Position numbers and translations under genes: made by a program
Notes under the pieces: generated by a model
Databases searched by the model: none
The model's input: only the letters and a program-made list of their open reading frames with translations
Told to the model about the DNA's origin: nothing
Source of the DNA: an uncultured Ruminococcus sp.
Lineage (GTDB): Bacteria > Bacillota > Clostridia > Oscillospirales > Acutalibacteraceae
Length of the DNA stretch: 42,666 nucleotides
Direction: 5' to 3'
Assembly (NCBI GenBank): GCA_902794395.1
Contig: CADBHB010000007.1
Span: 73,966-116,631 of the forward strand
In this document: piece after piece, positions 1 to 42,666 of the stretch
Numbering within the stretch: the first letter of the stretch is position 1
How the letters are laid out: every line of letters begins with the position of its first letter

Positions 1-120
1 GGTACCGACGAAACCACTCCCACCGGTACTGATGACACCACTCCCACCGGTACCGACGAAACCACTCCCACCGGTACTGACGCTACCACTCCCACCGGTA
101 CCGACGTTCCCAACCCGAGC
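1..120 (+). repeat. 24-bp tandem repeat coding for GTDxTTPT
   Basis: Units begin at 1, 25, 49, 73 and a degenerate fifth at 97, each starting GGTAC(C/T)GA and ending CCACTCCCACC. The first unit is at the window edge, so the array probably extends further left. It encodes the linker repeats of the partial surface protein. Confidence 0.85.
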
Positions 121-336
121 GGTTCCGACGCGACTTCCGCAACTTCTGCTGATACCACCGGTTCAGCGGGCGGATCTACTTCCGATGGCGGAAGCACCTC
201 AGACAGCGGCAACAGCGGCTACTCCGGCAACAACGGAGCTGTACAGACCGGTAACGCTTCCATGGCGCTTATCATTCTGCTTGTCCTTGTTTCTGCTACC
301 GCAGGCATCTACTTTACCCGTAAAAGAGTAAAATAA
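1..336 (+). CDS. C-terminal part of a surface protein with GTDxTTPT repeats and a wall-sorting-type tail (partial)
   Basis: Reading frame 1 is open from the left edge to a TAA at 334-336, so the start and main domains lie outside the window. It begins with octapeptide repeats of the form GTD(E/D/A)TTPT (about four copies, each 24 bp), a typical extended wall-spanning linker. A Ser/Gly/Thr-rich stretch follows, then NGAVQTGNAS, a hydrophobic segment of about 20 residues and a basic tail (TRKRVK). The same tail layout (NGAIATGQAS, hydrophobic segment, TRRRTQK) closes the protein at 1675-2973, so the two are probably paralogues or share an anchoring route. The VQTG motif resembles a non-canonical sortase signal; a plain membrane anchor is the alternative. 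Function is unknown because the N-terminal domains are missing. A hairpin terminator follows at 364-394. Confidence 0.8.
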   Translation, partial: GTDETTPTGTDDTTPTGTDETTPTGTDATTPTGTDVPNPSGSDATSATSADTTGSAGGSTSDGGSTSDSGNSGYSGNNGAVQTGNASMALIILLVLVSATAGIYFTRKRVK

Positions 337-363
337 TTGCTTAAATAAACCAAACTGAGTTTT

Positions 364-394
364 CCTCCGGGGGATTTCCCCCGGAGGTTTTGTT
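364..394 (+). terminator. Intrinsic terminator of the partial surface-protein gene
   Basis: A perfect 10-bp stem (CCTCCGGGGG, 364-373; CCCCCGGAGG, 378-387) with a 4-nt ATTT loop is followed by TTTTGTT. Confidence 0.85.
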
Positions 395-442
395 ATGTGC
401 CGGAATATGTCGGAATTTTCAGAAAATCATCACATTAAAAAG

Positions 443-471
443 TTGAATTTTCAATTCAAATCATATATAAT
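443..471 (+). promoter_or_regulatory. Sigma-A-type promoter of the cohesin-like gene at 549
   Basis: TTGAAT at 443-448 and TATAAT at 466-471 are separated by 17 bp. Transcription would start near 478, giving a leader of about 70 nt that contains the conserved hairpin at 492-524. Confidence 0.7.
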
Positions 472-491
472 ATATACATACAACACAGCAT

Positions 492-524
492 GATCCGCCG
501 ACCGAGCCGCGCGGTATCGCCTTA
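492..524 (+). promoter_or_regulatory. Leader hairpin, GCGGTATCGCCTTA family, copy 1
   Basis: GATCCGC (492-498), 12 nt, then GCGGTATCGCCTTA (511-524). CCGC pairs with GCGG and GAT with ATC around one bulged T. The same 14-base 3' arm precedes the genes at 3476 and 35971. Here the terminal CCTTA (520-524) could also pair with TAAGG (535-539), which overlaps the ribosome site, so alternative folding could affect translation. Ligand or binding protein is unknown; I do not recognise it as a named riboswitch. Confidence 0.5.
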
Positions 525-548
525 AAATCTTATATAAGGATTGAAACT

Positions 549-1415
549 ATGAAAAAGCTTTTGACTCAAATGGCATCCCTTTGCATAGCGCTTGTTCTGC
601 TTGCCTCGTCTTCGGTGATGATGGCTTTCGCGGAAGAGGGCGGTTTATCCGTCAACGGCGAGGATCAGGTTGATGTCGGCGAAACAATGACCTATACTCT
701 GTATCTCAGTGAAGCCACCGAGCCTATAGTCGGATTTCAGATTTATATTTTCTATGATGACGAATATCTTGAGTATCAAAAGGACAGTCTAACCTTTGAA
801 AAATTCAGCGTGGTTTTCTACAATGAGGATATTCCCGGAAAGATCCCCATGAATTGTTCTCAGATTATGGATATGCCCGTTTTCGCGCAAAAGACTCAGT
901 TCGTTTCAGCTGATTTCAAGGTGCTCAAGCCGGGCAAGGCGAATATCAAATACTATGTTACCGACCTTTACGGCGAGGACATGACCTACCTTAAGAGCTA
1001 CACCTTTACATATTCGCTGAAGGTGGGGGACAAGACCATAGTTGATGACAAGACTCCTCCGCTCGACACTCGCAAGGAGATCCAAGAAAGCTACGGCGGC
1101 GACTTTATCAACTACGGCGACGGTATGGGCGAGGTTAACAGCCCTAAGGAAGAAGCTCACCGTGAAATGGTTGAGGAGAACGGCTCGCTTGTGCCTTATA
1201 TCAGGTCCGCGGTACAGTCGTATACAGAGGTCGTTCCCGGCACCGCCAAGGAAAAAAGCTGGTTTGCTAAAAACCGACTTGTTATTATCATTGTTCTGGC
1301 GCTGCTTCTCGGCGCTGTCGTGGCATCTGTAGTTTTCGTAGTGTTAGGCAGGAACAAGTCCGATATGTCTAAGTCCGCAAAAAAGAGTGATACCGGCAAA
1401 GGACCCGATATTTAA
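549..1415 (+). CDS. Secreted, membrane-anchored protein with a cohesin-like domain
   Basis: 288 residues. A signal peptide occupies about residues 1-28 (cleavage near AFA-EE). Residues about 32-160 form a beta-rich domain of cohesin type: a VGETMTYTLYL strand, GFQIYIFYDDEYLEY (compare the cohesin pattern of a hydrophobic strand followed by YDP and VLE) and SADFKVLKPGKANIKY. A charged spacer of about 80 residues leads to a membrane segment at about 244-267 and a 21-residue charged cytoplasmic tail. It would display the cohesin-like domain close to the membrane. The ATG at 549 is preceded by AAGGA at 536-540. The gene has its own promoter and terminator and sits between two genes for proteins with sorting-type tails. 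Whether it binds dockerins is inference; the fold could serve another adhesion role. Confidence 0.7.
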   Translation: MKKLLTQMASLCIALVLLASSSVMMAFAEEGGLSVNGEDQVDVGETMTYTLYLSEATEPIVGFQIYIFYDDEYLEYQKDSLTFEKFSVVFYNEDIPGKIPMNCSQIMDMPVFAQKTQFVSADFKVLKPGKANIKYYVTDLYGEDMTYLKSYTFTYSLKVGDKTIVDDKTPPLDTRKEIQESYGGDFINYGDGMGEVNSPKEEAHREMVEENGSLVPYIRSAVQSYTEVVPGTAKEKSWFAKNRLVIIIVLALLLGAVVASVVFVVLGRNKSDMSKSAKKSDTGKGPDI

Positions 1416-1439
1416 AAATAGGTTTTTCTTTGCTTTTCC

Positions 1440-1475
1440 CGCACAGTCGGCGTTTTGTCCGGCTGTGCGTTTTTT
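1440..1475 (+). terminator. Intrinsic terminator after the 549 gene
   Basis: CGCACAG-T-CGG (1440-1450) pairs with CCG-G-CTGTGCG (ending 1469) and is followed by six T residues (1470-1475). Confidence 0.8.
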
Positions 1476-1605
1476 ACTGCCTTCGGTTATCGGGGTTTTC
1501 GACAGTAACTGCATATTTTTAGGTTTTAAAGTGTTGATTACACAATCTGACAGGTTTCTTATTGATTTTTTGTCATTTTTTCCAAAACAATATTTTGCTT
1601 ACCGC

Positions 1606-1634
1606 TTGATTTTTATAATTCTTTGTTATATAAT
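1606..1634 (+). promoter_or_regulatory. Promoter of the 1675 gene
   Basis: TTGATT at 1606-1611 and a perfect TATAAT at 1629-1634 with a 17-bp spacer. The ribosome site GGAGG (1663-1667) precedes ATG 1675. Confidence 0.75.
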
Positions 1635-1674
1635 GTTAGTAACCGAAATTCGGAAAATAAATGGAGGAATTAAT

Positions 1675-2973
1675 ATGAAAAAGTTATTCAGTATCGTTCT
1701 TGCCGGTACAATGGCTGCTTCCATGATGGCTGTAAGCGCTATGAGCGTTTCTGCCGATGAGGAGCTGGCTCCCGGCGGATTCGGCGTATTGGGCGAATAC
1801 AAACCCACAGACGGCGTAAATACCAATCGTCTGCTGTTCGCTATGCCCGGTGCGTGGCAGAACGACACCACTAAGAAAGAACAGTGCGGCGGAGCTGCAG
1901 GTATCTACTGGTGGTCAGGTTACGACACCCCCGATAACGTTGCGGGCGGTCACGGTTGGCCGGGCTACAAGGCAAAGCAAGTAGCTGAAGAAGGCGTAGA
2001 GAACCTCTTTGAGATCGACGTTCCCTCTTACGGCAACGGCGAAACCGGTAACGCTACTCAGATCATCTGGGACAACTACCTCGACGGCGGTATGGAAAGA
2101 GATCCCGCAAAGAACCCCTTCTATGATGCTGCTGCTCAGACCAGAGATTTCCCCGGTCAGTATTATTCCAGAACCGACGAGCATTCTACCTATGACATTC
2201 TGTTCAGATACATCTACAAGCTTGCTTTCCAGCAGGCAGGTGTAGAAGGTGCCGATGATCTCGACATCAACGCGGACAGCTTCTGGGAAGCTGCCAACAA
2301 GCTGGCAGCTGAAGCTAATGGTGCGGATTGGGACAGCCTGAGCGGCGATGAAAAGACCTTCCAGGTTGATAACTTCCTCGACGACAATGGCGTTGATCTC
2401 TCCGCGTTTGGCGACTATGCTTCCAACTTCTTCAACGAGGACCTCGTTGGTGAAGATGACCTTTATCCCAGAGAAGAGAGCCAGGGTTTTGGTGAGTCCT
2501 TCCACTTCAACAACATGGTATTCGTAGTAAGCTTCGATCCCGACAAGATGCAGGCAAGCCCCGTAAGCGGCAAGATCGGCTTTGACGGTGACTTCTACTT
2601 CTACTATGGCGGCGGCGAGTACGGCTCATGGCCCACCAAGGAACTCAATGAAGAGATGAAGGGCGTTAGCGGCAACTTTATGAGCGACGCTTATTGGAAG
2701 TCCAAGATGGGAGACCTCAGCATCCCCTCAACTCCTACCAGTACGGATGGCGGCAACAGCGGCGGTAAGAAAGATGGCACTACCACTGTTCCTGCTCCCA
2801 GCGGCACCGACGCAGGTTCTTCCACCAGCGATACTGCTAACGGCAGCAACTCTTCCAACAACTCCAACGGCGCGATCGCGACCGGTCAGGCTTCTCTGGC
2901 TGTTATCGTATTCATCGTTCTCGTTGCAGGTATCGGCGCAGTGATCTTCACTCGCAGAAGAACTCAGAAATAA
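1675..2973 (+). CDS. Secreted surface protein, starch-binding-like, with xxTG-type C-terminal sorting tail
   Basis: 432 residues from ATG 1675. The frame is open further upstream, but only this ATG has a signal peptide directly behind it and a GGAGG site. Signal peptide about 1-27 (SVSA-DE). Residues 28-345 form one large domain with many aromatics. Its start (LLFAMPGAW..., HGWPGYKAK, then LFEIDVP and a strand ending IIWDN) follows the order of elements in the CBM26-like repeats of the amylase at 18046 (WPG, then a VP/IP strand, then IIFNNG), but with a long insertion. A later block (FHFNNMVFVVSFDPDKM, FYFYYGGGEYGSWP) is also aromatic-rich. A Ser/Gly/Thr linker leads to IATG near residues 401-404, a hydrophobic segment and TRRRTQK. 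I infer a surface polysaccharide, probably starch, binder; no catalytic motif is visible. Codon use looks biased, as in a well-expressed gene. Confidence 0.65.
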   Translation: MKKLFSIVLAGTMAASMMAVSAMSVSADEELAPGGFGVLGEYKPTDGVNTNRLLFAMPGAWQNDTTKKEQCGGAAGIYWWSGYDTPDNVAGGHGWPGYKAKQVAEEGVENLFEIDVPSYGNGETGNATQIIWDNYLDGGMERDPAKNPFYDAAAQTRDFPGQYYSRTDEHSTYDILFRYIYKLAFQQAGVEGADDLDINADSFWEAANKLAAEANGADWDSLSGDEKTFQVDNFLDDNGVDLSAFGDYASNFFNEDLVGEDDLYPREESQGFGESFHFNNMVFVVSFDPDKMQASPVSGKIGFDGDFYFYYGGGEYGSWPTKELNEEMKGVSGNFMSDAYWKSKMGDLSIPSTPTSTDGGNSGGKKDGTTTVPAPSGTDAGSSTSDTANGSNSSNNSNGAIATGQASLAVIVFIVLVAGIGAVIFTRRRTQK

Positions 2974-2984
2974 TCAGATGATTT

Positions 2985-3015
2985 AAAAGGCTGTCTCTAA
3001 GGAGGCAGCCTTTTT
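2985..3015 (+). terminator. Intrinsic terminator after the 1675 gene
   Basis: AAAAGGCTG (2985-2993) pairs with CAGCCTTTT, with further pairing inside the hairpin; the run of T ends at 3015. Confidence 0.85.
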
Positions 3016-3373
3016 GCGTGACGGGGTAGCGTGGGTAATAAACCATGCTTTGCAGTGGGCGACACGGCTGCCGCCGGTCCTTTCTTTGCCCGCCTTCGCG
3101 CTGCGGCGGTCAATACAGCCTTTAGCGCCCACTAAAGGTTGTAGCAGATGTAGCAGGTAAATATGTTGATTTCTATATATTTCTCTTTTATAGAGTTTAA
3201 TGATTTTATCTGCTACACCTGCTACATAAAAGCTTATTGAACTCACTGTCGAGCTTGTGCCCAAAAACTATCGCGGCAGTGCCCTTACCGTTGATGAAGC
3301 TTTATTCTAATGCGAAGTCCTTAAAAGGCGGAGTGATGCAACGCTCCGTTGCCCTACGGGCGCTTGCTTTTGC
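3016..3373. other. Non-coding stretch with a long inverted repeat and a possible gene remnant
   Basis: No convincing gene. It contains a 22-nt inverted repeat (3140-3161 and 3205-3226) built from doubled TGTAGCAG units. Before the promoter at 3374, 3238-3309 reads as a short open segment ending PKNYRGSALTVDEALF and a stop, without a start or ribosome site. This looks like the tail of a decayed gene. An open frame on the minus strand (2983-3264) has no ribosome site and overlaps the terminator, so I do not call it. Confidence 0.45.
3140..3226. repeat. Inverted repeat of TGTAGCAG doublets
   Basis: The left arm is 3140-3161 and the right arm 3205-3226. They pair at 20 of 22 positions, plus one G-T and one A-C, around a 43-nt AT-rich loop. 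Each arm holds two tandem TGTAGCAG-type units. Confidence 0.8.
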
Positions 3374-3403
3374 TTGACTTTGGCGGTGTCGTTGTAGTAT
3401 AAT
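3374..3403 (+). promoter_or_regulatory. Promoter of the cohesin-like gene at 3476
   Basis: TTGACT (3374-3379) and TATAAT (3398-3403), spacer 18 bp. The expected start, near 3410, falls at the first base of the conserved leader hairpin, so the hairpin would form the very 5' end of the transcript. Confidence 0.75.
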
Positions 3404-3409
3404 ATAATT

Positions 3410-3450
3410 TAAGGCGAAACCGCACACCCGAATCAGGCGGTATTGCCTTA
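3410..3450 (+). promoter_or_regulatory. Leader hairpin, GCGGTATCGCCTTA family, copy 2
   Basis: TAAGGCGAAACCGC (3410-3423) and GCGGTATTGCCTTA (3437-3450) form a 14-bp stem with one mismatch and one G-T pair around a 13-nt loop. It ends 15 nt before the GGAGG ribosome site at 3466-3470. It is the most complete stem of the three related leaders (others at 492-524 and 35921-35954). Confidence 0.55.
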
Positions 3451-3475
3451 ATGATAAGTTGTTACGGAGGTATGT

Positions 3476-4510
3476 ATGATGTCAAAAATAGCGCCGCGTC
3501 TGATTTTGACCCTGCTCATGGCAGCCTCATTTCTGTTTTGCTCTTTGTCTGCTGTCGGCGCCGAGGAGACAGACGCGCCGAAAGCCTCCGAAACAAGCTC
3601 TCTGCCGAACGCCACGGGCGAAAGCGACCTGAGCTTCGCGGGGGACAATATGACGCCTGTCCTGCCTTCGGGCGCGGACTTAGGCGACTCCATTAAAAGA
3701 GAATCTCCGCAGCTTTCCAAGTCTGCGGTGCCTGTGCTGACAGTAAATGCCATCTCAAATTATTTCGGCAAGGCTTACGCCGAGTATAACGAGTACACCA
3801 AAGAGGTCATTGTTTCTTATCGCCTCAAGGCTTCAAAGCGGCTGATGTCCGCCGACTGGACGCTGACCTACGACGAAACCGTGCTCGGCATCGACCCGAA
3901 CAAGAACTCGGTTGAGTCGATCTGCCCCACGATAGGTAAAGACGCGCTGGTCGATTTTGACGAGGAGGGCATGGTCTCGCTGTACGCCACCAGCCTTGAT
4001 CTCTATGATTTTTCCGCCCATGAAACGGTGTTCGCGCAGATAGTCTTTGACGTCAAGGAGCTAAACATAGAGGAGCCTGAGATAACAAAGGTCGATCTTA
4101 CCGTAAACAACCTTTGGGTATCGGAGCCGAATCCCGCCACGGGCAAGGCGATCCCGGGCAAGGAGATAGTTTTGGTTTCTCACAGCGAGGTCATCGAGAA
4201 CGACAAAACCGAAAGCGTGCTGGTTTCCAAGGTGACGTCGCTGACCAGTTCTACCTTCAACGAGCTGGACTATACTCGCGCCTCGGCAGATCAGGCTGTT
4301 TCTGTCGCCACTACGGCAGCCACCACCGCGCCTCCGCCTCCGCCGAAGCCGGTCGCCACTCAGCCTCAGCCTCCGCAGGATCCCAAGAAGGAAGCCCGCA
4401 TTTGGGTGCAGACTGGCAAGTGGTACATGGCGACATTGATACTGGGCGTGCTGTTTGCCTGTTCTACAGTGCTGTTTGTAATGCGCAAACGCGATATTTA
4501 TGATGATTGA
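3476..4510 (+). CDS. Secreted, membrane-anchored protein with a cohesin-like domain related to that of the amylase
   Basis: 344 residues. GGAGG at 3466-3470 serves ATG 3476 or 3479. A signal peptide (about 1-30, ending SAVGA) is followed by a low-complexity stretch. At residues about 85-240 is a domain that aligns with residues 840-990 of the amylase at 18046: both have SN(Y/F)F near the start, a VxYxLxxxK strand, then (A/T)DWxLTYD(E/N)TVL, a late VFDVK/VTFKVLK strand, a DL strand and EVIEN/EIVEN at the end. A Thr/Pro-rich linker (with PPPPPPK) leads to a membrane segment at about 316-336 and a short RKRDIYDD tail. The domain resembles cohesins, so the protein may dock extracellular enzymes at the membrane; this is inference. 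It has its own promoter and terminator. Confidence 0.7.
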   Translation: MMSKIAPRLILTLLMAASFLFCSLSAVGAEETDAPKASETSSLPNATGESDLSFAGDNMTPVLPSGADLGDSIKRESPQLSKSAVPVLTVNAISNYFGKAYAEYNEYTKEVIVSYRLKASKRLMSADWTLTYDETVLGIDPNKNSVESICPTIGKDALVDFDEEGMVSLYATSLDLYDFSAHETVFAQIVFDVKELNIEEPEITKVDLTVNNLWVSEPNPATGKAIPGKEIVLVSHSEVIENDKTESVLVSKVTSLTSSTFNELDYTRASADQAVSVATTAATTAPPPPPKPVATQPQPPQDPKKEARIWVQTGKWYMATLILGVLFACSTVLFVMRKRDIYDD

Positions 4511-4693
4511 TATATTTTATACTAAACTCAAATAAAAAACAGACAATCTTTGCGGTCTATTTTCCGCAATACTTCGTTGTCGTCCTTGCAAGGTGCCAGC
4601 CTTGCGGCGTCCTTCGCCTCGTCTTGCGAAAAATATCCTCGCAAATCTTTGTCCACTTTTTATCTGAGATTAGTATTAGTTTTCCGAAAAAGC
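4511..4693. other. Intergenic stretch with small hairpins
   Basis: No gene is supported. TTGCGG and CCGCAA pair across 8 nt near 4548-4568, and CTTGCAAGG / CCTTGCGG follow near 4588-4615. The layout suggests a dispersed intergenic repeat, which one window cannot prove. Confidence 0.3.
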
Positions 4694-4720
4694 AAACGGA
4701 CGGCGGGTGCCGTCCGTTTT
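4694..4720 (+). terminator. Intrinsic terminator, plus strand
   Basis: AAACGGACGGC (4694-4704) pairs with GCCGTCCGTTT (4709-4719), with T residues at the end of the stem. It probably ends transcripts from the 3476 gene. Confidence 0.75.
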
Positions 4721-4731
4721 CACGTAAAATG

Positions 4732-4757
4732 AAAAAGGGCTGAAAGCTCAGCCCTTT
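4732..4757 (-). terminator. Intrinsic terminator of rpmB
   Basis: AAAGGGCTGA (4734-4743) and TCAGCCCTTT (4748-4757) form a perfect 10-bp stem; on the minus strand a U-run follows (complement of 4732-4736). Confidence 0.85.
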
Positions 4758-4771
4758 AAGATGTAAATTGA

Positions 4772-4960
4772 TTAGTTAGCTCTGGTAACCTTACCTGAAC
4801 GCAAGCAACGGGTGCAAGCATATACGCGCTTCGGTGAACCGTCAACAATAGCCTTAACACGCTGTACGTTGGGCTTCCAGGTTCTGTTGGAACGTCTGTG
4901 AGAGTGAGATACCTTGATGCCGAATTTTACATCCTTACCGCAGAATTCACATTTTGCCAT
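4772..4960 (-). CDS. rpmB: 50S ribosomal protein L28
   Basis: 62 residues, the usual length for L28, a structural protein of the large ribosomal subunit. The N-terminus MAKCEFCGKD and the region with SHSHRRSNRTWKPN are typical. The cysteine pairs C4/C7 and C49/C52 form the zinc-binding version of the protein. The ATG lies 9 nt after GGAGG on the minus strand. It is a single-gene unit with a near-consensus promoter (5008-5036) and a strong terminator, and it is divergent from the M50 protease operon. Confidence 0.97.
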   Translation of the reverse strand: MAKCEFCGKDVKFGIKVSHSHRRSNRTWKPNVQRVKAIVDGSPKRVYACTRCLRSGKVTRAN

Positions 4961-5007
4961 GCGTCTGCACCTCCTTAATCAAATCAAATAATTTTCCTAA
5001 CTTTGTT

Positions 5008-5036
5008 ATCATACCAGAAAACATGAAAAAAAGCAA
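5008..5036 (-). promoter_or_regulatory. Promoter of rpmB
   Basis: On the minus strand, TTGCTT (5036-5031) and TATGAT (5013-5008) with a 17-bp spacer. Confidence 0.7.
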
Positions 5037-5072
5037 GAGTTTTTTCAAAATTTCTTTACTTTGTTTTTTATC

Positions 5073-5101
5073 TTGTATTTTGCACTGTTTTGTTATATAA
5101 T
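5073..5101 (+). promoter_or_regulatory. Promoter of the M50-scp-rluB operon
   Basis: TTGTAT (5073-5078) and TATAAT (5096-5101), spacer 17 bp. A second TATAAT at 5112-5117 lacks a good -35 box. Confidence 0.65.
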
Positions 5102-5136
5102 ATATACTAAGTATAATATGTCCGGGAGAGAAAAAT

Positions 5137-5817
5137 ATGCTGTTAACGCTCTTATCAGGCAATATGACTATGCAGCAGGTCTTTGCGCAGATCCTCGCTG
5201 TTATCTTGATCGTGTTTTTGATCCTGCCGTTTCACGAGTGGGCGCATGCCTTTGCGGCTTCCTGTCTGGGAGACAAGGGCATCAAAAACAGGGGCAGGCT
5301 GTCTATCAATCCGCTAAGCCACATCGACATCATCGGCGCTCTTATGCTTCTGTTTGTGGGCTTCGGCTGGGCAAAGCCCGTGCCCGTAGACCCGCGTTAC
5401 TTCAAGCGCCCCAAGCTCGGCATGGCTATCACAGCGCTGGCGGGTCCTCTCGCGAATCTGGTCGCGGCACTGGCGGGCTTGCTTATTTACAACTTCTTCG
5501 CCGTGTTCCATCCGGAGGTGTTGTTTGCATACAACAGGCTTCTTTGGTATTTCTTCAGTTTTTACATCATCGTCAACATCAATCTGGCGGTGTTCAACCT
5601 AATTCCCATCCCGCCGCTCGACGGTTCAAAGGTACTGTTCCTCTTCCTGCCCGACAAGGCGGTGGAGTTTTTCTACCGCTATCAGCAGATATTCTTTGTA
5701 GTGCTGTTTGTGCTGATGTGGCGCGGCGCGTTTACGGGCATCATGTCCAAGTGTACAGGCTGGCTGCTTGAAGGGCTTGATTGGCTCAGCCTGCTGCCTT
5801 ACAAGCCGTTTTTGTAA
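5137..5817 (+). CDS. Site-2-protease-type membrane metallopeptidase (family M50)
   Basis: 226 residues, multi-spanning. The zinc motif HEWAH (H33, E34, H37) lies in the first membrane segment, and the third ligand is in the second signature, NLIPIPPLDGSK (D162). This is the compact, PDZ-less form common just upstream of scpA in Firmicutes. It should cleave within the membrane, but its substrate is unknown. Start ATG 5137 follows GGGAG at 5124-5128. It begins a tight plus-strand operon: scpA starts 9 bp after its stop. Confidence 0.9.
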   Translation: MLLTLLSGNMTMQQVFAQILAVILIVFLILPFHEWAHAFAASCLGDKGIKNRGRLSINPLSHIDIIGALMLLFVGFGWAKPVPVDPRYFKRPKLGMAITALAGPLANLVAALAGLLIYNFFAVFHPEVLFAYNRLLWYFFSFYIIVNINLAVFNLIPIPPLDGSKVLFLFLPDKAVEFFYRYQQIFFVVLFVLMWRGAFTGIMSKCTGWLLEGLDWLSLLPYKPFL

Positions 5818-5826
5818 GAGGCGCCT

Positions 5827-6558
5827 ATGGAAACGCAGCAGCTGCAATACAAGCTCCCCGTATTTGAGGGACCGCTTGATCTGCTTTTGACCCTGATTTC
5901 AAAGAATAAGATAGATATTTACGACATCCGCATCTCCGATCTGCTCGACCAGTATATGGAGCAGATCAGCCGCATGCGGGAAAACCAAATGGACATCGCC
6001 TCCGAGTTTTTGACTATGGCTTCGCGGCTGGTTTACATCAAGTCAGTTATGCTTCTGCCTAAGTACGAGGAGGAAGCCGAGGAGCTCAAAAAGGAGCTTA
6101 CCGGACAGCTTTTGGAATACGCGGTTTGCCGCGAGATCGCCGCTAAGCTGGGCGGCATATATGACTTCGACACCTTTTTCCGCGCGGCGTCTCCTGTGGA
6201 GTTTGATCTGACCTACAACCGCAGCCATCCGCCCGAGGACATATCCAAGGCGTATGTAAGCGCAGTCGGCAGGGGAAAGCGGCGTCTGCCGCCGAGCGAA
6301 CAGGCTTTCTCCGGCATAGTAGCGCACAAGATCGTGTCGGTAAACAGCCGCATAATCCAGCTTATGCGCCGCCTTTGGCACGGCAAAAAGCTGGAGTACC
6401 ACGAGATATTTGAGGTGTGCGAGGGCAAGAGCGATTTGGTCGCTACCTTCCTCGCCACACTGGAGCTTGTAAAGGGCAAGCGTATACGCATAGAGGGCGA
6501 GGGCGAGCACGCCGTGGTGCGCATGATAGAGAGAAATGAGGGAGAGCCGAGTGTGTGA
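5827..6558 (+). CDS. scpA: Segregation and condensation protein A
   Basis: 243 residues. ScpA is the kleisin of the bacterial SMC condensin and bridges SMC heads with ScpB during chromosome compaction and segregation. The N-terminal signature (LPVFEGPLDLLLTLI, then the IDIYDI segment) is diagnostic, and the C-terminal winged-helix part (VSVNSRIIQLMRRL, FLATLELVKGKRIRI) is present. Length is normal. It lies between the M50 protease and scpB and overlaps the scpB start by 8 bp, which suggests translational coupling. Confidence 0.96.
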   Translation: METQQLQYKLPVFEGPLDLLLTLISKNKIDIYDIRISDLLDQYMEQISRMRENQMDIASEFLTMASRLVYIKSVMLLPKYEEEAEELKKELTGQLLEYAVCREIAAKLGGIYDFDTFFRAASPVEFDLTYNRSHPPEDISKAYVSAVGRGKRRLPPSEQAFSGIVAHKIVSVNSRIIQLMRRLWHGKKLEYHEIFEVCEGKSDLVATFLATLELVKGKRIRIEGEGEHAVVRMIERNEGEPSV

Positions 6559-7117
6559 ACAGAGCGAAGAAATTAATATCCCCGCCGCGATAGAGGCTAT
6601 TCTGTTCGCGAGCGGCGCATCGGTGGAAACCTCGCGCATCGCGCAGGCGCTGGACATCACCGAAGAGGAGGCGGCGCGGCATATCGCCGCCCTTGCAGAG
6701 GATTATAACAACGCCCAAAGGGGTATAACTATAATAAGACTTAAAAACAGTTACCAGATGGTGGCGCGCAAGGAATACGCGCCGCAGATACGCACGGTCA
6801 TGGACCTGCGGCGCAACACACCGCTGTCGCAGGCGGCGCTTGAGGTGCTGGCGGTGGTCGCCTACAACCAGCCCGTTACCAAGGCGTTCGTAGAGCAGGT
6901 GCGCGGCGTCGATTGCAGCGGCGTCATCGGCAGCTTGACCGCTAAGGATCTGATAGAGGAGAAGGGCAGGCTGGAGCTTCCGGGCAGACCGCTGCTCTAC
7001 GGCACCACCGAAAACTTCCTGCGCTGCTTCAATATCTCCTCGTTGGAGGAGCTGCCTCCGCTTCCCGAAAGCGAGGATGAGCCGCAGGCTGAGCCGAAGC
7101 AGGACGAGGCGGATTAA
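6551..7117 (+). CDS. scpB: Segregation and condensation protein B
   Basis: 188 residues from GTG 6551, which follows GGGAG (6540-6544) and overlaps the end of scpA. An in-frame ATG at 6536 would add five residues but has no ribosome site. The two winged-helix domains of ScpB are visible: IPAAIEAILFASG at the start and the signature ALEVLAVVAYNQPVTKAFVEQVRG. It dimerises and binds ScpA in the SMC complex. The C-terminus is an acidic tail after the GRPLLYGTTENFL motif. Confidence 0.95.
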   Translation: MCEQSEEINIPAAIEAILFASGASVETSRIAQALDITEEEAARHIAALAEDYNNAQRGITIIRLKNSYQMVARKEYAPQIRTVMDLRRNTPLSQAALEVLAVVAYNQPVTKAFVEQVRGVDCSGVIGSLTAKDLIEEKGRLELPGRPLLYGTTENFLRCFNISSLEELPPLPESEDEPQAEPKQDEAD

Positions 7118-7133
7118 CTGACACAGAGGAGGG

Positions 7134-8243
7134 ATGATGGTGACGTGGCTATATATACTGCTCGGGATCATCCTCTTTCTTGTTCTGCTTATGCTGATCC
7201 CGATAGGAGTCAAGGCGGGCTTTGAGGACGAGCTGAAGGCTGTGCTTAAAATCGGCTTTGTTTCCGTCCGGCTGTATCCGCCGAAGCCTAAGAAGGAAAA
7301 GAAAAAACCAAAGAAGGAAAAGCCCAAGAAGGATTCCGAGAAAAAGGAGTCCGAAAAGAAAAAAACCAACCTGATCAAGGAAAAGGGCATACAATGGCTG
7401 ATAGACCTCATCGGAGAGGCGGCGCGGCTGGCGATGGGTGCCATGAAAAGCTTTTTCAGGCATTTGGTCATAAAGCGCCTTAACATCAGCATCGTCTATC
7501 ACGGCGAGGACGCCGACGATACGGCGGTCAAATACGGCTATCTTTGTCTGGCGGTTTATCCTGCCGTCAGCGTGCTGGTCAAGGCGTCCAAGTGCAGGCA
7601 TTACGGCGTAGACATCGCGCCCGGCTTCAACGAGGACGAGCCTTCGCGGTACGCGGTGGATGCTTATGCTTACATCCGCGTTTTTTGGATACTGGCGCTG
7701 GCGTTCCGCTACGGCTTCAAGGCGATACGCCTGCTGTTTAAGCTCAGACGCGGCAAAACGAAAGAAGAAAAAAAAGAGATCCTAAATGATCAACTGTACA
7801 ATAAAGGAGAGTTTGCTATGGAACATCCTATCGGTAATTTAATGAACATCACAATGGAAAAGATCAAGGAGATGGTCGACGTCAACACCATCGTCGGCAA
7901 CCCGATCACTGCAGAGGACGGCACGCTGATAATCCCCGTTTCCAAGGTGAGCTACGGCTTCGCCTCGGGCGGCTCCGACCTGCCTACCAAGAACGAGAAG
8001 AAGGATCTCTTCGGCGGCGGCAGCGGCGCGGGAGTTACCATCCAGCCTATCGCGTTTTTGACGGTTTATCAGGGCAACGTGCGCCTGATCTCTGTCGGAG
8101 GCGGCGACGGCATCGACAAGGTGATGGGCATGGTGCCCGATGTGGTCGACAAGGTGAAGGGCTTCTTTAAGAAGGACAAAAAGGCCGAGATAGACGTGAC
8201 CGACGACTTCTCCGAGATCACCGTAGACGATGTGGATCTTTGA
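7134..8243 (+). CDS. DUF2953 membrane protein fused in frame to a GerW/YtfJ-type spore protein
   Basis: 369 residues. The N-terminal part (to about residue 220) has one membrane segment, a very lysine-rich stretch (residues 52-78) and the DUF2953 pattern (RLNISIVYHGEDADDTA). The C-terminal part from about residue 229 is a complete GerW/YtfJ protein: MEHPIGNLMNITMEKIKEMV, GTLIIPVSKVSYGFASGGS and GVTIQPIAFLTV. In B. subtilis these are neighbouring separate genes (ytfI, ytfJ); YtfJ/GerW is needed for normal spore germination. Here no stop separates them, yet AAAGGAGA (7803-7810) stands 7 bp before an internal ATG at 7818, so GerW alone could also be made. TAA and TGA in another frame just before (near 7785) suggest a small indel removed the original stop. 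Start is 7134, 7137 or 7140 after GAGGAGGG. Confidence 0.85.
   Translation: MMVTWLYILLGIILFLVLLMLIPIGVKAGFEDELKAVLKIGFVSVRLYPPKPKKEKKKPKKEKPKKDSEKKESEKKKTNLIKEKGIQWLIDLIGEAARLAMGAMKSFFRHLVIKRLNISIVYHGEDADDTAVKYGYLCLAVYPAVSVLVKASKCRHYGVDIAPGFNEDEPSRYAVDAYAYIRVFWILALAFRYGFKAIRLLFKLRRGKTKEEKKEILNDQLYNKGEFAMEHPIGNLMNITMEKIKEMVDVNTIVGNPITAEDGTLIIPVSKVSYGFASGGSDLPTKNEKKDLFGGGSGAGVTIQPIAFLTVYQGNVRLISVGGGDGIDKVMGMVPDVVDKVKGFFKKDKKAEIDVTDDFSEITVDDVDL
7803..7820 (+). promoter_or_regulatory. Internal ribosome site and start codon for a free GerW/YtfJ product
   Basis: AAAGGAGA (7803-7810), a 7-nt spacer and ATG 7818 lie inside the fused frame and match the expected N-terminus of GerW. The product would be 141 residues (7818-8243). 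Confidence 0.65.
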
Positions 8244-8319
8244 TACAGAACGCTGATCGTTAATAAGTCCCGACTCATATCCGCGCTTTTCACCGCATAC
8301 CCTTTACTGGGGTGATGTC

Positions 8320-9447
8320 GTGAAAAAGTGTTTTGCGCTGATACTGTCATTTGTTATCCTGTTTTCATTCACGCCGGCGGTGCGCGCCGTTGACGAGCCC
8401 GAAACGGGCGCGGAGGCGTTTGTGCTGTACTGCGTTGAAAACCGCAAAATAATTCTTTCAAAGAATGAAAACAAGCGGATGAAGCCCGCCAGCACCACCA
8501 AGCTTATGACGGTGCTGCTTACTCTGGAGGAGGCGGCAAAGAACGACCGCGCCGTGACCTTCACCGAGGAAATGGCGGCTGAGGGCAGTTCGATGTATCT
8601 GCAATTCGGCGAACAGGTGCGCCTGAGCGACCTTGCCGCGGGAATGATGATGGCGTCGGGCAACGACGCGGCGAACGCGGCGGCTATCGCTACGGCGGGC
8701 AGCCTTGAAAAGTTTGCCCTGCGTATGAACGCGCGCGCGGCGGACATCGGTATGGAGCACACTCACTTTGTCACTCCCAGCGGGCTTGACGACGACGCCC
8801 ACTACACCACCGCTTACGACATGGCGCTGCTGATGGAGGCAGGGCTGCGCAACAGCGCGTTTGCCGATCTGACCTACCAAAAGAGCGTTGGCGTTCAGTT
8901 TGTAAAGCCCTCCGACAAGCGAATAACCTACACCAATCACAACCGTCTGCTGCGGCTCTGCGAGGACTGCATCGGCGGCAAAACAGGCTATACCGACGCG
9001 GCGGGCAGGTGTTTGGTTTCGGCGGCGCGGCGAAACGGTCTGACGCTCATCTGCGTCACCCTGCATGACCGCAGCGACTGGAACGACCATATCGCGCTCT
9101 ATAACTACGGCTTTTCGCGTTACTGCGGCTACCGAAGCGAGGACAGCTCGCTGCTGCTTGATTTGCCCTGTGTGGGCGGTGTTAGCGACAGCGTGACCGT
9201 GACGGGCGACAGCGACGTTTCACTGGTGCTTAAAAGCGGTGAAGCGGAACAGATACAAAAGAAAACGGTTCTTGACAGCTTTGTTTATGCGCCGGTAAAA
9301 CAGGGGGAAACACTGGGGCGCATAGATTATCTGCTTCACGGCAGGGTCATACACAGCACGCCGCTGACAGCGGCGGAGGACGTGAAGCGCAGGACTGTCA
9401 AAAAGAGCCTTTGGAAAACAATAAAGGAATGGTTCAGCTATGGTTAA
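8320..9447 (+). CDS. dacF: D-alanyl-D-alanine carboxypeptidase (DacF/DacB type)
   Basis: 375 residues from GTG 8320, preceded by GGGGTGAT. Signal peptide about 1-23. Penicillin-binding-protein type peptidase of family S11 with all three active-site motifs: S58-TT-K61, S113-GN and K221-TG. It trims the terminal D-alanine from peptidoglycan stem peptides outside the membrane. A beta-domain with a basic C-terminal helix (KKSLWKTIKEWFSYG) probably binds the membrane. Its position after the GerW-type gene matches spore-formers, where DacB/DacF act in cortex synthesis; a general vegetative role is also possible. The rluB start overlaps its end by 8 bp. The symbol is a family-level label. Confidence 0.92.
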   Translation: MKKCFALILSFVILFSFTPAVRAVDEPETGAEAFVLYCVENRKIILSKNENKRMKPASTTKLMTVLLTLEEAAKNDRAVTFTEEMAAEGSSMYLQFGEQVRLSDLAAGMMMASGNDAANAAAIATAGSLEKFALRMNARAADIGMEHTHFVTPSGLDDDAHYTTAYDMALLMEAGLRNSAFADLTYQKSVGVQFVKPSDKRITYTNHNRLLRLCEDCIGGKTGYTDAAGRCLVSAARRNGLTLICVTLHDRSDWNDHIALYNYGFSRYCGYRSEDSSLLLDLPCVGGVSDSVTVTGDSDVSLVLKSGEAEQIQKKTVLDSFVYAPVKQGETLGRIDYLLHGRVIHSTPLTAAEDVKRRTVKKSLWKTIKEWFSYG

Positions 9448-10186
9448 AAACGAACCGATGCGACTGCAAAAATACATTTCCCAATGCGGCATCGCCTCGC
9501 GCCGTAAGGCGGAGGAGCTTATCGAACAGGGAAAGGTGAAGATCAACGGAAAACCGGCGGTGCTGGGCGACAAGGTGCTGCCCTCCGATAAGGTCTACAT
9601 CAGCGGCAAGCGTGTTATGCTGCCCAAGACAAAATTCAGATACATCATGCTCAACAAGCCGCGCGGCTACATCACAACCATGAGCGACGACCGCGGCAGA
9701 AAATGTGTAGCGGAGCTGGTGCGCGACGTTGGCGACAGGGTTTATCCCATCGGCAGACTGGACAAGGACTCCGAGGGCATGTTGGTGTTTACCAACGACG
9801 GCGACTTTGCCAACAAGGTCATGCACCCGCGCAACAGCGTATATAAATTTTACCGCGTCACCGTGCGCCCGGACATAACCGAGGAGCAGCTTGTAAAGCT
9901 GGAGACCGGCGTGGAGCTTGACGGAGAAAAGACCGCGCCCGCCATAGTGCACGTAGTCCACAAGGAGCCGGGCAGAGTGGTGCTCGAGATGATCCTCCAC
10001 GAGGGCAAAAACCGCGAGATCCGCCGCATGTGCGACGCCGTGGGGCTTGAGGTAGCCCGCCTAAGACGCACCCAGATAGGCGGCGTCAAGATGGGTATGC
10101 TCAAGCAGGGCGACTGGCGCGACCTGACCGAAAAGGAAGTAAAGAACCTTCTTGCCAATCCCTTGGTAAACGGTCGTCTGATATAG
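9440..10186 (+). CDS. rluB: Pseudouridine synthase of the RsuA/RluB family
   Basis: 248 residues. An N-terminal S4 RNA-binding domain (MRLQKYISQCGIASRRKAEELI) is followed by the catalytic domain with GRLDKDSEG, whose aspartate is the catalytic residue, then LVFTNDG and the NREIRRM motif. It should convert a uridine of 23S rRNA to pseudouridine. AAAGGA upstream overlaps the end of the carboxypeptidase gene. It closes the operon; the scpAB-dac-rluB order matches other Firmicutes. The exact modified site is not shown by the sequence. Confidence 0.93.
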   Translation: MVKNEPMRLQKYISQCGIASRRKAEELIEQGKVKINGKPAVLGDKVLPSDKVYISGKRVMLPKTKFRYIMLNKPRGYITTMSDDRGRKCVAELVRDVGDRVYPIGRLDKDSEGMLVFTNDGDFANKVMHPRNSVYKFYRVTVRPDITEEQLVKLETGVELDGEKTAPAIVHVVHKEPGRVVLEMILHEGKNREIRRMCDAVGLEVARLRRTQIGGVKMGMLKQGDWRDLTEKEVKNLLANPLVNGRLI

Positions 10187-10189
10187 CAC

Positions 10190-10217
10190 AAAAGCCTTCC
10201 CGAAGGGGGAGGCTTTA
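10190..10217 (+). terminator. Probable terminator after rluB
   Basis: AAAGCC (10191-10196) pairs with GGCTTT (10211-10216), with an inner TTCCC/GGGGA stem. The following T-run is weak. Confidence 0.6.
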
Positions 10218-10242
10218 ATATGTTCTGCCGCAAAACTTCCTC

Positions 10243-10271
10243 TTGTGTTTTTGGCTGATTTGCGGTATAAT
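10243..10271 (+). promoter_or_regulatory. Promoter of the biotin-enzyme operon
   Basis: TTGTGT (10243-10248) and TATAAT (10266-10271), spacer 17 bp. Confidence 0.65.
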
Positions 10272-10312
10272 ATAAAAAGACTATGAACAGCAAGCATAGG
10301 GAGGAAATACAG

Positions 10313-11623
10313 ATGGATATGACAAAGCTTCAATCGGTCAAGGCTGAGATCGCGGACAGTGCCGCGTTCAAGCTTCTTGCCGGTTTTTTTGATGCGGATA
10401 CATTCTGCGAGATAGATGCGTTCGCAAAGTCGGGCGACGGTCTTTGCGAGGCGGTCGCGGGCTTCGGAACGGTAGAGGGACTGCCCGTATACGCGTTCGC
10501 GCAGAACAGCGATATTTGCGGCGGAGCCATGAGCAAGGCGCAGGCGGCAAAGCTGAAAAAGCTCTATAAGCTCGCGCTTAAAACCGGAGCGCCCGTAGTC
10601 GGCTTTTACGACAGCATAGGCGGCAGATTGGCGCAGGGCACCGAGCTGCTCGCGGGCTGCGGCGAGGTTCTCAACCTCACCTCAAAGCTCAGCGGAGCGG
10701 TACCTCAGGTTTCCGTGGTGCTGGGCAACTGCCTGGGCACCAACGCTCTGGCGGCGGTCAGCGCGGACTTTGTGCTGATGACCGAGGACGCCTCTCTCTC
10801 GCTCGACGTTACGGGACAAAACGCCGACGCGCAGTACAACGCGGCAAACGGCAACGCCGCCCTTGTCGTCAAGGACGCCGAGGAAGCGGTGAAAAAGGCG
10901 CGTGAGCTGGTGTGCTACCTGCCCTCAAACAACCTCACGCCCGCGCCCGAGGGCTTTGAAAACGAGCCTGTTCCCGAGGGCAGCTGCCTGGTCAGCAAAA
11001 ATGTTGACGGCGGCTCCAAATTCAAGCTCGCCGACGCCTACGGCTCCACCGCGCGCATACGTTTGGCGCGTATGGGCGGCAGCGTTGTAGGTATAGTGCG
11101 CACCATCGGAAAGATAATAGACGAGCCATCCGCCGACAAGCTGGCGAGATTCGTTCGCTTTTGTGACGCTTTTTCACTTCCTGTCATCACATTCGCGGAC
11201 TGCGGCGGCTTTGACACCCTCTCCGCGGCAGTGAAGCTCACCTCCGCCTACGCCGAGGCGACCACCGTTAAGATCTCGGTAGTTGTAGGCAAGGCTGTCG
11301 GCGCGGCGTATGTCGCTCTGGCGGGCACAGGAGCCAACGCGGATGTGGTATACGCCCTTCCGAACGCGATAATCTCGCCCGTAAATGTCGAGGCAGCGGC
11401 GTTCATTATGGCGCCCGAACAGATGAAGGTGCCTGCGGACAGGCAGGCTGAGGCGGCACAGACCTTTGCCGAGGAGAACCTCTCCGCCTTCAACGCGGCG
11501 CAAAACGGCTATGTGGACGGCATAGTGGAGGAAACGGAGCTTAGAGCGGCTCTGCTTTCAGCCCTCGATATGCTCGCGGGCAAGCGTGTTCCCACCGTCG
11601 CCAAAAAGCATAATACGATTTAA
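10313..11623 (+). CDS. Acyl-CoA-type carboxyltransferase subunit (PccB/MmdA/12S-like), shortened and divergent
   Basis: 436 residues from ATG 10313, which follows AGGGAGG by 8 nt; an upstream ATG at 10283 has no ribosome site. Two crotonase-fold halves are seen. The first has VVGFYDSIGGRLAQG and the end of a GNCLGTNALAAVSAD strand. The second has SVVGIVRTIGKI, FADCGGFDT and VVVGKAVGAAYVALAG with ANADVVYALPNA. These correspond to the CoA-side carboxyltransferase of biotin enzymes (propionyl-CoA carboxylase beta, methylmalonyl-CoA decarboxylase alpha, transcarboxylase 12S). Family members are usually above 500 residues, so this is a short form. It heads a three-gene set with a biotin carrier and a 5S/OadA-type subunit. 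Its acyl-CoA substrate cannot be read from the sequence. Confidence 0.85.
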   Translation: MDMTKLQSVKAEIADSAAFKLLAGFFDADTFCEIDAFAKSGDGLCEAVAGFGTVEGLPVYAFAQNSDICGGAMSKAQAAKLKKLYKLALKTGAPVVGFYDSIGGRLAQGTELLAGCGEVLNLTSKLSGAVPQVSVVLGNCLGTNALAAVSADFVLMTEDASLSLDVTGQNADAQYNAANGNAALVVKDAEEAVKKARELVCYLPSNNLTPAPEGFENEPVPEGSCLVSKNVDGGSKFKLADAYGSTARIRLARMGGSVVGIVRTIGKIIDEPSADKLARFVRFCDAFSLPVITFADCGGFDTLSAAVKLTSAYAEATTVKISVVVGKAVGAAYVALAGTGANADVVYALPNAIISPVNVEAAAFIMAPEQMKVPADRQAEAAQTFAEENLSAFNAAQNGYVDGIVEETELRAALLSALDMLAGKRVPTVAKKHNTI

Positions 11624-11706
11624 TCAGCGGTCACTTGACCGAGGAAAATGAATAGAGAGCGGAGAATAGCTTCTCACGCATATCAACTTAGAAGGGGAAT
11701 AAATAT
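11624..11706 (+). other. Gap with a CGGTCA palindrome and no small subunit gene
   Basis: CGGTCACTTGACCG (11628-11641) is a near-perfect palindrome just after the stop codon. The 83-bp gap is too short for an OadG-type gamma subunit. AAGGGG at 11691-11696 is the ribosome site of the next gene. Confidence 0.45.
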
Positions 11707-12066
11707 ATGAAAAATCTGAGAATCACCGTAAACGGCACCGCATATGACGTTCAGGTAGAGGAGCTCGGCGAGACCGCCGCTCCCGCAGCAGCCGCGCCCG
11801 CTCCCAAGGCGGCTCCCGCTGCCAAGCCCTCCGCACCCGCAGGAGCGGTAGGCAACATCTCCGTAAAGGCGCCTATGCCCGGCACCGTAGTAAACGTGGT
11901 CGTAACTCCCGGTCAGGCAGTCAAGGCGGGCGAGGATCTGGTGTTCATCGAGGCTATGAAGATGGAAACACCCGTAAAGTCGCCGCAGGACGCGACTGTT
12001 GCCACCATCGAGGTCTCCAAGGGCGAGGCTGTCGATTCGGGCAAGGTATTGGTCACACTTAACTAA
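11707..12066 (+). CDS. Biotin carboxyl carrier protein
   Basis: 119 residues. A short N-terminal strand region, an Ala/Pro hinge (residues about 23-47) and a C-terminal biotinyl domain with EAMKMET, in which K85 is the biotinylated lysine. The layout is that of the 1.3S subunit of transcarboxylase and of decarboxylase gamma/delta carriers. It carries carboxyl-biotin between the two carboxyltransferases encoded on either side. Only 14 bp separate it from the next gene's start. Confidence 0.95.
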   Translation: MKNLRITVNGTAYDVQVEELGETAAPAAAAPAPKAAPAAKPSAPAGAVGNISVKAPMPGTVVNVVVTPGQAVKAGEDLVFIEAMKMETPVKSPQDATVATIEVSKGEAVDSGKVLVTLN

Positions 12067-12080
12067 GGAGATTGTTCACC

Positions 12081-13484
12081 ATGGCAAAGAAAATCAAAAT
12101 CACCGAGACCGCGCTGCGCGACGCGCACCAGTCTTTGATAGCGACCAGAATGACCACGGAGGATATGCTCCCTATTCTGGACGCCCTCGATAAGGTCGGC
12201 TACTATTCGCTTGAGTGCTGGGGCGGAGCAACCTATGACGCCTGCCTGCGCTTCCTCAACGAGGATCCCTGGCAGCGCCTGCGCACCATCAAGGATCACT
12301 GTCCCCATACCAAGCTGCAAATGCTCTTCCGCGGACAGAATATGCTGGGTTACCGCCACTACGCCGACGACTGCGTTGAGTATCTGGTGCAGCGTTCTAT
12401 CGCCAACGGCATAGATATAATCCGTATTTTTGACGCTCTCAACGACATCAAGAACCTAAAAACCGCCATCGACGCCGCTAACCGCGAGGGCGGTCACGCT
12501 CAGGTAGCGATAAGCTACACCACGGGACCCGTCTTTACCGACGAGTACTATGTGGAGTACGCCAAGAGAATCGCCGACGCGGGCGCTCATTCCATCTGCA
12601 TCAAGGATATGGCGGCGCTGCTGACCCCGACTCGCACAGAAAGCCTTGTTAAGGCTATCAAGCAGGCGCTTCCCGAAATGCCCCTGCAGATCCACACCCA
12701 CTACACCTCCGGTCTGGCTTCGATGTGTCTGCTCAAGGCGGTCGAGGCGGGCGCCGACGCTATAGACACCGCCATCAGCCCGCTGGCGCTGGGCACCTCT
12801 CACGCGCCCACCGAAAGCATGGTAGCCGCCCTTCAGGGTACGGAATATGACACGGGGCTGGACATCCGCGAGCTGGCGGAGATCCGCGCTTACTTTATGA
12901 CCCTGCGCGAAAAGTATATAAAGAGCGGTCTGCTCGACCCCAAAATGCTCGCCACCGACGCCAAGGCGCTTATCTATCAGGTGCCGGGCGGCATGCTGTC
13001 CAACCTGCTCTCGCAGCTGAAGCAAGCGGGCAAGGAGGATAAGCTCACCGAGGTGCTCGAGGAGGTCCCGCGCGTGCGCGAGGATTCCGGTTATCCGCCT
13101 CTGGTCACGCCCACCTCTCAGATCGTCGGCACCCAGGCGGTGTTCAACGTCATCACGGGCGAGCGCTACAGCATGTGTACCCGCGAGTTCAAGGGAATGG
13201 TAGCCGGCGAGTACGGCACCACGCCTATGCCCATCGATCCCGAGTTTCAGAAGAAGATCTGCGGCGACATGGAGATCATCACCGGCAGACCCGCCGACAG
13301 GCTCGAGCCGGAGCTTGATAAGCTGCGCTCTGAGATAGCCGAATGGATGGAGCAGCCCGAGGATGTGCTGTCCTACGCGCAGTTCCCGAAGGTAGCTCTC
13401 GACTTCTTTGAAAAAAGAAGAAACGCCCGCGCGGGAATAAACGGCAAGCTTCTCGACAAAGCCAATATGATCCATCCGGTATAA
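12081..13484 (+). CDS. oadA: Oxaloacetate/pyruvate-type carboxyltransferase (OadA N-domain, transcarboxylase 5S-like)
   Basis: 467 residues from ATG 12081, 10 nt after AAGGAG. A TIM barrel with the conserved metal site: D14 (TALRDAHQS), K175 (CIKDMAALL, the carbamylated lysine), and H205/H207 (IHTHYTSG). Substrate motifs (LECWGGATYDACLRFLNEDPW, MLFRGQN) are intact. It has the barrel and conserved carboxylase domain but no attached biotinyl domain, which is supplied by the gene just before. It would move CO2 between biotin and pyruvate/oxaloacetate. In a complex with the first gene it could form a transcarboxylase; as a decarboxylase it would normally need an OadB sodium pump, absent here. Confidence 0.9.
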   Translation: MAKKIKITETALRDAHQSLIATRMTTEDMLPILDALDKVGYYSLECWGGATYDACLRFLNEDPWQRLRTIKDHCPHTKLQMLFRGQNMLGYRHYADDCVEYLVQRSIANGIDIIRIFDALNDIKNLKTAIDAANREGGHAQVAISYTTGPVFTDEYYVEYAKRIADAGAHSICIKDMAALLTPTRTESLVKAIKQALPEMPLQIHTHYTSGLASMCLLKAVEAGADAIDTAISPLALGTSHAPTESMVAALQGTEYDTGLDIRELAEIRAYFMTLREKYIKSGLLDPKMLATDAKALIYQVPGGMLSNLLSQLKQAGKEDKLTEVLEEVPRVREDSGYPPLVTPTSQIVGTQAVFNVITGERYSMCTREFKGMVAGEYGTTPMPIDPEFQKKICGDMEIITGRPADRLEPELDKLRSEIAEWMEQPEDVLSYAQFPKVALDFFEKRRNARAGINGKLLDKANMIHPV

Positions 13485-13502
13485 AGATTAATAGTATATA
13501 TG

Positions 13503-13534
13503 AAAAGAGCTTCTGCCGCTGCAGAAGCTCTTTT
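13503..13534. terminator. Bidirectional terminator between oadA and potD
   Basis: AAAAGAGCTTCTGC (13503-13516), CGCT loop and GCAGAAGCTCTTTT (13521-13534) form a perfect 14-bp stem with A- and T-runs at the two ends, so it can serve the converging genes on both strands. Confidence 0.85.
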
Positions 13535-13572
13535 GCTTTACTGTTTTGTTTTATCCCGCAGGGGGAAGGGGA

Positions 13573-14652
13573 TCATTCCGCCTGGACTCTCAGGAACTGT
13601 TCCTGCATATAGCTGTAAACGTCGTTGCTGACATTCTGGAACACATAGCATTTTTTGAGGTATTCCTCGGGCGGGAAGGTAAGCTCGCTGTTTTTGATGT
13701 CGTCGTCGAGATATTCGGGCGCGCCGGTGTTAGGAGTGCCGTAGCGGAGATATTTGCAGTTTTCTGCGGCTATCTCGGGCTTTTGCATGAAGTTGATGAA
13801 CTTTTCGGCGTTGCCGGTGTTCTTGCTGCAGGTGGGTATGCACATCGCGTCATAGAAGAGGTTGGAGCCGCTTGCGGGCAGGCAGTAGTCCAGATCCTCG
13901 TTTTCTTCTATCATCGTGGCGATGTCGCCCGCGTAGTAGGAGGCGATGGCAGCCTGACCGCCCTCCATTTCGTTGAACACCTGATCCATAACGTACTTTT
14001 TAAGCAGCGGCTTCTGCTCCTTGAGCTTTTCGGTAGCCTTGTCGACGTCGGCGGTGGTGCAGTTTGAGGGATCGATGCCGCACTGCTGCATGGCGATAGC
14101 CATGGCGTCACGGCTGTTGTTGAACATCAGGATGTTGCCCTTCAAAGCGGGATCCCAAAGCGCGTCCCAGTCGGTGGGCTCGGACTTGACCATGGTTTTG
14201 TTGTATACCATAGCGGTCACGCCCCAGGAGTAGCAAACGGTGTATTTGCCCTCGGGATCGCAGGGAAGGCTCTTGAAGCGGTCGTCGATATACTGATAGT
14301 TTGGCACGTTGTCAAAGTCTATCTCCTTAAGCAGACCTTCGTCGATCAGCTTTGAGATCATATACTCCGAAGGGATGATGACGTCGTAGCTGTCGTTGCT
14401 CTGAGTCAGCTTGCTGTATAGCTCTTCGTTGGTATCATAGGTAGTGTAGTTTACCTTGATGCCCGTTTCTTTTTCAAACATTTCAATGACGTTTTCAATA
14501 TCATCCTCTTGTCCGAGAGCCATGTATTCGCCCCAGTTGTAGACGTTTACCTCGCCGTTTTTGCCGGCTTTTGTCGCGCCGCAGCCCGGCATGCACGCCG
14601 CCGCGGATGCGATGAGAATGAGTGAAAGAAGTATGCTGAGTATTTTTTTCAT
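13573..14652 (-). CDS. potD: Spermidine/putrescine-binding lipoprotein
   Basis: 359 residues. A lipoprotein signal (hydrophobic stretch ending SAAAC, with another Cys at position 24) anchors it outside the membrane. The mature part follows the PotD family: VNVYNWGEYM at the start, FEKETGIKVNY, YDVIIPSEYMI and FINFMQKPEIAAENCKY. It captures polyamine for PotBC. GGGAGG lies just upstream of ATG 14652. It is the last gene of potABCD, 45 bp after potC. Confidence 0.95.
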   Translation of the reverse strand: MKKILSILLSLILIASAAACMPGCGATKAGKNGEVNVYNWGEYMALGQEDDIENVIEMFEKETGIKVNYTTYDTNEELYSKLTQSNDSYDVIIPSEYMISKLIDEGLLKEIDFDNVPNYQYIDDRFKSLPCDPEGKYTVCYSWGVTAMVYNKTMVKSEPTDWDALWDPALKGNILMFNNSRDAMAIAMQQCGIDPSNCTTADVDKATEKLKEQKPLLKKYVMDQVFNEMEGGQAAIASYYAGDIATMIEENEDLDYCLPASGSNLFYDAMCIPTCSKNTGNAEKFINFMQKPEIAAENCKYLRYGTPNTGAPEYLDDDIKNSELTFPPEEYLKKCYVFQNVSNDVYSYMQEQFLRVQAE

Positions 14653-14697
14653 TTTTGACCTCCCAAAAATATAGTTTCCGAATCGTTAGGTGTTGCC

Positions 14698-15510
14698 TTA
14701 AGAGCGTTTGGCGGCGCGCTTTTCGGCGCGGCGCTCATAAACGTTGATGATAACCAAAACCAAAATGATCGCCAAAAACAGCAGCGCGGACAAGGCGTTG
14801 ACGGTTGGGCGGACCTGCTTGCGCAGCATCTCAAAAATTTTGGTGGAAAGGTTGTTGAACTTCGCGCCGCGGGTGAAGTGGGTGATTACCACGTCGTCCA
14901 TCGAATAGGTGAAGCTCATCAGCATGCCCGAAAGTATGCCGGGCATCAGCTCGTGGATAACGACCTTGTAAAACGCCTGCCACTGGTTGCAGCCCAAATC
15001 GAGCGCCGCGTCGTATATGCTCCGGTCCATCCGCCGCAGACGGGGCATGACGTTGAGCACCACAAAGGGCACGCAGAAGCAGACGTGCGAGATAAGCACC
15101 GTCCAAAAGCCCATTTCAAAGTTGAGCAGCACGCCCACAAAGCTGAACAGCAGCATAAGCGACACGCCCATGACGATGTCGGGGCTGATGATAGGCAGAT
15201 TTGAAACGTTTTGGATTACCGCGCGCGTTTTGCCCTTGAAGTTGTGTATGCCTATGGCGGCGGCGGTGCCCAGGATGGTGGCGAATATCGAGGCGAGCAG
15301 CGCGATTATCAGGGTGTTGCCCAGCGCGTTCATCAGCTCTTTGCTTTTGAACAGCTCGCCGTACCATTTAAAGGAAAAGCCCTTCCATACGGTTACGTTT
15401 CTGCCCTTGTTGAAGGACATGAAGATCAGTACGCCGATGGGGACATAGAGGAACAAAAATATCAGTCCGAGATATATCTTGGAGACGACGCCCAGTTTGT
15501 TTTTTTTCAT
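14698..15510 (-). CDS. potC: Spermidine/putrescine ABC transporter permease
   Basis: 270 residues with about six membrane segments. The EAA loop that contacts the ATPase is visible as YDAALDLGCNQWQAFYKVVIHELMPG. The N-terminus is typical of PotC (YLGLIFLFLYVPIGVLIFMSFN). The start overlaps the potB stop by one base (TAATG), so the genes are translationally coupled. Confidence 0.94.
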   Translation of the reverse strand: MKKNKLGVVSKIYLGLIFLFLYVPIGVLIFMSFNKGRNVTVWKGFSFKWYGELFKSKELMNALGNTLIIALLASIFATILGTAAAIGIHNFKGKTRAVIQNVSNLPIISPDIVMGVSLMLLFSFVGVLLNFEMGFWTVLISHVCFCVPFVVLNVMPRLRRMDRSIYDAALDLGCNQWQAFYKVVIHELMPGILSGMLMSFTYSMDDVVITHFTRGAKFNNLSTKIFEMLRKQVRPTVNALSALLFLAIILVLVIINVYERRAEKRAAKRS

Positions 15511-16301
15511 TACGCGATCGCCTCCTCATCTCCGAACAGGTTCATCAACACCAGGAAGATGAGGATGAATACCATCAATATCAACGAGATCGCCGAGCCG
15601 GTGTTCTGGTCGGTGAGGAAGATGCGGTCGATGACGTCGCCGATCATCAGGTCGTTCATGCCGCCCAGATGCTCAGCCACTAAGAAGGTGCTGGCGCTGG
15701 GGACGAACACCATGGTTATGCCCGAGATAACGCCGGGGATGCTCAGCGGGAAGATCACCTTTTTGAACACCGCCAAGCCGTTGGAGCCCAGATCCTGTGC
15801 CGCTTCTATCAGGTTGGTGTCTATCTTGGACATGACCGTGAAGATCGGCAGCACCATGAACGGCAGATACTCATATACCATTCCCACGACCACCGCGCCG
15901 GTATTGCCGATGTAGGTGCCGTGGATACCCAGTATGGAAAGCGCCATATCCAGGGGGCCGTTCTTCTGTAAAAGGATCTTCCACGCGTAGATGCGAAGCA
16001 GAAAGTTCATCCACATCGGTATCATTATAATCAGCTGAACGGTGTTCTGGGTGGATTTTTTCATTTTTGTAAGCAGATACGCCACCGGATAGGCGAGTAT
16101 CAGGCAAATTGCGGTGGACAGCAGCGCGATCCACAGAGATTTGAGAAAGACGTTCTTGTACTCAAACGCCTTTACAAAGGGGGTCAGCGAAAAATTGCCC
16201 GCTTTGTCGCGGAAGGCTGTCATGCCGATCATCACAACGGGGATCATCGTAAAAATCAGCATCCACAGGATGTAGGGGATAGAGAGCTTGCGTGATTTCA
16301 A
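15510..16301 (-). CDS. potB: Spermidine/putrescine ABC transporter permease
   Basis: 263 residues with about six membrane segments. The EAA loop is LIEAAQDLGSNGLAVFKKVIFPLSIPG. The likely start is TTG (16301-16299), overlapping the potA stop as TTGA, with GAGGAGGAG just upstream. It forms the heterodimeric channel with PotC. Confidence 0.92.
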   Translation of the reverse strand: MKSRKLSIPYILWMLIFTMIPVVMIGMTAFRDKAGNFSLTPFVKAFEYKNVFLKSLWIALLSTAICLILAYPVAYLLTKMKKSTQNTVQLIIMIPMWMNFLLRIYAWKILLQKNGPLDMALSILGIHGTYIGNTGAVVVGMVYEYLPFMVLPIFTVMSKIDTNLIEAAQDLGSNGLAVFKKVIFPLSIPGVISGITMVFVPSASTFLVAEHLGGMNDLMIGDVIDRIFLTDQNTGSAISLILMVFILIFLVLMNLFGDEEAIA

Positions 16302-17722
16302 CTTGTCTCCTCCTCTCCGTCCGACATCAGCTCAAAGCTCGCCTTGCCGAAATCGAAGTACAGCGGCACATAGGTGGCCACCTGCTCGTCGGTGTCGCTG
16401 AGCATCAGCCACTTGCGCTCGTCGGATTCAAGGATGATCTCGTTGTGCTCGCCCTTGTATACGACAGACTCAATGTAAACATCCTTTAGGTCGCCGTCGC
16501 CCTCGCCGGTGATGGACAGCGCGTCAAAGGGCAGGTGGATGCGCACGCGGCTGCCTTCGGGGAAGTATTTTTTAGGTACGTTGACGGTCTCGTCCTCAAG
16601 CTCAAACTCAAAGTACTGTTCAGCCTCGTTTGAGTAGGTGACCGTGGTTTCTATTGTATTGCTGCTTATCGGGAGCAGCTTGTTCATTATCTGGATGTTG
16701 AAGGGGATGACCTTAAGACCGACGGTGCTGCCGAGCTCGGCGCTGTCGGTGGAATGTACCAATATCTCGCACTTGCCGACGCGCACGCTCATTTCGTAGT
16801 GAACGCCCTTGAAGGTCACGTTTTCCACCTTGCCTATCAGTTGTCCGTCCTCGGGGGTGGTGATTATCATGTCCTCGGGGCGTATCACCACATCCACGGG
16901 GGTGTTGGTGCCGAAGCCCTTGTCTACGCAGCGCAGCTCCTTGCCTAGGATGCGCACGCGGCAGTCGTCTATCATCACGCCGTTGAGGATGTTCGCTTCG
17001 CCTATGAAGTCGGCGACAAAGGCGTTTACAGGCTCGTTGTAGATGTCCTCGGGCGTGCCTATCTGCTCTATCACGCCGTTGTTCATTACCACGACGCGGT
17101 CGCTCATGGTCAGCGCTTCCTCCTGGTCGTGGGTTACGTATATAAAGGTCTTTTCGGTTTGCTGCTGTATCTCTTTCAGCTCGAGCTGCATACTCTTGCG
17201 CAGCTTGAGGTCGAGCGCGCCAAGCGGCTCATCCAGAAGGATTATCTCGGGGTCGCACACCAGCGCTCTGGCTATCGCCACACGCTGCTGCTGACCGCCC
17301 GAAAGCTTTGCCACCGAGCGTTTTTCATAGCCCTTGAGGTCTACGATAGCCAGCATTTTCAGGACCTTTCGTTTTATTTCAGCCTTGGGGACCTTTTTCA
17401 GCTTTAATCCGAAGGCGACGTTGTCAAACACATTGAGGTGGGGGAACAGCGAATATTTCTGAAAAACGGTGTTGACGTTTCTCTTGTGGGGAGGCAGACC
17501 GTTTATCCGCTCTCCGTCAAAGATGATGTCGCCGCTGTCGGGTTCCACAAAGCCGCCGATTATTCGCAGGGTAGTGGTTTTTCCGCAGCCGCTTGGACCG
17601 AGGATGGTGACAAATTCCTTTTCACGGATGTCGAGGTTGATATTATTTAAAATGACCTCGCCGTCGAACTTCACAAAAATATCCTTTAAAGATACGATGA
17701 CCTTTTTGTTATTCTGTTCCAT
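16298..17722 (-). CDS. potA: Spermidine/putrescine ABC transporter ATPase with an extra C-terminal domain
   Basis: 474 residues. ABC ATPase motifs are intact: Walker A GPSGCGKTT, signature LSGGQQQR and Walker B IILLDEPLGALD. A TOBE domain follows, ending near KVIPFNIQIMNK, where ordinary PotA proteins (about 370 residues) stop. Another 110-120 residues continue with an OB-like pattern (PEGSRVRIHLPFDAL, DVYIESVVYKGEHNEIIL), perhaps a second TOBE-type regulatory domain. First gene of the minus-strand operon, with GAGGGG before ATG 17722. Confidence 0.93.
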   Translation of the reverse strand: MEQNNKKVIVSLKDIFVKFDGEVILNNINLDIREKEFVTILGPSGCGKTTTLRIIGGFVEPDSGDIIFDGERINGLPPHKRNVNTVFQKYSLFPHLNVFDNVAFGLKLKKVPKAEIKRKVLKMLAIVDLKGYEKRSVAKLSGGQQQRVAIARALVCDPEIILLDEPLGALDLKLRKSMQLELKEIQQQTEKTFIYVTHDQEEALTMSDRVVVMNNGVIEQIGTPEDIYNEPVNAFVADFIGEANILNGVMIDDCRVRILGKELRCVDKGFGTNTPVDVVIRPEDMIITTPEDGQLIGKVENVTFKGVHYEMSVRVGKCEILVHSTDSAELGSTVGLKVIPFNIQIMNKLLPISSNTIETTVTYSNEAEQYFEFELEDETVNVPKKYFPEGSRVRIHLPFDALSITGEGDGDLKDVYIESVVYKGEHNEIILESDERKWLMLSDTDEQVATYVPLYFDFGKASFELMSDGEEETS

Positions 17723-18045
17723 TTATGCACCCCTCTTTTTATTTGTGGATTTGATTTATAACAGAAAACCCGAAGCCGCACACGCTTCGCGGTCTGTATA
17801 CTATATATAGTATGTTACGCAGCGGCAGACAAAAAATACAGGCTTTCATATGCCGCTGAAAAACCAACTTAGATTATATGACAAAACGACAAAAAAGTCA
17901 ATAATTTTTGGTTTATCGAAATATATTTGTATCATCACGTAATGTTGCACAAAAAAAAGCTTGAGAATTTGTGGGTTAAAACATATACAAATATTTATAA
18001 ATTTGGTATAATAATAATGAACTTTTATGAAAGGATGGTTTTTTG
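17723..18045. promoter_or_regulatory. Divergent control region between potA and the amylase
   Basis: No gene. A stem CGAAGC/GCTTCG (17771-17789) lies in the potA leader. A perfect 16-bp palindrome ATACTATATATAGTAT (17798-17813) also offers -10-like sequences to potA. An 8-bp inverted repeat CAGCGGCA/TGCCGCTG (17820-17827, 17851-17858) could bind a regulator. The amylase promoter is at 17984-18012. Confidence 0.5.
17984..18012 (+). promoter_or_regulatory. Promoter of the amylase gene
   Basis: TATACA (17984-17989; four of six consensus bases) and TATAAT (18007-18012), spacer 17 bp. The ribosome site AAGGATGG is at 18031-18038. Confidence 0.65.
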
Positions 18046-21000
18046 ATGAAAATGTTCAGAAAACTCGTAAGCATTGTTGCGGCTGCAACGTTACTTACGT
18101 CGTCAATGGCATTGTCTGCGTCGGTCAGTGCCGCCCAGGTGGACCCCACCTCAGCGGTATCCAGCGAGCCGCAAACGCAGGATAATGTCAACAACGGCGT
18201 AATCTTGCATGCCTTCAACTGGTCTTACAATTCAATCAAAGCAAACTTGCCGCAGATCAAAGCGGCGGGCTATTCTGCTGTTCAGACATCACCTGTAACC
18301 CAGCCAAAAGACTTCGGTCCCTGGTCTGACGTTGCGGGTCAGTGGCCGAAGCTCTATCAGCCCGTCAGCATGTCTATCGCGCAAAAGTCTTGGTTGGGTA
18401 CAAAGTCCGAGCTGTCCGCTCTGTGCGCGGAAGCCGACAAGTACGGTATCAAAATCGTGGTAGATATCGTTGCCAACCACATGGCTAACTACAAGGATCC
18501 CACATCCGGTACCATCAACAAAAACAAACTGAGCGACGAGGTCAAGACCTACGAGCCCACAATTTACAACAGCTATGGCACTTACTTCCACAGCGAAACC
18601 TATGATGCATCCGACAGTGACGCTTACACCATGACCCGCGGTCATGTTTCCGACTGTCCTGACCTGAACACCGGCAGCAGCGCCGTTCAGGGCAAGGTGC
18701 TCAACCTTCTTAAGGAATGTATCGACTGTGGCGTTGACGGTTTCCGCTTTGACGCTGCAAAGCACATCGAAACCGAAAGTGACGGCAGTGCTTACTCCAA
18801 CTTCTGGGCACAGACCTTGGATCAGGCTAAGTCCTATTACAAGGGCAAGACCGGCAAAGAGCTGTTTGCTTACGGTGAGATTCTGAATACTCTCAGCGGC
18901 AGAAACGTTGGTGCTTACACCAAGCGTATGCGCGTCACCGAAAACAAATACTCCGACAACATCCTCGCCGGTGTCAACAACGGCAGTACCACCCAGGCTT
19001 CCAGCACCAACTATCAGTTGGCGGGCAGCGCTAATACCGCTGTAGTTTGGGCTGAGTCTCACGACACCAACATGGGCTCGTCCGGCTCCGCAGGTCTGAA
19101 GACCACCTCCGGCGTTTCCGACGAGAAGATCGTCAAGGCGTGGGCTATCCTTGCCGCAAGACAGGGTTCAGTGCCTCTGTTCTTCGCACGTCCCGGCACC
19201 GCCTCCATGGGTGAAGCCGCATCTGACCTCACCTACAAGAGCACAGCGGTATCCGAGGTCAACAAGTTCCACAACGCGTTCGCCAGTGTTTCCGCCGAGA
19301 AGGTCGGCGTTTCCGGCAGCTTCGTATATGTAGCCAGAGGCAACAGCGGTGTCGTTCTCTCCAACATCAACGGCAACGCTACCAACGCTTCCGTGACCGG
19401 TACCGGTCTGGCAGACGGCGACTATATCGATACCATTACCGGTAATGCGTTCAAGGTTTCCGGCGGCACCCTCACCGGTAGAGTCGGCGACACCGGCGTA
19501 GCGGTAGTTTATCACTCCACTGCTACTCCCAAAGCGACTGCTTCCGTTGAGTCCGGTGACTTCACCACCGACACACTCACCGTTCAGCTCGGTCTCGAGA
19601 ACGCGGTAAAGGGCAGCTACGCGCTTGAAAACTACGCTCCCACCGAGTTCACCGGTTCTCCCTACATCAGAATCGGTTCGGACTACAAGGTCGGCGAAAC
19701 CATCACCCTTAACCTCACCGCGGTTGACGCGGCGGGCAACACCTCAAAGAGCACCTATGTTTACAACAAGAAGGCGCCTACCTCTTCCGGCATTTATGTA
19801 TACCTCAACCCCAACATCGCGAAGGGTTGGTCCAACATTAAGTGCTACATCTACGATGAGGACACCAAGAACAAGTCCATCACCTATGATAACGGCGGTT
19901 GGTCGGGCACCCTGATGAAGTTCGACTCCAAGCTCAACTACTACTATGTGGATGTTCCTATCCGCTGCACCCAGCACGTGAAATCCACAGGTGTAGCTTC
20001 CGAATCCGACTTCGACCTTGCTCACTCCAGCAACACCTACGTCATCTTCAACGGCGTTAAGAACAACCTTATGACCCAGTATCCCGGCGACGGCGCTACT
20101 CAGGCTATGAAGCTCAAGCTCGGCGGTCAGTCCCACGTCCTCGACGCGGCAAACACCTCCAGCTGGAAGGTCACCTCCATGACTCCCAGCCAGGAGCAGG
20201 TACAGGCTGTTGACGTCAAGAAGGGCGGTCAGGTAGTTGACGAAACCACTACCGAGCCCTCTTCCGGTACCACCGCTCCTCCCGAGCCTGTTACCAAGTT
20301 TGTGAAGCTCGGCGTATTCGGCGACGTTGACGGCAACGGTAAGGTTGACGTAAACGACATCACTACTATTCAAAGACACGTTGCGGAATTTGCTCCTCTC
20401 CTCGAAGGCGACGCCAAGATCCTGGCGGACGTTGACAAGGACGGCGACATCACCATCAAGGACGTTACCTACATCCAGATGTACCTCGCTGAGTATCCCA
20501 AGGCAAAGACCGCTTCCGTAGGCGAAGATTACGGCGAGATCCGTGAGGTCGATCCCAACGGCGAGAAGTTCAGCGTTACCGCTACCTCCAACTTCTTCGC
20601 TAAGAACACTGTCCAGTTTGACGCTGAAAGCACCACCGTCCTCACTGTTGCTTATTCTCTGAACTGCAACAAGGACCTGCTCGGCACTGATTGGATCCTC
20701 ACCTATGACAACACTGTACTGCAGCCTCAGGGCAAGACTTATATGCCTGATGTTCCCGGCGCTGTTTACAACACTAAACCCGAATCCGCTTCCGGCGGTA
20801 TCACCGGTAACTTCTCCAGCATCAGACTGGCTTCTCTCTCCAACGGCGGCAACCCCATCGGCTTCGTTTCCGTCACCTTCAAGGTGCTCAAGGCGAAGGA
20901 CACCACGGTTGACCTGAACGTAAGAGACCTGCTTGGTTCTACACTCAGCGCGGGCGAGACCACTTCTAAGGCAGCCAACGAAGTTGAGATCGTTGAGAAC

Positions 21001-23139
21001 AGCCATGTAAAGAAGCCCGACGCTACCAAGTATCAGGGTTACACCTCTGTATACGCAGGTTCTTATGATGCTTCCCGTAATGTAACCACCGATCCTAAGG
21101 TTGAGTACAATACGGTTGATCCCGATCCCACCACCGGTCCCGAGCCCATCACTGATGAGCCTCCCACAGGAACCAGAACCATCCTCTTTACCGATAACAA
21201 GGGTTGGGGCTCTGTAAACATCCACTTCTGGGGCAGCTCCCAGCAGGCTGATACCGAATGGCCCGGCGTTGCGATGACTCCCGCCGGCATGAACGGCTAT
21301 AACGAGCCTCAGTTCAGTTACGAAATTCCTGTTGACGTTCAGGGCATGGTATTCAACGGCCCCGGCGGACAGACAGTAAACGTTGATTATGATAACACCG
21401 TTACCGGTTGGTATCCCATTGACACTACCGACGAGCTCGGTCACTACAATGTAGACAGCTGGATCGACGACAATCCTTACAATCCCGACAAGCCCGACAA
21501 TCCCGACAAGCCCTCCGGCACCAGAACCATCGAGTTCACCGACAACCAGGGTTGGGGTACAGCGTACATCTATGTATACGGTCCCGACGGTGCTGAGAAT
21601 GCGGCATGGCCCGGCGTTCTGATGAACAAGAAGGGCGACAACGGTTACGGCGGCACCAACTATTGGTATGAACTGCCCACCAACTGCGACCTCTTTATCT
21701 TCAACAACGGCAACGGCGATCAGACCGTTGATATCACAGACGACGGCGTTTCCACCGGTTGGTATCCGCTCGATCAGAGAGATGACGCAGGTCATCTGCA
21801 GGTTGGCTCTTGGGTCGACGAAAGCGGCGGCGGCACCGGCGGTGGCGGCGGTGACCTTACCATCACCTTCTCCAACAACAAGGGTTGGGGCTCTCCCAAG
21901 ATCCACTACTTCGGCGGCTCCAGCGAATCCACCTGGCCCGGCGTTGGAATGACTTCCATCGGCAATAACGATTACGGCGAAGAGCAGTTCCAGGCTTCTA
22001 TTCCTTCTGACTCCACCGGTATCGTTATCAACGACAACGGCGGTGCTCAGACCATTGACATCACCCTCGACGGCGCTGTAAACTTCTACCTCACCGATCA
22101 GAACGGCGAAGGCAAGTGGAACGTCGGTACTTGGGGCGACAACAACGGTGGCGGCGGTGGCGGCACCGCATCCGGCGATTACTATCTCGTCGGTTACATC
22201 AACGGCGCTGACGTAAGCGGCACCGACTATGCCTTCAACAACGGCTCTATCACCATGACCTTCACCGAAGAGAGCTACGTCTGCATCAGAGACGCAGCCG
22301 GCAACTGGTTCATGGCTAACGGCTTCCCGGGCATGGGCGTAACCTCCACTACTCTCTACAGCACCTCTATCACCGGCGAAAAGTCCGACAAGCTTTGGGC
22401 GCCTGCTGACACTGTTACCTTCACTCTGGTTGCAGGCAGCGACGGTACCTTCCAGCTCAGCGAGGGCGAAGGCGGCGATAATCCTTACATCCCCGATAAT
22501 CCCGATCAGCCCTCCGGCGACACCAGAACCATCAAGTTCACCGACAACCAGGGTTGGGGCACGGTTTACTGCTACTGGTGGAACGACAACGGCGACAACG
22601 CTTGGCCCGGCACGCAGATGTCTCCTGCCGGCACCAATGATTACCAGCAGGCTCAGTTCTCCGTTGACATTCCCACCAGCGTGACCCATCTTATCTTCAG
22701 CAACGGCAACGGCACGCAGACCGTAGATCTGGATTACAACAGCACCTGCACCGGTTGGTATCCCACAACTCAGACCGATGGCAAGTGGAATTGTGATACC
22801 TGGACCGACGGCGGTTCCGGCGGCGATGATCCTAATCCTTCGAATCCCAGCAATACCATCACCATCACCTTCAGCAATAACAAGGGTTGGGGCACTCCCA
22901 AGATCCACTACTTCGGCGGATCCAGCCAATCCCAATGGCCCGGTGATACAATGCAGTCTATCGGCTACAACGATTATGGCGAACAGCAGTTCCAGGCTAC
23001 TATCCCCGGTGATACCACCGGTATCGTTTTCAACGACAACGGCGGTACTCAGACCGTTGATATCACCCTCAGCGGCGCTGTAAACTTCTATCTCACCACC
23101 CAGGGTGGAGATGGTAAGTGGAACGTCGGAACTTGGTAA
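18046..23139 (+). CDS. Multidomain secreted alpha-amylase with internal dockerin, cohesin-like module and five CBM26-like repeats
   Basis: 1,697 residues. ATG 18046 follows AAGGATGG; a TTG just before is in frame but unlikely. Signal peptide about 1-29. GH13 catalytic domain about 45-480 with DIVANH (D140, H145), nucleophile D236 (GFRFDAAKH), acid E278 (YGEIL) and D340 (ESHDTN). Then a beta domain (about 495-575), a starch-binding-like domain (about 580-720) and a dockerin at about 756-820 with two calcium loops (DVDGNGKVDVND, DVDKDGDITIKD). A cohesin-like module follows (840-990), then CBM26-like repeats (about 1044-1140, 1159-1256, 1271-1363, 1493-1586, 1604-1697), with a different module (YYLVGYINGADV...) between repeats 3 and 4. 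It cleaves internal alpha-1,4 bonds of starch outside the cell. Dockerin plus cohesin in one amylase recalls R. bromii Amy4/Sca1. It is monocistronic. Confidence 0.95.
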   Translation: MKMFRKLVSIVAAATLLTSSMALSASVSAAQVDPTSAVSSEPQTQDNVNNGVILHAFNWSYNSIKANLPQIKAAGYSAVQTSPVTQPKDFGPWSDVAGQWPKLYQPVSMSIAQKSWLGTKSELSALCAEADKYGIKIVVDIVANHMANYKDPTSGTINKNKLSDEVKTYEPTIYNSYGTYFHSETYDASDSDAYTMTRGHVSDCPDLNTGSSAVQGKVLNLLKECIDCGVDGFRFDAAKHIETESDGSAYSNFWAQTLDQAKSYYKGKTGKELFAYGEILNTLSGRNVGAYTKRMRVTENKYSDNILAGVNNGSTTQASSTNYQLAGSANTAVVWAESHDTNMGSSGSAGLKTTSGVSDEKIVKAWAILAARQGSVPLFFARPGTASMGEAASDLTYKSTAVSEVNKFHNAFASVSAEKVGVSGSFVYVARGNSGVVLSNINGNATNASVTGTGLADGDYIDTITGNAFKVSGGTLTGRVGDTGVAVVYHSTATPKATASVESGDFTTDTLTVQLGLENAVKGSYALENYAPTEFTGSPYIRIGSDYKVGETITLNLTAVDAAGNTSKSTYVYNKKAPTSSGIYVYLNPNIAKGWSNIKCYIYDEDTKNKSITYDNGGWSGTLMKFDSKLNYYYVDVPIRCTQHVKSTGVASESDFDLAHSSNTYVIFNGVKNNLMTQYPGDGATQAMKLKLGGQSHVLDAANTSSWKVTSMTPSQEQVQAVDVKKGGQVVDETTTEPSSGTTAPPEPVTKFVKLGVFGDVDGNGKVDVNDITTIQRHVAEFAPLLEGDAKILADVDKDGDITIKDVTYIQMYLAEYPKAKTASVGEDYGEIREVDPNGEKFSVTATSNFFAKNTVQFDAESTTVLTVAYSLNCNKDLLGTDWILTYDNTVLQPQGKTYMPDVPGAVYNTKPESASGGITGNFSSIRLASLSNGGNPIGFVSVTFKVLKAKDTTVDLNVRDLLGSTLSAGETTSKAANEVEIVENSHVKKPDATKYQGYTSVYAGSYDASRNVTTDPKVEYNTVDPDPTTGPEPITDEPPTGTRTILFTDNKGWGSVNIHFWGSSQQADTEWPGVAMTPAGMNGYNEPQFSYEIPVDVQGMVFNGPGGQTVNVDYDNTVTGWYPIDTTDELGHYNVDSWIDDNPYNPDKPDNPDKPSGTRTIEFTDNQGWGTAYIYVYGPDGAENAAWPGVLMNKKGDNGYGGTNYWYELPTNCDLFIFNNGNGDQTVDITDDGVSTGWYPLDQRDDAGHLQVGSWVDESGGGTGGGGGDLTITFSNNKGWGSPKIHYFGGSSESTWPGVGMTSIGNNDYGEEQFQASIPSDSTGIVINDNGGAQTIDITLDGAVNFYLTDQNGEGKWNVGTWGDNNGGGGGGTASGDYYLVGYINGADVSGTDYAFNNGSITMTFTEESYVCIRDAAGNWFMANGFPGMGVTSTTLYSTSITGEKSDKLWAPADTVTFTLVAGSDGTFQLSEGEGGDNPYIPDNPDQPSGDTRTIKFTDNQGWGTVYCYWWNDNGDNAWPGTQMSPAGTNDYQQAQFSVDIPTSVTHLIFSNGNGTQTVDLDYNSTCTGWYPTTQTDGKWNCDTWTDGGSGGDDPNPSNPSNTITITFSNNKGWGTPKIHYFGGSSQSQWPGDTMQSIGYNDYGEQQFQATIPGDTTGIVFNDNGGTQTVDITLSGAVNFYLTTQGGDGKWNVGTW
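21858..23136 (+). repeat. Near-identical CBM26-like repeats 3 and 5 within the amylase gene
   Basis: The stretches 21858-22136 and 22858-23136 encode modules that match at most positions (ITFSNNKGWG, KIHYFGGSS, FNDNGG/INDNGG, GKWNVGTW). Repeats 1, 2 and 4 are more diverged. This points to recent duplication of a single module and a site prone to recombination. Confidence 0.75.
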
Positions 23140-23187
23140 TTGTTTCCAAGTTGAGCGTTGTTTCAACGATTGCTAACTAAATAAATT

Positions 23188-23221
23188 CTCCTCCCTCGTT
23201 TTTCGGGGGAGGAGTTTTTTT
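23188..23221 (+). terminator. Intrinsic terminator of the amylase gene
   Basis: CTCCTCCCTCG (23188-23198) pairs with CGGGGGAGGAG (23204-23214; one G-T pair), followed by seven T residues. Confidence 0.9.
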
Positions 23222-23291
23222 GGATGGAAAACTGAAAATTGAAAATGGAATACTATTGTTCTTTCCTTTTGGTTTAAATGACAGCGGAAAG

Positions 23292-23330
23292 AAAAAACGG
23301 CGGATCAAAACAAGGCTTGACCCGCCGTTA
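23292..23330 (-). terminator. Intrinsic terminator of the GH13-DUF1653 gene
   Basis: AACGGCGG-A-TCAA (23296-23308) pairs with TTGA-C-CCGCCGTT (23317-23329). The A-run at 23292-23297 gives a U-run on the minus strand. Confidence 0.8.
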
Positions 23331-23410
23331 TTGTTGTTGTATATTACTGCAGTGCTATTCATCGGGTGCGTGCAGCCCCCGCTCTTCACTATGCACCATG
23401 CACGAAATAC

Positions 23411-25045
23411 TCAACCTTCCGTTTTCTCAAATCTTCTGATTCTTTTTCCGTCGCGGACGATGATCTCTTGGAACATCTTGTAGGGTCGCGCCCAGATCTG
23501 ATCAGGGTTTTGCCGGCTTTTGTACAGCACCAGCTTTTCCTCGGTCTCACTGTGCGTGGCAAAGCCGATGACTTCATACTCGTTGCCCTTGAAGTGGCGG
23601 TATCTGCCGAGCGTCACTTCTTCCTCTTTTAATTCCTCAACGGAATTATCCGCAGGCTTTTCGACCGGCTGTTCCGCGGGCGCCGCGTCAATATCAAGCC
23701 TAAAGCTTCCGTCGTTGACCACGAGGATGCGCGAGGAGTAGGGCGGCATGGGGATCTCGCACCAGCCGTTGCAGTCAAAGACCTCATTGCCGTTGAGCAC
23801 GTCGGTTAGCTTGGCGTTGCAGCGGGAGTCAAAGCCCGGATTCTCAAAGCGGTCGGTGAGGTTGAACATTACGAACACCGTTTGATTATCGGTAAAGCGC
23901 TTGTATACCAGCTTTTCGTTTTGTATGTTCACATTCTCAAACTTGCCGTATTTCAGCGCATCCAGCGCCAAACGCACGCGGCTGAGCTTTGAGATATGGT
24001 CGCAGAGCTGCTCGTTGGCGTTGGGTACATTGTTCAGGTCAAGGCAGGGGCGCAGATCGTAGTCGCTTTCCCAGGTGCGCTTGCCCTCTACGGCGAACTC
24101 GCTGCCGTAGTAGATAGACGGCACGCCGGGCATGGTGTAAAGCATGGAGTATACATTATATAGATGGTTTTTGTCGCGCAGCTCGCTGGCAAGTCGGTTA
24201 ACGTCGTGGTTGTCCACGAAGTTGAAGGTGTAAAGATTCTGATAGATGCCGCCGTTTCCGAACTGGCGGTTGAGCGAGTGGGCAATCTCAAAGTAGTTGT
24301 GGTCGTTGTGACTGGAGTAAATGCCCTTGTAGCACTCGTAGTTTGTCACGGAGTCGAGCATCCCATCGCGGGTCAGGCGGTTGTAGTCGCCGCCGACTAT
24401 CTCGCCGTACAGCCAGAAGTCGGGCTTTTTGCTTTTGCAAAGGCTGCTCAGCTTCTTGAAAAACTCGTTGTCGATAACATCCGCGGCGTCTATGCGCAGG
24501 CCGTCGATTCCGAATTCATCGATCCAAAAGGCGACGGAGTCGAGCAGATAGTTTACTACGTCGGGGTTTTGCAGGTTGAGCTTAACCAGGTCATAGTGAC
24601 CTGCCCAGCCCTCGTACCAAAAGGGATCGCCGTAGGGGCTGTTGCCGCCGAAGTTCAGGTTCTGGAACCAGCCGCAGTAGGGGGAGTCCCATTTTTTCTC
24701 CTGAACATCCTTAAAGGCGAAGAATTCTCTGCCTACATGGTTGAACACGCCGTCGAGCATAACGCGGATGCCGTTTTCGCGCAGGGTGTCGCAAATATGC
24801 TTGAAGGAGGCGTTGTCGCCCAGGCGGCAGTCTACCCTGCGGTAATCTATGGTGTCATAGCCGTGGCGGCTGCTTTCAAACACGGGGTTAAAAAGCATGA
24901 CGTTCACGCCCAGGCGCTTAAAGTGATCGATGCAGTCCAGCACCTTGTCCAGACGGTAGGTCTGCACGTGGTCGTTTTCCTTGGGCGCGCCGCAGTAGCC
25001 CAGGGGATAGATGTTGTATACGATTGATTCGTGAATAAAGCTCAT
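23411..25045 (-). CDS. Cytoplasmic GH13 alpha-glucan hydrolase fused to a DUF1653 domain
   Basis: 544 residues from the ATG at 25045, which follows AGGAAG; an in-frame upstream start at 25078 has no ribosome site. No signal peptide, so cytoplasmic. GH13 motifs are complete: MLDGVFNHVG, GLRIDAAD (nucleophile), WLYGEIV (acid) and FVDNHDVNR, followed by YGSEFAVEG and a beta domain. It resembles the alpha-amylase/neopullulanase group that degrades imported maltodextrins. After an acidic linker (EEPVEKPADNS type) the last 55 residues match DUF1653: LGRYRHFKGNEYEVIGFATHSETEE and IWARPYKMFQEII. DUF1653 usually occurs as a small stand-alone protein; its role here is unknown. It is transcribed towards the amylase and has its own promoter. 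Confidence 0.88.
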   Translation of the reverse strand: MSFIHESIVYNIYPLGYCGAPKENDHVQTYRLDKVLDCIDHFKRLGVNVMLFNPVFESSRHGYDTIDYRRVDCRLGDNASFKHICDTLRENGIRVMLDGVFNHVGREFFAFKDVQEKKWDSPYCGWFQNLNFGGNSPYGDPFWYEGWAGHYDLVKLNLQNPDVVNYLLDSVAFWIDEFGIDGLRIDAADVIDNEFFKKLSSLCKSKKPDFWLYGEIVGGDYNRLTRDGMLDSVTNYECYKGIYSSHNDHNYFEIAHSLNRQFGNGGIYQNLYTFNFVDNHDVNRLASELRDKNHLYNVYSMLYTMPGVPSIYYGSEFAVEGKRTWESDYDLRPCLDLNNVPNANEQLCDHISKLSRVRLALDALKYGKFENVNIQNEKLVYKRFTDNQTVFVMFNLTDRFENPGFDSRCNAKLTDVLNGNEVFDCNGWCEIPMPPYSSRILVVNDGSFRLDIDAAPAEQPVEKPADNSVEELKEEEVTLGRYRHFKGNEYEVIGFATHSETEEKLVLYKSRQNPDQIWARPYKMFQEIIVRDGKRIRRFEKTEG

Positions 25046-25084
25046 GTGCTTCTTCCTTTCCTGTGTGTTCTCACACAAGTACCT

Positions 25085-25113
25085 AGTATATCACAAAATT
25101 GGCTATTGTGCAA
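25085..25113 (-). promoter_or_regulatory. Promoter of the GH13-DUF1653 gene
   Basis: Minus-strand TTGCAC (25113-25108) and TATACT (25090-25085), spacer 17 bp. A TGTGTG/CACACA inverted repeat (25062-25067, 25072-25077) lies in the leader just before the ribosome site and could be an operator. Confidence 0.7.
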
Positions 25114-25134
25114 ATCGGATTTTTGTGTTACAAT
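25106..25134 (+). promoter_or_regulatory. Promoter of the small membrane-protein gene
   Basis: TTGTGC (25106-25111) and TACAAT (25129-25134), spacer 17 bp. Its -35 box shares bases with the divergent promoter's -35 box. Confidence 0.6.
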
Positions 25135-25162
25135 GGGAATACTGATGAAATGGAGGGTTTTT

Positions 25163-25645
25163 ATGACGAAAAAACCGGATGTCGGAAGACGAAAAAAACT
25201 GCGGTACGCCATGTGCGCGCTGTATTTGCTGCAGATCGTGGTGTGCACTATGCCGTTTATTCAATTCACCAACGCCGACGGCGAACTCGATTCCGCCTCG
25301 CCGTTCTTTATGTTCACCATGCTGTTCGGTGTTGTCAACGGAATGACCTCGGACGCCATGATATACTGCGTTATGTGCATCATCATTATCCTGGTGCCCA
25401 CCGCGGGCTTCTTCTTCTGCGCGCTGGATAAGGTACGAAATATCAAAAACATCGCATCTCTGCTGCTTTGCTTCATCGGCGTGTACATAGTTTTGGCGGT
25501 GTCACGGCGGGCGGTATCGCTCGGCGCGGTCATAGCGCTGGTGCTGTATATCATCCTCATGCTGCTCACCACCATGTCGATAGTGATGAGGCTGTCGAAC
25601 GACGAAGAGGAAACGGACAAAAAAGAAGAAACAGAAAAGAAGTAA
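25163..25645 (+). CDS. Small integral membrane protein of unknown function
   Basis: 160 residues from ATG 25163 after GGAGGG (25152-25157); the frame stays open upstream but crosses the promoter. About four membrane segments (LRYAMCALYLLQIVVCTMPF, ASPFFMFTMLFGVV, IYCVMCIIIILVPTAGFFFC, IASLLLCFIGVYIVLAV and a last one near 128-146), then a charged Glu/Lys tail. A basic N-terminus (KKPDVGRRKKLR) suggests it starts inside the cell. I do not recognise a family. It is divergent from the GH13-DUF1653 gene and ends at its own terminator. Confidence 0.75.
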   Translation: MTKKPDVGRRKKLRYAMCALYLLQIVVCTMPFIQFTNADGELDSASPFFMFTMLFGVVNGMTSDAMIYCVMCIIIILVPTAGFFFCALDKVRNIKNIASLLLCFIGVYIVLAVSRRAVSLGAVIALVLYIILMLLTTMSIVMRLSNDEEETDKKEETEKK

Positions 25646-25648
25646 ATA

Positions 25649-25681
25649 ACGGAGCAGGTAATTGTGTGCCTGCTCCGTTTT
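25649..25681 (+). terminator. Intrinsic terminator after the small membrane-protein gene
   Basis: ACGGAGCAGG (25649-25658) and CCTGCTCCGT (25669-25678) form a 10-bp stem followed by T residues. It may also slow transcription arriving on the minus strand from 25703. Confidence 0.8.
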
Positions 25682-25702
25682 GCTGTGCATATTCTCGAGT
25701 TT

Positions 25703-26710
25703 TCAAAACTCAGTAAAGATAAGGTGCGCCTGCATGTTGTCGAGCACCAGCGGCTCGGGGAGGTTCACGTTGTTGATGGTGCCGTAGAGCCTGCCGAAAA
25801 TCACCGAGGTTTTGTCCATGCGCGCCATCATCGCGCTGCCTTTTACGGTAAATGGCTTGAAGGTGATGTCCACCGCCGAGGTGCCGCCCTGAAAGTAAAA
25901 CGGGCGGTCAAGGCGCTTGGGATGTCCTTTTACATTGATGTTTGACAGCTTGAATATCCTGCCGTCCGCAAAAAAGCTGTTTTCGTTGCCGAAGCGGTTG
26001 TCGCCCACACGGCTGGCAAGGCAGAGCGATATGCGGTGACCGCCCGTCAGACAGTCGGCGCTCAGGCGCTGGTAGTAGTGGTGGCGCGGCTTGCAAAACC
26101 GCGTCCAGTCGAAGTAGGCGACAGAGGTATTTTCGTTTAAAGAATATTCCATGCCGCCGACCCTGATGACACCCGAAGCGGTGAACTTGGGGACGAAGCG
26201 CTTGAGGTAAAAGTATTTGCGGTTGCGTTCAAAGGGAGCAAGCTCGTTAAGACTTTCTCCCGTTGTTTTTTCCAGATGGAGGTTAAAATATAGATTCTTT
26301 ATGTTCGCAAAGTCGATAAAGTCACATTTCAAAAACCTGCCCTGCGGGGTGTTGGTAAGCTGCAGCTGCACGCGCTTGTCGGTGTAGAGAAATTCGCCGT
26401 TGTCGCCTGCTTCGGGCAGCTCGTTTTTTATCAGGTTTAGCTTCTTTACCACAAAATCGCTTATCACGCCGCCGCGTTTAAGGTCGGCGACAGCTATCTT
26501 TATCGCAAATTCCAGCCCGAGGTTTTCCACCGACAGGTAAAGCGACACCTCGCCGTTGCTTATGAAATAGCAGTCGCGTTCGCAGTGTTTGCCGCTTGTT
26601 TTGCTTTGCGGCTCGTTATATACAAACACGGACGAGCGCGCCCAGCCGGCTTGACGCACCTCGCCGTTTTTCTCAAAAACATCACAGGTCTGTGTAATTT
26701 CACGCTGCAC
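25703..26710 (-). CDS. DUF2804 family protein
   Basis: 335 residues if it starts at GTG 26710. An upstream in-frame GTG at 26719 overlaps the GGAG ribosome site itself, while 26710 sits 8 nt after it. No signal peptide or membrane segment. The start (GEVRQAGWARSSVFVYNEPQ), the CERDCYFISNGEVSLYLSVENLG stretch and the later GGMEYSL...AYFDWTRF pattern match my recollection of DUF2804, a family of unknown function seen in many bacteria. It is convergent with the small membrane protein and has a good promoter (26750-26778). Confidence 0.65.
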   Translation of the reverse strand: MQREITQTCDVFEKNGEVRQAGWARSSVFVYNEPQSKTSGKHCERDCYFISNGEVSLYLSVENLGLEFAIKIAVADLKRGGVISDFVVKKLNLIKNELPEAGDNGEFLYTDKRVQLQLTNTPQGRFLKCDFIDFANIKNLYFNLHLEKTTGESLNELAPFERNRKYFYLKRFVPKFTASGVIRVGGMEYSLNENTSVAYFDWTRFCKPRHHYYQRLSADCLTGGHRISLCLASRVGDNRFGNENSFFADGRIFKLSNINVKGHPKRLDRPFYFQGGTSAVDITFKPFTVKGSAMMARMDKTSVIFGRLYGTINNVNLPEPLVLDNMQAHLIFTEF

Positions 26711-26749
26711 AGTTTTCACTCCGTTTCTTATTCATACCGATCCAAGTTA

Positions 26750-26778
26750 AATATACCAAATAACATTTTGCTTTTCAA
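26750..26778 (-). promoter_or_regulatory. Promoter of the DUF2804 gene
   Basis: Minus-strand TTGAAA (26778-26773) and TATATT (26755-26750), spacer 17 bp. Confidence 0.65.
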
Positions 26779-26861
26779 GAATTATAACAAAAATGTAAAG
26801 GAATAAAAAGCGCCTGTCCCGAATATGCTGTGATAATAATACCTTGAGGATGGCGAAAAAT

Positions 26862-27212
26862 ATGAAGAAAACTGTCACGCTGCTTATGATTTTACTTTCC
26901 CTGCTGTTTTGCGGCTGCGAATCCCGCTCAAAGGGCAACGTTTACGAGCTGACCGGCTGTGACTGGGAGGCTGAGACCGAAGGAGGCGGAGTGCTGCGGC
27001 TCTCCTTTGACGGCGACAGCGCCAGGATTGAGATAGAAAACGGCGCCGACAGCACCGTGATAGAGGGAGAGATGCTCGCCGACGACGGGACCTTTGTGGT
27101 GTTTGACAAAGAGCTTAGGCAGAATTACGGCTTTTCCTATGTGCCGCGCGGCAGCCTGCTCGACCTGACCTACGGCGGTCATACCGTGGAAATGCATAAA
27201 ACCTCCGGATAA
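26862..27212 (+). CDS. Small lipoprotein of unknown function
   Basis: 116 residues from ATG 26862. An in-frame ATG at 26850 overlaps the only good ribosome site (GAGG), so 26862 is preferred. Lipoprotein signal of about 17 residues ending LLFCGC. The mature part is a small beta-rich, acidic domain (GVLRLSFDGDSARIEI, TVIEGEMLADDGTFVVF, GSLLDLTYGGHTVEM), similar in style to lipocalin-like envelope domains. It stands alone before ruvCAB. No family recognised. Confidence 0.7.
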   Translation: MKKTVTLLMILLSLLFCGCESRSKGNVYELTGCDWEAETEGGGVLRLSFDGDSARIEIENGADSTVIEGEMLADDGTFVVFDKELRQNYGFSYVPRGSLLDLTYGGHTVEMHKTSG

Positions 27213-27240
27213 ATCCCGAAAGATAACTGTGATGTCGCTC

Positions 27241-27269
27241 TTGCGTTAGCGTGTGAAGTGTGGTATAAT
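27241..27269 (+). promoter_or_regulatory. Promoter of ruvCAB
   Basis: TTGCGT (27241-27246) and TATAAT (27264-27269), spacer 17 bp. I see no LexA-type operator next to it. Confidence 0.7.
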
Positions 27270-27312
27270 GTTTTAGAATGTATCATTATGCCATTTTGAC
27301 GGAGGAATTGTT

Positions 27313-27819
27313 TTGGTAGTCTTTGGAATCGACCCCGGATACGCTATCGTCGGCTGGGGCGCCATCCGTTTTCAGTCTAATGCCTACAAGCCGCTCGGCT
27401 TCGGCGCGGTGGAAACCGAGGCGCACACCGACTTTAATCAGCGGCTCGAAACCATCTACGACGAGATCTACGCTATACTCGACCGCTGCCGCCCCGACGC
27501 GCTGGCAATCGAAAGGCTGTACTTCCAAACCAACAAAACCACCGCCATAAAGGTGGCTCAGGCACGCGGCGTAACGCTGCTGGCGGCGCAAAAGCTTAGG
27601 ATACCTATTTTCGAGTACACGCCCTTGCAGGTCAAAACCGCCGTTACCGGCTATGGCAAGGCAAAAAAGCCGCAGGTTATGGAAATGACCCGCAGGCTCC
27701 TGCATCTTTCCGAGGTGCCTAAGCCCGACGACACCGCCGACGCTTTGGCTATTGCCATCTGTCACGCTCAGGCGGCGGGCTCTCAGCTGCGCATGGAGCT
27801 GAACAAACAGACATATTAA
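27313..27819 (+). CDS. ruvC: Holliday junction resolvase RuvC
   Basis: 168 residues from TTG 27313, 5 nt after GGAGGAA; no ATG or GTG fits better. The RNase H-like fold has its four acidic residues, D7 (GIDPG), E67 (LAIERLYF), D140 and D143 (PDDTADALAIA). It cuts four-way junctions made in recombination repair, with RuvAB. First gene of ruvC-ruvA-ruvB. Confidence 0.96.
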   Translation: MVVFGIDPGYAIVGWGAIRFQSNAYKPLGFGAVETEAHTDFNQRLETIYDEIYAILDRCRPDALAIERLYFQTNKTTAIKVAQARGVTLLAAQKLRIPIFEYTPLQVKTAVTGYGKAKKPQVMEMTRRLLHLSEVPKPDDTADALAIAICHAQAAGSQLRMELNKQTY

Positions 27820-27849
27820 GCCAAACAGAAAAACACTCAAGAGGTAATT

Positions 27850-28452
27850 ATGTTATATTCCGTCAGAGGAAAACTTATTCATACTACCGCGTCGTCGGCG
27901 GTTGTGGAGTGCGGCGGCGTCGGCTTTGACTGCCAGACCACGCTCAACACGCTCAAAACCCTGCGCTTGGGCAGCGAGGTGACGCTTTACACCTATCTCA
28001 ACGTCCGCGAGGACGCCCTCGAGCTATTCGGCTTTGCCACTAAAACCGAGCTCGAGACCTTCAAGACCCTCATCAGCGTAAGCGGAGTCGGCCCCAAGGC
28101 GGGACTTTCGGTGCTCTCGGAGCTTTCGCCCGAGCAGGTGGCTATGGCTATCGCCACAGACGACATCAAAACCATCACCCGTGCGCAGGGCATCGGAAAA
28201 AAGATAGCTCAGCGCATCGTGCTGGAGCTAAAGGACAAGCTTGCCAAGGGCATGGCGACAGACAGCGGTTTTTCCGGCATCGGCGCGGGCGCGGCAGCGG
28301 CTACCGGCGGCAACGTCCCCAAGGCGCTTGAGGCGCTGGGCGTGCTGGGCTATACGCCCTCGGACGTCAGTCCCGTGCTGGCGACGCTTGACAGCAGCCT
28401 GCCGGTGGAACAGCTTATAGCATTGACATTAAAGCAGATGGGAAGACAGTAA
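27850..28452 (+). CDS. ruvA: Holliday junction branch-migration protein RuvA
   Basis: 200 residues, normal length. The three domains are visible: the N-terminal OB fold ([27 protein letters not shown]), two helix-hairpin-helix motifs ([36 protein letters not shown]) and the small C-terminal domain that contacts RuvB ([11 protein letters not shown]). RuvA binds the junction and loads RuvB. Only 1 bp separates it from ruvB. Confidence 0.97.
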
Positions 28453-28453
28453 G

Positions 28454-29536
28454 ATGGCAAATATGCAATTTTCTGATGAATTTGATTTTGAAAACCGCAT
28501 GATGGACCCCGCCGAGCTTCCCGAGGACGCCGCGGAGGGTGAAAACCCGCTGCGCCCGAAAAATCTGGATGAATACATCGGGCAGGAAAAGGCTAAGGAA
28601 AATCTCCGCGTATATATCGAGGCGGCTAAGATCCGCCATGAAACCCTCGATCACGTGCTGCTCTACGGACCTCCGGGTCTGGGCAAGACGACCCTGGCGG
28701 GCATAATCGCCAACGAGCTGGGGGTCAATATCCGTATCACCTCTGGTCCCGCTATCGAAAAGCCGGGCGATCTGGCGGCGCTGCTCACCAACCTCAACGA
28801 GGGCGATGTGTTGTTTATCGACGAGATACATCGCCTGAGCCGAGCGGTGGAGGAGGTGCTCTACCCCTCAATGGAGGACTTTGCCATCGACATCATCACC
28901 GGCAAGGGTCAGATGGCGGCGTCCTATCATCTTCCGCTGCCGCGCTTCACACTTGTCGGCGCAACTACAAGGGCGGGTCAGCTCACGGCGCCCCTGCGCG
29001 ACCGCTTCGGCGTGCTGCTGCGGCTGGAGCTGTATACTCCCGAGGAGCTTGCGAGCATCGTCACCCGCAGCGCGGGTATCCTCGGCATCCAAATAGATTA
29101 CGAGGGCGCAATTGAGATAGCGTCCCGTTCACGCGGCACTCCGCGTATAGCCAACCGTATGCTCAAGCGTGTGCGCGATTTCGCGCAGGTGATGAGCGAC
29201 GGCGTTATCACGCTCGAAACTGCCCAAACCGCTCTCGACCGCCTTGAGATCGACGAGCTGGGGCTTGACAACAACGACAGGCGGATGCTCGAGGCGATCA
29301 TCAAGTTTTACAACGGCGGTCCCGTGGGACTGGAAACGCTTGCCGCCGCCATCGGCGAGGAAGCGATCACCATCGAGGACGTATACGAGCCGTATCTGCT
29401 GCAAATCGGCTTTCTCAGCCGCACACCGCGCGGACGCTGCATCACCGCCGAGGGCTGCCGACATTTGGGCTATGACCTGCCCAAGGGCGCGGTTTACGGC
29501 ACGGCGACCCAGCCGAACCTGTTGGATAACGGATAA
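28454..29536 (+). CDS. ruvB: Holliday junction branch-migration ATPase RuvB
   Basis: 360 residues. AAA+ motor with Walker [10 protein letters not shown], Walker [10 protein letters not shown], the sensor region [18 protein letters not shown] and the C-terminal winged helix ([25 protein letters not shown]). It drives branch migration at RuvA-bound junctions. It ends the ruvCAB operon; I see no strong terminator before the next gene. Confidence 0.98.
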
Positions 29537-29586
29537 TTGATTATATTGAAAGATAATAATAAACACTTACTACTGACTGTTAAACC

Positions 29587-30453
29587 ATGAGATTATCACA
29601 AAACTGGAAAGATTACGAATTGATAGATACCTCCGACGGCGAGCGTCTTGAGCGTTGGGGAGAGGTCATCCTCATCCGCCCCGACCCGCAGATCATCTGG
29701 TCATCGGAGAAAAAGAACCCGCTCTGGCGGCAGGCGCACGCGCGCTACCACCGCTCAAACAAGGGCGGCGGATACTGGGAGCCATACAAAAAGGTGCCCG
29801 ACCGCTGGACGATAGGTTACGAGGGACTGACCCTTAACATCAAGCCCATGGGCTTCAAGCACACGGGCGTGTTTCCCGAGCAGGCGGTCAACTGGGACCT
29901 TGCCGCGAAAAAAATAGGGGAAGAAAAGCGTCAGCTCAGGATACTCAACCTTTTCGGCTACACGGGCTGTGCCACCCTCGCCTGCATGAAGGCAGGCGCG
30001 TCGGTCTGTCATGTGGACGCCTCCAAGGGAATGGTACAGTGGGCTAAGGAGAACGCGCAATCAAGCGGCATAGCCGACCTTCCGGTGCGCTGGCTGGTGG
30101 ATGACTGCCTAAAATTCGTGCAACGCGAGATAAGGCGCGGCAACAAATACGACGGCATCATCATGGATCCGCCGTCCTACGGCAGAGGTCCCGGCGGTGA
30201 GGTCTGGAAGCTTGAGGAGCAGCTTTATCCGCTGGTGCAGCTCTGTAAGCAGGTGCTCAGCGACGACCCTGTTTTCTTCATCCTCAATTCCTACACCACC
30301 GGGTTATCGCCCGCGGTAATGGAGTATTTGTTGGGCATACTGCTGCAAAAGGACTTCGGCGGCAGGGTGTCCGGCGATGAAATCGGTTTGCGTGTGAGCG
30401 AAACGGGCTTGATTTTACCCTGCGGCTCCACAGCGATCTGGGAGAAATGTTAA
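29587..30453 (+). CDS. Class I SAM-dependent rRNA-type methyltransferase
   Basis: 288 residues. The Rossmann fold is of the RlmI/YwbD type: SAM motif LNLFGYTGCATLACMKAGA, acidic VDASKGMVQWAKENAQ, then DDCLKFV and the catalytic MDPPSYGRG. The N-terminal part differs from RlmI, with a WGEVILIRPDPQIIW segment and no clear PUA domain. Likely target is a base of rRNA, not proven. The stop overlaps the ecfA1 start (TAATG), suggesting coupling. No clear ribosome site precedes ATG 29587. Confidence 0.85.
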   Translation: MRLSQNWKDYELIDTSDGERLERWGEVILIRPDPQIIWSSEKKNPLWRQAHARYHRSNKGGGYWEPYKKVPDRWTIGYEGLTLNIKPMGFKHTGVFPEQAVNWDLAAKKIGEEKRQLRILNLFGYTGCATLACMKAGASVCHVDASKGMVQWAKENAQSSGIADLPVRWLVDDCLKFVQREIRRGNKYDGIIMDPPSYGRGPGGEVWKLEEQLYPLVQLCKQVLSDDPVFFILNSYTTGLSPAVMEYLLGILLQKDFGGRVSGDEIGLRVSETGLILPCGSTAIWEKC

Positions 30454-31292
30454 TGAGTTTTATTTCGATAGAGAATGTCAGCTTTTCCTACGACGAGGAA
30501 AACCCCGCCGCGTCTAAAGCGGTGGACGGCGTGAGTATGGAAATCGAAGCGGGCGAGTTTGTGGCGGTCATCGGTCACAACGGCTGCGGAAAATCCACCC
30601 TCGCCAAGCACCTCAACGCGATGCTGCTGCCCGACAGCGGCAGGGTCGTGGTGGACGGTGACGACACCGCCGAGGAGGAAAAGACCTTTGACATTCGTGA
30701 AAAGGTGGGCTTGGTGCTCCAAAACCCCGACAACCAGCTCGTGGCGAGCATAGTCGAGGAGGACGTCGCCTTCGGCCCCGAAAATCTGGGCGTGCCGCCC
30801 GAGGAGATACGCCAAAGGGTGGACGAGGCTCTAAAGGCAGTTGATATGTACGACTACCGCGAGCACGCGCCCTACAAGCTTTCCGGCGGACAAAAGCAGC
30901 GCGTCGCCATCGCGGGCATACTGGCTATACGGCCTCAGTGCATAGTGCTGGACGAGCCGACCGCCATGCTCGACCCCAGCGGCAGGGAAGAGGTCATCTC
31001 GACCTTGCTCAAGCTCAACCGTGAAAGGAAAATGACGGTTGTGCTTATCACCCACTACATGGACGAGGCGGTGCTTGCCGACCGAGTAGTGGTTATGGAC
31101 AGCGGCAAGGTGCTGACGCAGGGCACTCCCGAGGAGGTCTTTGCGCAGGTTGAGCTGCTGAAAAAGCATCGTCTGGACGTGCCGCAATCCGCGGAGCTGA
31201 TATACAGGCTTCGAGGCTGCGGCTTGCAGATAGATAAGATCCCGCTGACGCAGGACGACTGCGTGGCGCTGCTTGAGGAGGCAATCAAATGA
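30453..31292 (+). CDS. ecfA1: ECF transporter ATPase, first A component
   Basis: 279 residues from ATG 30453, 8 nt after GGAG; an ATG at 30447 is too close to that site. ABC ATPase with Walker A GHNGCGKST (residues 41-49), Q-loop VLQNPDNQ, signature LSGGQKQR and Walker B CIVLDEPTAMLD. With EcfA2 and EcfT it forms the shared energizing module that takes up vitamins and metals with separate substrate (S) proteins. No S component is encoded nearby, as usual for the housekeeping module. Confidence 0.94.
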   Translation: MSFISIENVSFSYDEENPAASKAVDGVSMEIEAGEFVAVIGHNGCGKSTLAKHLNAMLLPDSGRVVVDGDDTAEEEKTFDIREKVGLVLQNPDNQLVASIVEEDVAFGPENLGVPPEEIRQRVDEALKAVDMYDYREHAPYKLSGGQKQRVAIAGILAIRPQCIVLDEPTAMLDPSGREEVISTLLKLNRERKMTVVLITHYMDEAVLADRVVVMDSGKVLTQGTPEEVFAQVELLKKHRLDVPQSAELIYRLRGCGLQIDKIPLTQDDCVALLEEAIK

Positions 31293-32158
31293 GTTGTGTT
31301 CTTGAGCTGAAAAATCTAAGCTTTGTCTACGGCAAAGGGACTCCCTTTGAAAAAAAGGCGGTGGACAATGTAAGCCTAAAGATAGAAAAGGGCGAATTTA
31401 TAGGCGTTATCGGACACACAGGCTCCGGCAAAAGTACCCTGATGCAGATGCTAAACGGACTGATACGCCCGTCAAGCGGTCAGGTGCTGCTCGATGGTAA
31501 CGACATCTGGGCGCAGCCGAAAAAGATACGCGACGTGCGCTTCCGCGTGGGCATGGTGTTCCAATACCCCGAATACCAGCTTTTTGAGGAAACCGTTTAC
31601 AAGGACATCTCCTTCGGCCCGCAAAATCAGGGCAAGGAGGGCGAAGCGCTCGACAAGGCGGTGCGCGACGCGGCGGACTTTACGGGACTCAAGCCCTCGC
31701 TGCTCGAAAAATCCCCGTTCGATCTGTCGGGAGGCGAAAAGCGCCGCGCGGCTATCGCGGGCGTAATCGCCATGGACCCCGAGGTGCTGGTGCTCGACGA
31801 GCCAACCGCGGGACTCGACCCCATGGGACGCGAGGTGCTGCTCAGTCAGATAGTGCGCTACCACAAGGAGCGTCAAAACACGGTGCTGCTGGTGACCCAC
31901 ACGATGGAGGACATCGCGCGCGTAGCCGACAGGATAATTGTTATGAACAAGGGCAGACCCGAAATGTTCGCTCCCACCAAGGAGATCTTTAGCCGAGGCG
32001 ACGAGCTGGAGGCGTTCGGACTGCGCGTGCCGCAGATAACCGCTATAATGCGGCAGCTGCGCGACAAGGGCATTGACGTGCCCGAGGGCGTGCTGTCGGT
32101 GGATGAGGCGTTCGCAGCCTTGGTGCCCCTGCTGCAAAAGGAGGGTAAGCTGTGGTAA
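31289..32158 (+). CDS. ecfA2: ECF transporter ATPase, second A component
   Basis: 289 residues; the start overlaps the ecfA1 stop as ATGA. Walker A GHTGSGKST, Q-loop VFQYPEYQ, signature LSGGEKRR and Walker B VLVLDEPTAGLD. The FQYPEYQLFEETV segment is characteristic of the EcfA2 subgroup. It pairs with EcfA1 as a heterodimer. Confidence 0.94.
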   Translation: MSCVLELKNLSFVYGKGTPFEKKAVDNVSLKIEKGEFIGVIGHTGSGKSTLMQMLNGLIRPSSGQVLLDGNDIWAQPKKIRDVRFRVGMVFQYPEYQLFEETVYKDISFGPQNQGKEGEALDKAVRDAADFTGLKPSLLEKSPFDLSGGEKRRAAIAGVIAMDPEVLVLDEPTAGLDPMGREVLLSQIVRYHKERQNTVLLVTHTMEDIARVADRIIVMNKGRPEMFAPTKEIFSRGDELEAFGLRVPQITAIMRQLRDKGIDVPEGVLSVDEAFAALVPLLQKEGKLW

Positions 32159-32964
32159 GAGACGTATCCTTTGGACAGTATTTCCCCGGAAAAAGCCCTA
32201 TGCACAGGCTTGACCCGCGCGGAAAGCTCATTATGTTCATCGCGTTTATCGTGATAATCTTCTGCACCTTTAACTACGTGTCGCTTGGCATAACCGCCGC
32301 GTTTACCGTTTTGTTTTTGGTGCTCAGTCAAATATCTCCAAAGTTTTATTTCAAAAGCCTCAAGGTGATCATATTCATCGTCATCTTCACCTCTCTGCTC
32401 AATTTGTTTTACGGTAGCGGCGAGCCGCTGTGGCAGTGGGGCATCCTGCGTATCACGGTCAATGGCATCAACCGCGCCGTCTTTGTTACGGTGCGCATCG
32501 TCTGCCTTATCCTCGCCGGCTCCTGCCTGACGTTCACTACTTCGCCAACGGAGTTGACCGACGCGATCGAACGGCTGATGAAGCCGCTCAAGGTGATCCG
32601 TTTTCCCGTGCATGAGATAGCGATGATGATGTCGCTGGCGCTGCGCTTTGTGCCCACGCTGCTCGAGGAGACCGACAAAATAATGGCGGCGCAGAAGGCG
32701 CGCGGCGCGGATATGGAATCGGGCAACCTGTTCAAGCGCGTCAAGGCGCTAATACCTATTTTGATACCGCTGTTTGTCTCCGCCTTCAGGCGTGCCTACG
32801 ACGTGGCTACCGCCATGGAGTGCCGCTGCTACCGCGGAGGCGCGGGTCGTACCCGCATGAAACAGATCCATTTGTCGGCGCGCGATGTCGCGGCGTTCAT
32901 CGTGACCGCGCTGACGATCGGCGGAGTGATAGTATGCAACATCTTTTTGAAGAGAGTGCTGTGA
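32152..32964 (+). CDS. ecfT: ECF transporter transmembrane T component
   Basis: 270 residues from GTG 32152, 7 nt after GGAGGG and overlapping the ecfA2 stop. Several membrane helices follow an N-terminal HRLDPRGKL motif typical of EcfT. The coupling helices carry the Ala-Arg-Gly motifs (AQKARGADMES and the Cys-Arg-Cys-Tyr-Arg-Gly stretch) that insert into the ATPases. It joins the S components to EcfA1/A2. Confidence 0.93.
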   Translation: MVRDVSFGQYFPGKSPMHRLDPRGKLIMFIAFIVIIFCTFNYVSLGITAAFTVLFLVLSQISPKFYFKSLKVIIFIVIFTSLLNLFYGSGEPLWQWGILRITVNGINRAVFVTVRIVCLILAGSCLTFTTSPTELTDAIERLMKPLKVIRFPVHEIAMMMSLALRFVPTLLEETDKIMAAQKARGADMESGNLFKRVKALIPILIPLFVSAFRRAYDVATAMECRCYRGGAGRTRMKQIHLSARDVAAFIVTALTIGGVIVCNIFLKRVL

Positions 32965-33698
32965 GGAACCTGCTGCTCACCCTATGTTATGACGGCAAGT
33001 GCTTTCACGGCTGGCAGATACAGCAAAACGCCTTCACCGTGCAGGAAGCCCTGCAAACGGCGCTGGGCAAGATCATCGGCGACGGGTTTGACGTCAAAGG
33101 CTGCAGCCGCACCGACAGCGGCGTACACGCCAATATGTACTGCGTCAGCCTGAAAACCGCCCACCCGATCCCCTGCGAGAGGTTGAAGGCAGCGCTCAAC
33201 CGCTGGCTTCCGCTGTCTGTAGCGGTGCTGGACTGCACGCAGGTCGACGCCGACTTTCACGCGCGTTACAGCTGTAAAAGCAAGGAATACATATATAAGA
33301 TCTGGAATTCTCAGGTGCGCAACCCGTTTTTGGAGGGCTACGCCCTGCACTACCGCTATCCGCTCAACGTTCAGCAGCTTAACCGCGCGGCTCAGGCGTA
33401 CGTCGGCTTGCACGACTTCACCTCCTTTTGCACGCTCGACAACCGCGAGCAAGGGGATATGCGCCGAAATGTTATGCTCTTTTCAGTGACCCGCGAGGGC
33501 GATATGGTTATCATGCGCGTAGAAGCCGACGGCTTCCTCTACAATATGGTGCGTATCATGGTAGGCACGCTGCTGCGTGTGGCACAGGGCAAGATACCGC
33601 CCGACGGCATTCCGGCTATCATCGAGAAGCGGGACAGAAAATACGCGGGACCCACCGCACAGGCGTGCGGCTTGTATTTGAATAAGGTAAGGTATTGA
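32961..33698 (+). CDS. truA: tRNA pseudouridine synthase A
   Basis: 245 residues from GTG 32961, overlapping the ecfT stop (GTGA) and giving the usual start MRNLLLTLCYDG. An in-frame ATG at 32934 with GGAG upstream is a possible alternative. The catalytic aspartate is D52 in GCSRTDSGVHA. The YIYKIWN and DGFLYNMVRIMVGTLL motifs fit TruA, which modifies positions 38-40 of tRNA anticodon arms. truA after ecfA1-A2-T is a common Firmicutes arrangement. Confidence 0.96.
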   Translation: MRNLLLTLCYDGKCFHGWQIQQNAFTVQEALQTALGKIIGDGFDVKGCSRTDSGVHANMYCVSLKTAHPIPCERLKAALNRWLPLSVAVLDCTQVDADFHARYSCKSKEYIYKIWNSQVRNPFLEGYALHYRYPLNVQQLNRAAQAYVGLHDFTSFCTLDNREQGDMRRNVMLFSVTREGDMVIMRVEADGFLYNMVRIMVGTLLRVAQGKIPPDGIPAIIEKRDRKYAGPTAQACGLYLNKVRY

Positions 33699-33809
33699 GA
33701 AGTTTATAATGAAAAATGAGAAAACAAAACGGAAAACCCGGTTTTAAGTTTGCGGTTTCCGCTATTGGATTTTTCTATAACCAATCACTTCCGTAAGTTG
33801 GGTGACACT

Positions 33810-35087
33810 ATGTTTAAGAAAATAAAAGGGCGGTTCGCCGAGCGCAAGACTCAGAAAGAGCGCACCGTCATCAGCTACGAGGATATGCCGCTCGAGGATT
33901 ACGAGCAGGAAAAAACCGAGATGTCCCCGAAGGCTGTCAAAAAAATAATCATCGGCGTGCTTATCGCCTTGGGCGTGGGACTCATCGTTTTTGCCATAGC
34001 CAACCGCGAAAAGCTGACCTGGGACAATATCACCATCTGGTGGAACTACGAGGTGCTGGGCACTGCGGGCAAGGGCTATCCCGTCAACGTGGTCGGCAGC
34101 GAGGTGGAATCGGGCAACTTCGCAATCAATCAGGGGCGCGTCGCCTATGCCTCCGACACCTCCTTCATCACCCTCAATTCTACCGGCAGGGAGATATGCA
34201 ACTCTCAGCTGCGCTACACCAAGCCTGTTATGAAGGCGGCAGGCAACCGTTTCCTTGCCTTCGGCTTGGGCGAACAGGGCTTTCAGGTGCAGAAGTTTGA
34301 CAAAAAGCTGTATTCCGGCACCGCTGAAAACGCGATATTCGCGGGCGACATCGCCTCCAACGGAAGGTATTGCATAGTAACGGAGGGCAACGGCTTCTAC
34401 AGCGAGCTTTTTGCCTACGATAAAAACAATAACAGGATATTTAAATATTCTTTTTCGGAATATTATATCAATACAGTGGCAATCAATAAAAAGGGGACAG
34501 GCTGCGTAGCCTGCGGCATCAGCAATAATAACGGCGAGATGAAGACCGGCGTTTACGTGCTCGATTTCTCCAAAAAAGAGCCAAAAGCCACCTATGAGAT
34601 CGAGGGCGACTACATTCTCGACTCCAAATACATCAGCACCAACCGCGTCGCGTTGGTGGGCGGCAGCGCCTCATATGTGGTGAAGGTAGATGATAAAATC
34701 ATCAAAAAGGTAGAGTACGGGGGCATGCCTCTTGAAAACTACTGCTTCAATCCCTCCACCCATACCTTCTCGCTGGCGCTTTCTCAGAGCGGCGACGGCA
34801 GAAGCTGTGCTCTGATAACCTACAACGACGGCGGCGGACAAAACTCCCGTGTCAACAGCGAATACGGCTGCGACTCCCTGTCAACCTACAAGGGGACCAT
34901 CGCCACGCTCGACGGCAACATGATCTACGCCTACTCGGGCGGCAAGCTCAAATACTCCTGTTACGCCGGCACCGGTTCAAAACGCATGATACTCAATTCA
35001 GGCAGCGAGGCGTTCGTGTTAAGCGTCAACCAGGTGCGGAAGATCGATCTGACCCGCCGTTCATCTCCCGATTCTGCGAAGAAATAG
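33810..35087 (+). CDS. Membrane-anchored beta-propeller-like protein (DUF5711-like)
   Basis: 425 residues from ATG 33810, which follows GGGTGA; the frame is open upstream without a ribosome site. A basic, charged N-terminus is followed by one membrane segment at about 44-63 and a large extracellular part with repeating blade-like strands (GNFAINQGRVAYASDTSFITLNSTG, FAINKKGTGCVACG, GTIATLDGNMIYAYSGGKL). I associate this layout next to a CvpA gene with DUF5711 of Clostridia, function unknown. The next gene starts 6 bp after its stop. Confidence 0.7.
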   Translation: MFKKIKGRFAERKTQKERTVISYEDMPLEDYEQEKTEMSPKAVKKIIIGVLIALGVGLIVFAIANREKLTWDNITIWWNYEVLGTAGKGYPVNVVGSEVESGNFAINQGRVAYASDTSFITLNSTGREICNSQLRYTKPVMKAAGNRFLAFGLGEQGFQVQKFDKKLYSGTAENAIFAGDIASNGRYCIVTEGNGFYSELFAYDKNNNRIFKYSFSEYYINTVAINKKGTGCVACGISNNNGEMKTGVYVLDFSKKEPKATYEIEGDYILDSKYISTNRVALVGGSASYVVKVDDKIIKKVEYGGMPLENYCFNPSTHTFSLALSQSGDGRSCALITYNDGGGQNSRVNSEYGCDSLSTYKGTIATLDGNMIYAYSGGKLKYSCYAGTGSKRMILNSGSEAFVLSVNQVRKIDLTRRSSPDSAKK

Positions 35088-35093
35088 GTTGTT

Positions 35094-35768
35094 ATGATTT
35101 TTGATATTCTGATAATTCTTATCATACTTTTGTTTGTGCTGCTCGGCGTATGGCGCGGGGCGGCAAGGACTCTGCTTAATCTCGCGGCTGTCACGGTGAG
35201 CGCCATAATCGCCCGCTTTGCCGCTTCGGCTTTGGCAGCGGCGGTGTATGAGCACTTTATCAAAAAAACAGTGACCGACAACATCACCCGTCTTATAACG
35301 GAAAGCGGCGAGCAGTACGCGGCGCAGCACAGTATGCAGGCGCTGCCCGGCGGAGTAAAAAGCCTGATAGGCGTCTTTTCGCGGATGTTCGGTGTAGCTC
35401 CCGACGATCTGCAAGGGCGGCTGGTATCGTCCACCGCTCAGCCTGAGCAGGTGGCGCGCGCTATCGAAAAGCCGCTGGGAGAGCTGACTATCTGCATCCT
35501 CAGCGTTTTGATAATGCTCGTTTTGTTTATCGCACTATCGCTGGTGTTGAAGGCGGTCATCCGCCTGACGCTAGGCTTCTTTGAGCTTCCCGTCGTGCGC
35601 GGACTTAACAAGCTGCTGGGCGGCGTGCTGGGCGCCGTAGAGGGCTTGGTGGTCGTTTTGGTCGCGGTCAACCTGGTCTATATCCTCGTTAGCTGCACCA
35701 ACCCGGCGGCAGCGGAAAACAACGCCGTGTTCGGAAGGTTGTTTGAAGCGTTGATACTTTTCAAATAA
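35094..35768 (+). CDS. CvpA family membrane protein
   Basis: 224 residues. Membrane segments at the N-terminus (FDILIILIILLFVLLGVWRGAARTLLNLAAV), a soluble stretch, then two more segments (LSVLIMLVLFIALSLVLKAVI; KLLGGVLGAVEGLVVVLVAVNLVYIL). The RGAARTLLNL and LGGVLGAVEG pieces match the CvpA/colicin V production family, membrane proteins of uncertain function. It forms a pair with the preceding DUF5711-like gene. Confidence 0.8.
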   Translation: MIFDILIILIILLFVLLGVWRGAARTLLNLAAVTVSAIIARFAASALAAAVYEHFIKKTVTDNITRLITESGEQYAAQHSMQALPGGVKSLIGVFSRMFGVAPDDLQGRLVSSTAQPEQVARAIEKPLGELTICILSVLIMLVLFIALSLVLKAVIRLTLGFFELPVVRGLNKLLGGVLGAVEGLVVVLVAVNLVYILVSCTNPAAAENNAVFGRLFEALILFK

Positions 35769-35920
35769 GCAGGATCAAACGATAATTGCTTTTATTTTTC
35801 CGTCGGCGAGAAATACTTTAAAATCGTCGGCATTACCTTATTATAAATCTCAAAGCTTTTGCTCCTGCCCGAGCTTTTGGCGGCGGCAGGTACACTGAGC
35901 TTACAAAAATCTTACTGTGC

Positions 35921-35954
35921 GATCCGCATGGCAGAATATCGCGGTATCGCCTTA
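35921..35954 (+). promoter_or_regulatory. Leader hairpin, GCGGTATCGCCTTA family, copy 3
   Basis: GATCCGC (35921-35927), 13 nt, GCGGTATCGCCTTA (35941-35954). GCGAT-CCGC (from 35919) pairs with GCGG-T-ATCGC, nine pairs and one bulge. CGCC (35948-35951) could pair with GGTG (35961-35964) in the ribosome site of pgsA. GATCCGC and the 14-base 3' arm are identical to copy 1 at 492-524. Confidence 0.5.
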
Positions 35955-35970
35955 GAAAATGGTGATAACA

Positions 35971-36546
35971 ATGGAAAGCTGGCATTTCAGTCGAAAGGAC
36001 CTGGTGACGGTACCTAATATCCTCACTTACCTCCGTATCCTTTTGATTGCCCCATTTGTGTATTTTTTTCTTCAAAAGAACTATATTGTAGCGGCGGTGC
36101 TTATCGGTATTTCCGGACTTACCGACTGCTTTGACGGTTTTCTCGCCAGAAGTCTTAATCAGGTGACGTCGCTGGGAAAGATACTCGACCCCATAGCCGA
36201 CAAGGTCACGCTGATCTCGGTGGCGGTTTGTATGCTTATCTATATGCCGAATATCCTGCCCATCATGCTGGTGCTGGTCGCCAAGGAATTTATGATGTTT
36301 TTGGGCGGTTTCATTCTGCTGCTCAAGCGCATCACGCCGCCGCCCGCAAATATCTTCGGCAAGATAGCGACCGTAGTGTTCTATTTCGTCATTTGCCTAA
36401 TTATCTTTTTAAAGGCAGCTTACAACATAGAGATAGTCGAGCTTATCATCGCGGGCACCGTGTTTGTAGCCATAGTTATGCTGGTGGCGCTGGCGCAGTA
36501 TATCGCCATGTATTTGCATTTAGTGCGCAAGTCAAACGAAAAATAA
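35971..36546 (+). CDS. pgsA: CDP-diacylglycerol-glycerol-3-phosphate 3-phosphatidyltransferase
   Basis: 191 residues from ATG 35971, 4 nt after GGTGAT; an ATG at 35959 lacks a ribosome site. An integral membrane enzyme with the complete CDP-alcohol phosphotransferase motif: D52, D55-G56, A59-R60, G69, D73, D77. NILTYLRI near the start is typical of PgsA. It makes phosphatidylglycerol phosphate in the membrane. A leader with a conserved hairpin precedes it, unusual for this gene. Confidence 0.92.
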   Translation: MESWHFSRKDLVTVPNILTYLRILLIAPFVYFFLQKNYIVAAVLIGISGLTDCFDGFLARSLNQVTSLGKILDPIADKVTLISVAVCMLIYMPNILPIMLVLVAKEFMMFLGGFILLLKRITPPPANIFGKIATVVFYFVICLIIFLKAAYNIEIVELIIAGTVFVAIVMLVALAQYIAMYLHLVRKSNEK

Positions 36547-36608
36547 CCGATCGTTTCAGGTGATCGTAAATATAGATCAATTCACATCAAAAAGCAAAGG
36601 AGAATATT

Positions 36609-38936
<2,328 letters not shown>

Positions 38937-38994
38937 TCCATTCTTTGTACCTCAAAACGCAGTAATGACTTAAGTGTAGGAAAAGAGGGTTATT

Positions 38995-41208
38995 ATGGCT
39001 GTTTGTCCAAATTGCGGTTATCAATCTCAAGGAGATCCTCCGGTCTGTGTTAATTGCGGCGCGAGGTTTCGCCCTTACGGTGTACCCTATCCGGAGCCGG
39101 TGCCGGCAAATATCCCCCCGAAAAAGAAAAGCAAAACGCCCTACATCATTTTGTTCTCGCTTTTGGGTGTGCTGGTGGTCATGGCGGTAGCAGCCTGCGT
39201 TATGATGCTAAATTCCCCGCGCAAGCATAAAAAGGCTCCCGAGTATTCCTGCGCCCAGTTCACTGATGAATTCAACCGCGTCAACGCCGATGAAGAGGAC
39301 GCGGTGCAGCTTGATCCCGAGGGCTGGACGGTCAACGATGAGCAGCAGTCATACGAGTACAACGGCGACGATTTCAAGATAATAGCCGCGACCGACGAGC
39401 CCTCAAACGAGGACGCTAAGATCTCTTCTGTAGCTATAAGCCCCACCACAACAAAGCAGGGGGAGCAAGCCGCCACCCAAAGCGTTATGGTGTTTGAGGA
39501 AGGCAAAACGCAGGACGAGATCGAGGAAGATATGAAACGCCTGAAAAACGGCGAGACCGATAAGGTCGTCTACGACAATACCGAGATCACCTACGACCCC
39601 GAAACTGATTCCGTTGTCATTACCCCGCACGGCGGTGAAAGCTCGGATACCAATTCGGATACGGAAAAATCCGAGAACGCTCCGGTGGGAGATGACATCG
39701 ACAACAAGCCGCCTGAGTATTCCGACTTCGTCTCGGGCAACGGCTTTGTCAAGGCGGGCGGCAAGTATATATTCAGCGACGGAAAAACCATCTGCTATAA
39801 AACAAATATCGCCGACTCCGCTCAGACCGTCAAAGATGTCAACAATACCGGCTGGCTGCTTTCAAACGGTGAAACGCTGTACTATGCAGAGAAAACCGAC
39901 AGCGGCTACGCCATGTGCTCGGTGGACATCGACGGAAAAAACGCTAAAACACTCTTCACGGAAAACGAAGAGATTTATCCTATCCACGTGGTCCATAAGT
40001 GTCTTTACTATCTTAAAGATTCGCAGACCTTTATCAAATACGATCTGACCGACAACACCTCCTCTGTCATAAAAGATGTCTCTTTTTCTCCGAACTATTA
40101 TGTGGTGGAAAACGACGCGCTGTACTGTTCCGCGTCATGGAAGTCTTTTCAGGAAAGAAACAGCGTGACTGTTCAGTACTTCAATTTTGACACCGAGGAT
40201 CATAAGGTCTTGATCTCCGGCTGCACGGCTACGCGCTTTGACTATATGCCGGGCAACGGACATCCTCATTTTAACGCCTATCAATTTGTAGATGACAGCG
40301 AGGCGCACTATTCCGAACAGTATATCTGCACACCCGTCAACGGCAAGCTTATTAAGTCCGAAAAGCTGCCCGATCACTCCGAGGCTATTGCCGTTTCACC
40401 TGCTTCGGGCGTTGCGGTGCTGTGCGGCAGATTCAACGGCGCTAAGGAAAAAAGATTCTATTGGTGGGACCCCACCACCGGAAAAGCGGATCTTCTGTTG
40501 ACAGAGACCGATGATGATATTAGGGTGGTGGCCGTCTGTGATACGGATTATCCCGACGACATCTATCTATACGGTTTCACCTATGACGGCACCAAGGGTT
40601 ACGAAGCAAAATATTTCTACAAGGCGTCAAAAGGTATCTTGAAGGCTTACGAGCTGGAGGACAACGCCACCAAGGTGGGCATCCTTACGATCGCACACGG
40701 GTATCTTGTAGATAAAAAGATGATCCCACACAAGCTGACGGAAAAGAAGGAAAGTCCCACTGAACCGACGGCAGAATCAACTGTCGAACCCAGCACCGCG
40801 TCTGCAACAGAAGCGTACACTGTGCCCTCGGAGCAGCCTACGGAAAAAACCTCAGACCGCTTTGAGCCTAACGACTACGGCGAATATGTCGGCACGTGGA
40901 AGAAGGATGGCATGGCGCGATCCTCGAAAAGCGTCGTCATCACTTCTGTTGACGGAAACAAGATAGTTTTTTGTGTCCGATATGTGCTTGCAGGCGGCGT
41001 TAAGTCCGTCTACACCGAAGAAATCTCAGCAACCATCGTTGACGGCAAGGCAGATTTCACCTATACCGACAACTACGGCAATACAGGCAGCGGAACGCTG
41101 GAGCTTTTGGACGACCACGTGCGCATATCAATTTCGTCCAACGGCGAAAACCGCCTCAAGTGCCTGAGCTTCGAGGAAGATCTATACGAATACAGCGTAG
41201 AAACATGA
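38995..41208 (+). CDS. Zinc-ribbon membrane protein with a large extracellular sensor-like part
   Basis: 737 residues. A cytoplasmic zinc ribbon (C4, C7, C18, C21), a Pro/Lys-rich spacer and one membrane segment at about 50-71. The outside part begins with an acidic domain (residues about 80-215), then a beta-propeller-like region with repeats such as FVKAGGKYIFSDGKTICYKT and TLYYAEKTDSGYAMCSVDIDGKN, similar in style to DUF5050. After a Thr/Pro linker (TEPTAESTVEPSTAS) is a beta domain of about 100 residues (YVGTWKKDG ... GTLELLDDHVRISIS). Function unknown; such proteins are common in Clostridia. GAGGG precedes ATG 38995. Confidence 0.75.
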   Translation: MAVCPNCGYQSQGDPPVCVNCGARFRPYGVPYPEPVPANIPPKKKSKTPYIILFSLLGVLVVMAVAACVMMLNSPRKHKKAPEYSCAQFTDEFNRVNADEEDAVQLDPEGWTVNDEQQSYEYNGDDFKIIAATDEPSNEDAKISSVAISPTTTKQGEQAATQSVMVFEEGKTQDEIEEDMKRLKNGETDKVVYDNTEITYDPETDSVVITPHGGESSDTNSDTEKSENAPVGDDIDNKPPEYSDFVSGNGFVKAGGKYIFSDGKTICYKTNIADSAQTVKDVNNTGWLLSNGETLYYAEKTDSGYAMCSVDIDGKNAKTLFTENEEIYPIHVVHKCLYYLKDSQTFIKYDLTDNTSSVIKDVSFSPNYYVVENDALYCSASWKSFQERNSVTVQYFNFDTEDHKVLISGCTATRFDYMPGNGHPHFNAYQFVDDSEAHYSEQYICTPVNGKLIKSEKLPDHSEAIAVSPASGVAVLCGRFNGAKEKRFYWWDPTTGKADLLLTETDDDIRVVAVCDTDYPDDIYLYGFTYDGTKGYEAKYFYKASKGILKAYELEDNATKVGILTIAHGYLVDKKMIPHKLTEKKESPTEPTAESTVEPSTASATEAYTVPSEQPTEKTSDRFEPNDYGEYVGTWKKDGMARSSKSVVITSVDGNKIVFCVRYVLAGGVKSVYTEEISATIVDGKADFTYTDNYGNTGSGTLELLDDHVRISISSNGENRLKCLSFEEDLYEYSVET

Positions 41209-41226
41209 CCCGTTTTCGGGCGACCA

Positions 41227-41260
41227 AAAGGGCTTGTCCGCGGATAAGCCCTTTGTTTTT
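41227..41260 (+). terminator. Intrinsic terminator after the zinc-ribbon gene
   Basis: AAAGGGCTT (41227-41235) and AAGCCCTTT (41246-41254) pair, with an inner TCCGCGGA self-complementary segment, followed by GTTTTT. It ends only one base before the ribosome site of the next gene. Confidence 0.75.
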
Positions 41261-41269
41261 GGAGAAACT

Positions 41270-42307
41270 ATGGAAGAAAACACGCGACAATTTGACCGCG
41301 CGCGAGCGATAGAGGTCTCTCTCACTCGCCGCCGCAGATTCAGAGAAAAGCTGGTGCATCGCTTCGCAAAGGCTATCGCGGATTATCAGCTGGTGAAGCC
41401 CTTCGATAAAATTGCCGTCTGCATTTCAGGCGGCAAGGATTCAATGCTGATGGCAAAGCTGTTTCAGGAGCTAAAGCGGCGCAACAAATTCCCCTTTGAA
41501 TTGGTTTTCCTGGTGATGGACCCGGGCTATCATCCCGAAAACCGCCGTAAGATAGAGAGCAACGCCGCTTTGTTGGATGTGCCTATCACCGTTTTTGAAA
41601 GCGACATATTCAACTCGGTAGTCAATGTGGAAAAATCGCCCTGTTATCTGTGTGCGCGTATGCGGCGCGGCCATCTCTACAAGAAGGCGAAGGAGCTGGG
41701 CTGCAACAAGATCGCGCTCGGACACCACTTCGACGACGTCATCGAAACCACCCTGATGAGCATGCTCTGGGGAGGACAGATCCAGACCATGATGCCCAAG
41801 CTGCACAGCACGAATTTTGAAGGTATGGAGCTTATCCGTCCCATGTATTACATCCGCGAGGAGGACATTATCGCCTGGCGCGACTCAAACGATCTGCAAT
41901 TTTTACGCTGCGCCTGCCGCTTTACCGAAAAACTCGAAAATGAAGCCGGCGACATGGAGTCCGCTTCCAAGCGCAAGGAGACAAAGCAGCTCATTCAGCT
42001 GCTCAAAAAGACCAATCCCGCAGTGGAGGCGAACATCTTCAACAGTATGCACAACGTCGCCCTCGACGCGGTCATCGCCTATAAGACCAAGGGAGAAAAA
42101 CACTATTTTTTGGATGATTATCAGGAGGAAACCATGTTGCCTAACGACCCTATGATACTTCTCAGCTACATCAACACCAAGCTCCGCGACGACTACTCAA
42201 ATCTCGATATGCTCTGCGAGGATATGCAGGCGGACAGGGCAGAAATCGAGCAAAAACTGGCCGCGGCAGACTATAAATATGACGAAAAGCTGAACCGCTT
42301 TGTTTAG
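41270..42307 (+). CDS. TtcA-family tRNA 2-thiocytidine synthetase
   Basis: 345 residues from ATG 41270, 5 nt after GGAG. The PP-loop motif CISGGKDSML (residues 51-60) binds ATP, and the CYLC pair (C125, C128) plus a later Cys (RCACRF) fit the iron-sulfur TtcA group that thiolates cytidine 32 of tRNA. The length is greater than E. coli TtcA (about 310), with an added C-terminal part. It lies between a zinc-ribbon gene and a probable rRNA operon. Another PP-loop tRNA enzyme is the alternative. Confidence 0.85.
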   Translation: MEENTRQFDRARAIEVSLTRRRRFREKLVHRFAKAIADYQLVKPFDKIAVCISGGKDSMLMAKLFQELKRRNKFPFELVFLVMDPGYHPENRRKIESNAALLDVPITVFESDIFNSVVNVEKSPCYLCARMRRGHLYKKAKELGCNKIALGHHFDDVIETTLMSMLWGGQIQTMMPKLHSTNFEGMELIRPMYYIREEDIIAWRDSNDLQFLRCACRFTEKLENEAGDMESASKRKETKQLIQLLKKTNPAVEANIFNSMHNVALDAVIAYKTKGEKHYFLDDYQEETMLPNDPMILLSYINTKLRDDYSNLDMLCEDMQADRAEIEQKLAAADYKYDEKLNRFV

Positions 42308-42666
42308 GAGAAAATACGGGAAATTTTGTTTCTATTGAACAAAATAACTAATATTGTGACAAATTTTTATAGAGATAACAAAAATGAAATTTTTTCAAAA
42401 CTTTTTGAAAAAAATCCCTTGACAACCGCGCGTTTTTAATATATAATAACGCTTGTACTGCTGAGGTGCGGTGCTGAGAAATCAGCACTAAAGACACTCA
42501 AATAGTACAAAAGGACCTTGAAAATTAAACAACGAAAAGAAAGAGACCCGTAATGACTTTGAGTAAAAGATACTCAAGAAATTACAGTGAGTACACACTA
42601 AGATGTACAGTAAATTCACGAACGTGTCAGCAATGATAAGTTCTGGATAAGAGATTAAAGCTCTAA
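42308..42666 (+). other. Promoter and leader of a probable rRNA operon (truncated at the window edge)
   Basis: No gene. AT-rich sequence leads to a strong promoter (42419-42447). The transcript then shows a hairpin GTGCTGA-GAAA-TCAGCAC (42471-42488), the phrase CCTTGAAAATTAAACAACG near 42516-42534 that resembles pre-rRNA leaders of Firmicutes, and a second hairpin TTGAGTA/TACTCAA (42559-42577). No ORF fits. The 16S start is not reached. Confidence 0.6.
42419..42447 (+). promoter_or_regulatory. Strong consensus promoter before the rRNA-type leader
   Basis: Perfect TTGACA (42419-42424) and perfect TATAAT (42442-42447) with a 17-bp spacer, preceded by A/T tracts (around 42375-42415) of the UP-element type. 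Confidence 0.85.

Follow-up and report, generated by a model that had tools for sequence, protein, structure and literature searches.

The window, a stretch of 42,666 nucleotides from the genome of an uncultured Ruminococcus sp. (2.2 Mb in 51 contigs), carries at 18046..23139 on the plus strand a gene for a 1697-aa GH13 amylase, predicted to be secreted, with both a dockerin and a cohesin. Its open reading frame is 18043..23139 with the ATG at 18046, and an open reading frame on the minus strand, 19744-23166, is taken as the shadow of this gene. The gene has the appearance of a transcription unit of its own because an ABC transporter on the opposite strand lies 5' of it and a convergent GH13 gene lies 3' of it, and because it is preceded by a promoter-like site (17984-18012) and followed by a terminator-like hairpin with a T-run (23188-23214), both of which are consensus matches only. 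At 23411-25078 on the minus strand is a GH13 enzyme with a DUF1653 domain fused at its C-terminus (residues 491-552), and the top NCBIfam match of this enzyme is cyclomaltodextrinase, far under the cut-off of that model.

The order of modules in the amylase is GH13, Ig-like domain, CBM26, dockerin, cohesin, three CBM26, a module of about 100 aa and two CBM26, with a signal-peptide-like N-terminus recognized by eye (residues 1-30; 18046..18135). The catalytic domain (49-490; 18190..19515) matches PF00128 at residues 116-283 (8.4e-15, whole protein), and D236, E278, and D340, which we take to be the Asp/Glu/Asp catalytic triad of GH13, align with B. subtilis amylase (1ua7). The family match and the aligned triad place the protein in the GH13 alpha-amylase family and its activity is predicted. 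The Ig-like domain (494-576; 19525..19773) is our own reading of a stretch with no Pfam family; it resembles a stretch of R. bromii Sas6 (7uwu, 4e-8) and is colinear with Amy16. CBM26 was matched by Pfam in six stretches (3e-56, whole protein). The one that precedes the dockerin (582-709; 19789..20172) is weak when taken alone, its match at 593-673 having an E-value of 8.8e-5 and 23 bits against the Pfam cut-off of 28.1, and the other five lie after the cohesin within 21073-23136, namely at 1044-1142 (21175..21471; borders drawn by motif), 1160-1259 (21523..21822), 1271-1366 (21856..22143), 1494-1589 (22525..22812), and 1605-1697 (22858..23136). The module of about 100 aa (1376-1477; 22171..22476) lies before the last two of these; no Pfam family was found for 22060-22380, and in orthologs a match to this module recurs in the same position. 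The dockerin (756-818; 20311..20499) matches Dockerin_1 (PF00404) at 759-814 with E-values of 4.5e-7 for the whole protein and 2.6e-9 for the segment alone, both of its calcium loops are complete (D760-D762-N764..D771 and D795-D797-D799..D806), and three helices are seen in the dockerin part of a tandem dockerin-cohesin structure model; it is a type I dockerin. About 22 residues link it to the cohesin (841-1005; 20566..21060). These results agree with the first-pass annotation, which had read in the protein a GH13 domain, an internal dockerin with two intact calcium loops, and five CBM26-like repeats at the end, to which the weak CBM26 ahead of the dockerin is now added. Its remark that dockerins usually sit at an end carries less weight, since the dockerins of R. 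bromii Amy16, Amy10, and Amy12 are internal as given in Table 1 of PMC9112005.

In the window copy no Pfam family was found for residues 841-1005 at E up to 10, and when the genome was searched with PF00963 this module was not among the 7 places found. The same family recovers 5 of the 16 aligned copies of the module at E 1, the window copy being among those missed. When residues 841-1005 were compared by phmmer with the PDB, 7uvg, named 'Coh5', was matched at 6.5e-8, and a profile of the module matched 7uvg at 3.7e-22 and the cohesin of R. bromii Amy4 at E 1.1e-15, the identity to the nearest solved cohesins being only 26-28%. The predicted fold is the cohesin beta-sandwich, with a pTM of 0.82 for the cohesin alone. 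Sequence and predicted structure thus identify the module, at first called cohesin-like, as a true cohesin of the R. bromii Sca5/Amy4 class. The profile search and structure prediction that had been proposed as checks both lead to this, though PF00963 misses the window copy. Over the 16 copies there are 22 invariant columns, and dN/dS over the first cohesin is 0.06-0.33 in ten ortholog pairs compared to 0.07-0.20 over GH13 in the same pairs. The first cohesin is kept by purifying selection.

The PDB chain nearest to the whole protein is R. bromii Amy16 (9qf9, 5e-89). In two near kin of R. bromii, G061 and G032, which were found within the window genome's own genus, the closest protein is a gene product of 1061 and 1068 aa, respectively, with 55% identity compared to 36% for Amy16, and both genomes hold Amy16 as a separate gene (99.1 and 98.6% over 424 residues). 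An Amy16 ortholog is thus ruled out, Amy16 being a separate paralog with about 35% identity over GH13. R. bromii Amy9 is listed as a protein of 1056 aa with a signal peptide, GH13, CBM26, and dockerin in that order (PMC9112005 Table 1), and because the 1061-aa protein of G061 fits Amy9 in length and order the window protein was named Amy9-type. Judged by sequence it is the ortholog of this Amy9-sized protein, the name Amy9 itself resting on size and module order. The place of the Amy4 (Sca1) ortholog in this genome is taken by another gene, L149 on contig C20 (9qf3, E 3.3e-242), which has the layout GH13-CBM26-Doc-CBM26 and in which the profile finds no cohesin at E 1 with filters off. When the window protein was compared with the PDB, 9qf3 was absent among the best 60 of 92 matches, and its dockerin precedes its cohesin whereas in Amy4 the cohesin comes before a C-terminal dockerin.

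A search of the genome for further dockerins, as had been suggested in the first-pass annotation, gave 59 places of which 55 were over the Pfam cut-off, and the same search of control genomes gave matches in 5 of 14, with 2 over the cut-off. At least six of the 59 dockerin proteins bear GH13 or CBM26, and these are the window protein, L149, L171 (GH13-Doc-CBM26), L154 (GH13-Doc), L124 (two CBM26 and a dockerin), and L177. The last (L177:2290-4890) is an odd candidate for the starch complex with a CotH-kinase domain, CBM26, and a dockerin match that was over the cut-off in the genome search and unlisted at E 0.001 in the protein annotation. About 18 kb upstream of the amylase gene on the same contig is a Sca5-like scaffoldin (L084:8356-12294) whose gene starts outside the window and whose C-terminus is at 1..336 on the plus strand. 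It has X25 modules and, by profile, three cohesins, two of which are over or at the Pfam cut-off; there are assembly gaps (N) within its sequence, and its C-terminus is Thr/Pro-rich followed by VQTG, a hydrophobic stretch, and RKR. A single-cohesin protein at 3476..4510 on the plus strand has a Pro-rich linker and also ends in VQTG, a hydrophobic stretch, and RKR. Its cohesin is under the cut-off with PF00963 (0.002) and is matched by profile A1 at 2.7e-20, and the protein has a weak NCBIfam sortase-dependent match, under the cut-off of that model. These two proteins are possibly wall-anchored docking sites, VQTG being read as a putative sortase motif from its setting. Other proteins with cohesin and dockerin are one of 269 aa on contig C1, one of 483 aa with two cohesins on C9, and one of 322 aa with a partial dockerin on C20. 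The top PF00963 match of the genome (1.9e-6) is in a 262-aa frame (L001; G000 C1:112004-112330) that adjoins a dockerin-bearing LRR protein.

Within the genus, the module was matched at E 1e-6 in 69 of 161 genomes. The GH13 query, which also picks up other GH13 paralogs, has matches at 1e-60 in 157 genomes, and Amy9-type proteins were annotated from 53; for the Amy4-type, 117 genomes have a match and proteins from 66 were annotated. The annotated set consists mostly of best-matching loci; some Amy4 loci were chosen for cohesin hits in the same frame, and in one batch of 20 stretches about half were selected because a cohesin hit shared their frame. Rows with less than 380 aa of GH13 match were excluded, which removed the Amy9-type protein of G027. 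Of the Amy9-type proteins 27 have a cohesin, 23 are without it, and 3 are cut, those counted as being without it in G129, G157, G029, and G030 having been read up to a point 19-149 residues short of the frame end. Complete Amy9-type proteins without a cohesin are found in G109 and G006, which are 67-68% identical over GH13 to CBM26. For the Amy4-type the corresponding numbers are 15 with a cohesin, 41 without, and 10 cut or unclear. Among the 30 Amy4-type loci nearest L149 a dockerin is present in 28, two being cut ahead of it, and a cohesin in one (G027). When the 36 genomes in which both proteins could be classified were compared, the cohesin was on the Amy9-type alone in 20, on the Amy4-type alone in 12, on neither in 4 (G008, G066, G099, and G102), and on both in none. 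In G066, a Coh-Doc piece lies in an adjoining frame. Both are with a cohesin in G027, which is outside the 36, where a split Amy9-type gene is Doc-Coh and the Amy4-type is Coh-Doc. With kinship ignored, Fisher's p for this exclusivity is 1.5e-6. On a tree of the Amy4 GH13 there are 3 state changes for Amy4 and 2 for the Amy9-type with just one independent pair, and the exclusivity can therefore not be read as repeated evolution. The cohesin thus seems to be placed on the Amy9-type or the Amy4-type protein and rarely on both, and this pattern is mainly one clade split.

Several arrangements of these modules were seen among the relatives. The window protein is of the kind Doc-Coh-CBM26, and Doc-Coh-Coh was found in G087, G115, G127, G092, G080, G123, and G106. 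In G137 (L064) two consecutive dockerins precede the cohesin and there is no CBM26 tail, and in G143, G120, and G108 (L075, L076, and L077) the dockerin is flanked by cohesins. A gene for a 306-aa Coh-Doc protein (L191, G135) directly adjoins an Amy4-type gene. A search of the family of G038, aimed at reaching R. bromii, gave 0 of 4, and a search of a sample of the order gave 3 of 394, all from the window genome's own genus. The named genome records of 17 loci are all of uncultured Ruminococcus, Clostridiales, or Clostridia, and 14 of these have RUG isolate names, which presumably stand for rumen.

The origin of the cohesin was examined in a tree of 86 cohesins made by a quick method from short sequences. 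In this tree 16 of 18 Amy4-type cohesins are in one part, the support for the division being 79%. The window cohesin clusters with ten orthologs (98%), and this cluster is joined by the Coh-Doc-Coh set and by six cohesins of scaffoldins (80% SH-aLRT, the inner order being open), five of which are the first of their protein, including the first of the genome's own Sca5-like scaffoldin. Forcing all Amy4-type and Amy9-type cohesins into one clade cost 184 log units and was rejected (p-AU 6.6e-61), and with it a transfer of the cohesin from Amy4, while a single clade of all Amy9-type cohesins was not rejected (p-AU 0.07). Since the joint clade is rejected, a separate gain of the cohesin on the Amy9-type, perhaps from a scaffoldin cohesin, is on the sequences more likely than a move from Amy4.

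A probable explanation of these observations is that the window protein, which from sequence and models is a secreted Amy9-type GH13 amylase with a dockerin, a cohesin, and six CBM26, serves as an enzyme-adaptor scaffoldin in the amylosome of a congener of R. bromii. For R. bromii itself, strong binding of a Sca5 cohesin by the Amy4 and Amy9 dockerins has been reported, as has binding of the Amy4 cohesin by the Amy16 dockerin (PMC5814915). By analogy, the dockerin of the window protein would plug calcium-dependently into the cohesin of an anchored scaffoldin, for which the Sca5-like protein and the single-cohesin protein are candidates, the CBM26 modules would hold starch, and the cohesin would accept a dockerin from one more enzyme, such as the Amy4-type enzyme of this genome or another of its GH13-dockerin enzymes, so that one scaffoldin socket would hold two or more enzymes. 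In this clade the job of Amy4 (Sca1) would then be done by an Amy9-type enzyme by way of a separately gained cohesin. The window dockerin is placed among this genome's general dockerins with no partner prominent, and the second nearest dockerin to it is that of a scaffoldin; its recognition residues gave no clear separation between the possible modes of binding.

Because the adaptor explanation leaves the choice of partner open, it overlaps with one in which the cohesin binds the dockerin of the next molecule, thereby forming chains of starch-binding amylases that perhaps start at the anchored scaffoldin, and the chances we give to the two need not add up to certainty. Such chains are conceivable, though we rather doubt them. 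Cohesin and dockerin are within one chain, Amy4 of R. bromii has been suggested to have the same potential (PMC5814915, Fig. 4 legend), and as the window cohesin groups with scaffoldin cohesins the dockerin, if it binds those, may bind its own cohesin too; however, the support for that grouping is only 80%, and anchoring and the loading of enzymes would face competition from free self-binding. It is unlikely, but worth stating, that through the independent gain of a cohesin on the Amy9-type a self-assembled wall-anchored polymer of catalytic starch-binding units replaced Amy4 as the backbone of the amylosome in this clade. If instead the dockerin bound the cohesin of its own molecule, the protein would be closed until a competitor comes, and the short join between the adjacent modules would allow for this. 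We consider it very improbable, as the tandem model, from one alignment of 11 sequences, has a pTM of 0.62 against that of the cohesin alone and shows two well-folded halves with no confident packing, which is weak evidence that concerns cis packing and says nothing on binding in trans.

The cohesin may also have stopped binding dockerins and be a spacer or a starch-side module. That the window copy is unrecognized by Pfam, its low identity to solved cohesins, and the two close relatives without it (G109 and G006) would fit this, but the invariant columns, the low dN/dS, and the seven relatives with tandem cohesins in the same position make it improbable. The last alternative, to which we give practically no credence, is that the window protein is no more than this genome's ortholog of R. 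bromii Amy4 (Sca1). The first-pass annotation had pointed to Amy4 as likewise joining amylase, dockerin, and cohesin; CBM26 is common to both as well, and as a possible mode of working this likeness stands; as homology it does not, because L149, which is without a cohesin, is the Amy4 ortholog, the module order differs, and one clade of Amy4-type and Amy9-type cohesins is rejected.

In the degradation of resistant starch R. bromii is a keystone species, and its amylosome was reportedly first described by Ze et al. in 2015. Amy4, like the window protein read as an adaptor, combines GH13, CBM26, a cohesin of the same class, and a dockerin in a single secreted amylase, and it gave the most peptide matches in EDTA washes of R. 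bromii cells (PMC9112005); an adaptor role and self-aggregation have been proposed for it (PMC5814915). It differs from the window protein in being of another GH13 type with a C-terminal Coh-Doc and two CBM26 (PMC9112005 Table 1) as opposed to Doc-Coh-CBM26, and in the tree its cohesin falls elsewhere, the division being supported at only 79%. Amy9 shares the order GH13-CBM26-Doc by its description in the same table, and the Amy9-sized protein of G061, to which the 55% identity refers, lacks a cohesin and shows a single weak CBM26 match beyond its dockerin, where the window protein has a cohesin and five CBM26. Amy16 has a similar GH13-CBM26-internal dockerin-CBM26 order but is a separate paralog, and Table 1 of PMC9112005 lists no cohesin for it. 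The Sca5 cohesins of R. bromii (7uvg, 7urp), unlike that of the window protein, are borne by a sortase-anchored scaffoldin (PMC5814915). Among the matches listed in a full-text literature search, no Amy9-type or Amy16-type amylase with a cohesin was described in the text returned. A comparable protein outside the amylosome is ScaA of Acetivibrio cellulolyticus, the enzyme part of which is presumably GH9 and which differs in being a primary cellulosome scaffoldin with seven cohesins. Like the window protein, it is a scaffoldin with cohesins, a dockerin, and an intrinsic enzyme, a cellulase (PMC3413522).

In these related species an enzyme-scaffoldin of this kind is built on a different amylase and bears a cohesin of another branch, and their Amy4 is without a cohesin. 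This suggests that an amylosome needs one cohesin-bearing amylase and that which amylase bears the cohesin can change. A comparative test of amylosome architecture is thereby made possible, for which natural Doc-Coh, Doc-Coh-Coh, Coh-Doc-Coh, and Doc-Doc-Coh variants are available to measure.
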